Assembly (NCBI RefSeq): GCF_014138265.1
Contig: NZ_JACGXL010000002.1
Span: forward strand, 124,001 to 188,000
Length of the DNA stretch: 64,000 bases
From: Dokdonella fugitiva
GTDB taxonomy: Bacteria; Pseudomonadota; Gammaproteobacteria; Xanthomonadales; Rhodanobacteraceae
Reading direction: 5' to 3'
The notes beneath the pieces are model-generated. The model did no database searches and was not told the DNA's origin. It worked only from the letters and a program-made list of their open reading frames with translations. Positions 1 to 64,000 of the stretch are shown in pieces. Numbering within the stretch: position 1 is the stretch's first letter; each line of letters begins with the position of its first letter. The translations under genes were made by a program, and so were the position numbers.

Positions 1-587
1 TCGGCTACCGCATGGTCGCGCGCGTCGAACCGTGGCGCGACGCGCCCGCTCCGGCGTCGGTCGCGCGCGGCGGTGTTCGCTGGCGCCGCGTCGGCGCGGC
101 GGCGGCGGTCGCGGTCGTGCTCGTGGGCGCGCTCGCGTGGGCGACGTTCCGTGCACACGCGACCGTGTCCGCGCCATTGTCGATCGCGGTGCTGCCGTTC
201 CTCGACCTGACCTCGCAGGCGATGGACGAGGAGTACGTCGCCGACGGCATGACCGAGGAAGTCATCGACGACCTCGGCGTCCTGCCCGGCGTGCGCGTGC
301 AGTGCGCAGCCGAAACGTTGCACGGCAAGGAAGCATCGTTGCCGGTCACCGACGTCGCGCGCGCGCTCCGCGTCGACTACGTGCTCGACGGCAGCGTGCG
401 CCGGTCCGATGCGACCTACCGCGTCGCCGCGCGCCTGCTGCACGCCGGCGACGGCCACGTGGTCTGGACGCAGAGCTACGACCGTCCGCTCGGCGACGTC
501 GTCGCCCTGCAGAAGGACCTCGCCGGCGAGATCACCCGCTCGCTGCAGGCGCGCCTCGCGCCTGCAGCCACCAACGACGCCCGCTGA
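1..587 (+). CDS. CadC-like winged-helix regulator with TolB-like domain, 3' part only
   Basis: The gene enters from the left edge: the frame is open from base 3 and reads Gly-Tyr-Arg just before the first ATG (12), which is how the C-terminal hairpin of a Trans_reg_C (OmpR/CadC-type) winged helix normally ends. A proline/arginine linker and one membrane segment (about codons 28-48 counted from that ATG) follow, then a periplasmic TolB-like N-terminal domain: SIAVLPF, then ADGMTEEVIDDL, then VDYVLDGSVRRS. Such proteins are one-component membrane-bound regulators that bind DNA in the cytoplasm and sense something outside. The usual C-terminal TPR array is missing; the protein stops soon after the TolB-like domain. 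Target genes cannot be deduced. Family call firm, function inferred. Confidence 0.75.
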   Translation, partial: GYRMVARVEPWRDAPAPASVARGGVRWRRVGAAAAVAVVLVGALAWATFRAHATVSAPLSIAVLPFLDLTSQAMDEEYVADGMTEEVIDDLGVLPGVRVQCAAETLHGKEASLPVTDVARALRVDYVLDGSVRRSDATYRVAARLLHAGDGHVVWTQSYDRPLGDVVALQKDLAGEITRSLQARLAPAATNDAR

Positions 588-616
588 CCCCCGCGGTCCG
601 GGCCATGGAGTATCCG

Positions 617-1063
617 ATGTCACTCAAGCAGCAGCTCACCGACGACATGAAGGCCGCGATGAAGGGCGGCGAGAAGGACCGCCTCGGCGTGATCCGCCTC
701 GTCAACGCGGCGATCAAGCAGCGCGAAGTCGACGAACGCATCGTGCTCGACGACGCGCAGGTGCTCGCCGTGCTCGAGAAGATGCTCAAGCAGCGCAAGG
801 ACTCGGTCACGCAGTACGAGGGCGCGGGCCGCGAGGACCTCGCTGCGGTCGAGCGCTACGAAATGGGCGTGATCGAGGCCTACATGCCCGCGAAGATGTC
901 CGCCGCCGAGATCGACGCGATCGTCGCCAAGGCGATCGCCGACGCGGGCGCGACGAGCGCGAAGGACATGGGCAAGGTCGTCGGCCTGGTCAAGCCGCAG
1001 GTCGCCGGACGCGCCGACATGGGCCAGGTCTCGGCGCTCGTCAAGCAGAAACTCGGCGGCTGA
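617..1063 (+). CDS. yqeY: GatB/YqeY domain protein
   Basis: 148-residue soluble protein matching YqeY from end to end: starts MSLKQQLTDDMKAAMK, then the EKDRLGVIRLVNAAIKQ helix, the RKDSVTQYEGAGREDL segment, and the KDMGKVVGLVKPQVAGRADM motif shared with the GatB tail domain. The family resembles the tRNA-binding tail of GatB (Asp/Glu-tRNA amidotransferase) but its own role is unsettled. ATG 617 is preferred over the in-frame ATG 605 because GGAG (607-610) is 6 nt upstream. It lies 53 nt after the regulator and 17 nt before the PspC gene, two genes ahead of dnaG; yqeY next to dnaG is a conserved proteobacterial arrangement, but rpsU, usually just upstream, is absent. Confidence 0.93.
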   Translation: MSLKQQLTDDMKAAMKGGEKDRLGVIRLVNAAIKQREVDERIVLDDAQVLAVLEKMLKQRKDSVTQYEGAGREDLAAVERYEMGVIEAYMPAKMSAAEIDAIVAKAIADAGATSAKDMGKVVGLVKPQVAGRADMGQVSALVKQKLGG

Positions 1064-1080
1064 CGCGGAGGAACACGATC

Positions 1081-1278
1081 ATGACCGATGCACGGCCGCT
1101 GCGCCGTTCGCGCCGCAATCGCGTCGTCGCCGGCGTGATGGGCGGCATCGCCGAACATTTCGGACTCAACCCGACCGGGCTGCGCGTCGTCTACGTGGTC
1201 GGCTCGATCGTGTCCGCCGCATTCCCGGGACTGCTCGTCTACCTGATCCTGTGGCTGCTGATCCCGCAGGACGGCTGA
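1081..1278 (+). CDS. PspC-domain small membrane protein
   Basis: 65-residue protein with an arginine-rich start (LRRSRRNRVVAGVMGGIAEH), the GVxGGIAEHFGLNPTGLRVVYV signature of PspC domains, and a hydrophobic helix at about residues 36-60 ending LLIPQDG. PspC family members work with phage-shock or envelope-stress systems or as bare membrane proteins; no pspA, pspB or pspF is nearby, so stress function is only a guess. A strong ribosome site GGAGG (1067-1071) precedes ATG 1081, and it is separated from yqeY by 17 nt, so the two are probably co-transcribed. Confidence 0.85.
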   Translation: MTDARPLRRSRRNRVVAGVMGGIAEHFGLNPTGLRVVYVVGSIVSAAFPGLLVYLILWLLIPQDG

Positions 1279-1331
1279 CGCGCCGGCGATCGCCCGGCGG
1301 CCACCGTCCACGCGTGGCATGCTGAGCACCC

Positions 1332-3131
1332 ATGCCCGGCCGCATCCCCGAAAAATTCATCGACGACCTGCTCGCGCGCGTCGACATCGTCGACGTGATC
1401 CAGGAGCGCGTGCCGCTGAAGAAGGCCGGGCGCGACTGGTCGGCGCGCTGTCCGTTCCACGACGAGCGCTCGCCGTCGTTCACGGTGAGCCCGGCCAAGC
1501 AGTTCTACCACTGCTTCGGCTGCGGCGCGCACGGCAGCGCGATCGGCTTCCTCATGAACTACGACCGCCTCGAGTTTCCCGACGCGGTCGAGGAACTCGC
1601 GAACCGCATCGGCCTCAAGGTGCCGTACGAAGGCGGCCGCGAGGCGCCGCGCGAGGACAGCAGCGACCTCTACAACCTGCTCGACGCGGCCGCGGCGTTC
1701 TTCCGCCGCCAGCTCGACGCGAACGACCGCGCGCGCGCGTACTTCGACGGCCGCGGCCTCGACGCGACGACGCTCGCGCGCTTCAACCTCGGCTTCGCGC
1801 CCGATGCGTGGGACGCGCTGAAGAACGCGCTCGGCACGAGCGCGCAGCGCATCGCGCTGCTCGAGAAGGCGGGCATGCTCACGAGCGGCGAGCGCGGTTC
1901 GAAGTACGACCGCTTCCGCAACCGCGTGATGTTCCCGATCCTCGACCGGCGCGGACGCACGATCGCCTTCGGCGGCCGGATCATCCCGGAAGTGCGTGCT
2001 TCATTTGAAGAGTCCGGCGAGGGATCGCCGGTTCTTGATCGTCGCGCGCAGGATGCGCGCAAAGGGGAAACCGGCCCGAAGTACCTCAACTCGCCCGAGA
2101 CGCCGCTGTTCCACAAGGGTCGCGAGCTGTTCGGCCTGTGGCAGGTGCGCGAGGCGCACGCGAAGATTCCGCGCCTGATCGTCGTGGAGGGCTACATGGA
2201 CGTGATCAGCCTGCACCAGTTCGGCGTGCCGCAGGCGGTCGCCACGCTCGGCACCGCGACCACGCGCGATCACGCCGAGATCCTGTTCCGCCAGTGCGCC
2301 GACGTCTACTTCTGCTTCGACGGCGACCGCGCGGGCCGCCAGGCCGCCTGGCGCGCGGTCGAGTCGGTGCTGCCGCGCATGCGCGACGGCCGCCAGGCGC
2401 TGTTCCTGTTCCTGCCCGACGGCGAGGACCCGGACACGCTCGTGCGCAAGGAGGGCCTCGCCGGCTTCGAGCAACGGCTCAAGGACGCGATGCCGCTGAG
2501 CGAGTTCTTCTTCGGCGAACTCGGCAAGGACGTCAACCTCGGCTCGCTCGACGGCAGGGCTCGTCTCGCCGAGCGCGCGCGGCCGCTGCTCGCGCAGATT
2601 CCCGACGGCGCGTTCCGCGATCTCATGCTCGCCGAACTCGACAAGTCGACCGGCGTGCGCGTGCAGGTCGCCGCACCGCCGTCCGACGCGGCGGCGAAGC
2701 CGCGCAACGCGCGACCTGCGCAACGCTCGCTCGTGCGCGCCGCGATCACCCTGCTCGTGCAGCGCCCGGCGCTCGCGCTCGCGCTCGAACCGCCGTGGTC
2801 GTTCGCGGAGCTGCGCCAGCCCGGCATCCCGTTGCTGGTCGAGCTCATCGGGCTGTGCCGCACGCGCACGAGCCTCACGACCGGCGCGCTGCTCGAGCAT
2901 TTCGGCGAGCGCGAAGAAGCGAAATCGCTGCAGAAGCTCGCGATCGTCGACTTCCCCGGCGGCGAGAGCGAGGCGCGCGCGGAGTTCGTCGACGCGATCG
3001 CCCAGCTCGAACGGCAGACCACGCAGCAGCGCCTCGACGACCTCTCGCGCAAGCAGGCCGAGGGGCCGCTCGCGGACGAGGAAAAGCAGGAACTGCGCGC
3101 CCTGCTCGCCGGCAAGGCGGCGCGAACCTGA
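1332..3131 (+). CDS. dnaG: DNA primase DnaG
   Basis: 599-residue replicative primase that makes RNA primers at the fork with DnaB. N-terminal CHC2 zinc ribbon is intact (C40, H43, C61, C64, in CPFHDERSPSF ... FYHCFGCG), followed by the core with LIVVEGYMDV and the TOPRIM acidic motif YFCFDGDRAG, then a DnaB-binding C-terminal helical domain (about 440-599). Odd feature: residues about 219-247, between FGGRII and the conserved GPKYLNSPETPLFHKG, are an extra segment of roughly 26 residues not found in ordinary DnaG; the DNA encoding it is made of three successive perfect hairpins (see the repeat entry). The frame is preserved, so the enzyme is probably functional. rpoD, which usually follows dnaG in gammaproteobacteria, is replaced by a cold-shock gene. 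Confidence 0.97.
   Translation: MPGRIPEKFIDDLLARVDIVDVIQERVPLKKAGRDWSARCPFHDERSPSFTVSPAKQFYHCFGCGAHGSAIGFLMNYDRLEFPDAVEELANRIGLKVPYEGGREAPREDSSDLYNLLDAAAAFFRRQLDANDRARAYFDGRGLDATTLARFNLGFAPDAWDALKNALGTSAQRIALLEKAGMLTSGERGSKYDRFRNRVMFPILDRRGRTIAFGGRIIPEVRASFEESGEGSPVLDRRAQDARKGETGPKYLNSPETPLFHKGRELFGLWQVREAHAKIPRLIVVEGYMDVISLHQFGVPQAVATLGTATTRDHAEILFRQCADVYFCFDGDRAGRQAAWRAVESVLPRMRDGRQALFLFLPDGEDPDTLVRKEGLAGFEQRLKDAMPLSEFFFGELGKDVNLGSLDGRARLAERARPLLAQIPDGAFRDLMLAELDKSTGVRVQVAAPPSDAAAKPRNARPAQRSLVRAAITLLVQRPALALALEPPWSFAELRQPGIPLLVELIGLCRTRTSLTTGALLEHFGEREEAKSLQKLAIVDFPGGESEARAEFVDAIAQLERQTTQQRLDDLSRKQAEGPLADEEKQELRALLAGKAART
1999..2060 (+). repeat. In-frame hairpin repeat inside dnaG
   Basis: Three consecutive perfect inverted repeats: CTTCA/TGAAG (1999-2003 and 2006-2010), CCGGCG/CGCCGG around loop AGGGAT (2014-2019 and 2026-2031), and GCGCGC/GCGCGC around loop AGGAT (2044-2049 and 2055-2060). 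They encode the extra DnaG segment and look like a REP-type intergenic element that landed in a coding region without breaking frame. The last two loops match the hairpins found between the oxidase genes at 23.9 and 25.7 kb. Confidence 0.7.
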
Positions 3132-3288
3132 ACGAATGCGGCCCGTCGATTCGCTTTGCGGAGCGATTGCCTGTATGGTGGGTCCACTGTGTTTGTCAGG
3201 GTCACTGTGAACCGTGACCTGAAGCGATCGAAATTCGATCCGCTCCATCGCCTCACCTCGCTTTCTCCTTGCCAACCTCAGTCTCGAC

Positions 3289-3303
3289 CCGGGATGTACC
3301 CGG
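3289..3303 (+). promoter_or_regulatory. Small stem-loop in cold-shock gene leader
   Basis: CCGGG (3289-3293) pairs with CCCGG (3299-3303) around loop ATGTA, 42 nt before the csp ATG. The 213-nt gap 3132-3344 between dnaG and csp has no gene and is pyrimidine-rich near its 3' end, consistent with the long structured leader common to cold-shock genes. Thermosensing is inference only. Confidence 0.3.
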
Positions 3304-3344
3304 ATCGCGAATTCCATTGTTTTTTCGAGTAGCAGGAGTCAGTC

Positions 3345-3554
3345 ATGGCGAATCGCCAGAGCGGTACGGTCAAGTGGTTCAACGATGCGAAGGGTTTCGG
3401 CTTCATCACGCCGGAAAGCGGCCCCGACCTGTTCGTGCATTTCCGCGCGATCCAGGGCACGGGCTTCAAGACCCTCGCCGAAGGTCAGCGCGTCACGTTC
3501 GTTCCCGTGCAGGGCCAGAAGGGCATGCAGGCCGATCAGGTGCAGCTGGCGTAA
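3345..3554 (+). CDS. Cold-shock protein, CspA family
   Basis: 69-residue single cold-shock domain (OB fold): [16 protein letters not shown] contains RNP1 (KGFGFI) and LFVHF is RNP2; the C-terminus [22 protein letters not shown] is the normal last strand. It is a nucleic-acid chaperone that binds single-stranded RNA or DNA without strict sequence preference. ATG 3345 follows AGCAGGAG. It sits alone between dnaG and a strong terminator, with its own leader; cold induction is not shown by the sequence. Whether it is the major cold-inducible copy or a constitutive paralogue cannot be told. Confidence 0.95.
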
Positions 3555-3582
3555 GCCGCTTCACGTGCGTTGGAATCAGGCA

Positions 3583-3616
3583 AACCCCGGGTCGCGAGGC
3601 CCGGGGTTTTCTTTTT
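3583..3616 (+). terminator. Rho-independent terminator after csp
   Basis: AACCCCGGG (3583-3591) pairs perfectly with CCCGGGGTT (3600-3608) around an 8-nt loop, followed by a T-rich run to 3616. The next gene's ribosome site starts right behind it. Confidence 0.9.
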
Positions 3617-3630
3617 GAAGGAGCCCGCCG

Positions 3631-3783
3631 ATGGCGATGAAACCCAACTACAACTTCGAGAAGCGCCAGCGCGAACTCGCGAAGAAGAAGCAGCAGGACG
3701 AGAAGCGCCAGAAGAAGCTCGCGCGCGGTGGCGACAAGCCGGCCGGCGACCCCGCGCCGACGCCGCCGAAGCCGGCGCCGTAA
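3631..3783 (+). CDS. Small basic protein, 50 residues
   Basis: Short gene starting MAMKPNYNFEKRQRELAKKK, with a Lys/Arg/Glu-rich helix (residues about 8-32) and a proline/alanine tail. A GGAG site (3619-3622) lies 8 nt before ATG 3631. Small proteins with the same PNYxFEKRQRELAKKKK opening are common hypothetical proteins in proteobacteria, often near cold-shock genes; their job is unknown. The charge suggests nucleic-acid or ribosome contact, which is speculation. It begins 14 nt after the csp terminator, so it is read either by readthrough or from a promoter inside the csp gene. Confidence 0.75.
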   Translation: MAMKPNYNFEKRQRELAKKKQQDEKRQKKLARGGDKPAGDPAPTPPKPAP

Positions 3784-3792
3784 CACGCCGCC

Positions 3793-5316
3793 CTACTCGA
3801 CCGTAGCCGCCGCGCACGTCGCCGGCGTCGTGTCGCCCGGCGCGACCAGGTCGAGGTCGATCAGCGCCTGTGCATTCGCCGGGTCCAGCGCGAGCGCGCA
3901 GCGGTAAGCACCCGCGGCGCGCGGCGCGTCACCGTCGAGCCGATAGGCATAACCGAGGTTGAGCCAGGCGCGCGCCTTGCGCGGTGAATCGCGCACGGTC
4001 GCCTGCCACAGCGCGACTTCGCTGCGATAGTCGGCGTTGCGCTTCCACGTCGCGACCGCGAACGTCGCGCACAGCATGCAGGCGGCGACGCCGGCGGGCA
4101 CGCGGCCATGCGCCCTTCCCGCGGCACGAGCGAACACGCACGCAAGCGCGAGCATCGGCCCGGCGAGCGCGAGGTAGACGTGGCGATCGTTGGCGAGATC
4201 GAGTCGCGGCAGCAGCGAATTGGCAGGTGCGAGCTGCAGGAAGTACCAGCCGATCGCGAACGCGAGCCACGGCAGGCGCCGGCGCGCGGCCAGCATCGTC
4301 GCGACGAGGGTCGCGAGCAGCAGCAGGCTCGCGCTCAGCGTCCCCGACCATGCCGCCGGCACGCGCAGGTCAGGATCGATGTTGGTGGCGCCCGCGAGCG
4401 AATGCGTGATCAGGTATGCGTGCGCGAGGAGCTGACCCATCGCCTGCCCGGCGAGCGAGCGCGTCGACAGGCTCACGCCGAAAAACACGTGGTAACCCGG
4501 TGTCGCGATCGCGGCGAGCGCGGCCGCGGCGAGCACGAGCGCGTACGGCCACAGCGACCGCAGCGTCGCGCGCAGCGGATCGCCGCGCGCCCACGCGCGC
4601 AGCAGCGGGATCGCCGGCATCACCAGCGCGGTCTCGCGCACCGCGAGTGCGAGCGCGAACAGCACGGGGCCGATCCACGCGAGCGCGCGACGCGACGGTC
4701 GTTCGCGCGCGACGTCGTCGGCGAGCACGGCAGCGAGCACGAACGTCGCGGCGAGCGAGATCGAGCGACCGCTCGCATAGGTGACCGCTTCGGTCGCCGC
4801 GGGATGCAGCGCGAACAGCACCGCGGCCAGCCATGCCGCGGCCTCGACGCGGCCGAGTGAAGGCGCGAGCCGAGGCAGCCAGCGCCGCCACAGCGCCCAC
4901 AGCAGGCATGCGTTGGCGGCGTGGATCGCGATGTTGGTCGCGTGGATCGCGACGGCGCCGCCGCCGAGATCGAACGTGAGCGCGTAGCCGAGTTTCAGCA
5001 GCGGCCGGATGCCCGGCAACGCGTGCCACCAGCCGGCGAGGCTGCGTGCCGACGGATGGGCGAGGATCGCCGCGAAATCATCGAACTGGTACGAGGCCGA
5101 GAGGGCGTTCGCATAGGCGACGAGGACGGCGGCGACGAGGATGATGAGCGCAAGCCCCGTGCGCGTGCCGAAGCGCGCCAGCGCAAGCGTTGCGGAGGCG
5201 GTCGGCGTGCCGTCGCCCGGAACGGGTGCGCGCGCGCCGACGCCATTCCCACCCGACCCTCCGCTCGAAGAGGAGGGCTGGAGCACGCTGCGTCGGGGAA
5301 GCCGTCGCGAGGTCAC
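3793..5316 (-). CDS. TMTC-like polytopic membrane protein with C-terminal TPR
   Basis: 507 residues. After a low-complexity start there are about ten membrane helices with the layout of the TMTC/O-mannosyltransferase-like (GT-C) fold: an early SYQFDDF acidic loop, a HPAATEAVTYASGRS loop, a long lumenal loop, LDLANDRHVYLALAG, and a short C-terminal TPR (ARAWLNLGYAYRLDGDAPRAAGAY). Such proteins are thought to transfer sugars from lipid carriers on the outer face of the inner membrane, but substrates are unknown in bacteria. Start is GTG 5316, 6 nt after the carboxypeptidase stop, so both are probably translated from one mRNA. Residues about 9-35 are Ser/Gly/Pro-rich and encoded by a G-rich inverted repeat (CCCTCC 5257-5262 with GGAGGG 5272-5277), so a later start is possible. 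Confidence 0.7.
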   Translation of the reverse strand: MTSRRLPRRSVLQPSSSSGGSGGNGVGARAPVPGDGTPTASATLALARFGTRTGLALIILVAAVLVAYANALSASYQFDDFAAILAHPSARSLAGWWHALPGIRPLLKLGYALTFDLGGGAVAIHATNIAIHAANACLLWALWRRWLPRLAPSLGRVEAAAWLAAVLFALHPAATEAVTYASGRSISLAATFVLAAVLADDVARERPSRRALAWIGPVLFALALAVRETALVMPAIPLLRAWARGDPLRATLRSLWPYALVLAAAALAAIATPGYHVFFGVSLSTRSLAGQAMGQLLAHAYLITHSLAGATNIDPDLRVPAAWSGTLSASLLLLATLVATMLAARRRLPWLAFAIGWYFLQLAPANSLLPRLDLANDRHVYLALAGPMLALACVFARAAGRAHGRVPAGVAACMLCATFAVATWKRNADYRSEVALWQATVRDSPRKARAWLNLGYAYRLDGDAPRAAGAYRCALALDPANAQALIDLDLVAPGDTTPATCAAATVE

Positions 5317-5322
5317 GCGCGC

Positions 5323-6177
5323 CTAGCGGATCGAGGCCGCCACGGTTTCGAACGCGAGCTCGACGAGGCCGACGCTGTCCCACCAGCGTTCGGGCGCGTG
5401 CAGCAGCACCGCGAGCACGCGATGCCCGTCGCGCTCGACGATCGCGACGAGGCAACGGCCGGCCGCGGGCGTCGTTCCGGTCTTGAGCCCGCGCGCGCCG
5501 GGCAGGTCGGTGAGCAACGCATTGGTCGAACGCGCCGACAGGATGCGGCCGCGCGCGGTCGCGATACGGATCTCGCGTCGTTGCGCGGCGTCGGCGAGCA
5601 CCGGTTCGGCCAGCACCGCACGCGACAGCACTGCGAGATCGCGCGCGCTCGTGTGCTGCGCGGGATCGTCGTGTCCGCACGGATTCGCGTAATGCGTGTC
5701 GGACAGCCCGAGTTCCGCCGCGCGCGCGTTCATGCGCGCGACGAATGCACCGGCCGGGTCGCCCGCGTCGACCGCCGCGCCAACGTCGTCGGCGAGCGCG
5801 CGGCATGCGTCGTTGGCCGAGCGGACCATCGCCGCGAGCAACAGGTCGCGCCGCGTCACGTGCTCGCCGCGGCGCAAGCCGATGCGCGTGCCGGTTTCCG
5901 CCGCGGCACCCGCGGACACCTCGACCCAGGCATCGAGATCGCCCTGCTCGACCGCGACCAGCACGGCCATGAGCTTGGCGAGGCTCGCCATCGGCAGCCG
6001 CGCGTCGGCGCGGCCGGCCCAGAGCGGCCGGCCGTCGAGTTCGACCCAGTACGCGGCGGCGACGTCGGGATAGGCGTCGGTCGGCGCATCCGCCGCCGCC
6101 ATCGACGACCGCGAGCCTGCACACGCGAGCCCCAGCACGAGCGCGCACGCCCGGGCGAACGTGCGCGACGCGTGCAT
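5323..6177 (-). CDS. Serine-type D-Ala-D-Ala carboxypeptidase (PBP5/6 family)
   Basis: 284 residues, S11 family. Signal peptide (MHASRTFARACALVLGLACA) then all three active-site motifs: SLAK in PMASLAKLMAVLV, SAN in MVRSANDAC, and KTG in GLKTGTTPAAG. It removes the terminal D-Ala from peptidoglycan stem pentapeptides in the periplasm. It is about 100 residues shorter than E. coli PBP5 and lacks the second beta domain and the amphipathic C-terminal membrane anchor, so it should be soluble. ATG 6177 overlaps the TGA of the upstream DUF3617 gene (TGATG), indicating translational coupling. The annotated start excludes 43 upstream codons that are Arg-rich and belong to the neighbour in another frame. 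Confidence 0.88.
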   Translation of the reverse strand: MHASRTFARACALVLGLACAGSRSSMAAADAPTDAYPDVAAAYWVELDGRPLWAGRADARLPMASLAKLMAVLVAVEQGDLDAWVEVSAGAAAETGTRIGLRRGEHVTRRDLLLAAMVRSANDACRALADDVGAAVDAGDPAGAFVARMNARAAELGLSDTHYANPCGHDDPAQHTSARDLAVLSRAVLAEPVLADAAQRREIRIATARGRILSARSTNALLTDLPGARGLKTGTTPAAGRCLVAIVERDGHRVLAVLLHAPERWWDSVGLVELAFETVAASIR

Positions 6178-7136
6178 CAACGACTGCCGTTCGGGCCCTT
6201 CGAGCCCGCCTCGCTGCCGCGCGCGCGCAGGCGTTCGGTCGCGTAGCTGCCGCAGAATGCGCGGTACGGCGAGGACTGCATCGCGGTGTAGCCACGACCT
6301 TCGCATTGCTGCGCGGCGAGCGTGCGCGCGCGGTCGGCGCAGTGCTGTACGAGGAAGCGACCGCTACGGTTCGGATCGGCGTCGGCGCAGTGCCTGGGCG
6401 CGAGATCCGGACAGAAGTCGCCGACGAAATCGAGGTTGCCGCCGGATTCGGCGCGGGCGCAGGTCTTCGCGAGGATCGTCGCGCGCGAGCCGCCGCCGCA
6501 GGCTTCGACGGCCTGCCAGGCGATGCCGGCGAACGTGCGATCGGCTTCGGCGAAATGCGCCGGATCCTCGGCCTGCCCCATCGTGCGGCTCACGTTCGCG
6601 CAGAACTTCTCCTTGTAGGTCGGACACGCCGCCTTCGGCCCGACGTACATCGAGTACGCCGGGATCGAACCGAGCTGCGCCTCGCACGCCTGCGCGGTCA
6701 TCGCCTTGCCCATCGCCTCGGGCGATTCGCTCGCGTAGTCGCAGCCGCCGATGCGCTGGCCTTCGTAGCTCATCGTGATCTGCTGGCCCTGCACCTGTGC
6801 CTTCATGCTGCCGCGATAGCCGTCCGCCAGCGTCTCCATCTCGCCGTCGCCGGTCATCGCGTTCTTGCCGGTGCAGACGATGTGGTACGAGGCCTTGCTG
6901 CCGTCGATGCGGAAGTTCTGCACGTCGCAGTCCTTGTCCTTCGGGATCGCCTGCTCGCTGACCGGTTTGGCATGCGCGGTGCAGACCTCGACCGGCTTGC
7001 CCGGCATCGACATGCCGGCCATCTGCATCTTCGTGGTCACGCGATAGCGGTCACCGCTGTCGGGCGCCGCGACGGCGGCGATCGTGGCGCAGCACAACGC
7101 GGCGGCAACGACGTTGCGCAGGTGGAACGGGGTCAT
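6177..7136 (-). CDS. DUF3617-family exported protein
   Basis: 319 residues with a clear signal peptide (MTPFHLRNVVAAALCCATIA, cleavage near AVAA). The N-terminal half (about 25-150) matches DUF3617: GDRYRVTTKMQMAGM, a CTAHAKP segment, DCDVQNFRIDGSKASYHIVC, GDGEMETLADGYRGSM. The C-terminal half is cysteine-rich (at least ten Cys) and appears to be a separate disulfide-bonded domain I do not recognise. Role unknown; likely periplasmic or outer-membrane associated. ATG 7136 is preceded by GGAGA. It is the first gene of a coupled set with the carboxypeptidase and the TMTC-like protein, all envelope proteins. Confidence 0.8.
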   Translation of the reverse strand: MTPFHLRNVVAAALCCATIAAVAAPDSGDRYRVTTKMQMAGMSMPGKPVEVCTAHAKPVSEQAIPKDKDCDVQNFRIDGSKASYHIVCTGKNAMTGDGEMETLADGYRGSMKAQVQGQQITMSYEGQRIGGCDYASESPEAMGKAMTAQACEAQLGSIPAYSMYVGPKAACPTYKEKFCANVSRTMGQAEDPAHFAEADRTFAGIAWQAVEACGGGSRATILAKTCARAESGGNLDFVGDFCPDLAPRHCADADPNRSGRFLVQHCADRARTLAAQQCEGRGYTAMQSSPYRAFCGSYATERLRARGSEAGSKGPNGSR

Positions 7137-7208
7137 GGATCGCTCTCCGGAACGGCGCACGGGACGCCGGGTGCTTCCCTCTACGCGAAAGCGGGCCGGA
7201 AACCCCAA

Positions 7209-7225
7209 GGCCTGCGAAGCAGGCC
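7209..7225 (-). terminator. Probable terminator hairpin
   Basis: GGCCTGC (7209-7215) and GCAGGCC (7219-7225) form a 7-bp stem with loop GAA; on the minus strand it is followed by TTGGGGTTT. It lies between the minus-strand gene ending at 7306 and the next gene start at 7136. The T run is short, so activity is uncertain. Confidence 0.4.
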
Positions 7226-7305
7226 GGCCGGCGCCACGGCGGGCGGGCGTCAAGACCGCGGGCGCGGCGATCACACCGGCATGGATGCGCGCCTGCCGTC
7301 GCGCC

Positions 7306-7782
7306 TCAGCCGCCCTTGCACGGCTGCGAGATGCACGGTCCGGCGACCTTTTCCTGCATGAGCTTCTGGCTCGCCTCGCGCTGCGCCTCGATCTCGCCGT
7401 AGGTACGGCAGGTGGTCGAAACGATGCGCGACCCCGGCACGGCGCCCCGTTCGCAGACGAGGCGGTCGCGGTCGCGCAGCTCGAGCACCGCGTTGACCGA
7501 TTCCTGCGCGTTGAACAGCGCGATCTTGTCATCGCCGGTCATCGCATCGACCGAACCGGCCTTGTCGAACAACGCCAGCATCTGCGCGAGGCCGTGCTCG
7601 ACCTTGTCGCGTTCGGCCGCCTTCACGTACGAGTAGCGGCCACCGCCGTCCATCTCGTGACGGACATTCGCAGCGACCGCCTCGAACGCGTCCTTCGTGG
7701 TCGCCTGCACCGGCTTGTCGGCAGCGGCGAACGCGGACGTGCCGCAGGTCGCGGCGAGCAGCACGGCGAGCATCGCTTTCAT
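7306..7782 (-). CDS. Exported protein of unknown function, 158 residues
   Basis: Signal peptide MKAMLAVLLAATCGTSAFA with likely cleavage at AFA-AADK. The mature part is mostly helical and acidic/basic mixed: KDAFEAVAANVRHEMDGGG, ERDKVEHGLAQMLALFDKAG, and a C-terminal half with CERGAVPGSRIVSTTCRTYGEIE then CISQPC, giving four cysteines that could form two disulfides. I do not recognise a named domain. ATG 7782 (GGAG 6 nt upstream) is chosen over an in-frame TTG two codons earlier. Its own transcript is likely, since 169 nt separate it from the next gene and a hairpin lies between. Confidence 0.7.
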   Translation of the reverse strand: MKAMLAVLLAATCGTSAFAAADKPVQATTKDAFEAVAANVRHEMDGGGRYSYVKAAERDKVEHGLAQMLALFDKAGSVDAMTGDDKIALFNAQESVNAVLELRDRDRLVCERGAVPGSRIVSTTCRTYGEIEAQREASQKLMQEKVAGPCISQPCKGG

Positions 7783-7861
7783 GCGCAACTCCGGTCACGA
7801 GGTCCGGTCGATGCTAGGACCGCGACGCATACGCGTCAACGACATGCCTCGTAGGGATCGC

Positions 7862-9472
7862 TCAGCGCAGGTCGTGCAGGATCGCGCGCGCCGCGTTGTG
7901 GCCGGGCGCGCCGGTCACGCCGCCGCCGGGGTGCGTGCCCGCACCGCACAGGTAGAGCCCGGCGAGCGCGCCGCGGTAGTCGGCGTAGCCGAGCATCGGG
8001 CGTGCGCTGAACAGCTGGTTGAGCGACAGCGCGCCATGGAAGATGTCGCCGCCGAGCAGGCCGAAATCGCGCTCGAGGTCGAGCGGCGACTTGATCTGCC
8101 GGCCGAGCACGGACGCCTTGAAGCCGGGCGCCCAACGGTCGACCGTGTCGATCATGAGGTCGGCGACTTCGTCGCGATGATCGTCCCACGAACGGCCGTC
8201 GGACAGCTGCGGCGCGACGTGCTGACAGAACAGGCTCGCGACGTGGCGGCCCGGCGGCGCGAGCGAATCGTCGAGCGTCGAGGGAATCAGCATCTCGACG
8301 ATCGGTTGCTTCGACCATCCGTGAGCGCGCGCATCGAGGTACGCGCGATCCATGTAGTCGAGGCTCGGCGCGATGATGATGCCGGCGGTCAGGTGGTCAC
8401 CCGCCGCGGGCAAGGCGCGGAAGCGCGGCAACTCGCTCAGCGCGACGTTCATGCGGAACGTGCCCGAGCCGCAGCGCCAGTTCGCCATGCGCTCGCGCAC
8501 CGGCGCCGGCACGACCGCAGGGTCGAGCAGGCGCTCGTAGAGCAGTTTCGGATTGACGTTGGCGACGATCGTGCGCGCGCGCAGCGTTTCACCCTTGTCG
8601 GTGACGACGCCGACCGCGCGACCGCGCTCGACGATGATCTCGCGCACGCCGCTGCCGGTACGGATCTCGACGCCAGACGCGGCCGCCGATCTCGCCATCG
8701 CCTGGGTGATCGCGCCCATGCCGCCGATCGCGTGCCCCCAGGCACCCTTGACGCCGTTGACCTCGCCGAACACGTGGTGCAGCAGCACGTAGGCGCTGCC
8801 CGGCGTGTATGGACTCGCATAGTTGCCGACCACGCCGTCGAAACCGAACAAGGCCTTGATCGGCTCGCTCTCGAAGAAGCGGTCGAGGTATTCCGCCGCG
8901 GAGATCGCGAACAGGTCGAGCAGGTCGGTGCGCAGGCCCGCATCGAGCGCCTTCACGCGCTTGCCGAGCCGGCCCGCGCGCAGCAGTTCGGGCAGCGCCT
9001 TGAACCAGCCGCCTTCGACCACGTTCGGCGGCGCCTCGAGCGCGAGCGCGCGCAACTCGTCGGCGATCGCGTCGAGGCGGCGCTCGTACTCGGGCAGTCG
9101 CTCGGCGTCGCGCCTGGAAAACTTCGCGACCTCGGCGTGCGTGCGCCCGGCGCCGCTGATCAGGTAGTTCTTCGCCGGATCCGCATCGTCCGGCAGCGGC
9201 AGGAAGTTGTTGAGCTTGCGCTGCACGACGCGCAGGCCGTGGCGTTCGAGTTCGAGCTCGCGGATCACCTTCGGCTGCAGCAGCGACACCGTGTAGGCGG
9301 CGACCGAGTTGCGGAAGCCGGGATGGAATTCCTCGGTGACCGCGGCGCCGCCGACGACGTCGCGCCGTTCGAGCACGGTGACGGTGCGCCCCGCGCGTGC
9401 GAGGTAGGCCGCACAGACGAGGCCGTTGTGGCCGCCGCCGATCAGGATCGCATCGCGCATGGATTCGCTCAT
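7862..9472 (-). CDS. FAD-dependent oxidoreductase, phytoene desaturase-like (PYROXD2 type)
   Basis: 536 residues. N-terminal dinucleotide-binding fold AILIGGGHNGLVCAAYLARAG with the ERRDVVGGAAVTEE motif of the phytoene-desaturase/amine-oxidase superfamily; C-terminal FAD-closing segment YLCGAGTHPGGGVTGAPGHNAAR. The overall sequence is closer to PYROXD2-like proteins than to CrtI, and no carotenoid genes are nearby, so a carotenoid role is not supported; the substrate is unknown. No signal peptide, so cytoplasmic. Start is ATG 9472 or ATG 9460; ribosome sites are weak for both, and the second gives the tighter N-terminus before the nucleotide-binding strand. Monocistronic by spacing (79 nt and 61 nt to neighbours). 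Confidence 0.88.
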   Translation of the reverse strand: MSESMRDAILIGGGHNGLVCAAYLARAGRTVTVLERRDVVGGAAVTEEFHPGFRNSVAAYTVSLLQPKVIRELELERHGLRVVQRKLNNFLPLPDDADPAKNYLISGAGRTHAEVAKFSRRDAERLPEYERRLDAIADELRALALEAPPNVVEGGWFKALPELLRAGRLGKRVKALDAGLRTDLLDLFAISAAEYLDRFFESEPIKALFGFDGVVGNYASPYTPGSAYVLLHHVFGEVNGVKGAWGHAIGGMGAITQAMARSAAASGVEIRTGSGVREIIVERGRAVGVVTDKGETLRARTIVANVNPKLLYERLLDPAVVPAPVRERMANWRCGSGTFRMNVALSELPRFRALPAAGDHLTAGIIIAPSLDYMDRAYLDARAHGWSKQPIVEMLIPSTLDDSLAPPGRHVASLFCQHVAPQLSDGRSWDDHRDEVADLMIDTVDRWAPGFKASVLGRQIKSPLDLERDFGLLGGDIFHGALSLNQLFSARPMLGYADYRGALAGLYLCGAGTHPGGGVTGAPGHNAARAILHDLR

Positions 9473-9533
9473 GCGCCGATTATCCGATGATTTCGCCGGC
9501 CGGCGCACCGCCGCGCCCGGACCCGCTCGCCGG

Positions 9534-10718
9534 TCAGCGCGCCGCGCCGTCGAAGCCGTCGACGAAGATCGCGTCGGTGGTTTCCGGCACGAAGCGCTCG
9601 GCGGCCACGGTCGGCATGTCGCCGACCGTGTCGCCCGCGAACGCCCAGCCGCCCGCGAGCAGGACGCTGCCGTCGGCGAGCGTGACCGGCGTCGCCTCGT
9701 AGCGCGGCACCACCATCGGGCCGATCGCCTCGAAGCTCGCGGTCGCGGGATCCCAGGCTTCGGCGATCGCGACCGTCACGCTGCCCGGTTCGCCGACCAG
9801 GTGCGCGCCGCCCGCGACGAGCACGCGACCATCCGGCAGGCGCGCCGCGGCCTGCATCTCGCGCGCGTGCGCGAGCGTGCCCGCGGGCGTGAACGTGGCG
9901 GTCGCCGGATCGTAGACGGCTGCGCCCGGGTAGTAGATCGGGAAGCCGCCGCCGTAGCCGCCGTCGCTGCCGCCGGCCATGAGCACGCGACCGTCGGCGA
10001 GGCGCACGAACGATTGCACTTCGCGCGGTTCGGGCAGGTCGCCGGTCGATGCGAACGTGCCGGTCAGCGGATCGTAGAGTTCGGCGCTCGCGAGCGGCCC
10101 GCCGACGCCGTCGCCGCCCGCGATGAGCACGCGACCGTCGGCGAGGCGCAGCGCGAGCGGCTGGATGCGCGCCTCGACGAGTGCGCCGGTCGCGCTGAAC
10201 GTGCCTGTCGCCGGGTCGTACAGTTCGGCGCTCGCGAGCACGTCGCGCGCGGTGAGGCCGCCGGCGACGAGCACTCGGCCGTCCTCGAGCAGGGTCGCGC
10301 TCGCGACGTAGCGCGGGCCGGCCATCGAGCCGGTCCCGCTGAACTGGCCGGTCGCGGGATCGTAGAGCTCGGCCGTCGCGAGCGCGTCGCCGCTCGTGCC
10401 GCTGCGCCCGCCGAGCACGAGCACGCGCCCGTCGGCGAGTGCGGCGACGGTCGGTCGCATGCGCGTCTGGGTCATCGATCCGGTCGCCACGAATGCGTCG
10501 CTCGCGGGGTCGTACAACTCGGCCTGGATCAGATGCACGCCGAAGTCGGCGATGCCGCCGGTGAACAGCACGCGGCCGTCGGGCAGCAGCGCGGTGCCGT
10601 AGGACGCGCGCGGCGTCGCCATGTCGCCACTGCGCTGGAACGAGCCGCCGGCGATCGCGGAAGCGGATGAAAGGATGAAGGCGGGGATCGCGCAGGCGAT
10701 CGGATGCGGGCGATGCAT
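9534..10718 (-). CDS. Secreted Kelch-repeat beta-propeller protein
   Basis: 394 residues: signal peptide MHRPHPIACAIPAFILSSAS, then about seven Kelch units of roughly 50 residues each, marked by repeats of LADGRVLVAGG, AELYDPATG and FSATG. The protein is essentially one six- or seven-bladed propeller with no extra catalytic domain. Kelch propellers of this type bind ligands or proteins outside the cell; partner unknown. The last residues are ETTDAIFVDGFDGAAR, an instance of the C-terminal D-x-I-F-x-D-G-F-D motif shared with other exported proteins in this window. ATG 10718 chosen because it opens directly into the signal peptide. Confidence 0.85.
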   Translation of the reverse strand: MHRPHPIACAIPAFILSSASAIAGGSFQRSGDMATPRASYGTALLPDGRVLFTGGIADFGVHLIQAELYDPASDAFVATGSMTQTRMRPTVAALADGRVLVLGGRSGTSGDALATAELYDPATGQFSGTGSMAGPRYVASATLLEDGRVLVAGGLTARDVLASAELYDPATGTFSATGALVEARIQPLALRLADGRVLIAGGDGVGGPLASAELYDPLTGTFASTGDLPEPREVQSFVRLADGRVLMAGGSDGGYGGGFPIYYPGAAVYDPATATFTPAGTLAHAREMQAAARLPDGRVLVAGGAHLVGEPGSVTVAIAEAWDPATASFEAIGPMVVPRYEATPVTLADGSVLLAGGWAFAGDTVGDMPTVAAERFVPETTDAIFVDGFDGAAR

Positions 10719-10819
10719 GGCGGACCCCAGTCGGCGGCAACGGACGCCGCACCCTGCGCCGATGCCGCCCCACCCGCATGCGCGCCGCCTCAGCGGTGCA
10801 TTCGCGCGCCATTTGGAAC

Positions 10820-10836
10820 GCGGTCGTAGCGACCGC
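10820..10836 (-). terminator. Hairpin after G8-domain gene
   Basis: GCGGTCG (10820-10826) and CGACCGC (10830-10836), 7-bp stem with a 3-nt loop, just downstream of the minus-strand stop at 10843. No real T run follows, so it could be an RNA-stabilising element rather than a terminator. Confidence 0.35.
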
Positions 10837-10842
10837 GCAGGC

Positions 10843-13323
10843 TCACTCCCAGCCGTTCGCGAAGATGTGGTCGCGTTCGATCGCGTTGGCGACCGAGACG
10901 TCGCCGACGACGTCCTCGGTGTGGTGGCCCGAATAGTCGTACGCGGTCGCGCTGACGTCGTAGAGTCCGTTGGCAACCGTCTGCGTGTCCCAGTCGAGCC
11001 GGTACGGCAGGCTCGTGTCGGTACCGACGAGGTTTCCCGCGACGCGGAACTCGACGCGCGAGACGCCGAAGTCGTCGTGCGCATCCGCGGTGACAGTGGC
11101 GATGCCGCTCAGCACCTGGTTCTTCGCCGGCGTGAGCAGGTGCACGGTCGGCGCGTCGACGTCATCGCCGGGCGGTTGCGGCGGTTGCGGCGCGCCGCCG
11201 TCGTCGATGCGGTAGCTGACGATGTTGGACCAGTTGACCTTGCCGGCGACGTCGGTCGCGGCGAGCCGGAACAAACGATAGCCCGCGCCGAGCGGCGCCG
11301 TCGTCAATGCGAACTGGTACGGCGCAGTGTCCGCGCTCGCGCGCCGGATGTTGTCGACGTAGAGATCGAGGCGCGCGACGCCAGTGTCGTCGTAGGCGCG
11401 CGCGTCGAGCGTGACCGAACCAGCGAGCGCGGTGCCGCCGAGCGGCACGAGCAACGAGGACTGCGGCAGGCTGTGCTCGCCCGCCGGCGCGGCGAACGGC
11501 GCGATCGTCGTGCGCCCGTCGCGCGTGATGCGCACCGCCGTCTGGCCATCGTCGATGCGCACGACGTTGCCGGGTGGCGCGTCTGCGCTGAAGCCCACGT
11601 CGGACGGCGTCTGCAGCAACGGGTACTCGAAGTCGAGCGCATCCGGATTCACATTCGCGCTGCTGCCGATGCGCAACGCCGCGATGCGCGCGCCGCGCAG
11701 TGTCGCGTGGCGGAACACGGTCGGTCCCTGCGTGCCGTCGAACGTGTGGTCGTCGGACTGGATCAGGTAGTCGACGATGCCGGCGCCGTCGAACACGACG
11801 TCGTCGAAGCGCACGGTCGCGCCGTCGGCCGACACCGCCTGCAGGCGCAAAGCACCTTCGGCGTTGCCGTACAGGCGCGCGTCGAGGTAGTGGTAGGCGT
11901 TGCCGTAGGCGCCGTGCGCAAGGCCGGCGCCGCCGTTGTGGTACGCGGCGAAGTCGGCGAGCACGTGCGGCTCATTGTCGTTCTGCCAGACGAACAGGCC
12001 GTGGCGCGCGTTGTTGTGCGCGATGTTGCCGTGCGAGAAATCCCACACGCCGTGTTCCTGGCTCGCGCCGCTGCTTTCCGGCCAGTCGAAGCCGGACGCG
12101 TCGACGTTGCCTTGCACGCCGACCGCGACCGAATCGCGCACGACGTTGCGCATCCCTTGCGCGAGCGTGAAGCCGTTGAGGCGGAAGCCGCGGTATACCG
12201 GCTCGGAGAAGATGCGTGCCGCGATCGCATGGTCGTAGACGGTGTCGTGCGTCTCGTCGCCGCGCGCGTCGGGCGCGGCGAGGTCCCACCAGTAGGCTTC
12301 GTCGGCGGTCGAATAGGCGACCGTGTCGTGGAACGTGATGCCGTGGCTGAGGTGCGGCACGAACGCGTGCGAACCACCGTCGCGCACGACCGTGCCGAAC
12401 ACCTGCGAGCCGCGGCTGCCGTCCTGCGAATGGTGGAAATGCAGGCCGTAGCGGCCGAGCACGGGCACGGTCGCGTCCTCGCCCGGCTGGCGCGGCCCCA
12501 TGTAGCGGATCTGCACGTACGCAATCGTCTGCGGGTGCCACGCATGCACGAACACGTGCGCGCGCCCGCTCGGCGTGCCTTCGATGCGCACGTTGCGCGT
12601 GAGGTTGATCACTTCGGCAGTCCAGCGGCCGTCGATCTGCGGATGCGCGCGCGCGGTCGCGACGTCCCAGTGGATCGTGCTGCCGGCGACGCCGCTCAAG
12701 GTCGCTTCGTCGAAGCCCTCGACGCTCGCCGCGCCGACCGTCGGCGATTCGGTCGGCGCGATGCTGATCGCATCGCCGGCCTGCCAGCCGACCGGTGCCG
12801 ATTCGAGCGTCGCGCTCGTCGCGCCCTGAGCGAGGCCGCCCTGCAAGCGCAGCCAGCCGCTGCGCGGGCTGCCGACGAGGTCGAGCTGGCCCGGCCCCAT
12901 CACCCACAGGCCGACGTCGCTCGCGAGCGGCATCATGCCGCCGCCGACGAAGGCCGCCTCGTCGACGTCGACGAAACGCAGCACCTGGTCCACCGCGGGA
13001 CTCGCGGGCCGCATCACGAGGCGACCTTCGACGACGACGTTGGCGTCGCTCTCGAGCATGCCACCGTGGTCGGCGGCGTAGCGCAGCGTGCCGCCCGCGC
13101 GTACATGCAGGCCATGCACGCGCCGGCTCGCGACGTCGAACACGACGTCCGTGCCGGCGCCGATCGTGACCGAGTCGCCCTCGAGCGGAGCCGCTCCGCC
13201 CCAGGTCGCGGGTTCGCTCCACGCGCCGGAGGCGACGCTGACGCGTTCGACCGCGGACGCCATCGGCGATCCGCACAGCAGGACGGTCAGGAGCAACGAC
13301 AGGCAACGGCGGTCGGTGCGCAT
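10843..13323 (-). CDS. Secreted G8-domain and right-handed beta-helix protein with Ig-like modules
   Basis: 826 residues. Signal peptide MRTDRRCLSLLLTVLLC, then a G8-type domain (SGAWSEPATWGGAAPLEGD, GTDVVFDVASRRVHGLHV), a long parallel beta-helix with His-rich rungs (GRYGLHFHHSQDG, HGITFHDTVAYS, GVWDFSHGNIAHNNARHGLFVW), and two bacterial Ig-like repeats (DTGVARLDLYVDN and DFGVSRVEFRVAG) joined by a proline linker. G8 plus beta-helix is the architecture of the CEMIP/TMEM2 family, whose animal members degrade hyaluronan; a polysaccharide substrate is a reasonable but untested guess here. Ends IERDHIFANGWE, the same C-terminal motif seen in neighbouring secreted proteins. ATG 13323 opens the signal peptide. 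Confidence 0.85.
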   Translation of the reverse strand: MRTDRRCLSLLLTVLLCGSPMASAVERVSVASGAWSEPATWGGAAPLEGDSVTIGAGTDVVFDVASRRVHGLHVRAGGTLRYAADHGGMLESDANVVVEGRLVMRPASPAVDQVLRFVDVDEAAFVGGGMMPLASDVGLWVMGPGQLDLVGSPRSGWLRLQGGLAQGATSATLESAPVGWQAGDAISIAPTESPTVGAASVEGFDEATLSGVAGSTIHWDVATARAHPQIDGRWTAEVINLTRNVRIEGTPSGRAHVFVHAWHPQTIAYVQIRYMGPRQPGEDATVPVLGRYGLHFHHSQDGSRGSQVFGTVVRDGGSHAFVPHLSHGITFHDTVAYSTADEAYWWDLAAPDARGDETHDTVYDHAIAARIFSEPVYRGFRLNGFTLAQGMRNVVRDSVAVGVQGNVDASGFDWPESSGASQEHGVWDFSHGNIAHNNARHGLFVWQNDNEPHVLADFAAYHNGGAGLAHGAYGNAYHYLDARLYGNAEGALRLQAVSADGATVRFDDVVFDGAGIVDYLIQSDDHTFDGTQGPTVFRHATLRGARIAALRIGSSANVNPDALDFEYPLLQTPSDVGFSADAPPGNVVRIDDGQTAVRITRDGRTTIAPFAAPAGEHSLPQSSLLVPLGGTALAGSVTLDARAYDDTGVARLDLYVDNIRRASADTAPYQFALTTAPLGAGYRLFRLAATDVAGKVNWSNIVSYRIDDGGAPQPPQPPGDDVDAPTVHLLTPAKNQVLSGIATVTADAHDDFGVSRVEFRVAGNLVGTDTSLPYRLDWDTQTVANGLYDVSATAYDYSGHHTEDVVGDVSVANAIERDHIFANGWE

Positions 13324-13403
13324 CGGGCGGCCATCGGTCGGGCGATCGCCGCAGTCTAGGCGAAGCCGTGCCGACGGCACGTGCTGCGCGCCTCACTTCC
13401 GCA

Positions 13404-14693
13404 TCAATGTTCCATTGTGCGCGCCGCGCGCATCGGCACGAAGGCGAGCACGACGCCGAGCAGGCACAGCGCCGCGACGTACCAGGCCGGCGCGAGCGGC
13501 GCGTCCTTCATGAGCATGGTGACGACGAGCGGGGTGAGGCCGCCGAAGACCGCGTAGGCGACGTTGTAGGCGAACGACACGCCCGAGTAGCGCACCGCGG
13601 GCGGGAACGCCTGCACCAGCAGCACCGGGATCACGCCGACCACGCCGACGCAGAAGCCGGTCGCGCCGTACAGCAGGTACAAGCGGTCGGGAGCCTGCGC
13701 GAGGCCGAAGTAGAACAGCAAGGTGGTCGCGAGCAGCAGCGCGCAGCCGAGGCCGAGCGCCCGCGCCGCGCCGAGGCGGTCGGCGAGCAGGCCGAACGCG
13801 ATGCAGCCGAGCGTCAGCGCGAACGTCGCGACGCTGTTCGCGGCGAGCGCGCGCGGCGCCGGGATCGCGTACAACTTCTGGATCAGGGTCGGCGTCATGA
13901 GGATCAGCACGACGATGGCCGCAGTGAGCAGCCAGGTCAGCAGCATCGACAGCACGACGGCGCGGCCGTGCCCGGCGAGCACGACCTTGAGCGGCAGGCC
14001 GCGCACGAGTTCGCGCCGACGGCGCAGCTCCTCGAACACCGGCGTCTCTTCGAGCAGGCGGCGCAGGAACACCGCGCACAGGCCGAATACGCCGCCGACG
14101 AGGAACGGCACGCGCCAGCCCCAGGCGAGCAGTTCGGCCGCGTCGAAATGCGTGTTGACCGCGGTCGCGATCAGCGAACCGAGCAGGATGCCCGCGGTGA
14201 GGCCGGCAGTGAGCGTGCCGCAAGCGAAGCCGATGCGGCGTTCGTGCACGTGCTCGGCGACGAACGTCCATGCGCCCGGCACCTCGCCGCCGACCGCGGC
14301 GCCCTGCAGGATGCGCAGCAGCAGCAGCGCGATCGGCGCGGCGACGCCGATCGACGCCCAGGTCGGCAGCAGGCCGATCGCGAGTGTCGGCAACGCCATC
14401 AGCAGCACGCTCAGCATGAACATGCGCTTGCGCCCGTCGCGGTCACCGTAGTGCGCCATGAGGATGCCGCCCAGCGGTCGCGCGAGGTAACCCGCGGCGA
14501 ACAGGCCGAAGGTCTGCAGCTGGCGCAGCCAGTCCGGCGTGTCGGGCGGGAAGAACAGCTGGCCGATCGTCGCCGTGAAGAACACGAAGATGATGAAGTC
14601 GTAGAACTCGAGCGCGCCGCCGAGTGCGGCGAGCGTGAGCGTGCGGACTTCGTCGCGGCGAAGCATCGGGGCGGGCGCGGCGGGCATGGTCAT
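13404..14693 (-). CDS. MFS transporter, metabolite:H+ symporter (MHS) family
   Basis: 429 residues, twelve predicted membrane helices. Family markers: GGALEFYDFIIFVFF in helix 1, the loop 2-3 motif GGILMAHYGDRDGRKR, RILQGAAVGGEVPGAW in helix 4, and RRLLEETPVFEEL in the central loop, typical of ProP/KgtP/ShiA-like carriers for organic acids or betaines. Substrate cannot be read from sequence, and no catabolic genes adjoin it. ATG 14693 is used; an in-frame ATG two codons later is equally possible. Standing alone, with 80 nt before the G8 gene and 214 nt upstream to the divergent gene. Confidence 0.9.
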   Translation of the reverse strand: MTMPAAPAPMLRRDEVRTLTLAALGGALEFYDFIIFVFFTATIGQLFFPPDTPDWLRQLQTFGLFAAGYLARPLGGILMAHYGDRDGRKRMFMLSVLLMALPTLAIGLLPTWASIGVAAPIALLLLRILQGAAVGGEVPGAWTFVAEHVHERRIGFACGTLTAGLTAGILLGSLIATAVNTHFDAAELLAWGWRVPFLVGGVFGLCAVFLRRLLEETPVFEELRRRRELVRGLPLKVVLAGHGRAVVLSMLLTWLLTAAIVVLILMTPTLIQKLYAIPAPRALAANSVATFALTLGCIAFGLLADRLGAARALGLGCALLLATTLLFYFGLAQAPDRLYLLYGATGFCVGVVGVIPVLLVQAFPPAVRYSGVSFAYNVAYAVFGGLTPLVVTMLMKDAPLAPAWYVAALCLLGVVLAFVPMRAARTMEH

Positions 14694-14810
14694 CCGGGGA
14701 AGCGGCGATGCGCATACATACCATCGCGGCCGGGCGCGTGCCTACTTGCCCGCGCCCCGGCCACCCCGCCCGCGGGCCGCCCCGTCGGCCCCGCCGGGCG
14801 CTGACGTCTC

Positions 14811-14845
14811 AGTAATATTGTATACGTAGTGCCATGTATACTATT
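14811..14845 (+). promoter_or_regulatory. AT-rich promoter-like patch with duplicated TGTATAC
   Basis: In a GC-rich gap, this stretch holds two TGTATAC copies 16 nt apart (14819-14825 and 14835-14841) and a good -10 candidate TATACT (14837-14842) upstream of the gene at 14908. A convincing -35 at 17 nt was not found. The duplicated palindromic GTATAC core could also be an operator. Confidence 0.4.
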
Positions 14846-14907
14846 GCTCGCGCGACGCCGTCCGGCGCCCGGCACGTCGCCGCTTCCACCCTCGAAGGAG
14901 TCGTCCC

Positions 14908-15336
14908 ATGAACATGCTTCATGCTCTTGCGCTCGCCGTCGCGCTCGCCGCTTCGCCGCTCGCGTCCGCGGCAGGCAAGGGTCCCGCCAGCGCGAAGGAT
15001 CGTTCGGAAAAGGCCGTGCCCGCCGCCAGTGCCGGCACCACCTCGCTCGCCTGCTATTTCCAGAAAGGGGACAGCACGACGTGGTACTGGGGCCTGACCT
15101 CGGATTCGCAGTGGTATCAGCTGCCGGGCGCGTGGCAGACGACGCCGTACACGAAGCTCGAGAAGTTCTTCTCGACCGCGAACCAGAACGACATCACGCA
15201 GGCCTGCGGCTACTCGTCGACGTACTACGGCCTGGTCGGCTATTCACTGCTCGCCGCGTTCGCCGCGCAGAAGAACGCCGGCTACAACTATCCGATCATC
15301 GTCGGCGGCAACACGGAGCTGTGGCCGCAGTACTGA
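14908..15336 (+). CDS. Small exported protein, Trp/Tyr-rich, unknown
   Basis: 142 residues: signal peptide MNMLHALALAVALAASPLASA, a short Lys/Ala-rich linker, then a compact domain rich in aromatics (STTWYWGLTSDSQWYQLPG, GYSSTYYGLVGYSLLAAF) ending NTELWPQY. Two cysteines (SLACYF and TQACGY) could pair. I do not recognise the family. GAAGGAG sits 8 nt before ATG 14908. It has its own AT-rich promoter patch and ends at a strong bidirectional hairpin, so it is a single-gene unit. Composition and small size resemble secreted inhibitor or surface proteins, but this is only an impression. Confidence 0.75.
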   Translation: MNMLHALALAVALAASPLASAAGKGPASAKDRSEKAVPAASAGTTSLACYFQKGDSTTWYWGLTSDSQWYQLPGAWQTTPYTKLEKFFSTANQNDITQACGYSSTYYGLVGYSLLAAFAAQKNAGYNYPIIVGGNTELWPQY

Positions 15337-15344
15337 GCAGGATC

Positions 15345-15376
15345 GACGACCGGCGTTCCACCGAACGCCGGTCGTC
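15345..15376. terminator. Bidirectional terminator hairpin between convergent genes
   Basis: A perfect 14-bp stem, GACGACCGGCGTTC (15345-15358) with GAACGCCGGTCGTC (15363-15376), loop of 4 nt, placed between the plus-strand gene ending at 15336 and the minus-strand glutathione peroxidase ending at 15391. No T tract on either side, but position and stability argue for a shared transcription stop. Confidence 0.7.
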
Positions 15377-15390
15377 CGCTGCGCCGGGCT

Positions 15391-15870
15391 TCAGAGCCGG
15401 CCGGCGAGTTCCTTGCCGATCGCTTCGGGCGTGTCGGTCGGCGCGTAGCGCTTGACGACCTCGCCTTCCTTGTCGACGAGGAACTTGGTGAAGTTCCACT
15501 TGATCGCCTCGCTGCCGAGGAGGCCCTTCGCTTCCTTCTTGAGGTAGCGGTAGAGCGGGTGCGCATTCGTGCCGTTGACGTCGACCTTGGCGAACATCGG
15601 GAACTGCACGTCGTAGGTGAGCGAGCAGAAGTTCTTGATCTCCGCCTCGTCGCCGGGCTCCTGGTGGCCGAACTGGTCGCACGGGAAGCCGAGCACGACG
15701 AGGCCCTGGCCGCGGAACTTCTCGTACAGCGCCTCGAGCCCGGTGTACTGCGGCGTGAAGCCGCATTTCGAAGCGACGTTGACGATCAGCATCGTCTTGC
15801 CGCGGTAGGCGGACAGCGACTGCTCGTCGCCGTCGATGGTCTTCGCGCTGAAATCGTAGATCGAGGTCAT
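15391..15870 (-). CDS. Glutathione/thioredoxin peroxidase, Cys type
   Basis: 159 residues, full-length GPx fold. Motifs: NVASKCGFTPQY with the peroxidatic Cys (Sec in animal enzymes), LGFPCDQFGHQEPG with the Gln of the catalytic triad and the candidate resolving Cys, and KWNFTKFLVDKEG with the Trp and Asn. It reduces hydroperoxides using thioredoxin or glutathione in the cytoplasm (no signal peptide). ATG 15870 follows GAGGCGG. Single gene between the hairpin at 15345 and the dipeptidase pair. Confidence 0.95.
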   Translation of the reverse strand: MTSIYDFSAKTIDGDEQSLSAYRGKTMLIVNVASKCGFTPQYTGLEALYEKFRGQGLVVLGFPCDQFGHQEPGDEAEIKNFCSLTYDVQFPMFAKVDVNGTNAHPLYRYLKKEAKGLLGSEAIKWNFTKFLVDKEGEVVKRYAPTDTPEAIGKELAGRL

Positions 15871-15951
15871 TGGCCGCCTCCGTGTTCGGGCCAGTGTATG
15901 CCCGCGCCCGCGCGCAGCCTAGTGGGTCGCCGCGCGCGTCGACCGCCGGGC

Positions 15952-17073
15952 TCAGCCCCACACGTCGGTGAACACGCGCGCGAAGTTGCCGCCGAGGATC
16001 TTCTCGATGCGCGCGTCGGAATGGCCGCGCTCGGACAGCTTCGCCGCGAGCAGCGCGAAGCGATCCGGCGCGTTGAGGTCGGGGACGAAGAAATAGAGCC
16101 CTTCGGCCTTGCGCGCGGGGCCGAACACACCCTGCGCGACGGTGTCGCGCATGAGTTCGAGGTTCTGCTTCTCGAACGCAGGCGTGCGCTCGGTCGAGGT
16201 GATCGCGCCGTCGGTGCCGATGCCGACGTGGTCTTCGCCGCAGACGTCGATCGCGTGCTCGATGTGGCGGATCACGTCGATCGCGAGCGGCTGTCCTTCG
16301 GCGCGCAGGTACGGCCAGAACATGATGCCGACGACGCCACCGCGGGCGGCGAGCGCGCGCAGTTCGTCGTCGCCGACGAGGCGCGGCAGGTCCGACAGCG
16401 CGCGGCAGCCGCTGTGGCTGATGATCACCGGCGCCTTCGACGCCTCGATGCCTTCCTTCATCGTGCGCTGCGAACCGTGCGCGAGGTCGACGACGATGCG
16501 CTCCGTGTTGAGGCGTTCGACCAGCGCGTGGCCGAAGTTGCTGAGGCCGGCGTTGCCGGGTTCGAGCGAACCGTCACCGACGAGGTTGCGTCGGTTGTGC
16601 GTGAGTTCGATCACGCGGATGCCGAGCTGGCGGAATGCGGCGACGTGGTCGAGGTCGTTGCCAACCGGCTCGGCGCCCTGGAAGCGCAGGATCAGGCCGA
16701 GGCGGCGCTCGCGCTGCGCGCGGCGCAGGTCGGCGGCCGACTCGACGATCAGGAACGTGTCGGCGTGTGCGGCGGCGCGCGCGCGCGTGCGCATGATGTC
16801 GCCGACCGCCTGCTCGAAGTCCGCGCCCGTGCCCGTCACCTGCAGCAGGATCGCCGACAGGCCCGATTCGCGCGCCTGCGCGAGTTCGCGCGCGACCGCC
16901 TTGGCGTCGACGTCGTCGGCACGCAGCAGTTCGAGGCCGGCCTCGCCGTCGATCGACAACGCGTCGTGGTAGCGTGGCCAGCGGGCGGGTGCGCCGGCGC
17001 GCGAACGCGCCGGCCACGCGCCGAGCGCCGCGGCGAGCGCCGCCGCCTGCAGGAAACCCCGTCGATCGGTCAT
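15952..17073 (-). CDS. Tat-exported M19 (membrane dipeptidase-like) protein, second copy
   Basis: 373 residues. Twin-arginine signal (MTDRRGFLQAAALAAALGAW), then an M19 amidohydrolase fold recognisable by IRVIELTHNRRNLVGDG, VDLAHGSQRT, SHSGCRALSDLPR, HIEHAIDVCGEDHVGIGTD and LGGNFARVF. Two metal-binding His (AHG and SHS) are present, but the first zinc motif normally reading DGHNDL is here DGEAGL, and the bridging Glu segment reads RFQGAEP, so three of the five usual metal ligands are changed. Standard dipeptidase activity is therefore doubtful. GAGGAGG precedes ATG 17073; only 10 nt separate it from its upstream paralogue, with which it forms an operon. Confidence 0.82.
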   Translation of the reverse strand: MTDRRGFLQAAALAAALGAWPARSRAGAPARWPRYHDALSIDGEAGLELLRADDVDAKAVARELAQARESGLSAILLQVTGTGADFEQAVGDIMRTRARAAAHADTFLIVESAADLRRAQRERRLGLILRFQGAEPVGNDLDHVAAFRQLGIRVIELTHNRRNLVGDGSLEPGNAGLSNFGHALVERLNTERIVVDLAHGSQRTMKEGIEASKAPVIISHSGCRALSDLPRLVGDDELRALAARGGVVGIMFWPYLRAEGQPLAIDVIRHIEHAIDVCGEDHVGIGTDGAITSTERTPAFEKQNLELMRDTVAQGVFGPARKAEGLYFFVPDLNAPDRFALLAAKLSERGHSDARIEKILGGNFARVFTDVWG

Positions 17074-17083
17074 CGCGTCCTCC

Positions 17084-18214
17084 TCAGGCCCACACCTCGC
17101 CGAGCACGCGCGCGAAGTTGCCGCCGAGGATCTTCTCGATGCGCGCGTCCTTGTGGCCGCGCCGGGCGAGCATGCCGGCGAGCACGTCGAAGCGGTCGGC
17201 GACGTTGAGGTCGGGGATGAACATGTACAGATCGGCCGGACGCCCCTTCTCGAAGATGCCGTCCTCGACCATCGCCTTGATGTACTCGCGGTTGTCCTTC
17301 TCGAATTGCGGCGTGCGCTCGGTCGGCGCGATGCCGCCGTCGGTGCCGATGCCGACGTGGTCCTCGCCGCAGACGTCGATCGCGTGCTCGATGTGGCGGA
17401 TCACGTCGATCGCCATCGGTTGCGTGTCGGTGCGCAGGTACGGCCAGAAGATGATGCCGGCGACGCCACCGCGCTCGGCCATCGCGCGCAGCTCGGCGTC
17501 GCCCGTGTTGCGCGGCAGGTCGGCGAGCGCGCGGCAGCCGGTGTGGCTGATCAGCATCGGTGCCTTCGACGCCGCGATGCCTTCGGCGATCGTGCGCTGC
17601 GAACCGTGCGCGAGGTCGACCACGACCTTGTCCGTGTTGAGCCGCTCGATCAGCGCGTGGCCGAGGTGGCTGAGTCCGGCATTGCCGGGTTCGGTGCAGC
17701 CGTCGCCGGCGAGGTTGCGCCGATTGTGGGTGATCTGCACGACGCGGATGCCGAGCTGGCGGAACAGCGTCACGCGGTCGAGGTCCTCGCCGATCGGCTC
17801 GCTGCCCTGGAAGCGCGGGATCAGGCCGAGCTGGTGCGCCTCGTGCGCGCGGGCGAGGTCGGCCTTCTCGCCGATGATGCGGAATGCGGCCGGGTTCTTC
17901 GCGACGATGTCGCGGACGCGCGCGAGCTGCGCCTTCATCTTTTCGAACTGCGCGTCGTTGTTCCAGTAGCGGCCGTTCGGTCCGATGCTGAGCAGCACCG
18001 CGCCGAGGCCGGACGCGCGCGCGGCAGCGAGTTCGCCGGGCGTATCCTTCGGATCCGCGTCGGGGGCGAACAGGTAGAGCCCACCTTCGCCGTCGATCGC
18101 GATCGTGTCGCGGTAGCGGGGCCAGGCCGGCGTGCCGGCGGCGTGCAGGGGGGACGTCAGCATTCCGGCCGCGGCGACTCCCGCGGCCACGAGGAACTCG
18201 CGGCGATCAGGCAT
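17084..18214 (-). CDS. Tat-exported M19 (membrane dipeptidase-like) protein, first copy
   Basis: 376 residues, closely similar to the following gene throughout (for example HIEHAIDVCGEDHVGIGTDG and DARIEKILGGNFARV are shared). Twin-arginine signal MPDRREFLVAAGVAAAG with cleavage near LHAAG. As in its partner, the HxD metal motif is replaced (AIDGEGGLYLF) and the Glu region reads RFQGSEP, while the later histidines (DLAHGSQRT, ISHTGCRAL) are kept. Either a divergent M19 subgroup with a different metal arrangement or a binding protein. First gene of a two-gene operon arising from tandem duplication; an 82-nt gap separates it from ctaB. Confidence 0.82.
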   Translation of the reverse strand: MPDRREFLVAAGVAAAGMLTSPLHAAGTPAWPRYRDTIAIDGEGGLYLFAPDADPKDTPGELAAARASGLGAVLLSIGPNGRYWNNDAQFEKMKAQLARVRDIVAKNPAAFRIIGEKADLARAHEAHQLGLIPRFQGSEPIGEDLDRVTLFRQLGIRVVQITHNRRNLAGDGCTEPGNAGLSHLGHALIERLNTDKVVVDLAHGSQRTIAEGIAASKAPMLISHTGCRALADLPRNTGDAELRAMAERGGVAGIIFWPYLRTDTQPMAIDVIRHIEHAIDVCGEDHVGIGTDGGIAPTERTPQFEKDNREYIKAMVEDGIFEKGRPADLYMFIPDLNVADRFDVLAGMLARRGHKDARIEKILGGNFARVLGEVWA

Positions 18215-18296
18215 GGCTATCCTTCGGCGTGCGCGAAGTACGACAGGCTTCGCAGGAAGCCGAGTATAGCCACGCCCCCACCGGGGCGCGCAAGGG

Positions 18297-19205
18297 TCAG
18301 CCGACGCGGCGGAAGGTGAGCGCGGGATCGGCCAGCGCGTCGACCGGCAGGTAGTGATCGACGAGCAGGAACGCGAACAACGCCATCAGGTATACGATGG
18401 AATAGTTGAACACGCGCATCGCGAAGAATTCGTCGGGCGGGTCGAGCAGGCGGATCGCGTAGTAGAGGAACGCGCCGCCGAGCACGAGCGCGCCGCCGAG
18501 GTAGAACAGCCCGCTCATGCCGGTCAGGTACGGCAGCACGGTGATGACGACGAGCAGCACGGTGTAGAACAGCACGTGCCAGCGCGTGTAGGTCACGCCG
18601 TGCGTGACCGGCAGCATCGGCACCTGCGCGCGCGCGTAGTCGTCGCGGCGGAAGATCGCGAGCGCCCAGAAATGCGGCGGCGTCCAGATGAAGATGATGA
18701 GGAACAACAGCAGCGCGTACGGATGCACGCTGCCGCTCACCGCGGCCCAGCCGAGTACGGGCGGCGCGGCGCCGGCGGCACCGCCGATCACGATGTTCTG
18801 CGGCGTCGCGCGCTTGAGGTAGGCGGTGTATACGACCGCATAGCCGATCAGCGAGGCGAACGTGAGCGCCGCGGTGAGCGGGTTGACGAACGCGATGAGG
18901 ATCGCCATCGACAGCGCGCCGAGGATCAGCGCGAACGCGAGCACCTGCGTCGGTGTGAGCGCACCGGTCGCCAGCGGCCGGTGCGACGTGCGCGCCATCA
19001 CCTTGTCGATGCGCTGGTCGATCAGGTGGTTGAGCGCGGCGGCCGACGCGGCCGCGAGCCAGATACCGAACATGCCCGCGATCGCCTGCCGCGGCGGCGG
19101 CAGTCCGGGCACCGCGAGGAACATGCCGATCACCGCCGTGAACACGATCAGCGCGACGACGCGCGGCTTGGTCAGTTCGAGATACTGGCGGGCGACGGGG
19201 GGCAT
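18297..19205 (-). CDS. ctaB: Protoheme IX farnesyltransferase (heme O synthase)
   Basis: 302 residues, about nine membrane helices, UbiA superfamily. It attaches a farnesyl chain to heme B, giving heme O for the oxidase. Key motifs: [18 protein letters not shown], the first acidic motif [15 protein letters not shown], the Y[16 protein letters not shown] loop, and the second motif [34 protein letters not shown] 19205. It follows ctaA in the same direction, but 196 nt containing an inverted repeat separate them, so it may have its own promoter or be processed. Confidence 0.96.
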
Positions 19206-19283
19206 GGCGGCGGATCGATTCTTGCTCGGAAAGGAATGGATTGAAATACGAAGGGCGCGAGGTAGGGTTGGAGATCAATGCCT

Positions 19284-19366
19284 GAAACACGAAGCACACC
19301 GAGGAAGAGCACTTCTCCTGATCAATGCTCTTGCCTTATTCGCGTGCTCTGTGTGCTTCGTGTTTC
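19284..19366. repeat. Inverted repeat between ctaA and ctaB
   Basis: Outer arms GAAACACGAAGCACAC (19284-19299) and GTGTGCTTCGTGTTTC (19351-19366) are perfect 16-bp complements; inner arms GAGCAC (19307-19312) and GTGCTC (19344-19349) also pair. The stretch is much richer in A+T than its surroundings. The GAAACACGAAGCAC wording resembles dispersed CACGAAG-type intergenic repeats of several bacterial groups, so this is probably one copy of a genome repeat. Confidence 0.75.
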
Positions 19367-19401
19367 GATCTTAGCGGTTGCTTCCTTCCCGCCCTCGTGT
19401 T

Positions 19402-20544
19402 TCAGTCTTTGGGAGCCACGCCGTGCGGCAGAACCCGCACGAGCAGCGCGATCAGCGAGAACAGCAGCAGCGCCGCGACCCCATTGTGCGCGGTCGCGAC
19501 CGGCAACGGCAGCAGCAGCTTGACGTTCAGGATGCCCAGCGCGACCTGCGTGCAGAGCAGGACGCCGACCAGCGTCGCGTTCGCGCGCAGGCCGCGACGC
19601 CAGGCGAGCACGGCAGTCGCGAGCACGTGGCCGAATACGACGAGCGCACCGAGGCGATGCGCGATCTGGATCGCCGCGCGCGCGGCGGCGTCGAGCACGC
19701 CGCCTTCGTAGTTGACGCCGATGCCGCGCCAGAGCACGAAGCCTTCGCGGAAATCGACCTGCGGCCACCAGCTGCCGGCACAGGTCGGGAAGTCCGCGCC
19801 GCAGGCGAGCGCGGCGTAGTTCGCGCTGGTCCAGCCGCCGAGCGCGATCTGCAGCGACAGCAGAGCCAGCGCGACGACGATCATCGGTCGCAGCCGCCGC
19901 TGCGCGTGATCCGGCGCGACGCGGGCCGCGAGCGCGAGCGCGACCGCGGCGAGCAGCGAGAACGTGAGCAGGCCGCCGAGCAGGTGGCCCATGACGACGA
20001 TCGGCTTGAGCAGCAGCGTGACCGTCCACATGCCGAGCATCGCCTGGAAGATCACGACGCCGAAGGCGGCGACCGCGATGCGCCATGGCCAAGCACGTGG
20101 CAGCGTCGCCGCCGCGCCGAGCGGCAGCGCGAGCGCGAGCGCGGACAGCAGCGCGGAAGCGGCGTAAAGCCCCTTGATGTAGAGCGCGATGCCGACCGCC
20201 GCCGAGAGCGCGGCGGCGAGCAACGCCGCGACGTGCGCGCGACGCGGCCACGCCGCGACCAGCGCGAGCGCGAACACGAGCGTGCCGAGCGTGCCCGCGA
20301 GCATGCGGTGGACCTGTTCGCGCCACGCCTTGTGCGTCTCGAACGGGCGATCCGGGAACGCCTCATTCGCTCGCGCGATGTCCTGCTCGTGGCCGGGCCA
20401 AGTCGCCTTGCCGTAGCAGGTCGGCCAGTCCGGACACGACAGGCCCGCGTTGGACAGGCGCACGAAGGCGCCGAACACGATCACGAGGAACGCGAACACC
20501 GCGGCGAACGCGGCGAGGCGGAGCGGCGTCACGGCGAGGCGCAT
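19402..20544 (-). CDS. ctaA: Heme A synthase (COX15/CtaA)
   Basis: 380 residues, eight membrane helices. It oxidises the C8 methyl of heme O to the formyl group of heme A. Characteristic features: GAFVRLSNAGLSCPDWPTCYG, HKAWREQVHRMLAGTLG (heme His), MGHLLGGLLTFSLL, GGWTSANYAALACGADFPTC, and IAHRLGALVVFGHV; the two CxDWPxC/CxxxFPxC-type loops carry conserved cysteines. ATG 20544 lies 1 nt from the stop of the SCO-like gene, so it is co-translated with it. Upstream order SURF1, SCO-like, ctaA matches oxidase loci in related proteobacteria. Confidence 0.96.
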   Translation of the reverse strand: MRLAVTPLRLAAFAAVFAFLVIVFGAFVRLSNAGLSCPDWPTCYGKATWPGHEQDIARANEAFPDRPFETHKAWREQVHRMLAGTLGTLVFALALVAAWPRRAHVAALLAAALSAAVGIALYIKGLYAASALLSALALALPLGAAATLPRAWPWRIAVAAFGVVIFQAMLGMWTVTLLLKPIVVMGHLLGGLLTFSLLAAVALALAARVAPDHAQRRLRPMIVVALALLSLQIALGGWTSANYAALACGADFPTCAGSWWPQVDFREGFVLWRGIGVNYEGGVLDAAARAAIQIAHRLGALVVFGHVLATAVLAWRRGLRANATLVGVLLCTQVALGILNVKLLLPLPVATAHNGVAALLLFSLIALLVRVLPHGVAPKD

Positions 20545-20545
20545 G

Positions 20546-21094
20546 TCAGTTCTTCACGAGCCGCGCGAGATCCTTGCGCAGCTTATTGGCGTCGTAGTCG
20601 ACCGGATAGCGCAGCACGAGGAAGCCGTGGGGATCGGCGAATGCGACCGCGACCTCGTCCGCGCCGGCGGGACGCAGGCCTGCGAGGCGGCCGTCGACGT
20701 CGCGCGCGGTGGTCACCGGCTTCAGGGCTTCGCGCGTGTCCGCCGGCAATTCGCCGAGTACGACGACGCGCACGCGGTACGCATTCTGGTTCAGCGTGAG
20801 GCGCGCGCGGCGCAGTTCGTCGATGCGCTCGATGCACGCCTTCGCGCAAGCCGGCCCCGGGATCGCGAACACCGTCCACGACCATTCGGCGTCCTTCCAG
20901 GCGAGCACGCTGCCGTCGTCGTGCACGAAGCGTGCGTTCGCGAGGTCCTGTGGCGGTTCGATCATCGTGCCGTAGTTGCGCGTGCCCGCGGGGCGCCAGC
21001 CGAACGCGTTGAGCACGTACGCGGTCACGAGCGGGGCGGCGAACAGCAGCAGGATCAGGATCAGGCCAATCCGGTTGCGCGTGCGGGGAGTCAT
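20546..21094 (-). CDS. SCO-like thioredoxin-fold membrane protein of oxidase assembly
   Basis: 182 residues: one N-terminal membrane anchor (RIGLILILLLFAAPLVTAYVL) and a periplasmic thioredoxin-like domain. The segment FAIPGPACAKACIERIDELR has a C-x3-C spacing as in the copper-binding CxxxC of SCO1/SenC, and VAFADPHGFLVLRYP offers a later His in a SCO-like place. Overall similarity to canonical SCO is low, and many relatives are labelled hypothetical. By position, between SURF1 and ctaA, it likely delivers copper or reduces the CuA site of subunit II. ATG 21094 overlaps the SURF1 stop by 4 nt (ATGA). Family assignment is inferred from motif spacing plus context. Confidence 0.7.
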   Translation of the reverse strand: MTPRTRNRIGLILILLLFAAPLVTAYVLNAFGWRPAGTRNYGTMIEPPQDLANARFVHDDGSVLAWKDAEWSWTVFAIPGPACAKACIERIDELRRARLTLNQNAYRVRVVVLGELPADTREALKPVTTARDVDGRLAGLRPAGADEVAVAFADPHGFLVLRYPVDYDANKLRKDLARLVKN

Positions 21095-21822
21095 CGCGGT
21101 TTCTCGTGCGGTGACCGGCGCGAGGGCCGGTGCAGGATGAAGAACGTCGCCGCGACGACCGCGGCGAAGGTGTACCAGGTGAACGCGTAGCCGTAGTGCC
21201 GCTCGGGCGGGAACACTTCGGGCTTCCATTCGCGCACGAACGTGGTGACCTCCTCGCCCGGCAGCTGCAGCAGCACGCGCGTGTCGAGCGGGCGGCCGAG
21301 ATCGGCGCCGACCTCGGCGAGGTCGAGGTAGATCGTCGTCTTCGGCCAGTTCACCTGGTGCGGCAACGCGTCGCCGCCGAGGCGCAGGCCGCTCCCGGGC
21401 GGCGGCGCGTACAGCGCGCGCACGGTCTGCGCGCCTTCCGGCGGCGGCGGGATCGTCGGCATCTCGCCGCGCGCGTCGCGCGCGAGGAAACCACGGTCGA
21501 CGAGCACTGCGGTGCCGCCCGCGGCCGGCTCGAACACGTCGTAGACCATCACGCCCGGCCGACCGTCGCGCACCTGGTTGTCGAGCACGTAGGCGTGCAG
21601 CGGATCGAAGCGGCCCTTCACCTCGACGAGCGGATAGCGCGCGCCCGCTTCACGCCGTGCCTGCTCGAGCGGCACCGGTGGCTGGTGCGCGGCGCCGTCG
21701 AACGCGGCGAACAGCGCTTCCTTCTCGTGAGCACGACGGACCTGCCAGGTACCGAGCGCGAGGAACAATGCGATACCCGCGAGTGTCGCCGCGATCGCCG
21801 TCGGATGCGCGCGCCTAGCCAC
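21091..21822 (-). CDS. SURF1-family oxidase assembly protein
   Basis: 243 residues: N-terminal helix with LALGTWQVRRAHEKEAL (the SURF1 GxWQxxR signature), periplasmic domain containing VEVKGRFDP, VLVDRGFLARDAR and a C-terminal helix preceded by HYGYAFTWYTFAAVV, the conserved YxxQWF-like end. It helps insert heme A into subunit I. Start is GTG 21822, next to the divergent DUF2909 leader; no good ribosome site is visible, so a leaderless or short-leader mRNA from the shared promoter region is possible. Stop overlaps the next gene's ATG. Confidence 0.92.
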   Translation of the reverse strand: MARRAHPTAIAATLAGIALFLALGTWQVRRAHEKEALFAAFDGAAHQPPVPLEQARREAGARYPLVEVKGRFDPLHAYVLDNQVRDGRPGVMVYDVFEPAAGGTAVLVDRGFLARDARGEMPTIPPPPEGAQTVRALYAPPPGSGLRLGGDALPHQVNWPKTTIYLDLAEVGADLGRPLDTRVLLQLPGEEVTTFVREWKPEVFPPERHYGYAFTWYTFAAVVAATFFILHRPSRRSPHEKPR

Positions 21823-21835
21823 GGAGAGGCGGCGC

Positions 21836-21870
21836 TATAATCGGCGAGGCAGCCGGAACCGCGTTCCGGC
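21836..21870 (+). promoter_or_regulatory. -10 box and leader hairpin before DUF2909 gene
   Basis: TATAAT at 21836-21841 is a perfect -10 hexamer on the plus strand, 44 nt before ATG 21885; no good -35 was seen. A hairpin GCCGGAAC/GTTCCGGC (21852-21859 with 21863-21870) lies in the presumed leader, ending 14 nt before the start codon, where it could affect ribosome access. The divergent SURF1 start is only 14 nt away from the -10 box. Confidence 0.45.
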
Positions 21871-21884
21871 CGGAAGCGCAAGCC

Positions 21885-22094
21885 ATGCTCGGCACCGTCC
21901 TGATCGTCGTGTTCTTTCTCGCCATCGTCTACAACCTGGGCGCCGGCCTGTTTTTCATGATCACCGACAAGGGCGGCACGGACCGCACGCTGAAAGCGCT
22001 CACGCGACGCATCGCGCTGTCGGTGCTGCTGATCGCGCTCGTCATGCTCGGCATCTGGACCGGCATCATCCGCCCGCACGGCGTGGGCGGCTGA
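21885..22094 (+). CDS. DUF2909 twin-transmembrane protein
   Basis: 69 residues with two membrane helices separated by a short charged loop: LIVVFFLAIVYNLGAGLFFM, TDKGGTDRTLKALTRRI, and LSVLLIALVMLGIWTGI, ending RPHGVGG. This is the standard DUF2909 pattern, a small protein found in oxidase loci beside SURF1 and ctaE in many proteobacteria. A role in cytochrome c oxidase assembly or stability is inferred from this constant company only. It is the only plus-strand gene in the oxidase region. Confidence 0.88.
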   Translation: MLGTVLIVVFFLAIVYNLGAGLFFMITDKGGTDRTLKALTRRIALSVLLIALVMLGIWTGIIRPHGVGG

Positions 22095-22196
22095 TTCGCG
22101 CGGCGCGAAGGCTGCAAGCCGACGCGCTCCGTTTGCCGTCCGTCATTGTGTTGCGGTCCCGCGATCGCGAGAGCCGAGGGCGCGGTGTCGAGCCCC

Positions 22197-22224
22197 CAGC
22201 CCTCAGCCCTCAGCCCTCAGCCCT
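22197..22224 (+). repeat. Four tandem copies of CAGCCCT
   Basis: The 7-mer CAGCCCT occurs four times head to tail, just downstream of the minus-strand ctaE stop (22229) and 100 nt after the DUF2909 gene. A short slippage-prone microsatellite; no coding role. Confidence 0.85.
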
Positions 22225-22228
22225 GTTC

Positions 22229-23095
22229 TTACAGCACGTACACGAACAGGAACAGGCCGAGCCAGACCACGTCGACGAAGTGCCAGTACCAGGCGACCGC
22301 TTCGAAACCGAAGTGGTTGTCCTTGGTGAAGTGACCCTTCGCGCAGCGGAACCAGATCACCGTGAGCATGATCGCCCCGAGCGTGACGTGCATGCCGTGG
22401 AAGCCGGTGAGCATGAAGAACGTGCTGCCGTAGACGCCGCTGCCGAGCGTGAGGTTGAGATGCCCGTAGGCTTCGGCGTACTCGTGCGCCTGGAAGCCGA
22501 GGAAGATCACGCCGAGCACGACGGTGAGCGCGAGGAACACGAGCAGCTGCTTGCGGTTGCCGGCGCGCAGCGCGTGGTGGGCGATCGTGATCGTGACGCC
22601 CGACGACAGCAGCAACAGGGTGTTGAGCAGCGGGATGCCCCACGGCGACATCGTCGAGAACGCGCCGCCGACACCAGCCGGGCCGTTGGTCGGCCACGCG
22701 GCCGAGAACGCGGGCCACAGGTAGTGGTTGGTGAGCGCGCCATGGCCGGCGCCGCCGAGCCACGGCACCGAGTAGGTGCGGGCGTAGAACAGCGCGCCGA
22801 AGAACGCCGCGAAGAACATCACTTCCGAGAAGATGAACCAGATCATCCCCATGCGGAAGGAGGTGTCGACCTGCTTGTTGTACTTGCCGCCGATCGACTC
22901 GCGGATGACCGTGCCGAACCAGCCGAACATCATGAACAGCAGCAGGGCGATGCCGACGGCCATGATCGGCTTGCCGATGTCGGCCTCGTTGAGCCAGAGG
23001 CCCGCGCCGCCGACCGTACCGAGCAGGCCGAACGAGCCGATGATCGGCCAATGGCTGCCGTGGGGAACGTAGTAAGCACCTTGTGTTTGCGCCAT
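22229..23095 (-). CDS. ctaE: Cytochrome c oxidase subunit III
   Basis: 288 residues, seven membrane helices. Diagnostic motifs: YYVPHGSHWPIIGSFGLL at the start, MGMIWFIFSEVMFFAAFFGALFY (the E-rich helix III), GFQAHEYAEA, TGFHGMHVTLGAIML, and the terminal AVAWYWHFVDVVWLGLFLFVYVL. It stabilises the subunit I core and its proton uptake. ATG 23095 opens the MAQTQGAYYVPHG start; a much longer upstream open frame exists but runs antisense-like into ctaG and is rejected. Fifth gene of the coxB-ctaD-assembly-ctaG-ctaE run, 38 nt after ctaG. Confidence 0.97.
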   Translation of the reverse strand: MAQTQGAYYVPHGSHWPIIGSFGLLGTVGGAGLWLNEADIGKPIMAVGIALLLFMMFGWFGTVIRESIGGKYNKQVDTSFRMGMIWFIFSEVMFFAAFFGALFYARTYSVPWLGGAGHGALTNHYLWPAFSAAWPTNGPAGVGGAFSTMSPWGIPLLNTLLLLSSGVTITIAHHALRAGNRKQLLVFLALTVVLGVIFLGFQAHEYAEAYGHLNLTLGSGVYGSTFFMLTGFHGMHVTLGAIMLTVIWFRCAKGHFTKDNHFGFEAVAWYWHFVDVVWLGLFLFVYVL

Positions 23096-23133
23096 GGCGG
23101 CTGGTCCCGATCGTTGCGTCAATTTGCCTGGAG

Positions 23134-23727
23134 TCAGCCCGCCGCCGGCAGCGGCGAGCCCGTCTTGGGGTGTTGCTCGGCGGACAGCCGCACGGTGGCC
23201 GCTTCGTTCGCGTAGAAAGTGTACGACAGGGTCAGCTCGCGCACGCCCTGCGGCAGCTGCGGGTCGACGTAGAAGCGCACCGGCATGCGGCGCGATTCGC
23301 CCGCCCTCAGCACCTGCTCGGTGAAGCAGAAGCATTCGGTCTTGTTGAAGAACGCCGACGCATCGCTCGGCGCGATGCTCGGCACCGCGTTGCCGACGAT
23401 CGCGTCGCCGCCGTTGTTGGTCGCGTCGAACCACACTTCGGTCAGCTTGCCGGGGTGCACGTCGACGCCGGAGAGCTCCGGCGTGAACGACCACGGCAGC
23501 TTGCTGTTGACGCCGGTCACGAACTGAACCCGCACGGTGCGGTTCACGTCCTCGACCAGGCCCGCGACGCGACTGCGGTCGACTGCGCCCGGCGCGAGCT
23601 TGATGCCGAGCACGTGTTCGCACACGACGCGATACAGCGGCACCATCGCGAAACCGAACAGGAACGCGCAGGCGACCACGACACCGGCCGTCTTCAGCAC
23701 GCCGAGATTGCGGTTCCCCGCATTCAT
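23134..23727 (-). CDS. ctaG: Cytochrome c oxidase assembly protein CtaG/Cox11
   Basis: 197 residues. One N-terminal membrane helix (LKTAGVVVACAFLFGFAMVPLY, then RVVCEHVLG) and a periplasmic immunoglobulin-like copper domain with FNKTECFCFTEQVL, where the CFC pair binds Cu(I), and PVRFYVDP. It delivers CuB to subunit I. ATG 23727 overlaps the stop of the small assembly gene by 4 nt (ATGA), so translation is coupled. Confidence 0.97.
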   Translation of the reverse strand: MNAGNRNLGVLKTAGVVVACAFLFGFAMVPLYRVVCEHVLGIKLAPGAVDRSRVAGLVEDVNRTVRVQFVTGVNSKLPWSFTPELSGVDVHPGKLTEVWFDATNNGGDAIVGNAVPSIAPSDASAFFNKTECFCFTEQVLRAGESRRMPVRFYVDPQLPQGVRELTLSYTFYANEAATVRLSAEQHPKTGSPLPAAG

Positions 23728-23855
23728 CGGCGCAGCACGACGTCGCCGATCGCGATCAGGTAGATCGCGACCGCCACCAGCCCGATGACGAGCGCGGTGC
23801 GGCGCGCCCGCGCGCGGCCTGCAGGGCGTTCGTCATTGGCAAGCTGTTGTTTCAT
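23724..23855 (-). CDS. Small oxidase assembly protein, 43 residues
   Basis: Tiny gene between ctaD and ctaG: MKQQLANDERPAGRARARRT, then one membrane helix (about residues 21-40) ending VVLRR. Same size, position and topology as the cytochrome oxidase small assembly protein annotated in many beta- and gammaproteobacterial cox operons. ATG 23855; the TGA overlaps ctaG's ATG. It is below common gene-calling length limits, so it is easily missed. Function is inferred from constant location. Confidence 0.8.
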   Translation of the reverse strand: MKQQLANDERPAGRARARRTALVIGLVAVAIYLIAIGDVVLRR

Positions 23856-23895
23856 TGCCTCGTCGTCGGTTCGCAGCGTGCTTTACTTCAATAGT

Positions 23896-23987
23896 GCGGC
23901 CATGGAAGGCCGCTCCTGGACCAGCAAATTCAAACGCCGCTTCGAACCGACGTCACCTCCATCGAACCAGCGATCACGGACGATCGC
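23896..23987 (+). repeat. Two GGA-loop hairpins between ctaD and the small assembly gene
   Basis: Hairpin 1: GCGGCC (23896-23901), loop ATGGAA, GGCCGC (23908-23913). Hairpin 2: GCGATC (23970-23975), loop ACGGAC, GATCGC (23982-23987). Both stems are perfect and both loops are hexamers of form A-N-GGA-N when read on the plus strand, opposite to the genes. The gap 23856-23992 has no coding signal. Confidence 0.7.
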
Positions 23988-23992
23988 ACCAC

Positions 23993-25621
23993 TCAATGCG
24001 TCACGTCGCCGTGGGCGAGCACGTCGTCGCGGATCACCGGCGGCACCGTGAACGTGTGGTGCGGCGCCGGCGACGGCACGGTCCACTCGAGGCCGTGCGC
24101 GCCTTCCCACACCTGCGTCGTCGCGCGATTCTTCGAGAAGTAGACCGCGTGGATGACCACGCCGACGAAGATCAGCTGGCTCGCGCCGAACCAGAAGCCG
24201 CCGATCGACGAGATCATGTTGAAGTCGGCGAACGCGACGTTGTAGTCGGGGATGCGGCGCGGCATGCCGGCGAGGCCGAGGAAGTGCTGCGGGAAGAACA
24301 GCACGTTGACCGAGATCACGCTCGACCAGAAGTGGATCTTGCCCCACTTCTCCGAATACATGTTCCCGCACCACTTCGGCAGCCAGTAGTAGGTCGACGC
24401 CATGATCGCGAAGATCGCGCCGGTGACCAGCACGTAGTGGAAGTGCGCGACGACGAAGTAGGTGTCCTGGTACTGGAAGTCGGCCGGCACGATCGCGCAC
24501 ATGACGCCGGAGAAGCCGCCGATCGTGAACAGGATGACGAATGCGATGGCGAACAGCATCGGCGTCTCGAACGTCATCGAGCCGCCCCACATCGTCGACA
24601 CCCAGTTGAACACCTTCACGCCGGTCGGGATGGCGATGAGCATGGTCGCGTACATGAAGTACAGCTCGCCGCCGAGCGGCATGCCGACCGAGAACATGTG
24701 GTGCGCCCAGACGATGAACGAGAGGAACGCGATCGACGCGATCGCGTACACCATCGCCTGGTATCCGAAGATCGGCTTGCGGCTGAAGGTCGGGATGATC
24801 TCCGACACGATGCCGAACGCCGGCAGGATCATGATGTAGACCTCGGGGTGCCCGAAGAACCAGAAGATGTGCTGGAACATCACCGGGTCGCCGCCACCGG
24901 CCGCGTTGAAGAAGCTCGTGCCGAAGAACTTGTCGGTCAGCAACATCGTGACCGCGCCGGCGAGCACCGGCATGACCGCGATGAGCAGGAACGCGGTGAT
25001 CAGCCAGCTCCACACGAACACCGGCATCTTGAGCAGGTCCATGCCCGGCGCGCGCATGTTGAGGATCGTCGCGATGATGTTGATCGCGCCCATGATCGAG
25101 CTGATGCCCATGAGGTGCACCGCGAAGATCATGAAGGCGACGTTGGTGCCGCCCTCGAGCGACAGCGGCGGGTACATCGTCCAGCCGCCCTGCGGGCCGC
25201 CGCCGGGCATGAAGATCTCGGAGATCAGCAGGAAGAACGCGAACGGCAGGATCCAGAACGACCAGTTGTTCATGCGCGGCAGCGCCATGTCCGGCGCACC
25301 GATCATCAGCGGGATCATCCAGTTGCCGAGGCCGACGAACGCCGGCATGACCGCGCCGAAGATCATGATCAGCGCGTGCATGGTCGTCATTTCGTTGAAG
25401 AACTCCGGCTGCACGAGCTGCATGCCCGGCTTGAAGAGTTCCGCGCGGATGACCATCGCCATCGAGCCGCCGATGAAGAACATCAGCAGCGAGAACACGA
25501 GGTACAGCGTGCCGATGTCCTTGTGGTTCGTCGTGAACAGCCAGCGATGCAGGAAGCCTTCCGGCTTGTGATCGTGGTCGTCGTGGGCGTCGTGATCGAT
25601 CGCGGGATTGGCAGCGGCCAT
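23993..25621 (-). CDS. ctaD: Cytochrome c oxidase subunit I
   Basis: 542 residues, twelve-helix heme-copper oxidase core. Active-site features: MTTMHALIMIF (heme a His), WFFGHPEVYIMILPAFG (CuB His cross-linked to Tyr, E of the D-channel region just before), WAHHMFSVG (CuB His pair), and VVAHFHYVLV (heme a3 and a His). The YxxxD/NHKDIGTLYLVFSLLMF opening and length make it an A-type aa3 oxidase, the terminal proton-pumping enzyme of aerobic respiration. ATG 25621 is chosen because MAAANPAIDHDAHDDHDHK is the usual type of hydrophilic start; eleven upstream codons fall in a hairpin repeat. Confidence 0.98.
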   Translation of the reverse strand: MAAANPAIDHDAHDDHDHKPEGFLHRWLFTTNHKDIGTLYLVFSLLMFFIGGSMAMVIRAELFKPGMQLVQPEFFNEMTTMHALIMIFGAVMPAFVGLGNWMIPLMIGAPDMALPRMNNWSFWILPFAFFLLISEIFMPGGGPQGGWTMYPPLSLEGGTNVAFMIFAVHLMGISSIMGAINIIATILNMRAPGMDLLKMPVFVWSWLITAFLLIAVMPVLAGAVTMLLTDKFFGTSFFNAAGGGDPVMFQHIFWFFGHPEVYIMILPAFGIVSEIIPTFSRKPIFGYQAMVYAIASIAFLSFIVWAHHMFSVGMPLGGELYFMYATMLIAIPTGVKVFNWVSTMWGGSMTFETPMLFAIAFVILFTIGGFSGVMCAIVPADFQYQDTYFVVAHFHYVLVTGAIFAIMASTYYWLPKWCGNMYSEKWGKIHFWSSVISVNVLFFPQHFLGLAGMPRRIPDYNVAFADFNMISSIGGFWFGASQLIFVGVVIHAVYFSKNRATTQVWEGAHGLEWTVPSPAPHHTFTVPPVIRDDVLAHGDVTH

Positions 25622-25640
25622 GGCCTTGGAACCTCTATTG

Positions 25641-25736
25641 AAAAGTGCGGCCACGGATGGTCGCTTTTCGCTCTGCTCTCGCGTTCACGGATGAACGCAC
25701 AAGTTGTCGAATGCTTTCGCGTTCACGGGTGAACGC
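25641..25736 (+). repeat. Three GGA-loop hairpins between coxB and ctaD
   Basis: Hairpin 1: GCGGCC (25647-25652), loop ACGGAT, GGTCGC (25659-25664, one G-T pair), flanked by AAAAG and TTTT. Hairpin 2: GCGTTC (25681-25686), loop ACGGAT, GAACGC (25693-25698). Hairpin 3: GCGTTC (25719-25724), loop ACGGGT, GAACGC (25731-25736). Read on the plus strand, opposite to the cox genes. Copies 2 and 3 are direct repeats 38 nt apart. Loop and stem geometry equals the RsmA/CsrA recognition hairpin. Confidence 0.75.
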
Positions 25737-25748
25737 ACGGATTGCTCG

Positions 25749-26654
25749 TCAGCCCTGCGATGCCGGCGCCGGCGTCGCCTGCGCGGTCGCGCCGGCCTTC
25801 TCGGCGGCTTCGGCGGCTTCCTGGCCGGCCAGCCACTGCTCGAACTCGGCCTTCGGCACCGCCTTCACGACGATCGGCATGAAGCCGTGGTCCTTGCCGC
25901 ACAGTTCCGCGCACTGGCCGCGGTAGATGCCCGGCTGGTCGATCTGCGTCCAGTTGTCGTTGATGATTCCCGGGATCGCGTCCTGCTTCCAGCCGAGGCT
26001 CGGCACCCACCATGCGTGGATGACGTCGTCGGCGGTGATCACGAAACGCACCTTCACGCCGACCGGCAGCACGAGCGGCTTGTCGACGTTGAGGAGGTAG
26101 CTGGGGAAGTCGCCGTCCTTGATCGAGTGCGGGTCGATGCCCGAACCGAGCTGGCGCGCCTTGTTCGAGTCGGCATCGAGGCTCGACACGAAGTTCACGC
26201 TAGACGCCTTCTTGAAGTAGTCGACGTACTCGTAGCGCCACTTCCACTGGTAGCCGGTGATCTTGATCGTCATGTCCGAGCCCTTCGCCTCGGCCATGTC
26301 GACGAGCAGCTTGGTCGCCGGCCACGCCATCACGACGAGGATGACGATCGGCACGACCGTCCAGATCACTTCCATCGTGGTGTTGTGGGTCCACTTCGCC
26401 GCGACCGCGCCCTTCGATTTGCGGAAGCGGACCATCGCGACGATCATCGCGCCGAACACGACGATGCCGATCGCTACGCAGACCCAGAACGCGAGCATGT
26501 GCACGCCATGGATGCGCTGCGAGATCGAGGTCGCACCCGGAGCCATGTTGAGCTGCCACGGCTGCGGATTCGCGAACGCCGTTCCGCTCGCCAGCAACGC
26601 GAGTACCGCGAACGCGCGGCAGGCGCGCAGGACCCCGGATGAAATCATCGCCAT
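25749..26654 (-). CDS. ctaC: Cytochrome c oxidase subunit II
   Basis: 301 residues. Signal/anchor start MAMISSGVLRACRAFAVLAL, two membrane helices (HMLAFWVCVAIGIVVFGAMIV and MEVIWTVVPIVILVVMAW), then the periplasmic CuA cupredoxin domain: GYQWKWRYEYVD (electron entry aromatic patch), DVIHAWWVPSLGWKQDAIPG, and the CuA ligands in GQCAELCGKDHGFMPIVV. It takes electrons from cytochrome c. No fused cytochrome c domain. ATG 26654 has AAAGGTG upstream; a 9-bp hairpin lies in its leader. First gene of the oxidase operon. Ends in an Ala/Pro-rich tail. Confidence 0.97.
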   Translation of the reverse strand: MAMISSGVLRACRAFAVLALLASGTAFANPQPWQLNMAPGATSISQRIHGVHMLAFWVCVAIGIVVFGAMIVAMVRFRKSKGAVAAKWTHNTTMEVIWTVVPIVILVVMAWPATKLLVDMAEAKGSDMTIKITGYQWKWRYEYVDYFKKASSVNFVSSLDADSNKARQLGSGIDPHSIKDGDFPSYLLNVDKPLVLPVGVKVRFVITADDVIHAWWVPSLGWKQDAIPGIINDNWTQIDQPGIYRGQCAELCGKDHGFMPIVVKAVPKAEFEQWLAGQEAAEAAEKAGATAQATPAPASQG

Positions 26655-26980
26655 CACCTTTCTGGTTTTGCTCGGACGCGCCCCATTGCGCGGTCGCCGC
26701 GACGACCGCGCGACCGATGCCGGACGCGCCAAACGTCGGGAGCGTAACCCGTCAATGATAGTGGAGCGCGCGCGGCAGCGGCAACCACGCGGGGTCGCGC
26801 CGCAGGCGGCTGCGGCGCGCCCGGGCGCGACAAAGCGCCGCACCGGCCGGGCCGGGCAGGCCCTCGCGCGCGGTTCTTGGCCGGTCGCCGCGCGCTCACT
26901 ACACTAGGCGATCCTGGCGTTTGCCCAGTCCCCGCACCGGCCGCCGTCCGCCGGTGCTCCCCAGCACCCGAGACCGGCCC
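26655..26980. other. Divergent control region between ctaC and putA (326 nt)
   Basis: No gene seen. Contents: on the ctaC side a 9-bp hairpin GCGCGGTCG (26688-26696) with CGACCGCGC (26703-26711) in the presumed ctaC leader; in the middle GC-rich spacer; on the putA side a sigma70-like promoter (26877-26905). Both oxidase and proline-catabolism operons are therefore controlled from this one interval. Confidence 0.6.
26877..26905 (+). promoter_or_regulatory. Sigma70-type promoter of putA
   Basis: TTGGCC (-35, 26877-26882) and TACACT (-10, 26900-26905) with an exact 17-nt spacer; predicted start of transcription near 26912. This makes the open TTG at 26921 nearly leaderless and favours TTG 26981 as putA start. 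Confidence 0.6.
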
Positions 26981-29900
26981 TTGAGCGCATCGCTGCTGCC
27001 CGAACTCCCGCCCGCCCCCGACCCCGTCTGGGCCCGCATCACCGCCGCCTGGGCGCGCGACGAAAGCGACGCCGTCGACGACCTGCTCGCGCAGGCGACG
27101 CTGCCGCCGGCCGAGCGCGAACTCGTACTCGCGCGCGCGTCCGAGCTCGTCGCCCGCGTGCGGGCACGCGCGGGTGAGCAGAGCGCGGTCGAATCGTTCA
27201 TGCGCCAGTACGACCTCTCCAGCGAGGAAGGCGTGCTGCTCATGTGCGTGGCGGAGGCACTGCTGCGCATCCCGGACACGTTCACCGCGGACAAGCTCAT
27301 CCGCGACAAGCTCGGCGAGGCGGACTGGAAGAAGCACCTCGGTACGAGCGAGTCGGTGTTCGTCAACGCGTCGACCTGGGGCCTCATGCTCACCGGCCAC
27401 CTCGTCGCGCTCGCCGAGGAGACGCGGCGCGACTTCACCGGCGCGTTCAAGCGTCTCGTCGGCCGCGCCGGCGAACCGGTGATCCGCCTCGCAGTGCGCC
27501 AAGCGATGCGCATCATGGGCCACCAGTTCGTCATGGGCCGCACGATCGAGGAAGCGCTCGACCGCTCGGCGCAGAAGGACAACGCGGCCTACCGCTATTC
27601 CTACGACATGCTCGGCGAAGCCGCACTCACCGCCGCCGACGCCGAGCGCTACCACCGCGCCTACAAGGACGCGATCGACGCGCTCGGCCGCCGCGGGCCG
27701 TTCGACAGCGTGCTCGACGCGCCGTCGATCTCGGTCAAGCTGTCGGCGCTGCATCCGCGCTACGAGGTCGCCAAGCGCGCGCGCGTGCACGCTGAACTCA
27801 CGCCGAAGCTGCTCGAACTCGCCCAGCTCGCCAAGGCGAACGGCATCGGCATGACCGTCGACGCCGAGGAGTCGGACCGCCTCGAACTCTCGCTCGAAGT
27901 GATCGGCGCGGTGTTCGCGCATGCCTCGCTCGCGGGCTGGAACGGCTTCGGCCTCGCCGTGCAGGCGTACCAGAAGCGCTGCCCGTTCGTGATCGACTGG
28001 CTCGCCGACACCGCGCGCAAGGCCGGTCGCCGCTGGTGCGTGCGCCTGGTCAAGGGCGCGTACTGGGACTCGGAGATCAAGCGCGCGCAGGAACAGGGCC
28101 TGTCCGGCTACCCGGTCTACACGCGCAAGCCGAACACCGACGTGTCCTACCTCGCCTGTGCGCGGCGCCTGTTCGCGGCCGGCGCGGACCTCATTTATCC
28201 GCAGTTCGCGACGCACAACGCGCACACGATCGCGGCGATCCACCACTACGCGCAGAAGCGACCGTTCGAGTTCCAGCGCTTGCACGGCATGGGCGCCGAC
28301 CTCTACGCGGAAGTCATTGGCGAGAAGCACCTCGACGCTCCGTGCCGCGTGTACGCGCCGGTCGGCAGCCACGAGGACCTGCTGCCGTACCTCGTGCGGC
28401 GCCTGCTCGAGAACGGCGCCAACACCTCGTTCGTCAATCGCGTCGTCGACGAGAACGTGTCGATCCGCGACCTCGTCGCCGACCCGTGCGAAACGGTGCG
28501 CGCGTTCTCCTCCAAGCCGCACCCGCGCATCCCGCTGCCGGTCGGCCTCTACGGCGGCTCTGCGCTTGCGCAGAGCCCAACCCATGCATCCAGGAAGAAT
28601 TCCATGGGCGTCAACCTCGCCAACGACAACGAACTCAAGGCCCTCGCCGAAGCCGTCAACGCGCCACGCGCGCCGTGGACCGCGGCGCCGCTCGTGCCCG
28701 GCGCGAAGACCGGCGAAGCGCCGCGCGCGGTGACGAACCCGGGCGATCGCCGCGAAGTCGTCGGCGAGACGCGCAACGCGGACGCCGCGACGATCGAGAA
28801 GGCGCTCGCCAACGCGGTCGCCGCGCAGCCCGACTGGGACGCATTGCCGGCCGCGAGCCGCGCCACGATCCTCGAACACGCGGCCGACCTGCTCGAGCAG
28901 CGCCGCGGCGAGTTCATCGCGCTGTGCGTGCGCGAGGCGGGCAAGACGATCCCGGCCGCGATCTCCGAAGTGCGCGAGGCGGCCGACATGTGCCGCTACT
29001 ACGCGGCCCTCTCGCGCAAGCTGTTCGGCACGCCCGAGGCACTGCCCGGCCCGACCGGCGAATCGAACCAGCTGTTCCTGCGCGGCCGCGGCGTATTCGT
29101 CTGCATCAGCCCGTGGAACTTCCCGCTCGCGATCTTCATGGGCCAGGTCGCCGCCGGCCTCGCCGCGGGCAACGCGGTGATCGCCAAGCCGGCCGACCAG
29201 ACCACGCTCGTCGGCTGCGCCGCGGTGAAACTGCTGCACGAAGCCGGCGTACCCGAGGCCGTGCTGCAGTTCGTGCCGGCGAAGGGCTCGATGATCGGCA
29301 ACACGCTGCTGACCAAGCCCGACGTGTCCGGCGTGTGCTTCACCGGCTCGACCGAGACCGCCTGGACGATCAACCGCACGCTCGCCGCGCGCAACGCGCC
29401 GATCGCCGCGCTGATCGCCGAAACCGGCGGCCAGAACGCGCTCATCGCCGACTCCTCGGCGCTGCCCGAGCAGCTCGTCAAGGACGTGCTCGCGTCGGCG
29501 TTCGATTCCGCCGGCCAGCGCTGCTCGGCCGCGCGCGTGCTGTACGTGCAGGAAGACATCGCCGACAAGGTCATCGCGATGCTCAAGGGCGCGATGGACG
29601 AGCTCGTCGTCGGCGACCCGGCCAAGCTGTCGACCGACGTCGGCCCGGTCATCGACGAACCGTCGCGTACGTTCCTCGTCGAGCACGCCGCGCGCATGGA
29701 CCGCAAGGCGAAGAAGATCAACGAGGCCAAGCTCGACGCCGGCGCGGAGCACGGAACGTTCTTCGCACCGCGCGCGTACGAGATCCCGTCGCTGTCGCTG
29801 CTCACCCAGGAAGTGTTCGGCCCGGTGCTGCACGTGCTGCGCTGGAAGGGCAGCGAACTCGACAAGGTCATCGATGCGATCAACGCGACCGGCTTCGGCC

Positions 29901-30160
29901 TCACGCTCGGCGTGCACAGCCGTATCGACGCGACGATCGAGCACATCGCGCGCCGTGCGAAGGTCGGCAACTGCTACGTCAACCGCAACCAGATCGGCGC
30001 GGTCGTCGGCGTGCAGCCGTTCGGCGGCGAAGGCCTGAGCGGCACCGGCCCGAAGGCCGGCGGCCCGCACTACCTCGTGCGCTTCGCGACCGAACGCACG
30101 TTGACGATCAACACGACCGCGGCGGGCGGCAACGCGTCGCTGCTCACGCTCGGCGAATGA
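26981..30160 (+). CDS. putA: Bifunctional proline dehydrogenase / P5C dehydrogenase PutA
   Basis: About 1059 residues, oxidising proline to glutamate in two steps and feeding electrons to the quinone pool. N-terminal helical arm, then a FAD proline dehydrogenase barrel (SISVKLSALHPRYE, VDAEESDRLELSLEV, RLVKGAYWDSEIK, YPQFATHNAHT, CRVYAPVGSHEDLLPYLVRRLLENG), a linker, then an aldehyde dehydrogenase domain (ISPWNFPLAIF, catalytic Glu about 814 in AETGGQNA, catalytic Cys 848 in AGQRCSAAR). The ribbon-helix-helix DNA-binding domain of E. coli-type PutA is absent, so it does not repress itself. The linker holds about 10 extra residues encoded by a perfect hairpin. No ATG is available near the start; TTG 26981 preferred, TTG 26921 possible. 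Confidence 0.95.
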   Translation: MSASLLPELPPAPDPVWARITAAWARDESDAVDDLLAQATLPPAERELVLARASELVARVRARAGEQSAVESFMRQYDLSSEEGVLLMCVAEALLRIPDTFTADKLIRDKLGEADWKKHLGTSESVFVNASTWGLMLTGHLVALAEETRRDFTGAFKRLVGRAGEPVIRLAVRQAMRIMGHQFVMGRTIEEALDRSAQKDNAAYRYSYDMLGEAALTAADAERYHRAYKDAIDALGRRGPFDSVLDAPSISVKLSALHPRYEVAKRARVHAELTPKLLELAQLAKANGIGMTVDAEESDRLELSLEVIGAVFAHASLAGWNGFGLAVQAYQKRCPFVIDWLADTARKAGRRWCVRLVKGAYWDSEIKRAQEQGLSGYPVYTRKPNTDVSYLACARRLFAAGADLIYPQFATHNAHTIAAIHHYAQKRPFEFQRLHGMGADLYAEVIGEKHLDAPCRVYAPVGSHEDLLPYLVRRLLENGANTSFVNRVVDENVSIRDLVADPCETVRAFSSKPHPRIPLPVGLYGGSALAQSPTHASRKNSMGVNLANDNELKALAEAVNAPRAPWTAAPLVPGAKTGEAPRAVTNPGDRREVVGETRNADAATIEKALANAVAAQPDWDALPAASRATILEHAADLLEQRRGEFIALCVREAGKTIPAAISEVREAADMCRYYAALSRKLFGTPEALPGPTGESNQLFLRGRGVFVCISPWNFPLAIFMGQVAAGLAAGNAVIAKPADQTTLVGCAAVKLLHEAGVPEAVLQFVPAKGSMIGNTLLTKPDVSGVCFTGSTETAWTINRTLAARNAPIAALIAETGGQNALIADSSALPEQLVKDVLASAFDSAGQRCSAARVLYVQEDIADKVIAMLKGAMDELVVGDPAKLSTDVGPVIDEPSRTFLVEHAARMDRKAKKINEAKLDAGAEHGTFFAPRAYEIPSLSLLTQEVFGPVLHVLRWKGSELDKVIDAINATGFGLTLGVHSRIDATIEHIARRAKVGNCYVNRNQIGAVVGVQPFGGEGLSGTGPKAGGPHYLVRFATERTLTINTTAAGGNASLLTLGE
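28556..28577 (+). repeat. 10-bp hairpin inside putA linker
   Basis: GGCTCTGCGC (28556-28565) and GCGCAGAGCC (28568-28577) are perfect complements with a 2-nt loop. It encodes GSALAQSP in the linker between the two catalytic domains (about residues 526-533), just where other PutA proteins go directly from LYG to N-S-x-G. Probably a repeat insertion tolerated in a flexible linker. Confidence 0.6.
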
Positions 30161-30182
30161 CGGTGCGTCCGCGGTCCGGCGA

Positions 30183-32114
30183 ATGATCGGCCGCGCGCTC
30201 GCCTCGACCGTGCTACGACGCCCGTTGCCGCACTGCGCGACGATCCTGCTAGCGCTTGCGGCATCGGCCGCGAATGCGGTGCAACCGTCGTCGTTGGCCC
30301 GCCTGCAGCAGTATCACGATCCCGCGTACATCGGCGGGCTCGACCAGGCCGGCGTCACGCTCGCCGCCGAGCTCGCGCACGACCTTGGCGCGTCCGTCGC
30401 CGCCGCGAGCACGCCGTGCGACGCACCCGATCCGCGTGCCGGGCAGCGACTGCGGGGCGGCCGGAATGACAAAGGCGATGGCTTCGCGCAGGTTCCGCCC
30501 GAACTGCGCGACCTCGCATTGGCCGCGCGCGACGGGACACCCGAACAACGAGCCGTCGCGCTGTCCGCCATCGGGCTCGTCGGCAACGGAGCTCGCGCCG
30601 CCGCACCGTTCATCGAATCGCTGCACGACCCCTGGAGCCGGACCGCGCTGTCGCGGGTAACCTGCGAGCAGTGGACGGCGGGCGCACTCGCGCGACTGGT
30701 GCCACCGGCCGCGATGCCCGCATCGCATCGGGAGAACGGCTGCGACGCCGCCGTCACCACGTGGTTGTGGCGCCAGAGCCTCGACGTGCAGCGGACCTGG
30801 CCCGACGACGTCCTCGTGTCGCAATGGGGAGAACTCGTTCAAGGCTGCGCGTCTCCGACGATCCCTGCCGATGAGCTGGCGATATTGCGCCGCCGCCTCG
30901 ATGACACCTCGGTTTCCCTGTCGCGCAAGGCGGAATGGATCGAGATGCTGCCGCCGGTGGGGCCGCGTGCGGCTTCGCTGGCCGACGTGCTGACCCTGTA
31001 TGCGCACGCGCCCGACGCGCGCGTCGCGTTCGCGGCGCAGCGCGCGCTGGTCGCAACGGGAACGGAGGCGGGCGCGCGCGTCTTCGTCGAGTGGCTCGAC
31101 CACGGGGTTTCCGCGCTGGCGTGGGGCGGCACGCGACAGCTCGCGCCGCATTCCCGCATCGTGCTGCCAGCGCTGGAGCGTGCGCTGGACGGCGCGGACT
31201 TCCGCAATCGCGCAGCGGCCGCCGAAGCGATCGGCGCCTTCGGCGACCCTGCCGGCGTGTCCATCCTCGTGCGGCATGCGTTGCGCTCGATCGACTGGCC
31301 GACCGCGCAAGCCGCGATCAATGCCCTCGCCGGATTCGCGGCGACCGACGCCGACGCCAAGGCCGCCTTGCGCGAGGTCGCGTCCGGCTACTGGTCCGGG
31401 CGCGTGCGCGAGGTGGCGCGGCTCGCGCTCGCAACCGGCCGCGGCCTCGAAGGTGATCCGTTCGGCTGTGCCCAGACGCCCGAACAGGCGCAAGCCAGGG
31501 AAGCGGACGCGCGCGTGGGCGACAAGACCGGAATGACCTGCATCCGGATCTGCTACGGCTGCACGCTCGACCATCGCCTCGCCGAATGCGGCACCGAACA
31601 TCACCGTCGCGGTACCTATGCGATCGCGGACGGCCGGCGGATGCATATCCGCTGGAACACGCCGAAGCGGCAACCGCTTCCTCGCGTCTCCGTCGAAGCA
31701 TTGTCGTCGTGGTGCGCGTCGATGGGATCGACGTCGACGCTGCGCGTCGGTGACGACGGCTGGCTGGTCGGTTGCGACGGTTTCGAGAACGACGGCGCAC
31801 TCGCGTTCGTTCCCGCCAAGGGCGAGGCGCGCGTCGTGCCGATCGGCGAAATGGGCGTCGTCGCCCTGCTCGAATGGAACCATCGCTATTTCGCCGCGGG
31901 GTCGTCGCCGCTCGCATTCGGCGACGCAGGCGCGCTCTACGAACTGGTACGCCGCGATGCCTCGAACTGGGAGGCGAAGGCCGTCGCAGCACTGCCCTCG
32001 GTGCCGACGGGCGCCGCAGCGACACCCGCGGGGCTGGCCTTCGCCGACGAGCGCGGCGCCGTGCTGTTCGATCCCGCTGCGGATGCCCTGTTGCCGTTCG
32101 ACTGCAGCCGCTGA
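30183..32114 (+). CDS. Exported HEAT-repeat protein of unknown function
   Basis: 643 residues with a signal peptide (LLALAASAANA near residue 32). Central part has HEAT/PBS-like helical repeats, e.g. LRDLALAARDGTPEQRAVALSAIGLVGNGA, PALERALDGADFRNRAAAAEAIGAFGD and AINALAGFAATDADAKAALREVA given here as separate pieces. A cysteine-rich knot follows (MTCIRICYGCTLDHRLAECG), then a C-terminal half that looks like a small beta-propeller or sheet domain ending LLPFDCSR. Not matched to a named family. ATG 30183 sits 22 nt after putA, so readthrough from putA is likely, though no functional tie is evident. Its 3' third is overlapped on the other strand by the read-through end of the arginase-family frame. 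Confidence 0.7.
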   Translation: MIGRALASTVLRRPLPHCATILLALAASAANAVQPSSLARLQQYHDPAYIGGLDQAGVTLAAELAHDLGASVAAASTPCDAPDPRAGQRLRGGRNDKGDGFAQVPPELRDLALAARDGTPEQRAVALSAIGLVGNGARAAAPFIESLHDPWSRTALSRVTCEQWTAGALARLVPPAAMPASHRENGCDAAVTTWLWRQSLDVQRTWPDDVLVSQWGELVQGCASPTIPADELAILRRRLDDTSVSLSRKAEWIEMLPPVGPRAASLADVLTLYAHAPDARVAFAAQRALVATGTEAGARVFVEWLDHGVSALAWGGTRQLAPHSRIVLPALERALDGADFRNRAAAAEAIGAFGDPAGVSILVRHALRSIDWPTAQAAINALAGFAATDADAKAALREVASGYWSGRVREVARLALATGRGLEGDPFGCAQTPEQAQAREADARVGDKTGMTCIRICYGCTLDHRLAECGTEHHRRGTYAIADGRRMHIRWNTPKRQPLPRVSVEALSSWCASMGSTSTLRVGDDGWLVGCDGFENDGALAFVPAKGEARVVPIGEMGVVALLEWNHRYFAAGSSPLAFGDAGALYELVRRDASNWEAKAVAALPSVPTGAAATPAGLAFADERGAVLFDPAADALLPFDCSR

Positions 32115-33201
32115 CGTCCTTACGGCGGCGCTCGCCGGGCCGTCGCGCGTGCAGCCATCGCGGCGTCGTCCTTGCCGCGGGCAGCGTGACGCCGAAGCGC
32201 CCCGCGCGCACGAAGGCGCGTTCGAGCAGGCCGACGAGGCGTTCGGCGAGGCGTCCGTCGGTGTCGAGGTCGGGATCGAAGATCGTGAGCTCGAGGCCGA
32301 GCGCGCGCGGTGAGGCAAGCGCGAGCGCGAGCGAATCCTCGAGTTCGGCGAGGCGCAGGCCGCCCGGATCGGGCGAGTCGACCGCAGGCATCACGGCCGG
32401 GTCGAGCACGTCGACGTCGACGTGGATCCAGAAACCGCGCAGTTCGTCGCGCTCGAGCCGCAGCAACGCTTCGCCCATCGTCGCGGCGACGCCGCGTCCG
32501 CGCAGGCGTTCGATCGGCAGACGCAGGAATGCGGCGCGTTCGAAGCGCTCGGTCTCCACTTCAGCGGGCGTGCCGTGGTCGCGATACGCGTAGGCGACGG
32601 TGTCGCCTTCGGCGAAGTACGGCCTGCCGCCGTCGATGCCGACGAGCGCGTCGGGGCCATGGCCGGTCGCGAGTGCGAGATCCATGCCCGCCGCGGTGAG
32701 CGGCCGCGGCACGCGCGGGAAGTAGAAGTCGCTGTGGCCGTCGACGAACAGCAGGCCGTGGCGGCCGCGCCGGCGCAGCGCGAGCGCGCCGCCGAGCAGC
32801 ACGCTGCAGTCGCCGCCGAGCACGAGCACGAAACGGCCGTCGTCGAGGCTCGCACCGATGCGCTCGGCGAGCCGCGGCGTGTACGCGACGAGGCCGGCAC
32901 CGTTGCGGTAGCCGGTCGCCGCATCGGGGGCGGGATCGTAGGCGGGTGCGACGACGTCGCCGCGGTCGCGCGCGCCGAGCCGCTCGACGACGCGCCGCGC
33001 GCGCAGCGCCGCGGGTGCGCGGAACGCGCCGGGCACATGGCCCGGACGCAACGGCCTGAGGCCGAGGTTCGATGGCGCGCCGACGACGTCGATGCCGCGT
33101 GGCGCCGCCGCGCGCAGGGTCGGCGCGACCACGCAGGCGCCCGCCGCGAGCATCGCGCCGAGCATGCGACGGCGCGCGGGATCGGTTTCGGTCGTGCCCA
33201 T
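31318..33201 (-). CDS. Arginase/agmatinase-family protein with read-through C-terminus
   Basis: Frame of 627 codons; family similarity covers only about residues 1-340 (33201 down to about 32180). RR-containing export signal (DPARRRMLGAMLAAGACVVAPTLRA), then ureohydrolase motifs: VLGGDCSVLLGG (His of GGDHS replaced by Cys, as in one subgroup), FVDGHSDFYFP (Asp/His/Asp metal ligands) and HVDVDVLDPAVMPAVDSPDPGG (second metal pair). Likely hydrolyses a guanidino or formimino compound. After GRFGVTLP, where relatives end, no stop occurs and the frame continues for almost 290 Arg-rich codons antisense to the HEAT protein. Either the stop was lost or the tail is an unplanned extension. GGAGGG precedes ATG 33201. 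Confidence 0.72.
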   Translation of the reverse strand: MGTTETDPARRRMLGAMLAAGACVVAPTLRAAAPRGIDVVGAPSNLGLRPLRPGHVPGAFRAPAALRARRVVERLGARDRGDVVAPAYDPAPDAATGYRNGAGLVAYTPRLAERIGASLDDGRFVLVLGGDCSVLLGGALALRRRGRHGLLFVDGHSDFYFPRVPRPLTAAGMDLALATGHGPDALVGIDGGRPYFAEGDTVAYAYRDHGTPAEVETERFERAAFLRLPIERLRGRGVAATMGEALLRLERDELRGFWIHVDVDVLDPAVMPAVDSPDPGGLRLAELEDSLALALASPRALGLELTIFDPDLDTDGRLAERLVGLLERAFVRAGRFGVTLPAARTTPRWLHARRPGERRRKDVSGCSRTATGHPQRDRTARRRARRRRPAPRVSLRRPSAPRAVLRRPSPPSSRHRGVPVRRARLRRRMRAATTPRRNSDGSIRAGRRRPFRRSARRAPRPWRERTRVRRRSRNRRNRPASRRHRRAASTSIPSTRTTTTMLRRRREEAVAASACSSGYASAGRPRSHRYRDGDVRCRIRRGDGRACSRSRSGCRSFRSCRPRARPLPWLAPVRASGHSRTDHLRGRGRLRARAAPPRARARTSSRTRPRARRPWRRRRSPRIRRGH

Positions 33202-33279
33202 GATAACCCTCCATACGCGTTTAGATGGTTAGCATGCGCCGGATTTTTAAACCTGTCAAAATGCGTTTACCGGTTATCT
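33202..33279. promoter_or_regulatory. Shared control region of arginase-family gene and CGNR regulator
   Basis: The 87-nt divergent gap is A+T-rich and holds repeated elements: GCGTTTA at 33217-33223 and 33263-33269, each followed 2-3 nt later by GGTTA (33227-33231 and 33272-33276), and an inverted GATAACC at 33202-33208 matching GGTTATC at 33272-33278. This spacing is what an operator for the adjacent regulator would look like. Confidence 0.45.
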
Positions 33280-33288
33280 CGGAAGGCC

Positions 33289-33909
33289 ATGAACGCGGAA
33301 CTCGCCCGCATCGAACGCGTCGGCGGCAGCCTCTGCCTCGACTTCGTCAACACGCGCACCTCGCATTTCGACCCCGCCGCGCGCGAATACCTCGCCGGCT
33401 ACGTCGACCTGCTCGAATGGCTGCGCGGCTGCGACGACGGGCTCGGCGCACGCACAGCGACGCAGCTCGCCGCCGTGGCGCGCGCGCACCCGCGGCGCGC
33501 GGCGGCCGTGTTCGCGCGCGCGCGAGAGCTGCGCGACCTGCTGCAGCGCGTGTTCGCCGCGCGCGCCGAAGGACGCGCGCCGACACCCGCGGATCTCGAC
33601 GCGCTGAACCGCGAAGCCGCCGCCGCGCTCGCGCACCGGCGACTCGAACCGGGCGCGCACTGGCACTGGCGCTGGGACGACGACGACGCGCTCGAGCGGC
33701 CGCTGTGGCAGGTGCTCGCGTCCGCGGTCGAACTGCTGCAGCACGGCGAACCGGCGCGCCTCAAGCAATGCCCGGCGCCGGACGGCTGCGGCTGGCTGTT
33801 CCACGACGGGAGCAAGAACCAGACGCGGCGCTGGTGCAGCATGCGCATGTGCGGCAACGGCGCGAAGGTGCGTCGCTTCCAGCAACGCAAGCGCGACGCG
33901 GGCGGCTGA
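33289..33909 (+). CDS. ABATE-domain CGNR zinc-finger transcriptional regulator
   Basis: 206 residues. N-terminal ABATE (putative stress-responsive) domain opens with RIERVGGSLCLDFVNTRTSH; C-terminal zinc finger has the four cysteines in CPAPDGCGWLF ... WCSMRMCGNG and the SKNQTRRWCSM core that binds DNA. The signature Cys-Gly-Asn-Arg here reads Cys-Gly-Asn-Gly, an unusual change in an otherwise intact finger. GGAAGG gives ATG 33289. It is divergent from the arginase-family gene across 87 nt, which suggests it regulates that gene and itself. Two hairpins follow its stop. Confidence 0.9.
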   Translation: MNAELARIERVGGSLCLDFVNTRTSHFDPAAREYLAGYVDLLEWLRGCDDGLGARTATQLAAVARAHPRRAAAVFARARELRDLLQRVFAARAEGRAPTPADLDALNREAAAALAHRRLEPGAHWHWRWDDDDALERPLWQVLASAVELLQHGEPARLKQCPAPDGCGWLFHDGSKNQTRRWCSMRMCGNGAKVRRFQQRKRDAGG

Positions 33910-33924
33910 TCCGGTCCGGCACGC

Positions 33925-33952
33925 GTGTCGGATTGACACCTCGCATGCGAGG
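33925..33952 (+). terminator. Double hairpin after CGNR gene
   Basis: GTGTC/GACAC (33925-33929 and 33935-33939, loop GGATT) and directly CCTCGC/GCGAGG (33939-33944 and 33947-33952, 2-nt loop). Located 16 nt after the regulator's stop. No T run, so termination is only likely. The gap 33910-34157 otherwise holds a REP-like unit and the fadL terminator. Confidence 0.4.
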
Positions 33953-34010
33953 AATCACGCCGGGCAGCGGCACGCGCTGTGCGCGTAGCGCCCTACGTGG
34001 TCGCGCGATG

Positions 34011-34045
34011 TCGTGGGAGCGGCGGAAGCGGCGATGCTTTCGTCC
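34011..34045. repeat. REP-like unit, GTGGGAGCGGC type
   Basis: TGTCGTGGGAGCGGCGGAAG (34009-34028) followed by CGGCGATGCTTTCGTCCCG resembles the GTGGGAGCGGC-TTC-AGCCGCGATGC repeats abundant between genes in pseudomonads and xanthomonads. A single, degenerate copy downstream of the convergent fadL gene. Confidence 0.5.
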
Positions 34046-34099
34046 CGACCAGCGCGTCACGGCCTCGGTCGGTTACACCGTAACCTTTCCCCGACCCCG

Positions 34100-34128
34100 A
34101 AAAAGCGACAGGCACCCGAAGGTGCCTG
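34100..34128 (-). terminator. Rho-independent terminator of fadL-like gene
   Basis: CAGGCACC (34109-34116) pairs with GGTGCCTG (34121-34128), loop of 4; on the minus strand it is followed by GTCGCTTTTT. It lies 30 nt after the porin stop at 34158. Confidence 0.85.
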
Positions 34129-34157
34129 CCGGTCCCTCCCCATCCGATGCGCGAGCG

Positions 34158-35498
34158 TCAGAACACGTATTGCGCCGACACGCCGAGCACGTTGCCGGAG
34201 CTCTGGAACGCACCGGTCAGATGATTGAACGTCGACGTCGTGTGGTCGACCGTGCCGTCGTCGACCCACAGGTGGACGAAGCCCGCATCGAAGCGCCAGT
34301 CCGCGTTCGGCTTCCAGCCGACGCCGACCGAGAGCCAGGTGCGGCTGCCGTCCGGCACCCGCGGCGTGCGCGTGACGTCGTTGGTCGGCGTCTCGTCATA
34401 GGCGACGCCCGCACGCAGCGTCCATTCGTTGTTGAGGCGGTACTCGCCACCGAACGCGTACATCCAGGTGTCGTCCCACGCGAATTCCTGCGCGCGCGTG
34501 AACGGCCCCATCGCCGCATCGGAGTACTTGATCAGGAGTTGCTCGAAGCTCGACCAGTGCGTGAAGCTGATGTCGGCACCGAAGCTGAGGCGGTCGTCGA
34601 ACGTGTGCCACCAGCTGCCGGTCACGTACCACGGCGTGTCGAAGTCGGCCTGGCCCTTCTGGTTGAGGAACGCCCCGCCGAGCAGCGGCAGGATGTTGCT
34701 CGGCACCTGGAAGCGCGCGTCGCCTTCGAGCGTGTGGTCGATCTGCGAATGGAAGTTGACGCCGATGCGGTCGCTCGCGGTCGGCTTCCACAGCAGGCCG
34801 ACCGTGAAGCCGTAGCCCCAGTCGTCGCCCTTGAGGCCGCCGAAGCCGTCGGCTTCCTGCGGCAGCACAGCGCCGTTCGTCGGCGAGGCGAGGATCGTGC
34901 CGAAGTCGACGACCTGGGTCAGCTCCGCGCTCGTGCGCTGGGCGATGATGCTGCCGCCGATCGACCACTGGTCGTTGATCTTGAACGAGGTCGCGAAGCT
35001 GAGGTCGATCGACTCGAGCTTGGACAGCACGCCCTCGTAGCGCAGCACCGAACGGTCGTCGTACTCGGTCTCGAAGCCGAACGGCGCATTGACGGAGGCT
35101 CCGATCGACCACTGGTCGTTGATGCGGTGGGTCAGGTAGATCGCCGGGACCGGCTTGGTCACGCCGCCGTCGCCACCGTTGTTGCCGGTCAGCGGGCGGC
35201 CGAGCAGGTCGGTGCCGCTGCCGTGGAATTCCGTCTTGAAATTGATGACGTTGAGGTCGACCTGGACGCAATTTTCGCTGCCGATGTCGCCGATCGCCGC
35301 CGCATTGTTCGCGACCATCGAACAGTCGTTCGGCGCGGACGCGCCGCCGGCGTAGGAACGGCCCAGACCCTGGACGCTGTTTTCCTTGAGCTGGAAGCCG
35401 CTCGCGAGCGCGTCCTGGCCCGCGAGGGCCGCCGCGAGTGCCAACGGCAGGGCGGCGAACGACGGGACGAGCCTGGTCCGACGGGTCTTGTGCTGCAT
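34158..35498 (-). CDS. FadL/TodX-family outer-membrane transporter
   Basis: 446 residues. Signal peptide (PSFAALPLALAAALAGQDALA, cleaved before SGFQLKE), then the FadL N-terminal hatch motif GFQLKENSVQGLGRSYAGGAS with NNAAAI, fourteen-strand barrel segments such as INDQWSIGASVNAPFGFETEY and WTLRAGVAYDETPTNDVTRTP, and a C-terminal aromatic (AQYVF) for BAM recognition. Carries long-chain fatty acids or other hydrophobic compounds across the outer membrane. AAGGAG precedes ATG 35498; strong terminator downstream. Single-gene unit, divergent from the secreted esterase. Confidence 0.93.
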   Translation of the reverse strand: MQHKTRRTRLVPSFAALPLALAAALAGQDALASGFQLKENSVQGLGRSYAGGASAPNDCSMVANNAAAIGDIGSENCVQVDLNVINFKTEFHGSGTDLLGRPLTGNNGGDGGVTKPVPAIYLTHRINDQWSIGASVNAPFGFETEYDDRSVLRYEGVLSKLESIDLSFATSFKINDQWSIGGSIIAQRTSAELTQVVDFGTILASPTNGAVLPQEADGFGGLKGDDWGYGFTVGLLWKPTASDRIGVNFHSQIDHTLEGDARFQVPSNILPLLGGAFLNQKGQADFDTPWYVTGSWWHTFDDRLSFGADISFTHWSSFEQLLIKYSDAAMGPFTRAQEFAWDDTWMYAFGGEYRLNNEWTLRAGVAYDETPTNDVTRTPRVPDGSRTWLSVGVGWKPNADWRFDAGFVHLWVDDGTVDHTTSTFNHLTGAFQSSGNVLGVSAQYVF

Positions 35499-35710
35499 AC
35501 GGCACTCCTTGGGGCGAACGGTTTCTTTGCGGGTCTGTAACGAATCCGCAGCGATCTTAACGTCAAGTTCGACGATCTGACCATCGTGCGCTGCCGCAAA
35601 CGGGGGCGTATGGTCGGCCCGCCCGACCCCGGCCGCCCGGCTTTCGTGACGCCGGCCGCGACAGGCGCCAGCGGCGGTCGTTAAGGTGCCCCGACATCGC
35701 CCTGCGGAGA

Positions 35711-36604
35711 ATGCGCGTGCGCCTGAAGCACCTCGTCGCCCTGCTGTTCGGCTTCCTGCCATACGTCGGCGTACCGGCGCTCGCGATCGCCGCGACCACG
35801 GTGCGCCTGCCGGGCGCGATGTGCCCCGGCGGCGACGCGATCTTCGATGACGGCTACGAGACGCGCGTGGTGCCGCACGACGCGTCCGGCGGCAGCGGCG
35901 GCAGCTATCCCGGCAACATCACGCGCACGATCAGCGTGCCCGGCGTCGGCACGCGCAGCTACTACCTGCGCGTGCCGCCCGGCTACCAGCCGTCGCAGGC
36001 GTCACCGCTGCTGCTCGCGCTGCGCGGGCAGTCGCTGCCGACCGCGAGCGGCGCGCAGCAGGCACGCACGGACTGGTCGAGCTGGGTCGACGCGAAGGGC
36101 TTCATCGTGCTCGCACCGATCGGTAATTCGACCCAGGGCGGCTGGGGTGCGGCCGGCGACATCGAGGAGATCAGCGCCGCGCTCGACGACGCGGCCGCCG
36201 CGTACAACATCGAACGCAGCCGCATCTACCTCTGGGGCTATTCCGCGGGCGCGCACTACGGCCACGCGATCGCGCTGTCGAACACCGACTATTTCGCCGC
36301 CTACGGCGTCAGCGCGGGCTCGCTCGAGCAGTACGCCTGCACCGACTCGGGCACGCCGCCGCCGACCTGCGCGAGCCTGCTCGGCGGCGCGCAGCCGAAG
36401 ATCCCGGTCGACATCCATCTCGGCAACAGCGACCCGCTCTACACGCAGTACGGCGCCGGCGGCGATCCGCAACGCTTCACGAATGCGGGCTGGGTGCTCG
36501 GCGACGATCTCTATTACACGCTGTTCAACGGCGGCCACATCTACACGGTCGCCCACCTCGGCCAGATCTGGGCGCACCTGTGCCCGTTCGCGCTCGGGCC
36601 GTGA
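35711..36604 (+). CDS. Secreted alpha/beta hydrolase, PHB-depolymerase/feruloyl-esterase-like
   Basis: 297 residues. Signal peptide then GDAIFDDGYETR, a copy of the IFxDG[FY]E motif placed at the start of the mature protein rather than the end, a Gly/Ser linker and a hydrolase domain similar to LpqC/PHB-depolymerase esterases: TRSYYLRVPPGYQPS, nucleophile in WGYSAGAHYG (GxSxG), Asp in GNSDPLYTQYG and His in FNGGHIYT. Acts outside the cytoplasm on an ester, substrate unknown. ATG 35711 is called; GTG 35717 has better spacing to the GGAG at 35706 and may be the real start. It is divergent from fadL across 212 nt that hold no gene. Confidence 0.83.
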   Translation: MRVRLKHLVALLFGFLPYVGVPALAIAATTVRLPGAMCPGGDAIFDDGYETRVVPHDASGGSGGSYPGNITRTISVPGVGTRSYYLRVPPGYQPSQASPLLLALRGQSLPTASGAQQARTDWSSWVDAKGFIVLAPIGNSTQGGWGAAGDIEEISAALDDAAAAYNIERSRIYLWGYSAGAHYGHAIALSNTDYFAAYGVSAGSLEQYACTDSGTPPPTCASLLGGAQPKIPVDIHLGNSDPLYTQYGAGGDPQRFTNAGWVLGDDLYYTLFNGGHIYTVAHLGQIWAHLCPFALGP

Positions 36605-36610
36605 CCGGCG

Positions 36611-36847
36611 CTACGCGCGCGCGGCCGGATCCTCGCGCGCGAGGTCGGCGATCGCCTCGCGCACGAGCGCGTCGAGGCCGGCGCCGCCCGCGGCCGCGTG
36701 CGCGTGGATGCGTCGCCGCATGCGCGGTTCCCAGAAGCGGCGGATGTGCGTCGCGATGCCGGCGACCGCCGCGGCGTGGTCGGGCTCGGCGCGGAAATAC
36801 GCGCCGATGTCGTTGGCCATCCTCACGAGCTGTTCGAGTCCACTCAC
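36611..36847 (-). CDS. fdsD: NAD-dependent formate dehydrogenase delta subunit
   Basis: 78 residues: SGLEQLVRMANDIGAYFRAE, then VAGIATHIRRFWEPRMRRRI and GGAGLDALVREAIADL, the full FdsD pattern. This small subunit supports maturation or stability of the molybdenum formate dehydrogenase. Start is GTG 36847, overlapping the fdhD stop by 4 nt (GTGA). Last gene of the fds operon. Confidence 0.9.
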   Translation of the reverse strand: MSGLEQLVRMANDIGAYFRAEPDHAAAVAGIATHIRRFWEPRMRRRIHAHAAAGGAGLDALVREAIADLAREDPAARA

Positions 36848-37707
36848 GCGCGCACGTCCTCCGCGCCGTGGATGCGGCCCGCGTGCGCGTAGACGACGTG
36901 GCTGTCGCCGCGCGCGAAACCGACGAGGGTGAGGCGCGCCTGCGTCGCGAGCTGGATCGCCAGCGCGGTCGGCGCCGAGATCGCCGCGAGCAGGCCTACG
37001 CCGAGCGTGGCCGCCTTCTGCACCATCTCGTAGCTCGCACGGCTGGTCACGACGGCGAAGCCACCGCGCACGTCGATGCCGCGACGCACGAGCGCACCGA
37101 GCAGCTTGTCGAGCGCGTTGTGGCGACCGACGTCCTCGCGCACGAGCACGATCGCGCCGTCGACGCCGGCCCAGCCGGCCGCATGGGTCGCCCCGGTCGC
37201 CGCGGCGAGCGGCTGCTGCGCCTGCAGCTGCGCGAGCGCACGTTCTAGCGCGCGCGGGTCGATGCACGGCCCGTCCGCGACGGGCACGGGCTGGCGCAGC
37301 GCGTCTTCGAGTGCCTGCGCGCCGCACAGGCCGCAGCCGCTGCGTCCGGCCAGGTTGCGCTTGCGCCGCTCGAGCGCGTCGGCGCGCGCGGCGGGCACGC
37401 GCAGCTCGAGTTCGATGCCTTCCAGCAACGTGCGCGTCGCGGCGACCTCGAGTTCGGCCGCATCGGCGACGACGGCTTCGCTGAGCGAGAAGCCGAGCGC
37501 GAAATCGTCGAGGTCGCGCGGCGTCGCCATCATCACCACGTGCGGCCGGCCGTTGTAGACGAGCGCGACCGGCACTTCCTCGGCGACACGGTCGTCGGTC
37601 CGCTCGAGCACGCCGGCGCGCGAGCGTGTCACCGGACGGCGCACCCAGCCCGCGTGCGCGTCGTCGCCCGCGGGTTCTTCAGCGCGGATCGCCGGCGGTC
37701 GTCGCAT
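36844..37707 (-). CDS. fdhD: Formate dehydrogenase accessory sulfurtransferase FdhD
   Basis: 287 residues. FdhD moves sulfur onto the Mo-bisMGD cofactor so that formate dehydrogenase becomes active. Motifs: EEVPVALVYNGRPHVVMMATP, FALGFSLSEAVV, the essential CxxC in GRSGCGLCGAQ, REDVGRHNALDKLLG and VTSRASYEMVQKAATLG. ATG 37707 lies 29 nt inside the end of fdsA, so the two are overlapped and coupled. Equivalent to fdsC in other fds operons. Confidence 0.96.
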   Translation of the reverse strand: MRRPPAIRAEEPAGDDAHAGWVRRPVTRSRAGVLERTDDRVAEEVPVALVYNGRPHVVMMATPRDLDDFALGFSLSEAVVADAAELEVAATRTLLEGIELELRVPAARADALERRKRNLAGRSGCGLCGAQALEDALRQPVPVADGPCIDPRALERALAQLQAQQPLAAATGATHAAGWAGVDGAIVLVREDVGRHNALDKLLGALVRRGIDVRGGFAVVTSRASYEMVQKAATLGVGLLAAISAPTALAIQLATQARLTLVGFARGDSHVVYAHAGRIHGAEDVRA

Positions 37708-40573
37708 GACGGGCCTGTTCGAGCAATGCGCGCTGCCGCTCGTCCGCGGCGCGGAAGCGCTGTTGCCAGTCGGATGGCTGGCTCACGCGCGTGACCTCGA
37801 CCGCGGTGACCTTGTACTCGGGGCAGTTCGTCGCCCAGTCCGAGTTCTCGGTCGTGATCACGTTGGCGCCGGAGCCGGGGAAGTGGAACGTCGTGTAGAC
37901 GACGCCCGCCTGCATGCGGTCGCTGAGCAGCGCGCGCAGCACCGTCTCGCCGGCGCGACTGGCGATGCCGACCCAGTCGCCGTCGCGTATGCCGCGCTGT
38001 TCGGCGTCGTGCGGGTGGATCTCGAGGCGGTCCTCGGCGTGCCAGAGGTTGTTCGCGGTGCGGCGCGTCTGCGCGCCGACGTTGTACTGGCTGAGGATGC
38101 GCCCGGTGGTGAGCAGGAGCGGGTACTTCGCGGTCACCTTCTCGCTCGTCGGCACGTACTCGGTGAGCATGAAGCGGCCCTTGCCGCGCACGAACGCGTC
38201 GACGTGCATGGTCGGGGTGCCGTCCGGATGCTCGGCGTTGCACGGCCACTGGATGCTGCCGAGTTCGTCGATGCGCGCGAAGCTGATGCCGGCGAAGGTC
38301 GGCGTGAGGCGCGCGATCTCGTCCATGATCTCGGCCGGATGCGCGTAGTGCATCGGATAGCCGAGCGCGTTCGACAGCCGCTGCGTGACTTCCCAGTCGG
38401 CCAGGCCGCCGCGCGGCTCCATCACCTTGCGCACGCGCGACACGCGCCGCTCGGCGTTGGTGAACGTGCCGTCCTTCTCGAGGAAGGTCGAACCGGGCAG
38501 GAACACGTGGGCGAACTTCGCGGTCTCGTTGAGGAACAGGTCCTGCACGACCACGCATTCCATCGCGGTGAGCGCGGCGGTCACGTGCTGCGTGTTCGGA
38601 TCCGACTGCGCGATGTCCTCGCCCTGGATGTAGAGCCCCTTGAACTCGCCGTCGAGCGCAGCCTCGAACATGTTCGGGATGCGCAGGCCGGGCTCGGCCT
38701 GCAGCGTCACGCCCCAGGCCTGCTCGAAGGTCGCGCGCACCGCGGCGTCGGCGACGTGCCGGTAACCGGGGAACTCGTGCGGGAACGAACCCATGTCGCA
38801 CGAGCCCTGCACGTTGTTCTGGCCGCGCAATGGATTGACGCCGACGCCGACGCGGCCGAGGTTGCCCGTCGCCATCGCGAGGTTGGCGATCGCCATCACC
38901 GCGGTCGAACCCTGCGAGTGTTCGGTCACACCGAGGCCGTAGTAGATCGCCGCGTTGCCGCCGGTCGCGTACAGGCGCGCGGCCGCACGCACTTCGACCG
39001 CGGGCACGCCGGTGACCGCCTCGAGCGCCTCGGGCGACTGCGCCGGATCGGCGACGAACGCGCGCCAGCGCGCGAACGAATCGGCCTCGCAGCGCTCGCG
39101 CACGAACGCCTCGTCGACGAGTCCCTCGACGACGACGACGTGGGCGAGCGCGTCGAGCAGCGCGACGTTGGTGCCCGGTCGCAACTGCAGGTGGTGGTCG
39201 GCGCGCACGTGCGGCGTGCGCACGAGTTCGATGCGGCGCGGGTCGGCGACGATGAGGCGCGCACCGCGGCGCAGGCGCCGCTTCATCTGCGATGCGAACA
39301 CCGGGTGCGCGTCGGTCGGGTTCGCGCCGATCACGAAGATCACGTCGGCCTGCATGACCGAATCGAAGTCCTGCGTGCCGGCCGATTCGCCGAGCGTGCT
39401 CTTGAGCCCGTAGCCGGTCGGCGAATGGCACACGCGCGCGCAGGTGTCGACGTTGTTGCTGCCGAACGCGGCGCGCACGAGCTTCTGCACGAGATAGGTC
39501 TCCTCGTTCGTGCAGCGCGACGAGGTGATGCCGCCGATCGAATCGCGGCCATGGCGCGCCTGGATGCGCCGGAACTCGGCGGCGGCGTGCGCGATCGCTT
39601 CGTCCCAGCCCACTTCGCGCCACGGATCGGAGATCTTCGCGCGCACCATCGGCGCGAGGATGCGCTCGCGGTGCGTCACGTAGCCGGTCGCGAAGCGCCC
39701 CTTCACGCAGGAGTGGCCGTGGTTCGCGTGGCCGTCCTTGTTCGGCACCATGCGCACGAGCCGTTCGCCCTGCAGTTCGGCGCGGAACGAGCAGCCGACG
39801 CCGCAGTAGGCGCAGGTGGTGACGACGCTGCGCGTCGCCTGACCCTGTTCGAGCAGCGATTTCTCCATCAGCGCGCCGGTCGGGCACGCCTGCACGCAGG
39901 CGCCGCAGGAGACGCAATCGGACTCCATGAACGACTCGCCCTGGCCCGCGACGATCGCGGAGGCGTAGCCGCGCCCCTGTACCGCCAGCGCGAACGTACC
40001 CTGCTGTTCGTCGCAGGCGCGCACGCAGCGCGAGCAGACGATGCACTGCGCGGGGTCGAAGCGGAAGTACGGATTCGACGCGTCGACCGCCGCGTGCAGC
40101 GGATTGTCGCTGCCGTCGGCGCGCGCCGACGCGACGTGGCTGGCTCCGTCGAAGCCGTAACGCACCTCGTCGACGCCGATGCGTTCGGCCATGCGCTGCA
40201 TCTCGCTGCCGAAAGCGCCGGCGAACGCGTCGAGCGGATGATCTGAAAGGTAGAGCTCCATCACGCCGCGGCGCAGGCGGTCGAGCTTCGCGCCATGCGT
40301 CGTCACCTTCATGCCGGCCGCGACCGGCGTCGTGCACGAGGCGGGGAATCCCTTCATGCCTTCGATCTCGACGAGGCACAGGCGGCACGACCCGAATGCG
40401 TCGAGCAAGTCGGTCGCGCACAGTTTCGGGATCCCGATGCCCGCCTCCGCCGCCGCGCGCAGCACCGACGTGCCGGCCGCGGCGTGCACGTCGACGCCGT
40501 CGATCGTCAGCGCGACGGTCCCGGTGGATGTCGATTTCGGCGTGCCGAGATCGGTTTCGGCGATGGACAGCAT
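37679..40573 (-). CDS. fdsA: NAD-dependent formate dehydrogenase, molybdenum alpha subunit
   Basis: 964 residues. N-terminal [2Fe-2S] ferredoxin domain (CATDLLDAFGSCRLCLVE), histidine/cysteine cluster, two [4Fe-4S] motifs (CIVCSRCVRAC and CVSCGACVQACP), another cluster at the start of the Mo-bisMGD domain (CAYCGVGCSF ... HSCVKG), and the catalytic Cys 382 in TCARVCHSPTGYG with the following His; C-terminal MopB domain with TTGRILSQYNVG. Oxidises formate to CO2 in the cytoplasm and sends electrons through FdsB to NAD+. Cys rather than Sec at the active site. GGAG precedes ATG 40573; 37 nt after fdsB. Confidence 0.97.
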   Translation of the reverse strand: MLSIAETDLGTPKSTSTGTVALTIDGVDVHAAAGTSVLRAAAEAGIGIPKLCATDLLDAFGSCRLCLVEIEGMKGFPASCTTPVAAGMKVTTHGAKLDRLRRGVMELYLSDHPLDAFAGAFGSEMQRMAERIGVDEVRYGFDGASHVASARADGSDNPLHAAVDASNPYFRFDPAQCIVCSRCVRACDEQQGTFALAVQGRGYASAIVAGQGESFMESDCVSCGACVQACPTGALMEKSLLEQGQATRSVVTTCAYCGVGCSFRAELQGERLVRMVPNKDGHANHGHSCVKGRFATGYVTHRERILAPMVRAKISDPWREVGWDEAIAHAAAEFRRIQARHGRDSIGGITSSRCTNEETYLVQKLVRAAFGSNNVDTCARVCHSPTGYGLKSTLGESAGTQDFDSVMQADVIFVIGANPTDAHPVFASQMKRRLRRGARLIVADPRRIELVRTPHVRADHHLQLRPGTNVALLDALAHVVVVEGLVDEAFVRERCEADSFARWRAFVADPAQSPEALEAVTGVPAVEVRAAARLYATGGNAAIYYGLGVTEHSQGSTAVMAIANLAMATGNLGRVGVGVNPLRGQNNVQGSCDMGSFPHEFPGYRHVADAAVRATFEQAWGVTLQAEPGLRIPNMFEAALDGEFKGLYIQGEDIAQSDPNTQHVTAALTAMECVVVQDLFLNETAKFAHVFLPGSTFLEKDGTFTNAERRVSRVRKVMEPRGGLADWEVTQRLSNALGYPMHYAHPAEIMDEIARLTPTFAGISFARIDELGSIQWPCNAEHPDGTPTMHVDAFVRGKGRFMLTEYVPTSEKVTAKYPLLLTTGRILSQYNVGAQTRRTANNLWHAEDRLEIHPHDAEQRGIRDGDWVGIASRAGETVLRALLSDRMQAGVVYTTFHFPGSGANVITTENSDWATNCPEYKVTAVEVTRVSQPSDWQQRFRAADERQRALLEQARHATTAGDPR

Positions 40574-40610
40574 GACGCGACTCCGATACTGGTCTTCCTG
40601 GGAACCGACC

Positions 40611-42206
40611 TTAAACCTTCCCGCGCGAGGGCGCGAAATCCTCGCCGAAGTGTCGCAACGCGCTGGCCACCGGATCCGGCGTCAGCCCGCCGAGCGCGCA
40701 CAGCGAACCGTGGCGCATGGTTTCGCACAGGTCGTCGAGCAAGGCGAGGTTCTTCGCGCGCTCGATGCCCGCGCCGATGCGCTCGAGCACTTCGACGCCG
40801 CGCGTCGAACCGATCCGGCACGGCGTGCACTTGCCGCAGGATTCGACCGCGCAGAACGCCATCGCGTAACGCGCCTGCTCGAGCATGTCGACGCCGTCGT
40901 CGAACGCGACGATGCCGCCGTGGCCGAGCATCGCGCCGATCGCGGCGAACGCCTCGTAGTCGAGCGGCGTGTCGAACTGCGACTCGGGCAGGTACGCGCC
41001 GAGCGGCCCGCCGACCTGCACCGCGCGGATCGGCCGCCCGCTGTACGAACCGCCGCCGTAGTCGTAGAGGAGTTCGCGCAGGGTCGTGCCGAACGCCTTT
41101 TCGACGAGCCCGGTGCGCTTGAGGTTGCCGGCGAGCTGGATCGGCAGGGTGCCGCGCGAGCGGCCGACGCCGTAGTCGCGGTAGTAGTCGGCGCCGCGAT
41201 CGAGGATCAGCGGCACCGAGGCGAGCGAGATCACGTTGTTGACGACGGTCGGCCGGCCGAACAGCCCCTTGATCGCGGGCAGCGGCGGCTTGAAGCGCAC
41301 CTGGCCGCGCTTGCCCTCGAGGCTCTCGAGCAGCGCGGTTTCCTCGCCGCAGATGTAGGCGCCTGCGCCGAGCCGCACTTCGAGGTCGAAGCGGCGGCCG
41401 CTGCCGCGGATGTCGGCGCCGAGCCAGCCCGCGGCGTAGGCATTGGCGATCGCCGCTTCGAGCGCGCGGCGCGCGTGCGGATATTCGCTGCGCAGGTAGA
41501 TGTAGCCCTGCGTCGCGCCGACCGCGAAGCCGGCGATCGTCATGCCTTCGACGAGGCAGAGCGGGTCGCCTTCCATGAGCATGCGGTCGGAGAACGTGCC
41601 CGAGTCGCCTTCGTCGGCGTTGCAGACGACGTACTTCGTGGGCGAGCCCGCGCCATCGGCGCTGGTCGGCGCGTCGAGCACGGTCTTCCACTTGATCCCG
41701 GTCGGGAACGCGGCACCCCCGCGTCCGCGCAGGCCCGATGCGGTCACCGCGGCGACGATGCCGGCGCCGTCCATCGCGAGCGCGTTGTGCAGGCCGCGGT
41801 AGCCGCCGTGCGCGACGTAGTCGGCGACGCTGAGCGGATCGGTCGTGCCGACGCGCGCGAAGCACAGGCGATCCTGGCGCGCGAACCAGTCGAGCGATTC
41901 GATCGCACCGACGCGCGCCGGATGCGCACCCGCGTTGCCGAAGCCGGCATCGAACAGGCCCGCGACCTCGTTCGCCGCGACGGGCCCGTAGCCGACGCGC
42001 GTTGCCGTGCCGCCCGCGACGACCTCGACTTCGACGAGCGGCTCGAGCCAGAACAGTCCACGCGAACCGGTGCGCACGAGATCGATCGCGATGCCGCGCT
42101 CGCGCGCGACGACCTCGATCGCGCGCGCGGTCGCCTCGGCGCCGAGCGCGAGCGCGCTCGCGTCGCGCGACACGTACACGCGCAGTGGCGGTGCGACGAC
42201 GCTCAC
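40611..42206 (-). CDS. fdsB: NAD-dependent formate dehydrogenase beta subunit (FMN/NADH-binding)
   Basis: 531 residues, NuoF-like. N-terminal thioredoxin-like region, then SGLRGRGGAAFPTGIKWK (FMN/NADH binding), VVCNADEGDSGTFSDR, GAYICGEETALLESLEGKRG, and the [4Fe-4S] motif ESCGKCTPCRIGS with the distant fourth Cys in GSLCALGG. Passes electrons from FdsA to NAD+. GTG start 42206 overlaps the fdsG stop (GTGA). The upstream 77 codons of the open frame are fdsG shadow. Confidence 0.96.
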   Translation of the reverse strand: MSVVAPPLRVYVSRDASALALGAEATARAIEVVARERGIAIDLVRTGSRGLFWLEPLVEVEVVAGGTATRVGYGPVAANEVAGLFDAGFGNAGAHPARVGAIESLDWFARQDRLCFARVGTTDPLSVADYVAHGGYRGLHNALAMDGAGIVAAVTASGLRGRGGAAFPTGIKWKTVLDAPTSADGAGSPTKYVVCNADEGDSGTFSDRMLMEGDPLCLVEGMTIAGFAVGATQGYIYLRSEYPHARRALEAAIANAYAAGWLGADIRGSGRRFDLEVRLGAGAYICGEETALLESLEGKRGQVRFKPPLPAIKGLFGRPTVVNNVISLASVPLILDRGADYYRDYGVGRSRGTLPIQLAGNLKRTGLVEKAFGTTLRELLYDYGGGSYSGRPIRAVQVGGPLGAYLPESQFDTPLDYEAFAAIGAMLGHGGIVAFDDGVDMLEQARYAMAFCAVESCGKCTPCRIGSTRGVEVLERIGAGIERAKNLALLDDLCETMRHGSLCALGGLTPDPVASALRHFGEDFAPSRGKV

Positions 42207-42721
42207 CGGCGCATCCCCGCGACGAGCGCGTCGAACGCGGCCGGCGTCACGCGCGCGTGCAGTTCGTCCTCGTCGACGAGCAGCGACGGGCCGCAACCGC
42301 AGTTGCCGAGGCAGTACGCGGGTTCGAGCGTGACCGCGCCGTCGGCGGACGTGCCGTGCCAGTCGACGCCGAGCGTGCGCAGCGCGTGCGCTTCGAGCGC
42401 ACGCGCGCCGAGCGCCTGGCAGGCCTCGGCACGACACAGGCGCACGACGTGGCGCCCCGGCGGCGTGTTGCGGAAGTGGTGGTAGAAGCTGACGACGCCG
42501 TGCACCTCGGCGCGACCGAGGTCGAGCGCGCGCGCGACGGTCGGCAACGCCGCGGGCGGCACCCAGCCGAGCGCGTCCTGGATGCCGTGCAGGATCGGCA
42601 GCAGTGCGCCGGGCCGGGCGCGGTGCAACGCGAGCACGGCGTCGACCGCGGCGCGCTGGCCGAGCGTCATGTCGCCGTCATGCGGGGACGGATCGTGCGG
42701 TGGTTGCGGCGTGTCGCCCAT
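42203..42721 (-). CDS. fdsG: NAD-dependent formate dehydrogenase gamma subunit (NuoE-like)
   Basis: 172 residues with the NuoE layout: helical part LLPILHGIQDALGWVPPAALP, VSFYHHFRNTPPGRHVVRLCRAEACQ supplied in pieces here as VSFYHHF and RLCRAEAC, and the second half of the [2Fe-2S] site in YCLGNCGCGPS. It is the electron-relay partner of FdsB. ATG 42721 chosen; a methionine 17 codons in is also possible and ribosome sites are weak. First gene of the fdsGBA-fdhD-fdsD operon; the 209-nt gap upstream to the divergent phosphatase holds its promoter, with no clear box seen. Confidence 0.93.
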   Translation of the reverse strand: MGDTPQPPHDPSPHDGDMTLGQRAAVDAVLALHRARPGALLPILHGIQDALGWVPPAALPTVARALDLGRAEVHGVVSFYHHFRNTPPGRHVVRLCRAEACQALGARALEAHALRTLGVDWHGTSADGAVTLEPAYCLGNCGCGPSLLVDEDELHARVTPAAFDALVAGMRR

Positions 42722-42930
42722 GGGTGGTGCGCGGCAGCGTGCAGCCGCGGCGCGAAAATCCGGTTCGGACCTCGACTCTGCACCACGACGCCGGCCGCTG
42801 CAACCACGCCGGCGGCTCGCCGCGACACGCAACTGCCACGCGGCTGACGCGCACGCGCAACGCGTGCGCCATCGCAGCTTCATGCGCCACCGTGAAGCTG
42901 CGCACCGCCATATCGGACCCTGGTGGGCGC

Positions 42931-44484
42931 ATGCGCAACGCACCGCGCGGCGACGGCTGGTCGCGGCGACAGTTCATCCTCCGCGGCGCGGCGACGTTCG
43001 GCGTCGCCGGCTTCGGCCTCGGTGGCGGCCTGTTCGCGCGGCCGCGCTTCGACGCCTATCCGTTCTCGCTCGGCGTCGCCTCGGGCGACCCGTCCGCGGA
43101 CGGCTTCGTGCTGTGGACGCGCATCGCGACCGCGCAGTCCGACGCCGCGTTCCTGCCGATGCAGGGCTACGAGGTCGAATGGATCGTCGCCGAGGACGAA
43201 CGTCTGCGCCGCGTCGTGCGCAGCGGTCGCGGCGTCGCGCGCGCCGACGCGGCGCATGCGCTGCACGTCGAACTCGACGGCCTCGCACCCGACCGCTGGT
43301 ACTGGTACCAGTTCCGCTGCGGCGACGCCGCGAGCCCGGTCGGCCGCACCCGCACGCTGCCCGCCGCGGGTGCGTCGGTCGCGCGCCTGCGCCTCGCGCT
43401 CGCCTCGTGCCAGCACTACGAGCACGGCTACTACGCCGCCTACCGGCACATGCTCGGCGACGACCTCGACCTCGTCGTGCACGTCGGCGACTACATCTAC
43501 GAAGGTTCGTGGGGACCGCAGGTGCGCCGCCACGAGTCCGCCGAAGGCGCATCGACGCTCGCCGGCTACCGCAACCGCCACGCCTGCTACAAGCGCGACC
43601 CCGACCTGCAGCGCGCGCACGCCGCGTATCCGTGGCTCGTCACTTGGGACGACCACGAAGTCTCCAACGACTACGCCGGCCTCGTTTCCGCCTACGACGA
43701 GCCGTCCGACACATTCGCCGCACGCCGCGCCGCCGCCTACCAGGCGTGGTGCGAACACATGCCGCTGCGCGCACGCACGCGCGCGACCCTGCGCATGTAC
43801 CGCCGCTTCGCCTTCGGCGACCTCGCTGCGATCAACCTGCTCGACGACCGCCAGTACCGCGCCGCCCACGCATGCGCGGAGCGCGGCGAGATGATCGACG
43901 CCGGTACCTGCGCGGAACTCGGCTCGCCCGCGCGCAGCCTGCTCGGCACCGCGCAGCAACGCTGGCTCGACGACGGCCTCGCGCGTGGCGACGCGCGCTG
44001 GAACGTGGTCGCGCAGCAGACGCTCGTCGCGCCGTTCGTCTCGCGCGACGAGGCCGGCGCGCCGCGCGTCTGGGCCGACGGTTGGGACGGCTATCCGGCT
44101 GCACGCGCGCACCTGCTCGGCCACGTCGCCGAGCGGCGCATCCCGAACGTCGTCACGCTCGGCGGCGACGTGCACGCGTTCTACGCCTGCGACCTCAAGG
44201 CCGACTTCGCCGACCCGGACAGCGCGACGATCGCGACCGAGTTCGTCGGCACCTCGATCAGCTCGCAGGGCGACGACCACGACGCACGCGTGCGCGATCT
44301 CGACCTCAACCCGCACGTGCGCGCCTACGACGGCCGCCGGCGCGGCTACCTGCGCTGCGACATCGGCCACGACGCGTGGCGCAGCGACTTCGTCGCGCTC
44401 GACGACGCGACCGACCCGCGCAGCGCCGCCCGCAAGATGCGCACGTTCCACGTCGAGAACGGTCGCGCTGGCGTGCAGACCTGA
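42931..44484 (+). CDS. Tat-exported PhoD-like alkaline phosphatase/phosphodiesterase
   Basis: 517 residues. Twin-arginine signal WSRRQFILRGAATFGVAG, N-terminal PhoD domain (YPFSLGVASGDPSADGFVLWTRI), then the metallophosphoesterase domain: LASCQHYEHGYYAAYRHM, DLVVHVGDYIYEG (metal Asp/Tyr), WDDHEVSNDYAG, NVVAQQTLVAP and VVTLGGDVHAFY with later Ser/Asp. Ca2+/Fe3+-dependent phosphomono- or diesterase for phosphate scavenging in the periplasm. No Pho box was searched out. ATG 42931 after GGTGGG. The glycosyltransferase gene begins 7 nt later, so they may share a message. Confidence 0.92.
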   Translation: MRNAPRGDGWSRRQFILRGAATFGVAGFGLGGGLFARPRFDAYPFSLGVASGDPSADGFVLWTRIATAQSDAAFLPMQGYEVEWIVAEDERLRRVVRSGRGVARADAAHALHVELDGLAPDRWYWYQFRCGDAASPVGRTRTLPAAGASVARLRLALASCQHYEHGYYAAYRHMLGDDLDLVVHVGDYIYEGSWGPQVRRHESAEGASTLAGYRNRHACYKRDPDLQRAHAAYPWLVTWDDHEVSNDYAGLVSAYDEPSDTFAARRAAAYQAWCEHMPLRARTRATLRMYRRFAFGDLAAINLLDDRQYRAAHACAERGEMIDAGTCAELGSPARSLLGTAQQRWLDDGLARGDARWNVVAQQTLVAPFVSRDEAGAPRVWADGWDGYPAARAHLLGHVAERRIPNVVTLGGDVHAFYACDLKADFADPDSATIATEFVGTSISSQGDDHDARVRDLDLNPHVRAYDGRRRGYLRCDIGHDAWRSDFVALDDATDPRSAARKMRTFHVENGRAGVQT

Positions 44485-44491
44485 GCGCGCG

Positions 44492-45619
44492 ATGCACGTC
44501 GTCGACCTCACCCTGTTCTTCGCCCCGCACAGCGGCGGGGTGAAGCGCTACCTGCTCGCCAAGCGCGCGTTCCTCGCCGCGCAACGGGACGTGCGCCACA
44601 CCCTCGTCGTGCCCGGACCGCGCACCGCGGCGAACGCACCCGGCCTGATCGAGCTGGCGAGCCCGCGCATCCCGTTCGGAGCGGGCTACCGCGTGCCGCT
44701 GCGCCTGCGCGAATGGACGGCGACCTTGCGCGAACTGCGCCCCGACGTGATCGAGGCGGCCGATCCCTATCATCTCGCCTGGCTCGCGCTGCGCGTCGCC
44801 GACCGCCTCGGCGTCGCCGCGACCGCGTTCGCGCATTCGGACCTCGCGCGCCTGCTCGGCGACCGCGTCGCGCCCGCACTCGGTCGCGCCGCGAGCGCGT
44901 ACCTGCGCAACCTGTACCGGCGCTTCGACTGCGTGTTCGCGCCGAGCCGGCTCATCGCCGAGCGCCTCGCCGACCTCGGCGTCGAGCGCATCGCGCTGCA
45001 ACCGCTCGGCGTCGACGGCCGCGTGTTCCATCCGTGCCGGGCCGACCCCGGCCTGCGCGCGCAGCTCGGCCTCGATGCCGACGCGCGCGTGCTCGTGTTC
45101 GCCGGCCGGCTCGCCGCCGAGAAGAACGTGCCGCTGCTGCTCGACGCGTTCGCGCGGCTCGGTGCGCCGTACCACCTGCTGCTCGTCGGCGGCGAGCGCG
45201 AGCAGCGCCTCGCGCCGCACGCGACGATGCTGCCCTACCAGCAGGACGGCACGCGGCTCGCGCGCCTGCTCGCCAGCGCCGACGCGCTCGTGCACGCGGG
45301 CCGCCACGAGACGTTCGGCCTCGTCGTGATCGAGGCGATGGCCTGCGCGCGCCCGGTCGTCGCGCTCGGCGGCGGCGCGATCGACGAACTCGTCGACGCA
45401 TCGGTCGGCGTCGTCGCCGCACGCGCCGATGCGGCCGCGCTCGCCGACGCGGTGCGCACGCTGTACGTGCGCGACCGCGCCGCGATGAGCGCACTCGCGC
45501 GCCATCGCGTCGCGCGCGACTACCTGTGGGAGCGCACCTTGCCGCGCCAGCTTGCGCGCTACGCGGAACTCGTGCGTGCGCCATGCGCGCGCGACGACGC
45601 GGTCGCGGAGGCCGCGTGA
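44492..45619 (+). CDS. GT4-family glycosyltransferase
   Basis: 375 residues, GT-B fold. N-terminal acceptor domain opens HVVDLTLFFAPHSGGVKRYL; C-terminal donor domain has LVFAGRLAAEKNVPLLLDAF, VGGEREQRL, and the E-x7-E motif in HAGRHETFGLVVIEAMACARP. Retaining glycosyltransferase using a nucleotide sugar; acceptor unknown, similar layout to lipid-directed mannosyl/sulfoquinovosyl transferases. ATG 44492. It overlaps the next gene by 4 nt (GTGA) and begins a three-gene block with a deacetylase and a flippase-like protein. Confidence 0.9.
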   Translation: MHVVDLTLFFAPHSGGVKRYLLAKRAFLAAQRDVRHTLVVPGPRTAANAPGLIELASPRIPFGAGYRVPLRLREWTATLRELRPDVIEAADPYHLAWLALRVADRLGVAATAFAHSDLARLLGDRVAPALGRAASAYLRNLYRRFDCVFAPSRLIAERLADLGVERIALQPLGVDGRVFHPCRADPGLRAQLGLDADARVLVFAGRLAAEKNVPLLLDAFARLGAPYHLLLVGGEREQRLAPHATMLPYQQDGTRLARLLASADALVHAGRHETFGLVVIEAMACARPVVALGGGAIDELVDASVGVVAARADAAALADAVRTLYVRDRAAMSALARHRVARDYLWERTLPRQLARYAELVRAPCARDDAVAEAA

Positions 45620-46413
45620 CGCCGCGCCTGTGCATCGCGATCCACGACGTCGCGCCGGCGACCTGGCCCGCATGCGAGCGCCTGCTCGCGCTCGTCGACG
45701 CGATCGGCGCGCCGCCGCTCACGCTGCTGGTCGTGCCCGACTGGCACCGGCGCGGCCCGATCGATGCCGATCCCGCGTTCCGCCGCGCGATCGACGCGCG
45801 CGTCGATCGCGGCGACGAAGTCGCGCTGCACGGCCTCGTGCACCTCGACGAGGCGGGACCACCGCACGGCGTGCTCGACCGGCTGCGCCGGCGCGTGCTG
45901 ACCGCGGATGAAGGCGAGTTCGCCGCGCTCGACGAAGCGGAAGCCTCCGCGCGTATCGACGCCGGGCTGCAGCGCTTCGCGCAATGCGGCTGGAGCGCAC
46001 AGGGTTTCGTCCCACCGGCGTGGCTGGCCGGCGACGGCGCGCGCACGGCGCTCGCACGCACGGCGCTGCGCTGGACCAGCACGCACGCCACGCTCGAAGA
46101 CGTCCGGCGGCGTTGGAGCATCGCCGCACCCGCGCTCGGCGCGTCCGCGCGTTCGGCCTGGCGTCGGCGCGCGAGCCGCGCCTGGCTGCCGCTCGCCGCG
46201 CGCGCGTGGCAGGCGGCACCGTTGCTGCGCGTCGCGCTGCATCCCGCCGATGCCGCGCACGCGGACCTCCTCGACGGCTGGCGCCGCGTGCTGGCCGCGC
46301 TGCTCGCACGGCGCGAAGCGCTGACGAAGTCGGCCGCGATCGCGCACGCCGGCGTCGCCTGCGAAATCGCCGCGCGTCGCGTCGTCGCGCTGCCGACGCG
46401 CGGATCGACTTGA
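45616..46413 (+). CDS. DUF2334 / polysaccharide deacetylase-like protein
   Basis: 265 residues, NodB-type barrel. CIAIHDVAPATWPACERLL carries the catalytic Asp and first metal region, DEVALHGLVHLDEAG the HxxxH metal motif, FVPPAWLAGDGA the arginine/proline loop, and LRVALHPADAAH the final His. Predicted to remove acetyl groups from a sugar in a glycan or glycolipid. No signal peptide, so cytoplasmic. GTG 45616 overlaps the glycosyltransferase stop (GTGA). Confidence 0.85.
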   Translation: MTPRLCIAIHDVAPATWPACERLLALVDAIGAPPLTLLVVPDWHRRGPIDADPAFRRAIDARVDRGDEVALHGLVHLDEAGPPHGVLDRLRRRVLTADEGEFAALDEAEASARIDAGLQRFAQCGWSAQGFVPPAWLAGDGARTALARTALRWTSTHATLEDVRRRWSIAAPALGASARSAWRRRASRAWLPLAARAWQAAPLLRVALHPADAAHADLLDGWRRVLAALLARREALTKSAAIAHAGVACEIAARRVVALPTRGST

Positions 46414-46414
46414 C

Positions 46415-47413
46415 GTGCGCTCGGTGCATCGGCCGCTGCTGCTCGCGCTCGCGCTGCTCGCGACGCTCGCGGTGCCGCTGCTGCTCGGTGGCCGCGCCGC
46501 GCTCGGCGCGTTGCGCGATGTGCCGGCCAGCGCGCTCGCGACGATCCTCGGCGTGACGCTGTTCGGCTGGCTCGCGCGCGCGGCCAAGCTCGCCGTGCTC
46601 GCGCACGGGGTCGGCCTCCGCTTGCGTGCGCTGCAATCGCTGCTCGTCTCGCTCGCGACCGACTTCGGTTTCCTCGCGACGCCCGGCGGGCTCGGCGGCT
46701 ATGCGGCGAACGTGCTGTTGCTGCGCCGCGCCGGGGCGACGACGAGCGCGGCGACCGCGGTCGCCGCCGCCGACCAGATCGTCGATGCCCTGTTCTTCGC
46801 GATCGCGCTGCCGCTCGCTGCGTGCGCAGCGCTGCGCTCCGCGCTGCCCGAACTCATGCTGCGCGCCGCATTCGCGGGCAGCGGCGTGCTCTGCGCGGGC
46901 GCATTGCTCGCTTTCGTGCTGCGCCGCCCGCTGCTGCGCGCGGCCGCACGCCGTGCTGAAAGCCACCGCGACAGCCGCTTCGCGCGCGCGTACACGCTGC
47001 TCGCGCAGGCGCTGCACGACACTGCGCGCCTGCTGCGCGGCGACGCGCGCGCGACGCTTGCGCTCGCCGTGTTGACGACCATGCAGTGGACGACGCGCTA
47101 CGGCGTGCTCTGGCTCGCGCTCGGTGCGTTCGGCCATGCCGTGCCCTACGCGGTGACCCTGCTCGCACAAGGCGTAGTCATGCACGTCGCGCAGTGGACC
47201 GGCCTGCCGTCCGGCGCGGGCGGCGCCGAGTTCGGCCTCGCCGCCGCGCTCGCGCCGTGGCTCACGCCCGCGCAGCTCGCGCCCGCTGCGTTGGTGTGGC
47301 GCGGCGCGACCTTGCACCTCGCCCTGCTCGCGGGCGGCTTCGCACTGCTGCACCTGGTGCGCGCGAACGACCTGCCCGGCGCGCGGCCGGCGGTCGCGCC
47401 CGAAGGCGCCTGA
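46415..47413 (+). CDS. Flippase-like membrane protein (lysylphosphatidylglycerol synthase TM / UPF0104 family)
   Basis: 332 residues, about eight membrane helices. Family features: LFGWLARAAKLAVLAHGVGL, LATDFGFLATPGGLGGYAANVLLLRRAG written here as LATDFGFLATPG and GGYAANVLLLRRAG, ADQIVDALFFAIALPL, and a late GLPSGAGGAEFGLAAALAPW segment. Relatives flip lipids or transfer lipid headgroups. GTG 46415 is 1 nt after the deacetylase stop. With the two genes upstream this makes a coherent glycolipid-type module: add a sugar, deacetylate, flip. It converges with the XRE regulator with no gap. Confidence 0.82.
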   Translation: MRSVHRPLLLALALLATLAVPLLLGGRAALGALRDVPASALATILGVTLFGWLARAAKLAVLAHGVGLRLRALQSLLVSLATDFGFLATPGGLGGYAANVLLLRRAGATTSAATAVAAADQIVDALFFAIALPLAACAALRSALPELMLRAAFAGSGVLCAGALLAFVLRRPLLRAAARRAESHRDSRFARAYTLLAQALHDTARLLRGDARATLALAVLTTMQWTTRYGVLWLALGAFGHAVPYAVTLLAQGVVMHVAQWTGLPSGAGGAEFGLAAALAPWLTPAQLAPAALVWRGATLHLALLAGGFALLHLVRANDLPGARPAVAPEGA

Positions 47414-48259
47414 TCAGCGGCCGTCGTCGTCCTGCGCGAGGCGACGGCACAGCGCCGCCGTCGCCTCGTCGACCGGGAAGCAGGTTTCGATGTGCAGTTC
47501 CTCGATGGTGACGTCGCGTGGCGTGCCGAACGTCGTGATCGCCGAGAAGAAATGCAGCTCCGTGTCGTCGCGACGCAGCACCGTCGTCAGCAGCGGCGAC
47601 GGTGCGCGCTCGGGTTCGCGCCGGCGCCAGCGCGCGGGCACGCCGGGATAGGCGAGGATTTCCTCGAGCAGCGCCCGCGCGGCCTCGTCGTGCGGCGCCG
47701 AGGCGACGACGCCGTGCAGATGGCGGATGAGATCGCCGGCGACCTCCTCCCAGTTGGCGATCGCCGCGCGCAGGTCGGCCGGATCGAACACCGCGCGCAG
47801 CATGTTCGCGTGCATGCCGTCGCGGCCGAGCACGAAGCGGTTCACGCGCGTGGCGGCACGGTTCGCCATCAGCACGTTCCAGTGGCGGTCGAGCACGAAC
47901 GCGGGATACGGCTCCTGCTGCGCGACGATGAACTCGATCGCGCGGCGCACCTGCGCCATCTCCGGCGTGGCGAGCGCGGTCTCCGGATACTTCGGCGCGA
48001 AGCCCGCCGCGACCAGCAGCGCGTTGCGTTCGCGCAGCGGCATGTCGAGCACGTCGGCGAGGCGCGCGACCATCTCGCGGCTCGGCTGCGCCTTGCCGGT
48101 CTCGACGCAACTGAGATGGCGCGCCGACACCCCGGCCTCGAGCGCGAGGTCGAGCTGGCTCAGGCGGCGCGTCGCGCGCCATTCGCGCAGCAAGACGCCG
48201 ACGTGCGCGGGCGTGCGCGTGCCGGGGACGGGTTTCGCGGCGAGCGCCGTTGCGGACAT
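47414..48259 (-). CDS. XRE-family regulator with MmyB-like ligand-binding domain
   Basis: 281 residues. Helix-turn-helix at about 20-75 (LLREWRATRRLSQLDLALEAG, SARHLSCVETGKAQPSREM), then the MmyB-like PAS-type domain (AFVLDRHWNVLMANRAATRV, VAGDLIRHLHGVVAS, LRRDDTELHFFSAITTFGTPRDV, EELHIETCFPVDEATA). Such regulators bind a small hydrophobic ligand and control a neighbouring enzyme gene. ATG 48259 used; in-frame ATGs at 48295 and 48310 would put the start within or before the palindrome at 48293. The divergent hydrolase is the natural target. Confidence 0.9.
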   Translation of the reverse strand: MSATALAAKPVPGTRTPAHVGVLLREWRATRRLSQLDLALEAGVSARHLSCVETGKAQPSREMVARLADVLDMPLRERNALLVAAGFAPKYPETALATPEMAQVRRAIEFIVAQQEPYPAFVLDRHWNVLMANRAATRVNRFVLGRDGMHANMLRAVFDPADLRAAIANWEEVAGDLIRHLHGVVASAPHDEAARALLEEILAYPGVPARWRRREPERAPSPLLTTVLRRDDTELHFFSAITTFGTPRDVTIEELHIETCFPVDEATAALCRRLAQDDDGR

Positions 48260-48292
48260 GCGCGCAGCATACGGACGCGAGGTCGGCGTCGC

Positions 48293-48311
48293 CATGACCT
48301 GCGAGGTCATG
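48293..48311. promoter_or_regulatory. Palindromic operator candidate CATGACCT-N3-AGGTCATG
   Basis: Perfect 8-bp inverted arms (48293-48300 and 48304-48311) with a 3-nt centre, and an extra CATGACC half-site at 48316-48322. It lies between the XRE regulator (start 48259) and the divergent hydrolase (start 48390), the classic place for an autoregulatory operator. Confidence 0.6.
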
Positions 48312-48389
48312 CGCGCATGACCCGCGGCGTCATTGATGGTCGGCGCGCGTGCGTAGACGATGCAGCACCCTTCACCGTGGAACATCGCC

Positions 48390-49376
48390 ATGAGCCGTCG
48401 CCGCTTCCTCGCCACCACTGCCACCGCGCTCGCCGCGGCCCCGTTGGCGGGCTGCCTCGCACCGGTCCCGCACGCGCGAACGCGCGCGAGTGCCGCCGGC
48501 GAAGGCCCGATCGACGCGCCCGCGTTCCATGCGATGCGCCGCTGGCAGGTGACGCCGCAGGGTCGCATCGCCTACGTCGAGCGCGGTCGCGGCGACGTCG
48601 CACTGTTCCTGCACGGCTTCCCGCTCAACGGGTTCCAGTGGCGCGGCGCGCTCGAGCGCCTGTCGGACCGGCGCCGCTGCATCGCACCCGACTTCCTCGG
48701 CCTCGGCTACAGCGAAGTCGCGCCCGGCCTGGCGGTCACGCCGGATGCGCAGGTCGCGATGCTCGTCGCGTTCCTCGACGCACAGTCGATCCGTGCGGTC
48801 GATCTCGTCGCCAACGACAGCGGCGGTGCGGTCGCGCAGCTGTTCATGACGCGCCATGCGGAACGGGTGCGCAGCCTGCTGCTGACCAACTGCGACGTCG
48901 AGACCGACAGCCCGCCGCCGGCCGTGCTGCCCGTGATCGAACTCGCGCGCGCCGGCCGCTTCGCCGACGAATGGCTCGCGCCGTGGATCGCCGACAAGGC
49001 GCTCGCGCGTTCGCCGACGGGCCTAGGCGGCCTCTGCTACGCCGATCCCTCCCATCCCGACGACGCAGCCGTCGACACCTACATCGGCCCGCTCGTCGCC
49101 TCGCCCGAGCGCAAGGCGCTGACGAATGCGTACGCGATCGGCCTTGCGCCGAATCCGCTCGCGGGCATCGAGGCTGCGCTGCGCCGCAGCCGCGTGCCGA
49201 CGCGCATCGTCTGGGGCATGGCCGACACGATCTTCTCGACGCAGGATCCCGACTACCTCGACCGCACACTCGGTGCGTCGCGCGGCGTGCGTCGCGTACC
49301 GGACGCGAAACTGTTCTGGCCCGAGGAGTTTCCCGACATTGTCGCGGGAGAGGCGCGTGCGTTGTGGTCGGCCTGA
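48390..49376 (+). CDS. Exported lipoprotein alpha/beta hydrolase, dehalogenase-like, no catalytic His
   Basis: 328 residues. Tat lipoprotein signal SRRRFLATTATALAAAPLAGC (lipobox LAGC). Alpha/beta-hydrolase core with oxyanion HGFPLNGFQW, nucleophile Asp in LVANDSGGAVAQLF (as in haloalkane dehalogenases and epoxide hydrolases, but followed by Ser instead of the halide-binding Trp), and acid near WGMADTIF. The C-terminal site where the catalytic His normally sits (GHFxQEE) reads AKLFWPEEFP, so the His is missing. Either a subgroup with different chemistry or a non-enzyme. ATG 48390 chosen at the Tat motif; ATG 48360 also in frame. Confidence 0.8.
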   Translation: MSRRRFLATTATALAAAPLAGCLAPVPHARTRASAAGEGPIDAPAFHAMRRWQVTPQGRIAYVERGRGDVALFLHGFPLNGFQWRGALERLSDRRRCIAPDFLGLGYSEVAPGLAVTPDAQVAMLVAFLDAQSIRAVDLVANDSGGAVAQLFMTRHAERVRSLLLTNCDVETDSPPPAVLPVIELARAGRFADEWLAPWIADKALARSPTGLGGLCYADPSHPDDAAVDTYIGPLVASPERKALTNAYAIGLAPNPLAGIEAALRRSRVPTRIVWGMADTIFSTQDPDYLDRTLGASRGVRRVPDAKLFWPEEFPDIVAGEARALWSA

Positions 49377-49391
49377 GAGCGCGCGGCGACA

Positions 49392-50387
49392 TCAGGGTGA
49401 CTCGTGCGCGCGTGAAGTATCGCCGGAGGCCGGCACATCCGCGTCGGTACTCGCCAGCAGTGCGCGCAGGCGATCGGCCTGCGCGTCGTCGGGCCATCCG
49501 AGCAGGGACGCGGCGAGCGCACCGTCACGCAGGACGTAGAACCCGGGCGTTTCCCACGTCGGGATTTGCGGCCACTCCTCGCGTGCGTAGACGAGCGCCA
49601 TGCGTGCGACCGGATGATCGCGGTTCCAGGCGGCGATCTCGCCGAAACCGGGCACGATGCCCTGCGGGATGACCCAGGTCGCATGCGCGCGGACGCGTTC
49701 AGCGAGCACCGGGTCCGCTTCGATCGCGGCGACCGCCTTGCGCGAGAAGCCGCACCATGGCGATCCGACGATCACGACCTGGGCGCCCCCACCCACGGCG
49801 ACGTCGCGGCGCACGACGCTGGCGCCATCGTCCTCGACGCGCCACACGCTCGCCGCGGCGGCGGCGCCACGCTCGTCCCTTTCGCGCGGCGGCGCGGGCA
49901 AGTCTGCGTTTCCGGGAAGGTCGATGAACGCATGCGCATCGGCCAGCATGCGCGCCGCGACGTAGTACGCCAGCATGTCGCGGCGATCCTTGGGCGTGAC
50001 GAGTTTCCTGCGCGCGAGTTCGTCGTAGGCGCGACGCATCACCTTGGTGTAGCGCCGTTCGTTCGTGTAGAACGAGAGGATCGCCGCGGCTTCGTCGAAC
50101 CCACGCACGTCCTCGTCGGTGAGGCGGCCGACGCCGGTGCGGTCGACGAAGGCGAGCAGCGGCTCGAATCGCTGCGCGAGCGCGGTGACTTTCGCGCGCG
50201 TCTCGACGATATCGCGATCGGTCCGGCGAAGCGCGGTGAGCGCGTCGGCGACGCGGTCGGACGCCGTCGCCGTCGCCGCGGCCGTGGCCATCAACAGGGC
50301 GAGTAGCTGCAGCACCAGCCAGGTGGGGCGCGGGAGCGAAAGCTCGATCCGTCGGATGACGTGCGCGGGCATGATTCGCTTCTTCAT
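49392..50387 (-). CDS. Exported thioredoxin-like protein with monothiol WCGFS site
   Basis: 331 residues. Signal peptide region (LVLQLLALLMATAAATATA), a helical N-terminal domain of about 150 residues with no recognised family, then a thioredoxin-like fold: AQVVIVGSPWCGFSRKAVAAIE, HATWVIPQGIVPGFGE, and a cis-Pro-like TWETPGFYVLRDG strand. The active site is C-x-x-S, so only one redox Cys is present. Likely periplasmic; target unknown. GAAGGA precedes ATG 50387. It starts 10 nt after the membrane protein below ends (50398), so the two are an operon. Confidence 0.75.
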   Translation of the reverse strand: MKKRIMPAHVIRRIELSLPRPTWLVLQLLALLMATAAATATASDRVADALTALRRTDRDIVETRAKVTALAQRFEPLLAFVDRTGVGRLTDEDVRGFDEAAAILSFYTNERRYTKVMRRAYDELARRKLVTPKDRRDMLAYYVAARMLADAHAFIDLPGNADLPAPPRERDERGAAAAASVWRVEDDGASVVRRDVAVGGGAQVVIVGSPWCGFSRKAVAAIEADPVLAERVRAHATWVIPQGIVPGFGEIAAWNRDHPVARMALVYAREEWPQIPTWETPGFYVLRDGALAASLLGWPDDAQADRLRALLASTDADVPASGDTSRAHESP

Positions 50388-50397
50388 CAAACGTCCT

Positions 50398-51858
50398 TCA
50401 ATGTTCCGCACCGCCGATCGTGCGGGCCGCCGCCGCGATCTCCGCGTCGGGCAGGTCGGCGAGCGTGCGATGCAGGCGGCGCCGCTCGTCGTAGGCACCG
50501 TCTTCGCGGCGCACCGCGACCGGCGGCAACAGCCACTCGCGCAGGAACGCGTGCGCGGCGTCGGCGACCGCGCGCGGCGCGTGCGGATCGAGCATCGCCT
50601 CTCGCGCGGCGGGCGCGAACGCGAGGCCGACGTCGTAACGGCCGGCCTGGCTCATGCCGGCGAGCCGGTCGAACAGGGTCACGCGGTTGTCGTCGCCGAT
50701 CGTGCGCATCTGCACGGTCACGGCCTCGGCGAGCGCGGCGAGCGCGGCGTCCGCGTTCGCGGGCGCGACGGCGGGCGGCGCGAAGCGCAGCCAGCCCAGT
50801 GTCGCCTTGTATTCGCTGTCATCGAGCGTCCATTGCACGCGCGTGCCGTTCGCGAGCACCGCGTCGGCCGGCGCACTCGCGCGCAAGCGGCGCACGTGGT
50901 CGACGTCCTCGAGCATGTCGCTGACGATGCGCGACATGCGCGAATCGACGTGGGCAATCGCCAGCGGCATGTGGCGGCCCCACCACGGCAGCAGCAGCAG
51001 CGGCAGGACCGTCGCGAACAGCAACGGCGCGCGCGGCAGGCCGCCCATGAGCCAGCCCATGCCGTACCACCAGAGGCCGAGTCCGAACGCGCCCGCGATC
51101 AGCGCGAGCGGCAGGTTGCCGTCGGCCTGCCGCGCCATCGCTTCGGCATAGCCGGCCGGCACGACGTCGGCCGGACGGGCGGGATCGAGCGCGAGCGGCA
51201 ACGTCGGCGCCGGCGCGCTCCAGCCGGCGATCGCGTGTTCGAGCGGTCGATCGAGGTGGTACCGCAGCGCCGCGTACGCGGTGCGCGGGCGATTCAGCGG
51301 CGGCATGTCGTAGGCGGCCGCGTCGATCGCGGTGGCGGCGAGCCAGCCGCGCGCACGGTCGCTCAGGCGGATTTCCGGCACGGCGAAACCACGCGCGTCG
51401 CGGCGCCAGAAGAACGGCACGCCGGGCATGAGTTCGTCGAGCCCTTCGTTGACGTAGCGTTCGGAGAACTGGAAGCGGTCGCCGCAGAACGCACGCTGGA
51501 TCGGCGCGCCCCAGTCGCCCGCGTAGGCGACGACCATGCACGGCAGCGCGCGCGCGGGCCGCTGCCAAAAGTCGCTGTCGCCGACATCGTCGGGATCGAA
51601 GTCGAGCGCGATCCAGCTTTCCACGAGCGTGCCCTGCGCGCGCGCCGTGTAGCTCGCGTAGCGCGCCGCGTCGAGGTGCGCCTGCGGACCGGTGTGCCAG
51701 GCGACCGCGAGCATGACGACCGCAATGCCGAGCGGCAACGCCGCGGCGATGCGCAGGTAGCGGCCGACCACGATGCCGCCTGCGTTCTCGTACAGGCCGT
51801 CGACCAGCGCGCCGATCCAGCGACCGCGCGCGCCGGCCTTCTTCTTTCGCTCGTCCAT
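50398..51858 (-). CDS. Polytopic membrane protein of unknown function
   Basis: 486 residues. Cytoplasmic basic start (MDERKKKAGARGRW), one helix at about 35-55, a long extracytoplasmic domain (60-240) with FWQRPARALPCMVVAYAGDWGAP and FCGDRFQFSERYVNEGLDE, two or three helices at about 248-300 (LALIAGAFGLGLWWYGMGWL, FATVLPLLLLPWWG), then a second large soluble domain to the end (VDSRMSRIVSDMLEDVDHV, TLFDRLAGMSQAGRYDVGLAF). No family recognised. GGAGGAG gives ATG 51858. First gene of an operon with the thioredoxin-like protein. Confidence 0.7.
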   Translation of the reverse strand: MDERKKKAGARGRWIGALVDGLYENAGGIVVGRYLRIAAALPLGIAVVMLAVAWHTGPQAHLDAARYASYTARAQGTLVESWIALDFDPDDVGDSDFWQRPARALPCMVVAYAGDWGAPIQRAFCGDRFQFSERYVNEGLDELMPGVPFFWRRDARGFAVPEIRLSDRARGWLAATAIDAAAYDMPPLNRPRTAYAALRYHLDRPLEHAIAGWSAPAPTLPLALDPARPADVVPAGYAEAMARQADGNLPLALIAGAFGLGLWWYGMGWLMGGLPRAPLLFATVLPLLLLPWWGRHMPLAIAHVDSRMSRIVSDMLEDVDHVRRLRASAPADAVLANGTRVQWTLDDSEYKATLGWLRFAPPAVAPANADAALAALAEAVTVQMRTIGDDNRVTLFDRLAGMSQAGRYDVGLAFAPAAREAMLDPHAPRAVADAAHAFLREWLLPPVAVRREDGAYDERRRLHRTLADLPDAEIAAAARTIGGAEH

Positions 51859-51995
51859 GGCGCTCCTCCCGCGCCGACTCTAGCGGTCCGCGCGGCCGCC
51901 GCAAGCTGCGCCGCATCGGACGGGCGCACGGGACGCGCCGCGCCGCGGCCGCGAGCGTCAGTCGAAGGCGTTCGGCCCGTCGCCGCGCGGGGCGG

Positions 51996-53993
51996 TCACT
52001 CGATCCAGTCGTAGCCGTCGACGAAGATCGTGTCGCCGAAACGGATCGGCACGACGTACGGCAGCTCGCCTTCACTCGTCGTCGCGGTACCGACGAGGCC
52101 GAGGTCCATGTCGGCGGGCGGTGCGGTCGAGACGAACTCGAAGTGGTAGAGCATGCCCCAGTCGAGGCTGTTCGCGCCCGACGGCGCGCTCCAGGTCACC
52201 GCGTTCGTCGTCGTCGCGACGCTCCAGTCGTTGCCGCCGTCGAGGTCGGCATCGTCGAAGCGCAAGTCGCTGACCGTCGTGCCCGCGGCGAGCGGCACGC
52301 TGAAGCGGACGAAGCCGTGATTGGCGTCGAGCTGGAGGTTCGGCTCGGTCGGATGCGCGGGATCGACCTGCGCGTGCGCGTAGTCGAAGTTCGCGAGCGC
52401 GAATTCGTAGCGCCAGTGGCCGCTGCCGGCGGCACGCACGCGCACCGCGACGCGCACGCGGCCGAGCGGTGTCGCGAGTTCGGTGTTGACCGCGTTGACG
52501 AGCGCGACCGCGGGACTCAGCCAGTGGTTGAGCGCGGGACCGTCGTGGTAGTCCGCACCCGCGGGCACGTCGCCGACGAGGTCGACGTCCCATGCGGCCG
52601 ACGGCGGCGTCGTGCCGAGGTCGGACTTCGTGAACGCGACTTCGCGGTAGGCCATCGAATCGTAGATCGCATCGTCGTCGCGCACGACGTACCAGTATTC
52701 GAGGTAGTAGCGCGCGCCGGTCGACTTCGGCGGCAGCAGGTCGCTTTCGTCCACGAGCATGCGGTACTGGAACAGGTCCTGCGCACCCGAGCCGTCGTCG
52801 TTGACGCCGTCGCAGTTGGCGTCGTAGACCGAACCGCAGCGGCCCCACACCGCCGTGTGCGGCACGATCTCCGAACGCGGCCCGAGGTAGGTGCTGCCGT
52901 CGTTGTTGTAGTTCGAATAGGTGTCCTCGCACTGCGGATAGATCACGTGGCCCGGCCCGCAGCCCGGGTCGGTGCAGGCGAAATTGACCGTGTAGAACGC
53001 GTGCTTCACGCCGGACGCGCCGATCTGCCGGATGCGCCCGGCCGAGTCGACGCGATAGAGGTTCCAGATCAGGTACGGGTGCTGGTCGTTCGCGTACGGC
53101 GGTTGCGGCACGCCTTCCGCGCCGGGCTGGTTGCGGTTGAACTTCTCGTACCACGCGACCGCGGTCGCGCCGCTGTTGCGCAAGGTCGAATCGGCGTTGA
53201 CGACGATGCGGCAGCTCGTGCTCGACGGCGTGCAGTCGCCGCTGTCGCGCTTGACGTAGACCGAATCGCTCCAGCCGGTCCAGGTCGTCGCGCCGTAGAT
53301 CATCGAGATGCCGGCGGGATTGCCGGGCCCCGGCCACGGCGCGTTGCAGACGCCGCCCGCGGGCGCCAGCGCGGGCACGGCCGACGTCGATGCGTGCAGG
53401 TCGAGTCCGCCGACCACCGCGCCGGGGCGCGCGCCGAGCAGCGCGGCGAGACGCGGCGCGAGGCGCAGGTTCATGTGGCGCATCGCGAACACGTCGCGCG
53501 CATCGCCATCGCCTTCGAAGCCGTAGTGCGCGTGGTCCGCGGTGAACCAGGCGCGCCCCTGCGCGTCGACGAGATCGAGCCCGAGGCGCGTGTCCGCGCT
53601 CGCGCGCAGCGCGAAGCCGCGCAGGTCGAACGACTCGCCGCGATGGCGCAGCACGAGGCCGCCGGCGTGCCGCAGCGCGCCGCCACCGATGCCGCTCAGC
53701 GCCGCGCCGTGATGGTTGAACTGCAGGTCGCTCGCGGCGAGCGCGGCGAACTCGCTCGCGTCGTAGCGCAGGCCGGGCACGCCCTCGACGCGATCGAGCG
53801 CACCGTCGACGCGCTCGATCGCGAGATCGAAGCGACGCAAGGCATCCGGGTTGAACTCGATCCGCGTGCGGCCGCCCGAGGCGAACCAGCTGCCGTCGTC
53901 GGCCGACGGCGCGGGCGCGGTCGACGCGGCGACCACCGGCGCGGCGGCGATCGATGCGGCGGCGACGAACATCGCGAGCAACGATGCGCGCAT
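51996..53993 (-). CDS. Secreted 665-residue protein with C-terminal IFVDGYD tag, unknown
   Basis: Signal peptide MRASLLAMFVAAASIAAAPV. N-terminal 200 residues have beta-rich sequence (GGLVLRHRGESFDLRGFALRASADTRL in part: GLVLRHRGESFDLRG) found in other exported proteins of the group. The middle and C-terminal parts include many paired cysteines (GDCTPSSTSCRIVV, NFACTDPGCGPGHVIYPQCED) and a HAFYTVNFAC segment, a pattern somewhat like lysyl-oxidase-type secreted proteins, but I do not claim that. Ends RFGDTIFVDGYDWIE, the shared terminal motif. GGAGAGG precedes ATG 53993. Single gene, divergent from the kinase. Confidence 0.75.
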   Translation of the reverse strand: MRASLLAMFVAAASIAAAPVVAASTAPAPSADDGSWFASGGRTRIEFNPDALRRFDLAIERVDGALDRVEGVPGLRYDASEFAALAASDLQFNHHGAALSGIGGGALRHAGGLVLRHRGESFDLRGFALRASADTRLGLDLVDAQGRAWFTADHAHYGFEGDGDARDVFAMRHMNLRLAPRLAALLGARPGAVVGGLDLHASTSAVPALAPAGGVCNAPWPGPGNPAGISMIYGATTWTGWSDSVYVKRDSGDCTPSSTSCRIVVNADSTLRNSGATAVAWYEKFNRNQPGAEGVPQPPYANDQHPYLIWNLYRVDSAGRIRQIGASGVKHAFYTVNFACTDPGCGPGHVIYPQCEDTYSNYNNDGSTYLGPRSEIVPHTAVWGRCGSVYDANCDGVNDDGSGAQDLFQYRMLVDESDLLPPKSTGARYYLEYWYVVRDDDAIYDSMAYREVAFTKSDLGTTPPSAAWDVDLVGDVPAGADYHDGPALNHWLSPAVALVNAVNTELATPLGRVRVAVRVRAAGSGHWRYEFALANFDYAHAQVDPAHPTEPNLQLDANHGFVRFSVPLAAGTTVSDLRFDDADLDGGNDWSVATTTNAVTWSAPSGANSLDWGMLYHFEFVSTAPPADMDLGLVGTATTSEGELPYVVPIRFGDTIFVDGYDWIE

Positions 53994-54225
53994 GGCCTCT
54001 CCGATGTGCCGGATGGCGGCGCGACGCCGCCTCGACGCATCGAGGCTAGCACAACGTCCGCGCGCCGGCGTGCGCGTCGTCGCGTTTCCGCTGCCCTAGG
54101 GCGCGCCGCGCGAATCGCAGCGCCGCTACACTGGCCGCGGGCCCGCCGCCCGCCCGCCGGATGCATGTCCAGCCGGCGGGCGAAGCGGCGTTGTGCGCCG
54201 GGAAACGTCCGCGCAGGAATCCGCG

Positions 54226-57006
<2,781 letters not shown>

Positions 57007-57101
57007 CCCGCGGCGGGATTTCCCTCGCGCTGTCCGGCGCGTGCGCGAAGCGGCGTTCCACGCGCTGCCGGCGATCCGCCGGTGTCCTGGGGAATGCCGT
57101 G

Positions 57102-58955
57102 ATGTCCGCCGTCCGCCTCGCGCTGTCGATCGTAGTGTTCGCCGTCGCCGTGCCCGTGCATGCCGCGATCCACCATCTGCGCGTCGGCGCGGGCTGCACC
57201 TACGCCACGATCCAGGCCGCGCTCGAGGCCGAACGCGCGAATCCGGGCAGCCCGGCCGACTTCATCTGGATCGCGCGCAACCAGGCGTACACCGCGCAGG
57301 ACATCCAGATCCACGACCAGAACGTGTTCCTCTACGGTGGCGTCGACGATTGCGTCGACAGTTCGATCAGCGGCACGACGATCCTGAGCGGCAGCGGTGG
57401 CAGCGCGAAGAGCGTGATGACGATCAGCGGCCATTCGCAGGTCTGGCTCGGCGGCCTCACGATCAGCGAGGGCGACAACACCGCGAGCGGCGTCGGTGGC
57501 GGCATCAACTTCGTCGGTACCGGGCTGCTGAAGATCGGCAGTTCGACGATCACCAACAACCGCGCCGGCTACGGCGGCGGCATCAACTTCAATGGCGCCG
57601 GCGGCGCCGGCGACGTCGCCGAGCTGTGGATCAACTACGACACCCTGATCACCCACAATGCCGCGACGACGTCGGGCGGCGGGATCCGCATCGAAGGCAA
57701 CGCCTCGATGCGCGTGGTCGACCCGCAGGTGTGGATCGCGTACAACGACGCCGAAGGCGGCTACGGCGGCGGCATCGAGGTGATCGGCCCGGCGCGCGCG
57801 AACATCGGTTCGCCCGGCTACCGGCTGATCGAGTACATCGCGCTGCTGTACGGGAACACCGCGCAGTACGGCGGCGGCCTCGCGGTCACCGCCGGCAGCG
57901 GCGACAACCAGGACGGCTTCGCGTTGCTGTTCACGACCGATGCGACGCATCCGCTGTGGTTCGACGGCAACGTCGCCGCGCACGTCGGCGGCGCGATCTA
58001 CGCCCATCCCAATGCCGGCGTTGGCGGCGGCGACGCGTCGATCTGCGGCGGCGACGTCCGCCTCAGCGGCAACGTCGCGCAGGAAGGCAGCGCGGTCTAC
58101 GCCGACGAGCAGTACGACGCGATCACCGGTTATCACGGCGCCAGCGTCTCGCTCGGGCCCGAACGCATCCACGCCACCACGCCGGCATGCGGCGGCGCCG
58201 AACCACCGTCGTCGTTCGGCGCGGTCGAATGCACGTCGCCGTACTGCAATCTCATCGACGGCAACCTCGCGCAGAATCCGTCGGGCCAGGCGGTGCCCGG
58301 CTCGACGATCCTCGTGCAGAGCAACGCGTCCGTCGTCGTCGACCACACGCGCGTGCTCGACAACCATGGGGCGCACGTGATGCGCCTGGTCGCGAACGAT
58401 TCGGCGAGCTCGGTGAATCCGAGCAACGGCTACCTGTCGGACAGCCTCGTCGCCGGCAACGTCGTCGACGGCGACCTCGTCATCGCCGATTCGCAGACGC
58501 GGACGAAGATCACCAACTGCACGATCAGCGGCAACCAGATCGGCTCCGCGGTAGTGCATTCGGACGGCATCCTCGACCTGTTCGACGACATCGTCGCGCA
58601 GGGCCAGACGACCACGCTCGTATACACGGGCGGCAACCCGGACAACCTCACGATCGACTACCTGCTGTCGATGGAAGTCGCCTCGCTCGCGCAGGGCTCG
58701 CACGTGATCCACGGCGATCCGGCGTTCGTGAACGTGGCCACCGGCGACTACCGGCTGATGCCCACGTCGCTCGCGATCGACGTCGCGCCGGCGGTCGGCG
58801 GCGACGATTTCGATCTCGACGGCCGCCTGCACGATCAGGACATCGCGAGCGTGCCGAACCTCGACGGCGTGCGCGACCTCGGTGCCTACGAACGCCAGCT
58901 GCGCTACTGCGGCGCGGCCGACACGGTGTTCTGCGCGACGTTCGACTACGACTGA
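57102..58955 (+). CDS. Secreted right-handed beta-helix protein, copy 1
   Basis: 617 residues. Signal peptide (MSAVRLALSIVVFAVAVPVHA), opening GAGCTYATIQAALEAERANPG typical of beta-helix proteins, then a long parallel helix with rungs GVGGGINFVGTG, RAGYGGGINFNG, TTSGGGIRIEGNA, GGYGGGIEVIGPA and AQYGGGLAVTAGS. Ends CGAADTVFCATFDYD, a variant of the C-terminal motif. Adhesin or glycan-binding surface protein is the likely role. Near-duplicate of the next gene. ATG 57102; ggga upstream. Confidence 0.85.
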   Translation: MSAVRLALSIVVFAVAVPVHAAIHHLRVGAGCTYATIQAALEAERANPGSPADFIWIARNQAYTAQDIQIHDQNVFLYGGVDDCVDSSISGTTILSGSGGSAKSVMTISGHSQVWLGGLTISEGDNTASGVGGGINFVGTGLLKIGSSTITNNRAGYGGGINFNGAGGAGDVAELWINYDTLITHNAATTSGGGIRIEGNASMRVVDPQVWIAYNDAEGGYGGGIEVIGPARANIGSPGYRLIEYIALLYGNTAQYGGGLAVTAGSGDNQDGFALLFTTDATHPLWFDGNVAAHVGGAIYAHPNAGVGGGDASICGGDVRLSGNVAQEGSAVYADEQYDAITGYHGASVSLGPERIHATTPACGGAEPPSSFGAVECTSPYCNLIDGNLAQNPSGQAVPGSTILVQSNASVVVDHTRVLDNHGAHVMRLVANDSASSVNPSNGYLSDSLVAGNVVDGDLVIADSQTRTKITNCTISGNQIGSAVVHSDGILDLFDDIVAQGQTTTLVYTGGNPDNLTIDYLLSMEVASLAQGSHVIHGDPAFVNVATGDYRLMPTSLAIDVAPAVGGDDFDLDGRLHDQDIASVPNLDGVRDLGAYERQLRYCGAADTVFCATFDYD

Positions 58956-58987
58956 AGCACGATTTCGTCAGCTTCGCGACAGGATTC

Positions 58988-59009
58988 GCCGCGCTTGTCC
59001 GTGCGCGGC
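58988..59009 (+). repeat. Hairpin between the two beta-helix genes
   Basis: GCCGCGC (58988-58994) with GCGCGGC (59003-59009), loop of 8 nt, in the 96-nt gap after copy 1. It may slow or stop transcription, or simply be part of the duplicated unit. Confidence 0.45.
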
Positions 59010-59051
59010 GTGGAGCGGCGTTCTTCGCGTCGTCCACCTGCGGAGGGCGCC

Positions 59052-60875
59052 ATGTCCATGCACGCTTTGCACGATCGTCTCGTCGGCGCGACGCTGATCG
59101 GCGCGCTCGCCTTCGCGTCGCCGAGCCACGCGACGCAGTACCACGTCGGCGCCGGCTGCGACTACGCGACGATCGCGGCCGCGCTCACCGCGGCCGCCAG
59201 CGACCTCGGCGGCAACAAGGAGATCCTCGTCGCGGACAACCAGGCCTATGCGAACCAGGCCCTCGCCATCGACGGCATGTCGATCACGATCGAAGGCGTG
59301 CCCGCCTGCAACTACGTGCAGCCGAGCGGCAACACGACGATCAACGGCGGCAGCGGCCACAGCGTGCTGACGATCCGCGGCGATTCGCACGTGCGCCTGA
59401 AGAACCTCACGATTTCGGGCGGCCATCCGTCCGACAGTGCGGCCGGCGGCGGTATCGACTTCGCCGGCACCGGCGCGCTGACGATCGACCACACGACGAT
59501 TTCCTCCAACCATGCCGGCTACGGCGGCGGCATCAACTTCAACGCATCGGGCGGCGTCGCCTACCTCGGTTTCGGCACCGAGACGCAGATCCTTTCCAAC
59601 ACGGCGACGACCTCGGGCGGCGGTGTGCGCATCGAAGGCAATGCGGTGCTGACGATCACCGCGCCGCAGGTGTGGCTCGCGTTCAACGAAGCGGTCGGCG
59701 GCTACGGCGGCGGACTCGAAGTGATAGGCCCCGCGCGCGCGGACCTCGGCTCGCCCGGCTACCGGATCGCCGAGTACGCGGGCCTGGTGTACGAGAACAG
59801 CGCGTTGTACGGCGGCGGCGTGGCGATCTTCGGTGGCTCCGGCGCTAGCCAGCACGCGATCGTGCGCCTGTTCGCGACGGATGCGGCGAACCCCGTGATG
59901 ATCCGCGCGAACAGCGCTACGCAGACCGGCGGCGGCGTCTACCTGCAACCCGACGCGGGGCCGAACCAGAGCTTCGCGACCTTGTGCGGCATCGACTACC
60001 GCCTTACCGACAACACGGCGCAGGAAGGCAGCGCGATCTACGCCGACGAGGACAGCACGTCGCTCGACGGCTACACGGGCAGCTTCATCAGCCTGCGTCC
60101 CTACACCGACAACGCCGACTGCACGCAGGTCGCGCTGCCGTCCAACGTCGTCGCCTGCACCAGCGAGAGCTGCAATTCGATCGACCACAACGTCGCGCAG
60201 AACACCGCCGGCCAGGCGACCGCGGGATCGACGATCCTGATGCAGACGTTCGCGATGGGCTCGTTCGACCGCCTGCGCCTGCGCAACAACACAGGCGAGC
60301 ATGCGCTGCGCCTCGTCGGCGGCGGCGGCGCGTTCGAAACGACGATCGCGAGCGTGTCGAACGCGCTGCTCGTCGGCAACGTCATGCGCAACGAACTCGT
60401 GCTCGCCGACTCGGGCACAGACCTGACCGTGAATAATGCGACGTTCACCGGCAACCAGAGTCCGTCCGGGGTAGTCATCCGCGCGAACGGCCGGCTCACG
60501 GTCGGCGAGAGCATCTTCGCGCAAGGGCCGGCGTCGAGCGTGCTGTTCGGCGGTTCGCCGTCGAACCTCGATCTCGACTACATCCTGTCGATGGAAACCG
60601 CTTCGCTCGCGAGCGGCACCCATATCGTGCAAGGCGACCCGTCGTTCGTCGACGTCGCGCAGGGCGACTACCACCTGCGGCCGAACTCGCTCGCGATCGA
60701 CGTCGCGCCGCCGGTCGCCGGCGACGACCGCGACCTCGACGGCAACCCGCACGACCAGGACATCGCGAGCGTGCCCGACCAGGACGGCGACCGCGACCTC
60801 GGCGCGTACGAGCGCCAGCAACGCTACTGCGGCGCGGCCGACACGGTGTTCTGCGCGACGTTCGACTTCGACTGA
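59052..60875 (+). CDS. Secreted right-handed beta-helix protein, copy 2
   Basis: 607 residues, tandem paralogue of copy 1. Signal peptide near GALAFASPSHA, GAGCDYATIAAALTAAASDLGG start, and matching rungs: AAGGGIDFAGTG, HAGYGGGINFNASG, TTSGGGVRIEGNA, GGYGGGLEVIGPA. The duplicated C-terminus reads CGAADTVFCATFDFD. Differences are spread along the helix, which suggests two binding specificities rather than a recent error. GGAGGG before ATG 59052. Confidence 0.87.
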   Translation: MSMHALHDRLVGATLIGALAFASPSHATQYHVGAGCDYATIAAALTAAASDLGGNKEILVADNQAYANQALAIDGMSITIEGVPACNYVQPSGNTTINGGSGHSVLTIRGDSHVRLKNLTISGGHPSDSAAGGGIDFAGTGALTIDHTTISSNHAGYGGGINFNASGGVAYLGFGTETQILSNTATTSGGGVRIEGNAVLTITAPQVWLAFNEAVGGYGGGLEVIGPARADLGSPGYRIAEYAGLVYENSALYGGGVAIFGGSGASQHAIVRLFATDAANPVMIRANSATQTGGGVYLQPDAGPNQSFATLCGIDYRLTDNTAQEGSAIYADEDSTSLDGYTGSFISLRPYTDNADCTQVALPSNVVACTSESCNSIDHNVAQNTAGQATAGSTILMQTFAMGSFDRLRLRNNTGEHALRLVGGGGAFETTIASVSNALLVGNVMRNELVLADSGTDLTVNNATFTGNQSPSGVVIRANGRLTVGESIFAQGPASSVLFGGSPSNLDLDYILSMETASLASGTHIVQGDPSFVDVAQGDYHLRPNSLAIDVAPPVAGDDRDLDGNPHDQDIASVPDQDGDRDLGAYERQQRYCGAADTVFCATFDFD

Positions 60876-60944
60876 AGCGCGGCGGTGGAGGCCGCGGCGG
60901 CGAGTCCGTATGCTTCGCGCTCCCACGGAAAGGAGTGCCATCGC

Positions 60945-61466
60945 ATGAAGAACCGCATCGCCGTCGCCATCGCCGCCAGCTTGTTCGTCGCCGGTGTCGG
61001 CGTCGGCTACGCCGCGCAGAAGGTCGGCGCGTCGACGTTCCAGGGCAAGTCGAAGGACGACGCCGCGCGCGCGCTGCTCGACGTCGCGCGCGTGCAGGCG
61101 AAGGACGGCAGCTGGGAACGCATCGCGATCGGTCGCGTGCTCTACCTCGGCGGCCGCAAGTCCGAAGGCCAGGCGATCTTCGACGGCCTGCTCGCCGGCG
61201 ACCACGAGGACAGCGACGAATTCCGCATCGCGCGCGTCTACCGCGAGGCGGGCGAATGGGCGAAGGCGAAGCCGCTGTTCGACGCCTTCGCGGCGAAGAA
61301 TCCGAAGGACGAGAAGGGCCTCGCCGAGATCGGCGCGTTCTACCTGCTCAACGGCGACCGCGCCACCGCGGAGACGTTGTTCGAGCGCTCGTTCGGCGTC
61401 GCCGCCGAGTTCTGGGCGACGGTCGGCGCCGCCGGCGCGTATCTGGGCGTCGTGCCCGAGGAGTGA
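60945..61466 (+). CDS. Small exported TPR-like protein
   Basis: 173 residues: signal peptide MKNRIAVAIAASLFVAGVGV, then three TPR-like helix pairs (DDAARALLDVARVQAKDGSW, IGRVLYLGGRKSEGQAIFDGL, REAGEWAKAKPLFDAFAAKNP, LLNGDRATAETLFERSFGV). A periplasmic scaffold or adaptor is likely; AAAGGAG lies 9 nt before ATG 60945. It stands between the beta-helix pair and the propeller gene, all plus-strand, and could be co-transcribed with them. Confidence 0.8.
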   Translation: MKNRIAVAIAASLFVAGVGVGYAAQKVGASTFQGKSKDDAARALLDVARVQAKDGSWERIAIGRVLYLGGRKSEGQAIFDGLLAGDHEDSDEFRIARVYREAGEWAKAKPLFDAFAAKNPKDEKGLAEIGAFYLLNGDRATAETLFERSFGVAAEFWATVGAAGAYLGVVPEE

Positions 61467-61542
61467 TCGCGGCGGTCGCGCGCTGCGACGCTGAAGGGCG
61501 CGGCTGCGTCGGTTCCGAAGAGAGATCATCGGGGGATCCGCC

Positions 61543-64000
61543 ATGAGGTGCACCGCCGCCGCAGGCGTCGTCATCGCGGGCTTCGCGCTCGCGGCTCCGC
61601 TCGCCGCAGGCGAGCTCTGGCGCAGCGACGCCGTCGTGTCCGCGCCACCGACCCTCGATGCCTTCGTGCCTGCGCCGGCATCGGGCAAGCCAGCCGCGGC
61701 CGTCGCGTTCGCCGACGACGGCGAGGTCGTCTACGGCGCGCTCGCCGCGAGCACGCTCGACGTCGAGGTGGTGCGCGTGCGCGCGGACGGCAGCGTCCGC
61801 TGGCACTACGCGCTCGGTGCATCGGCGGCGCCGCAGACGATCGCCGCGCTGCTCGCCGATGCCGACGGCGGCGCCACGTTCGCGCTCGCCGATCCGCTCG
61901 AGGACGATCGATTCAACCGCGTCGTGCACGTCGACGCGGACGGGCAAACCGGCTGGTCGCGCGCGCTGCCGGCCGGCTGGCTCGCGCGCCTTCCGTCCGG
62001 GCGCATCGCGAGCGCGGGGTACACCCACCTCGACGTGCTCGACGCGGCGAGCGGCGACGTCGTGTGGCAGCGCAGCCTGTCGCGCGTCGGCAACGGCGCG
62101 GTCGGCGGCCTCGCCGTCGACGCCAAGGATCTTTACGTGTCGTCGACCCTCGGTGACGGCACCGTGCGCACGCGCAAGTACGGCGACGACGGTGACCTGC
62201 AATGGGAGGCGGCGACGCCAGGCGATAGCGGCGGCGTGGTCGCGGCCGGCGCGGGCAAGGTCTATGTCCGCGCCGGGTCTCAGCTGCATGCCCTCGATGC
62301 CGCCGATGGCCATGCGGCATGGAGCGACTTCGCCGGCAGCAGCATCGTCCGCCTCGGCGGCGCGGCAGCCGAACCGATCGTCGCCACGGCCTACACCGTT
62401 TCGCGCCTTGCTGCTGGCGACGGCAGCACGCGCTGGAGCACGCCGCTCGCCGACATCCGCAGCGTCGACGTGATCGACGATGCACTGCTCGTCGCGACGT
62501 CGTCGGTGCGCGCCCGGCTCGACATGGACAGCGGCGCGATCGTCTGGAGCGTCGCTTACGCGGATGGCCCTCGCCTGCCGTTCGGCTTCGGCCCAGGCGG
62601 CGGCGCGCAGGCGCGCGTGCTCTCGCGCCCGATCGCGACCGCACCCGGTATCGCGCGTGCGATCGACGAACGCATCGACCTCGCGAGCGGCGCGGTCGCG
62701 GCGTCGGTACAAGTAGCTGCGATCGAGCACGGCATCGATACCGCGAGCGTGCTCGACGACGATGGGCACGTGCTCGAGGCCGGCGCGAGCCAGCAGGTCG
62801 ATGGGCCGCGCCTGCAACTGCGCGCGATCGACGGCGCGAGCGGCGCCGCGCTGTGGCAGATCGACGACGCCATTGCGTCGCCCGGCGGCGATTTCGCGGC
62901 GTCAGTGCTGCGTGCGCGGCCGGCGATCGCGTCAGCGCCCGGCGTCCTCGCGGTCGCCCAGGTCATCGGCGACACCGGCCGATGCAGCAGCAACGCGGGC
63001 TGGGTCCGCGTCGCCGCGTACGCGAGCGCGAACGGCGAGCGACGCTGGGCGAGTTGGCTGCGCGATGCCGACGCGTCGTATTGCCCCTACGTATCCGAGC
63101 CCGTCGTCGACGACGCGGGCAACGCGTTCGTCTCCGTGGTGACGCTCGTCGCCTGCCAGACGCCGAGCCTCGGCTGCCAGCGGCGAACGCTCTACAAGCT
63201 CGGCGCGTCCGACGGAGCGGTGCTCTGGCGCCACGACGAAGGCCTCGACGCGGGCATGGAAGGCCTCGTGCTGTCGCCGCACGTACTCGCGTCGAGCGGC
63301 GGCGGCGACGTCGTCGTTCCAGGTGGCTTCCTCGACAACCAGGCGAGCGCCCTGCGCGTGTCCGGCGCCGACGGCTCGGTCGTGTGGAGTTCGCACGTGT
63401 TCGACGGGCTCGCACTCGGCGACGCGCTCGATCGCCTCGGCGACGGCTCGTTCATCGCCTACGCCGGCGCCGACTCGAGTTATTCCTGGGCGCGCCTCGA
63501 TGCCGCGACCGGCGCAGCTGCGTGGACGAGTACGGCGCCATGGGTGCCGTGCTACGGCGCGGGCTGCAGCGGCTACGGCACGGCGCTGTTCCTGCCCGGC
63601 GACGACAAGCTCGTGCCGTTCCAGCGCGACTACGCGCCATGGCTCAAGCGCCAGCACGACGACGGCAGCGGCCTCGTCGACGAATGGATGCTCGGCGATG
63701 CGTCGCCGATCCTTTCCTCGTGGGTGCGCCAGGTCCTGCGTGACCCAAGCGGGCAACTCCACGTCTACCTGCGACGCGGCCATCGCTTCACGGGCTCGGT
63801 GAGCTTCCTCGCTGCGCTCGATGCGCAGGGCAACCTGCTCGGCCAGCAGGCGTTCTATCCGTACGACGCCGATCCGCTTGATGCGTGGTCGTATCCCGAG
63901 CCGCTTGCGATGCCTGCGCCGGACCGCGTGCTCGCGCGCACGCTTGCGGCGCGGCCGCCACTGCCGACGACGTCCGGCGTCGCGTTGTTCGACACGAGCG
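61543..64000 (+). CDS. Exported PQQ-type beta-propeller protein, 3' end beyond window
   Basis: Open from ATG 61543 to the right edge (819 codons so far, no stop). Signal peptide (GVVIAGFALAAPLAAGELW), then many WD/PQQ-like blades: SVRWHYALGASA, LDVLDAASGDVVWQRSL, VYVRAGSQLHALDAADGHAAW, RLDMDSGAIVWSVAYADG, LYKLGASDGAVLWRHDEG, LRVSGADGSVVWSSHVFDG. No quinoprotein active-site Asp/Asn cluster or heme motif is seen, so a binding or scaffolding role is more likely than dehydrogenase activity. GGGGGA precedes the start. The C-terminus is not visible; by the pattern of its neighbours it may end in the IFxDGF motif. Confidence 0.85.
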   Translation, partial: MRCTAAAGVVIAGFALAAPLAAGELWRSDAVVSAPPTLDAFVPAPASGKPAAAVAFADDGEVVYGALAASTLDVEVVRVRADGSVRWHYALGASAAPQTIAALLADADGGATFALADPLEDDRFNRVVHVDADGQTGWSRALPAGWLARLPSGRIASAGYTHLDVLDAASGDVVWQRSLSRVGNGAVGGLAVDAKDLYVSSTLGDGTVRTRKYGDDGDLQWEAATPGDSGGVVAAGAGKVYVRAGSQLHALDAADGHAAWSDFAGSSIVRLGGAAAEPIVATAYTVSRLAAGDGSTRWSTPLADIRSVDVIDDALLVATSSVRARLDMDSGAIVWSVAYADGPRLPFGFGPGGGAQARVLSRPIATAPGIARAIDERIDLASGAVAASVQVAAIEHGIDTASVLDDDGHVLEAGASQQVDGPRLQLRAIDGASGAALWQIDDAIASPGGDFAASVLRARPAIASAPGVLAVAQVIGDTGRCSSNAGWVRVAAYASANGERRWASWLRDADASYCPYVSEPVVDDAGNAFVSVVTLVACQTPSLGCQRRTLYKLGASDGAVLWRHDEGLDAGMEGLVLSPHVLASSGGGDVVVPGGFLDNQASALRVSGADGSVVWSSHVFDGLALGDALDRLGDGSFIAYAGADSSYSWARLDAATGAAAWTSTAPWVPCYGAGCSGYGTALFLPGDDKLVPFQRDYAPWLKRQHDDGSGLVDEWMLGDASPILSSWVRQVLRDPSGQLHVYLRRGHRFTGSVSFLAALDAQGNLLGQQAFYPYDADPLDAWSYPEPLAMPAPDRVLARTLAARPPLPTTSGVALFDTS

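Follow-up and report, generated by a model that had tools for sequence, protein, structure and literature searches.

A dispersed twin-hairpin unit with a CsrA-like loop, probably a mobile palindromic element, in the cox operon of Dokdonella fugitiva

The five hairpins in the gaps of the cox operon of Dokdonella fugitiva are parts of two copies of a dispersed twin-hairpin unit that is not specific to the oxidase genes. We consider it probable that this unit is a non-autonomous mobile palindromic element, similar to REP and RPE repeats and found mainly in one bacterial family; the likeness of its loops to CsrA binding sites is real in sequence but is not supported as function. The unit forms a family with covarying stems and a constant loop, its copies occur in both orientations and in frame within genes, essential ones among them, and dnaG displays both filled and short sites. 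The dispersal of the unit, its presence in both orientations and its copies within genes argue for mobility. The term window refers to the whole stretch of DNA that was analyzed (64,000 nucleotides).

Hairpins of the cox operon and architecture of the unit

A sequence-only reading of this DNA had described five hairpins and their loops in two gaps of the cox operon. All five were located on the plus strand at the coordinates it gave, far beyond what shuffled sequences contain (5 observed versus a mean of 0.009 and a maximum of 1 over 5000 rounds of dinucleotide shuffling applied to both gaps). Copy A (23882..23992, +) is a long form located in the gap between ctaD and a small ORF before ctaG; its outer limits were estimated from the conservation profile and do not extend past the stop codon of ctaD. 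It comprises hairpin 1 (23896..23913, GCGGCC-ATGGAA-GGCCGC), a spacer of 56 nt (23914..23969) and hairpin 2 (23970..23987, GCGATC-ACGGAC-GATCGC). Copy B (25633..25745, +, outer limits inferred) lies in the ctaC-ctaD gap and comprises hairpin 1 (25647..25664, GCGGCC-ACGGAT-GGTCGC), which is terminator-like on the plus strand, hairpin 2 (25681..25698, GCGTTC-ACGGAT-GAACGC) and an extra hairpin 2 (25719..25736, GCGTTC-ACGGGT-GAACGC). Four of the five stems are Watson-Crick throughout, and the stem at 25647 has one G-T pair. The covariance model described below matches copy B with 65.6 bits (E 1.5e-20, 25631-25706). The 12 bases TTCACGGATGAA, which we take to be the hcnA core, are present exactly at 25684-25695, as the sequence-only reading had noted, and this is their single occurrence in the window, on the same plus strand.

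The surrounding genes are encoded on the minus strand: ctaG (oxidase assembly protein, 23134..23727), the small ORF of 43 residues (23724..23855), ctaD or coxA (oxidase subunit I, 23993..25621) and ctaC or coxB (oxidase subunit II, 25749..26657, start uncertain). The ctaG, ctaD and ctaC products passed the NCBIfam cut-offs, and a subunit III-like protein gave NCBIfam matches below the model cut-offs only. The GGA face of the hairpins is therefore antisense to the operon, as had been pointed out before. RNA folding of the gaps gains modestly over shuffles (z -0.4 to -2.3), and an Rfam scan of positions 22000-28000 of the window returned two matches, both far under the gathering scores, and no curated RNA family.

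The unit is approximately 71 bp long and is generally composed of GAAAAGT, hairpin 1, a linker of ~12 or ~49-56 nt, a same-strand hairpin 2 and ACAAA. In each hairpin, a stem of 6 bp, usually with C-G as its closing pair, carries the hexaloop A-N-GGA-Y, and the two hairpins are direct rather than inverted, with both A-N-GGA loops on one strand. The stem of hairpin 1 is mostly GCGGCC/GGCCGC, whereas hairpin 2 has GCGATC, GCGTTC and other stems. When four genomes are pooled, loop positions A1, G3, G4 and A5 are each retained in at least 88% of the six-base loops of both hairpins, counted on copies found with the model, which somewhat favors the loop; position 2 is occupied by all four bases. Conservation extends into the flanks, with TTGAAAAGT preceding hairpin 1, a TTTTTGATCTTC-like linker leading into hairpin 2 and an A-rich stretch behind it; conservation drops to background approximately 14 nt ahead of the first hairpin and 9 nt past the second. 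The linker mostly measures 11-13 nt in genomes G053, G023 and G049. In the genome of the window (G000), 18 of the 36 copies have a second hairpin 49-56 nt further on, including the extra hairpin of copy B. The spacer of these long forms is near-constant in length (49-56 nt), and their middle sequences are unrelated (mean pairwise identity 0.28). Head-to-tail arrays of the unit with a period near 65 bp were observed at G053:C25:60266-60533 and C21:586509-586711.

Distribution, stem covariation and orientation

The unit is present throughout the genome, which bears out the plain repeat family that the sequence-only reading had kept as its fallback. A degenerate pattern matched 44 times in the whole genome versus 14 times for the reversed control, and the hairpin 1 pattern with an unconstrained loop 18 times versus 2 in the control. 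The latter has at least one match in 36 of the 59 family genomes, where single matches may be chance. A covariance model (R1) was trained on 16 of 22 short-form rows, selected because their hairpin 1 pattern was intact and their hairpin 2 paired, a choice that introduces an upward bias. It found 59 matches in the genome of the window and 114 in the relative G023 (E ≤ 1, 150 candidates scored in each), 146 in G053 and 65 in G049. With stricter filters and E ≤ 1e-6, 20 of the 151 genomes of the order matched, 16 of these 20 from the family of the window; the four outside it have one or two matches each, one of which is strong (G165, E 5.2e-18). Among 80 named loci collected by a CtaG search, 21 have model matches at E ≤ 0.1. 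The strong matches come from Rudaea, Dokdonella and bins that are unclassified or assigned to the Rhodanobacteraceae; a Lysobacteraceae bin (L128, E 1.6e-7) and an Arenimonas (L122, E 0.0023) match more weakly. Based on these named loci, the carrier family is taken to be the Rhodanobacteraceae. One 72-base copy found no match at E ≤ 0.01 in the plasmid and phage collections, and no published account of such a repeat in these bacteria was found among the titles and abstract starts listed from the open-licence literature. Copies in different genera also lie beside apparently the same tRNA genes (L005/L035 and L030/L060, tRNA identity judged by eye).

In the ctaD-ctaG gap of relatives, the model finds the unit in seven loci (L103, L105, L110, L111, L113, L114 and L125), always antisense; with the ctaC-ctaD gap counted as well, all model matches of the relatives are opposite to the operon strand. 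Several relatives, L106, L109 and L112 among them, showed no unit in the ctaD-ctaG gap. A hybrid remnant was recognized there by eye in L130, which, like L115, has a model match after ctaG. The spacer has diverged between copy A, L103 and L105, yet their hairpins can be aligned, with one base missing from hairpin 2 of L103, so the copy in the ctaD-ctaG gap seems to be an old insertion of the long form. The loops are kept in the ctaC-ctaD gap of L104, and L103, L105, L107 and L108 keep a similar GCGGCC-type stem there with other loops (by eye). In L105 (9657-9846, by eye), hairpin 1 of the long form in the ctaD-ctaG gap seems to contain a short-form copy or to have recombined with one.

Among the 90 distinct copies of G023, two-sided stem changes occupy 99 cells versus 24.8 in shuffles and are spread over 10 of the 12 pairs. 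Pairing is kept in 93.7% of cells versus 82.6% in shuffles, and the covariation signal, obtained on an alignment fitted to the covariance model, is lost when the stem partners are slid. This covariation supports the formation of hairpins and is silent on whether they act as DNA or RNA. Selection on one strand at the RNA level would predict an excess of G-T over A-C mismatches on the GGA strand. With symmetric scoring in four genomes, in which hairpins scoring below 4.5 were left out, the counts were 50 and 55, whereas the model-fitted alignments gave 50 versus 36 in total (43 versus 29 in G023, 7 versus 7 in the genome of the window). Without a clear G-T excess, such selection is unsupported. 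The sequence-only reading had taken stem change with kept pairing as a mark of selection on RNA shape; the covariation itself holds, the RNA-level selection is not supported.

Orientation was determined for 178 copies, using our own gene caller: all 36 of G000 at E ≤ 1e-5, 82 of the 114 of G023 after removal of tandem neighbors and weak matches, and the better-scoring ones of G053 (40 of 146) and G049 (20 of 65). Between tandem genes, 80 copies have the GGA face antisense and 43 have it sense; the remainder are convergent (19), divergent (16), in-gene (16) or open-ended (4). The excess is most pronounced in G000 (19 versus 3; 36 versus 26, 17 versus 10 and 8 versus 4 in the other three genomes), and without G000 the counts are 61 versus 40 (p = 0.046). 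Antisense and sense copies show no significant difference in how often they retain the loop of hairpin 1 (64 of 80 versus 32 of 43, p = 0.50) and hairpin 2 (49 of 80 versus 31 of 43, p = 0.24). T-run length does not differ between orientations either (p = 0.38), which lends no support to a terminator as the cause of the antisense excess. In G023, a stop codon is no more than 24 nt away from 30 of the 62 tandem copies.

Copies within genes and comparison with known repeats

A third full copy of the window, absent from the sequence-only reading, lies in frame inside dnaG (DNA primase, 1332..3131, +, start codon as chosen by our gene caller). This copy C (1998..2068, +) is a short form with the hairpins CCGGCG-AGGGAT-CGCCGG (2014-2031) and GCGCGC-AGGAT-GCGCGC (2044-2060), and it adds approximately 25 residues to DnaG between FGGR and KYLNS. 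A search of 41 genomes gave 30 dnaG loci, in which this linker measures 7-10 residues in 15 and 25-68 residues in the other 15. The unit is present at the linker in seven of the 30 loci, four sense and three antisense, and a model match is missing in 8 of the 15 long linkers. Element-bearing and short-linker orthologous sites are thus both seen, and the change between them may have gone in either direction. In G015, the closest relative by DnaG (91% identity), the dnaG copy has the opposite orientation to that of the window, and the site was therefore either filled more than once or its copy inverted. The dnaG linkers of L328 and L340 (genomes G010 and G008) contain a different palindromic stretch, CCCGC...GCGGGAA (by eye), which suggests that this linker is a tolerant site.

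According to the reading-frame calls, 16 of the 178 copies lie inside genes; relative to the host gene, 10 are antisense and 6 are sense. Ten of the 16 host proteins were scanned with NCBIfam and include DnaG, HrpA (two pieces), exonuclease I, PxpB/C, ThyA, MutS, GcvP, RecJ and PEP synthase; in-frame copies beyond dnaG thus include those in thyA, mutS, sbcB, recJ and hrpA. Compared with solved homologues of ThyA, MutS and DnaG, presumably the E. coli chains, the stretch encoded by the unit corresponds to 16-26 extra residues.

Genes for Y1_Tnp, the only transposase type searched, occur in 11 of the 16 genomes tested; with PF01797 at E ≤ 1e-3, none was found in the carriers G010, G049, G022 and G065. 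None of the 20 Y1_Tnp loci from these 11 genomes has the unit at E ≤ 0.01; one (L313) gives two weak matches (E 0.035 and 0.18). The single Y1_Tnp match of the genome of the window (L047, G000:C3:433910) adjoins a different palindrome of the GAGCGGCGGAAGCCGCTC type, perhaps the own REP of this Y1 gene. Neither a target-site duplication nor an exact junction was readable at the copies.

GTAG REPs are described as short, mostly intergenic palindromes in many copies, with complementary stem changes between subfamilies and some copies in genes (in the parts of PMC3733652, PMC2817692 and PMC3686654 that concern them). The unit resembles REP/RAYT systems in its many, mostly intergenic palindromes, its compensated stem changes and its in-gene copies. 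It differs from them in its two direct hairpins, its fixed A-N-GGA-Y loop and the lack of an adjacent Y1 gene among the loci searched, and it has no unpaired 5' GTAG/GTGG tag by the palindrome as in the definition given in PMC3686654. The two closely spaced palindromes that make up one REPIN, as outlined in the same source, are inverted, whereas those of the unit have the same orientation. CGTC REPs and the Rickettsia RPE are reported, in the relevant part of PMC3733652, without a dedicated transposase and as in-frame protein insertions, many of them in DNA replication and repair genes. In-frame insertion into protein genes is common to these repeats and the unit, but the unit lacks the CGTC tag, its stem is 6 bp rather than 8-9 bp, its loop is mostly 6 nt rather than 4-5 nt, and its hosts are others. 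We conclude, as far as that description extends, that the family behaves close to CGTC REPs and RPEs, minus their tags and plus direct twin hairpins and a fixed loop.

Elements of the IS200/IS605 type have two same-strand hairpins near their ends. The unit shares such twin hairpins with them and with their derived miniature elements, but neither a nearby Y1 gene nor cleavage sites were found, and the interior of the short form is only ~12 bp.

Weighing of explanations and significance

Targets of CsrA typically carry paired sites, as the unit does, and the idea that its hairpins are CsrA/RsmA binding sites, acting in mRNA or as antisense or sponge RNA, has a real basis in sequence. Both loops fit the Rsm consensus 5'-A/U-CANGGANG-U/A-3' (as given in the part of PMC6849547 that defines it), with the second loop base free, and the C-A-N-GGA-N-G loop is like that of the RsmA/CsrA sites of hcnA and RsmX/Y/Z. 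Xanthomonas offers a precedent in RsmU, described in part of PMC7694677 as an RsmA-binding sRNA derived from a 3'UTR, and the model-fitted wobble count (50 versus 36) leans the same way. The orientation, wobble and in-gene tests do not favor function at the RNA level: the GGA face is antisense in 80 copies versus 43, loop retention does not differ significantly by orientation, symmetric scoring gives 50 G-T versus 55 A-C, in-frame copies in conserved genes occur in both orientations, and the GCGGCC-type stem in the ctaC-ctaD gap of L103, L105, L107 and L108 carries a different loop. The RNA-level function proposed by the sequence-only reading is therefore not supported; CsrA/RsmA sites are rejected as the main reading and seem highly improbable. 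Intercistronic mRNA hairpins selected in the sense of the operon, through protection of upstream transcripts or weak termination, seem unlikely, although less so. The unit recurs in the ctaD-ctaG gap of relatives, nearly half of the tandem copies of G023 lie close to a stop codon, and in the three-relative alignment the hairpins are seemingly better kept than the spacer, but L103 has lost a base in hairpin 2. Hairpin 1 of copy B is terminator-like, though on the plus strand. L106, L109 and L112 lack the unit in the same gap, folding of the cox gaps is modest, T-runs are orientation-independent and a wobble bias is absent. Plain REPs moved by a RAYT (Y1) transposase would explain the high copy number, the mostly intergenic palindromes and the ~65 bp head-to-tail arrays. 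With direct hairpins, no GTAG/GTGG head, 0 of 20 Y1 loci with the unit and four carriers without a PF01797 match, this origin is rejected and very improbable. The random orientation and RAYT pattern that the sequence-only reading had associated with plain REPs appeared only in part, as orientation is mixed with an antisense excess and a RAYT partner was not found at the Y1 loci.

Template-switch correction of imperfect palindromes is expected to give compensatory changes without a G-T preference, and this is the pattern seen. DNA repair rather than selection could hence keep the stems paired, a possibility that we regard as doubtful. It leaves the dispersal, the constant loop and in-frame insertion unexplained, and it may act in addition to mobility. 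The preferred reading, a mobile palindromic element, has its own difficulties. Besides the 0 of 20 Y1_Tnp loci and the unreadable junctions, 8 of the 15 long dnaG linkers have no model match, and long-form spacers that are unrelated in sequence yet nearly constant in length are not explained by simple copying. The antisense excess (80 versus 43) is not accounted for, a terminator as its cause gaining nothing from the T-runs, and the consistently antisense copies in the ctaD-ctaG gap of seven related loci also fit a retained function. As a mobile element, the unit would land in either orientation, mostly between same-strand genes and sometimes in frame in genes. An enzyme would recognize it as a DNA hairpin through its loop and shape rather than its stem sequence. 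The copies in the cox operon would be insertions, probably old in the ctaD-ctaG gap, and any effect on the operon, as an intercistronic hairpin or partial terminator, would be a side effect and not the cause of the loop.

More tentatively, a RAYT-less palindrome may spread in this family through a single-strand hairpin reader of the C-A-N-GGA-Y-G hexaloop on any stem, entering replication and repair genes in frame, with sense transcripts offering RsmA sites. Palindromes that enter genes in frame without a known transposase are already described for RPE and CGTC REPs (in the part of PMC3733652 that covers them). The family presented here comes with carrier as well as non-carrier genera, exceeds 100 copies in some genomes and fills one dnaG linker in both orientations, so that searches for the mobilizer and for the target rule become feasible. 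It also serves as a warning that covarying stems around a perfect CsrA-like loop can arise from a DNA repeat.
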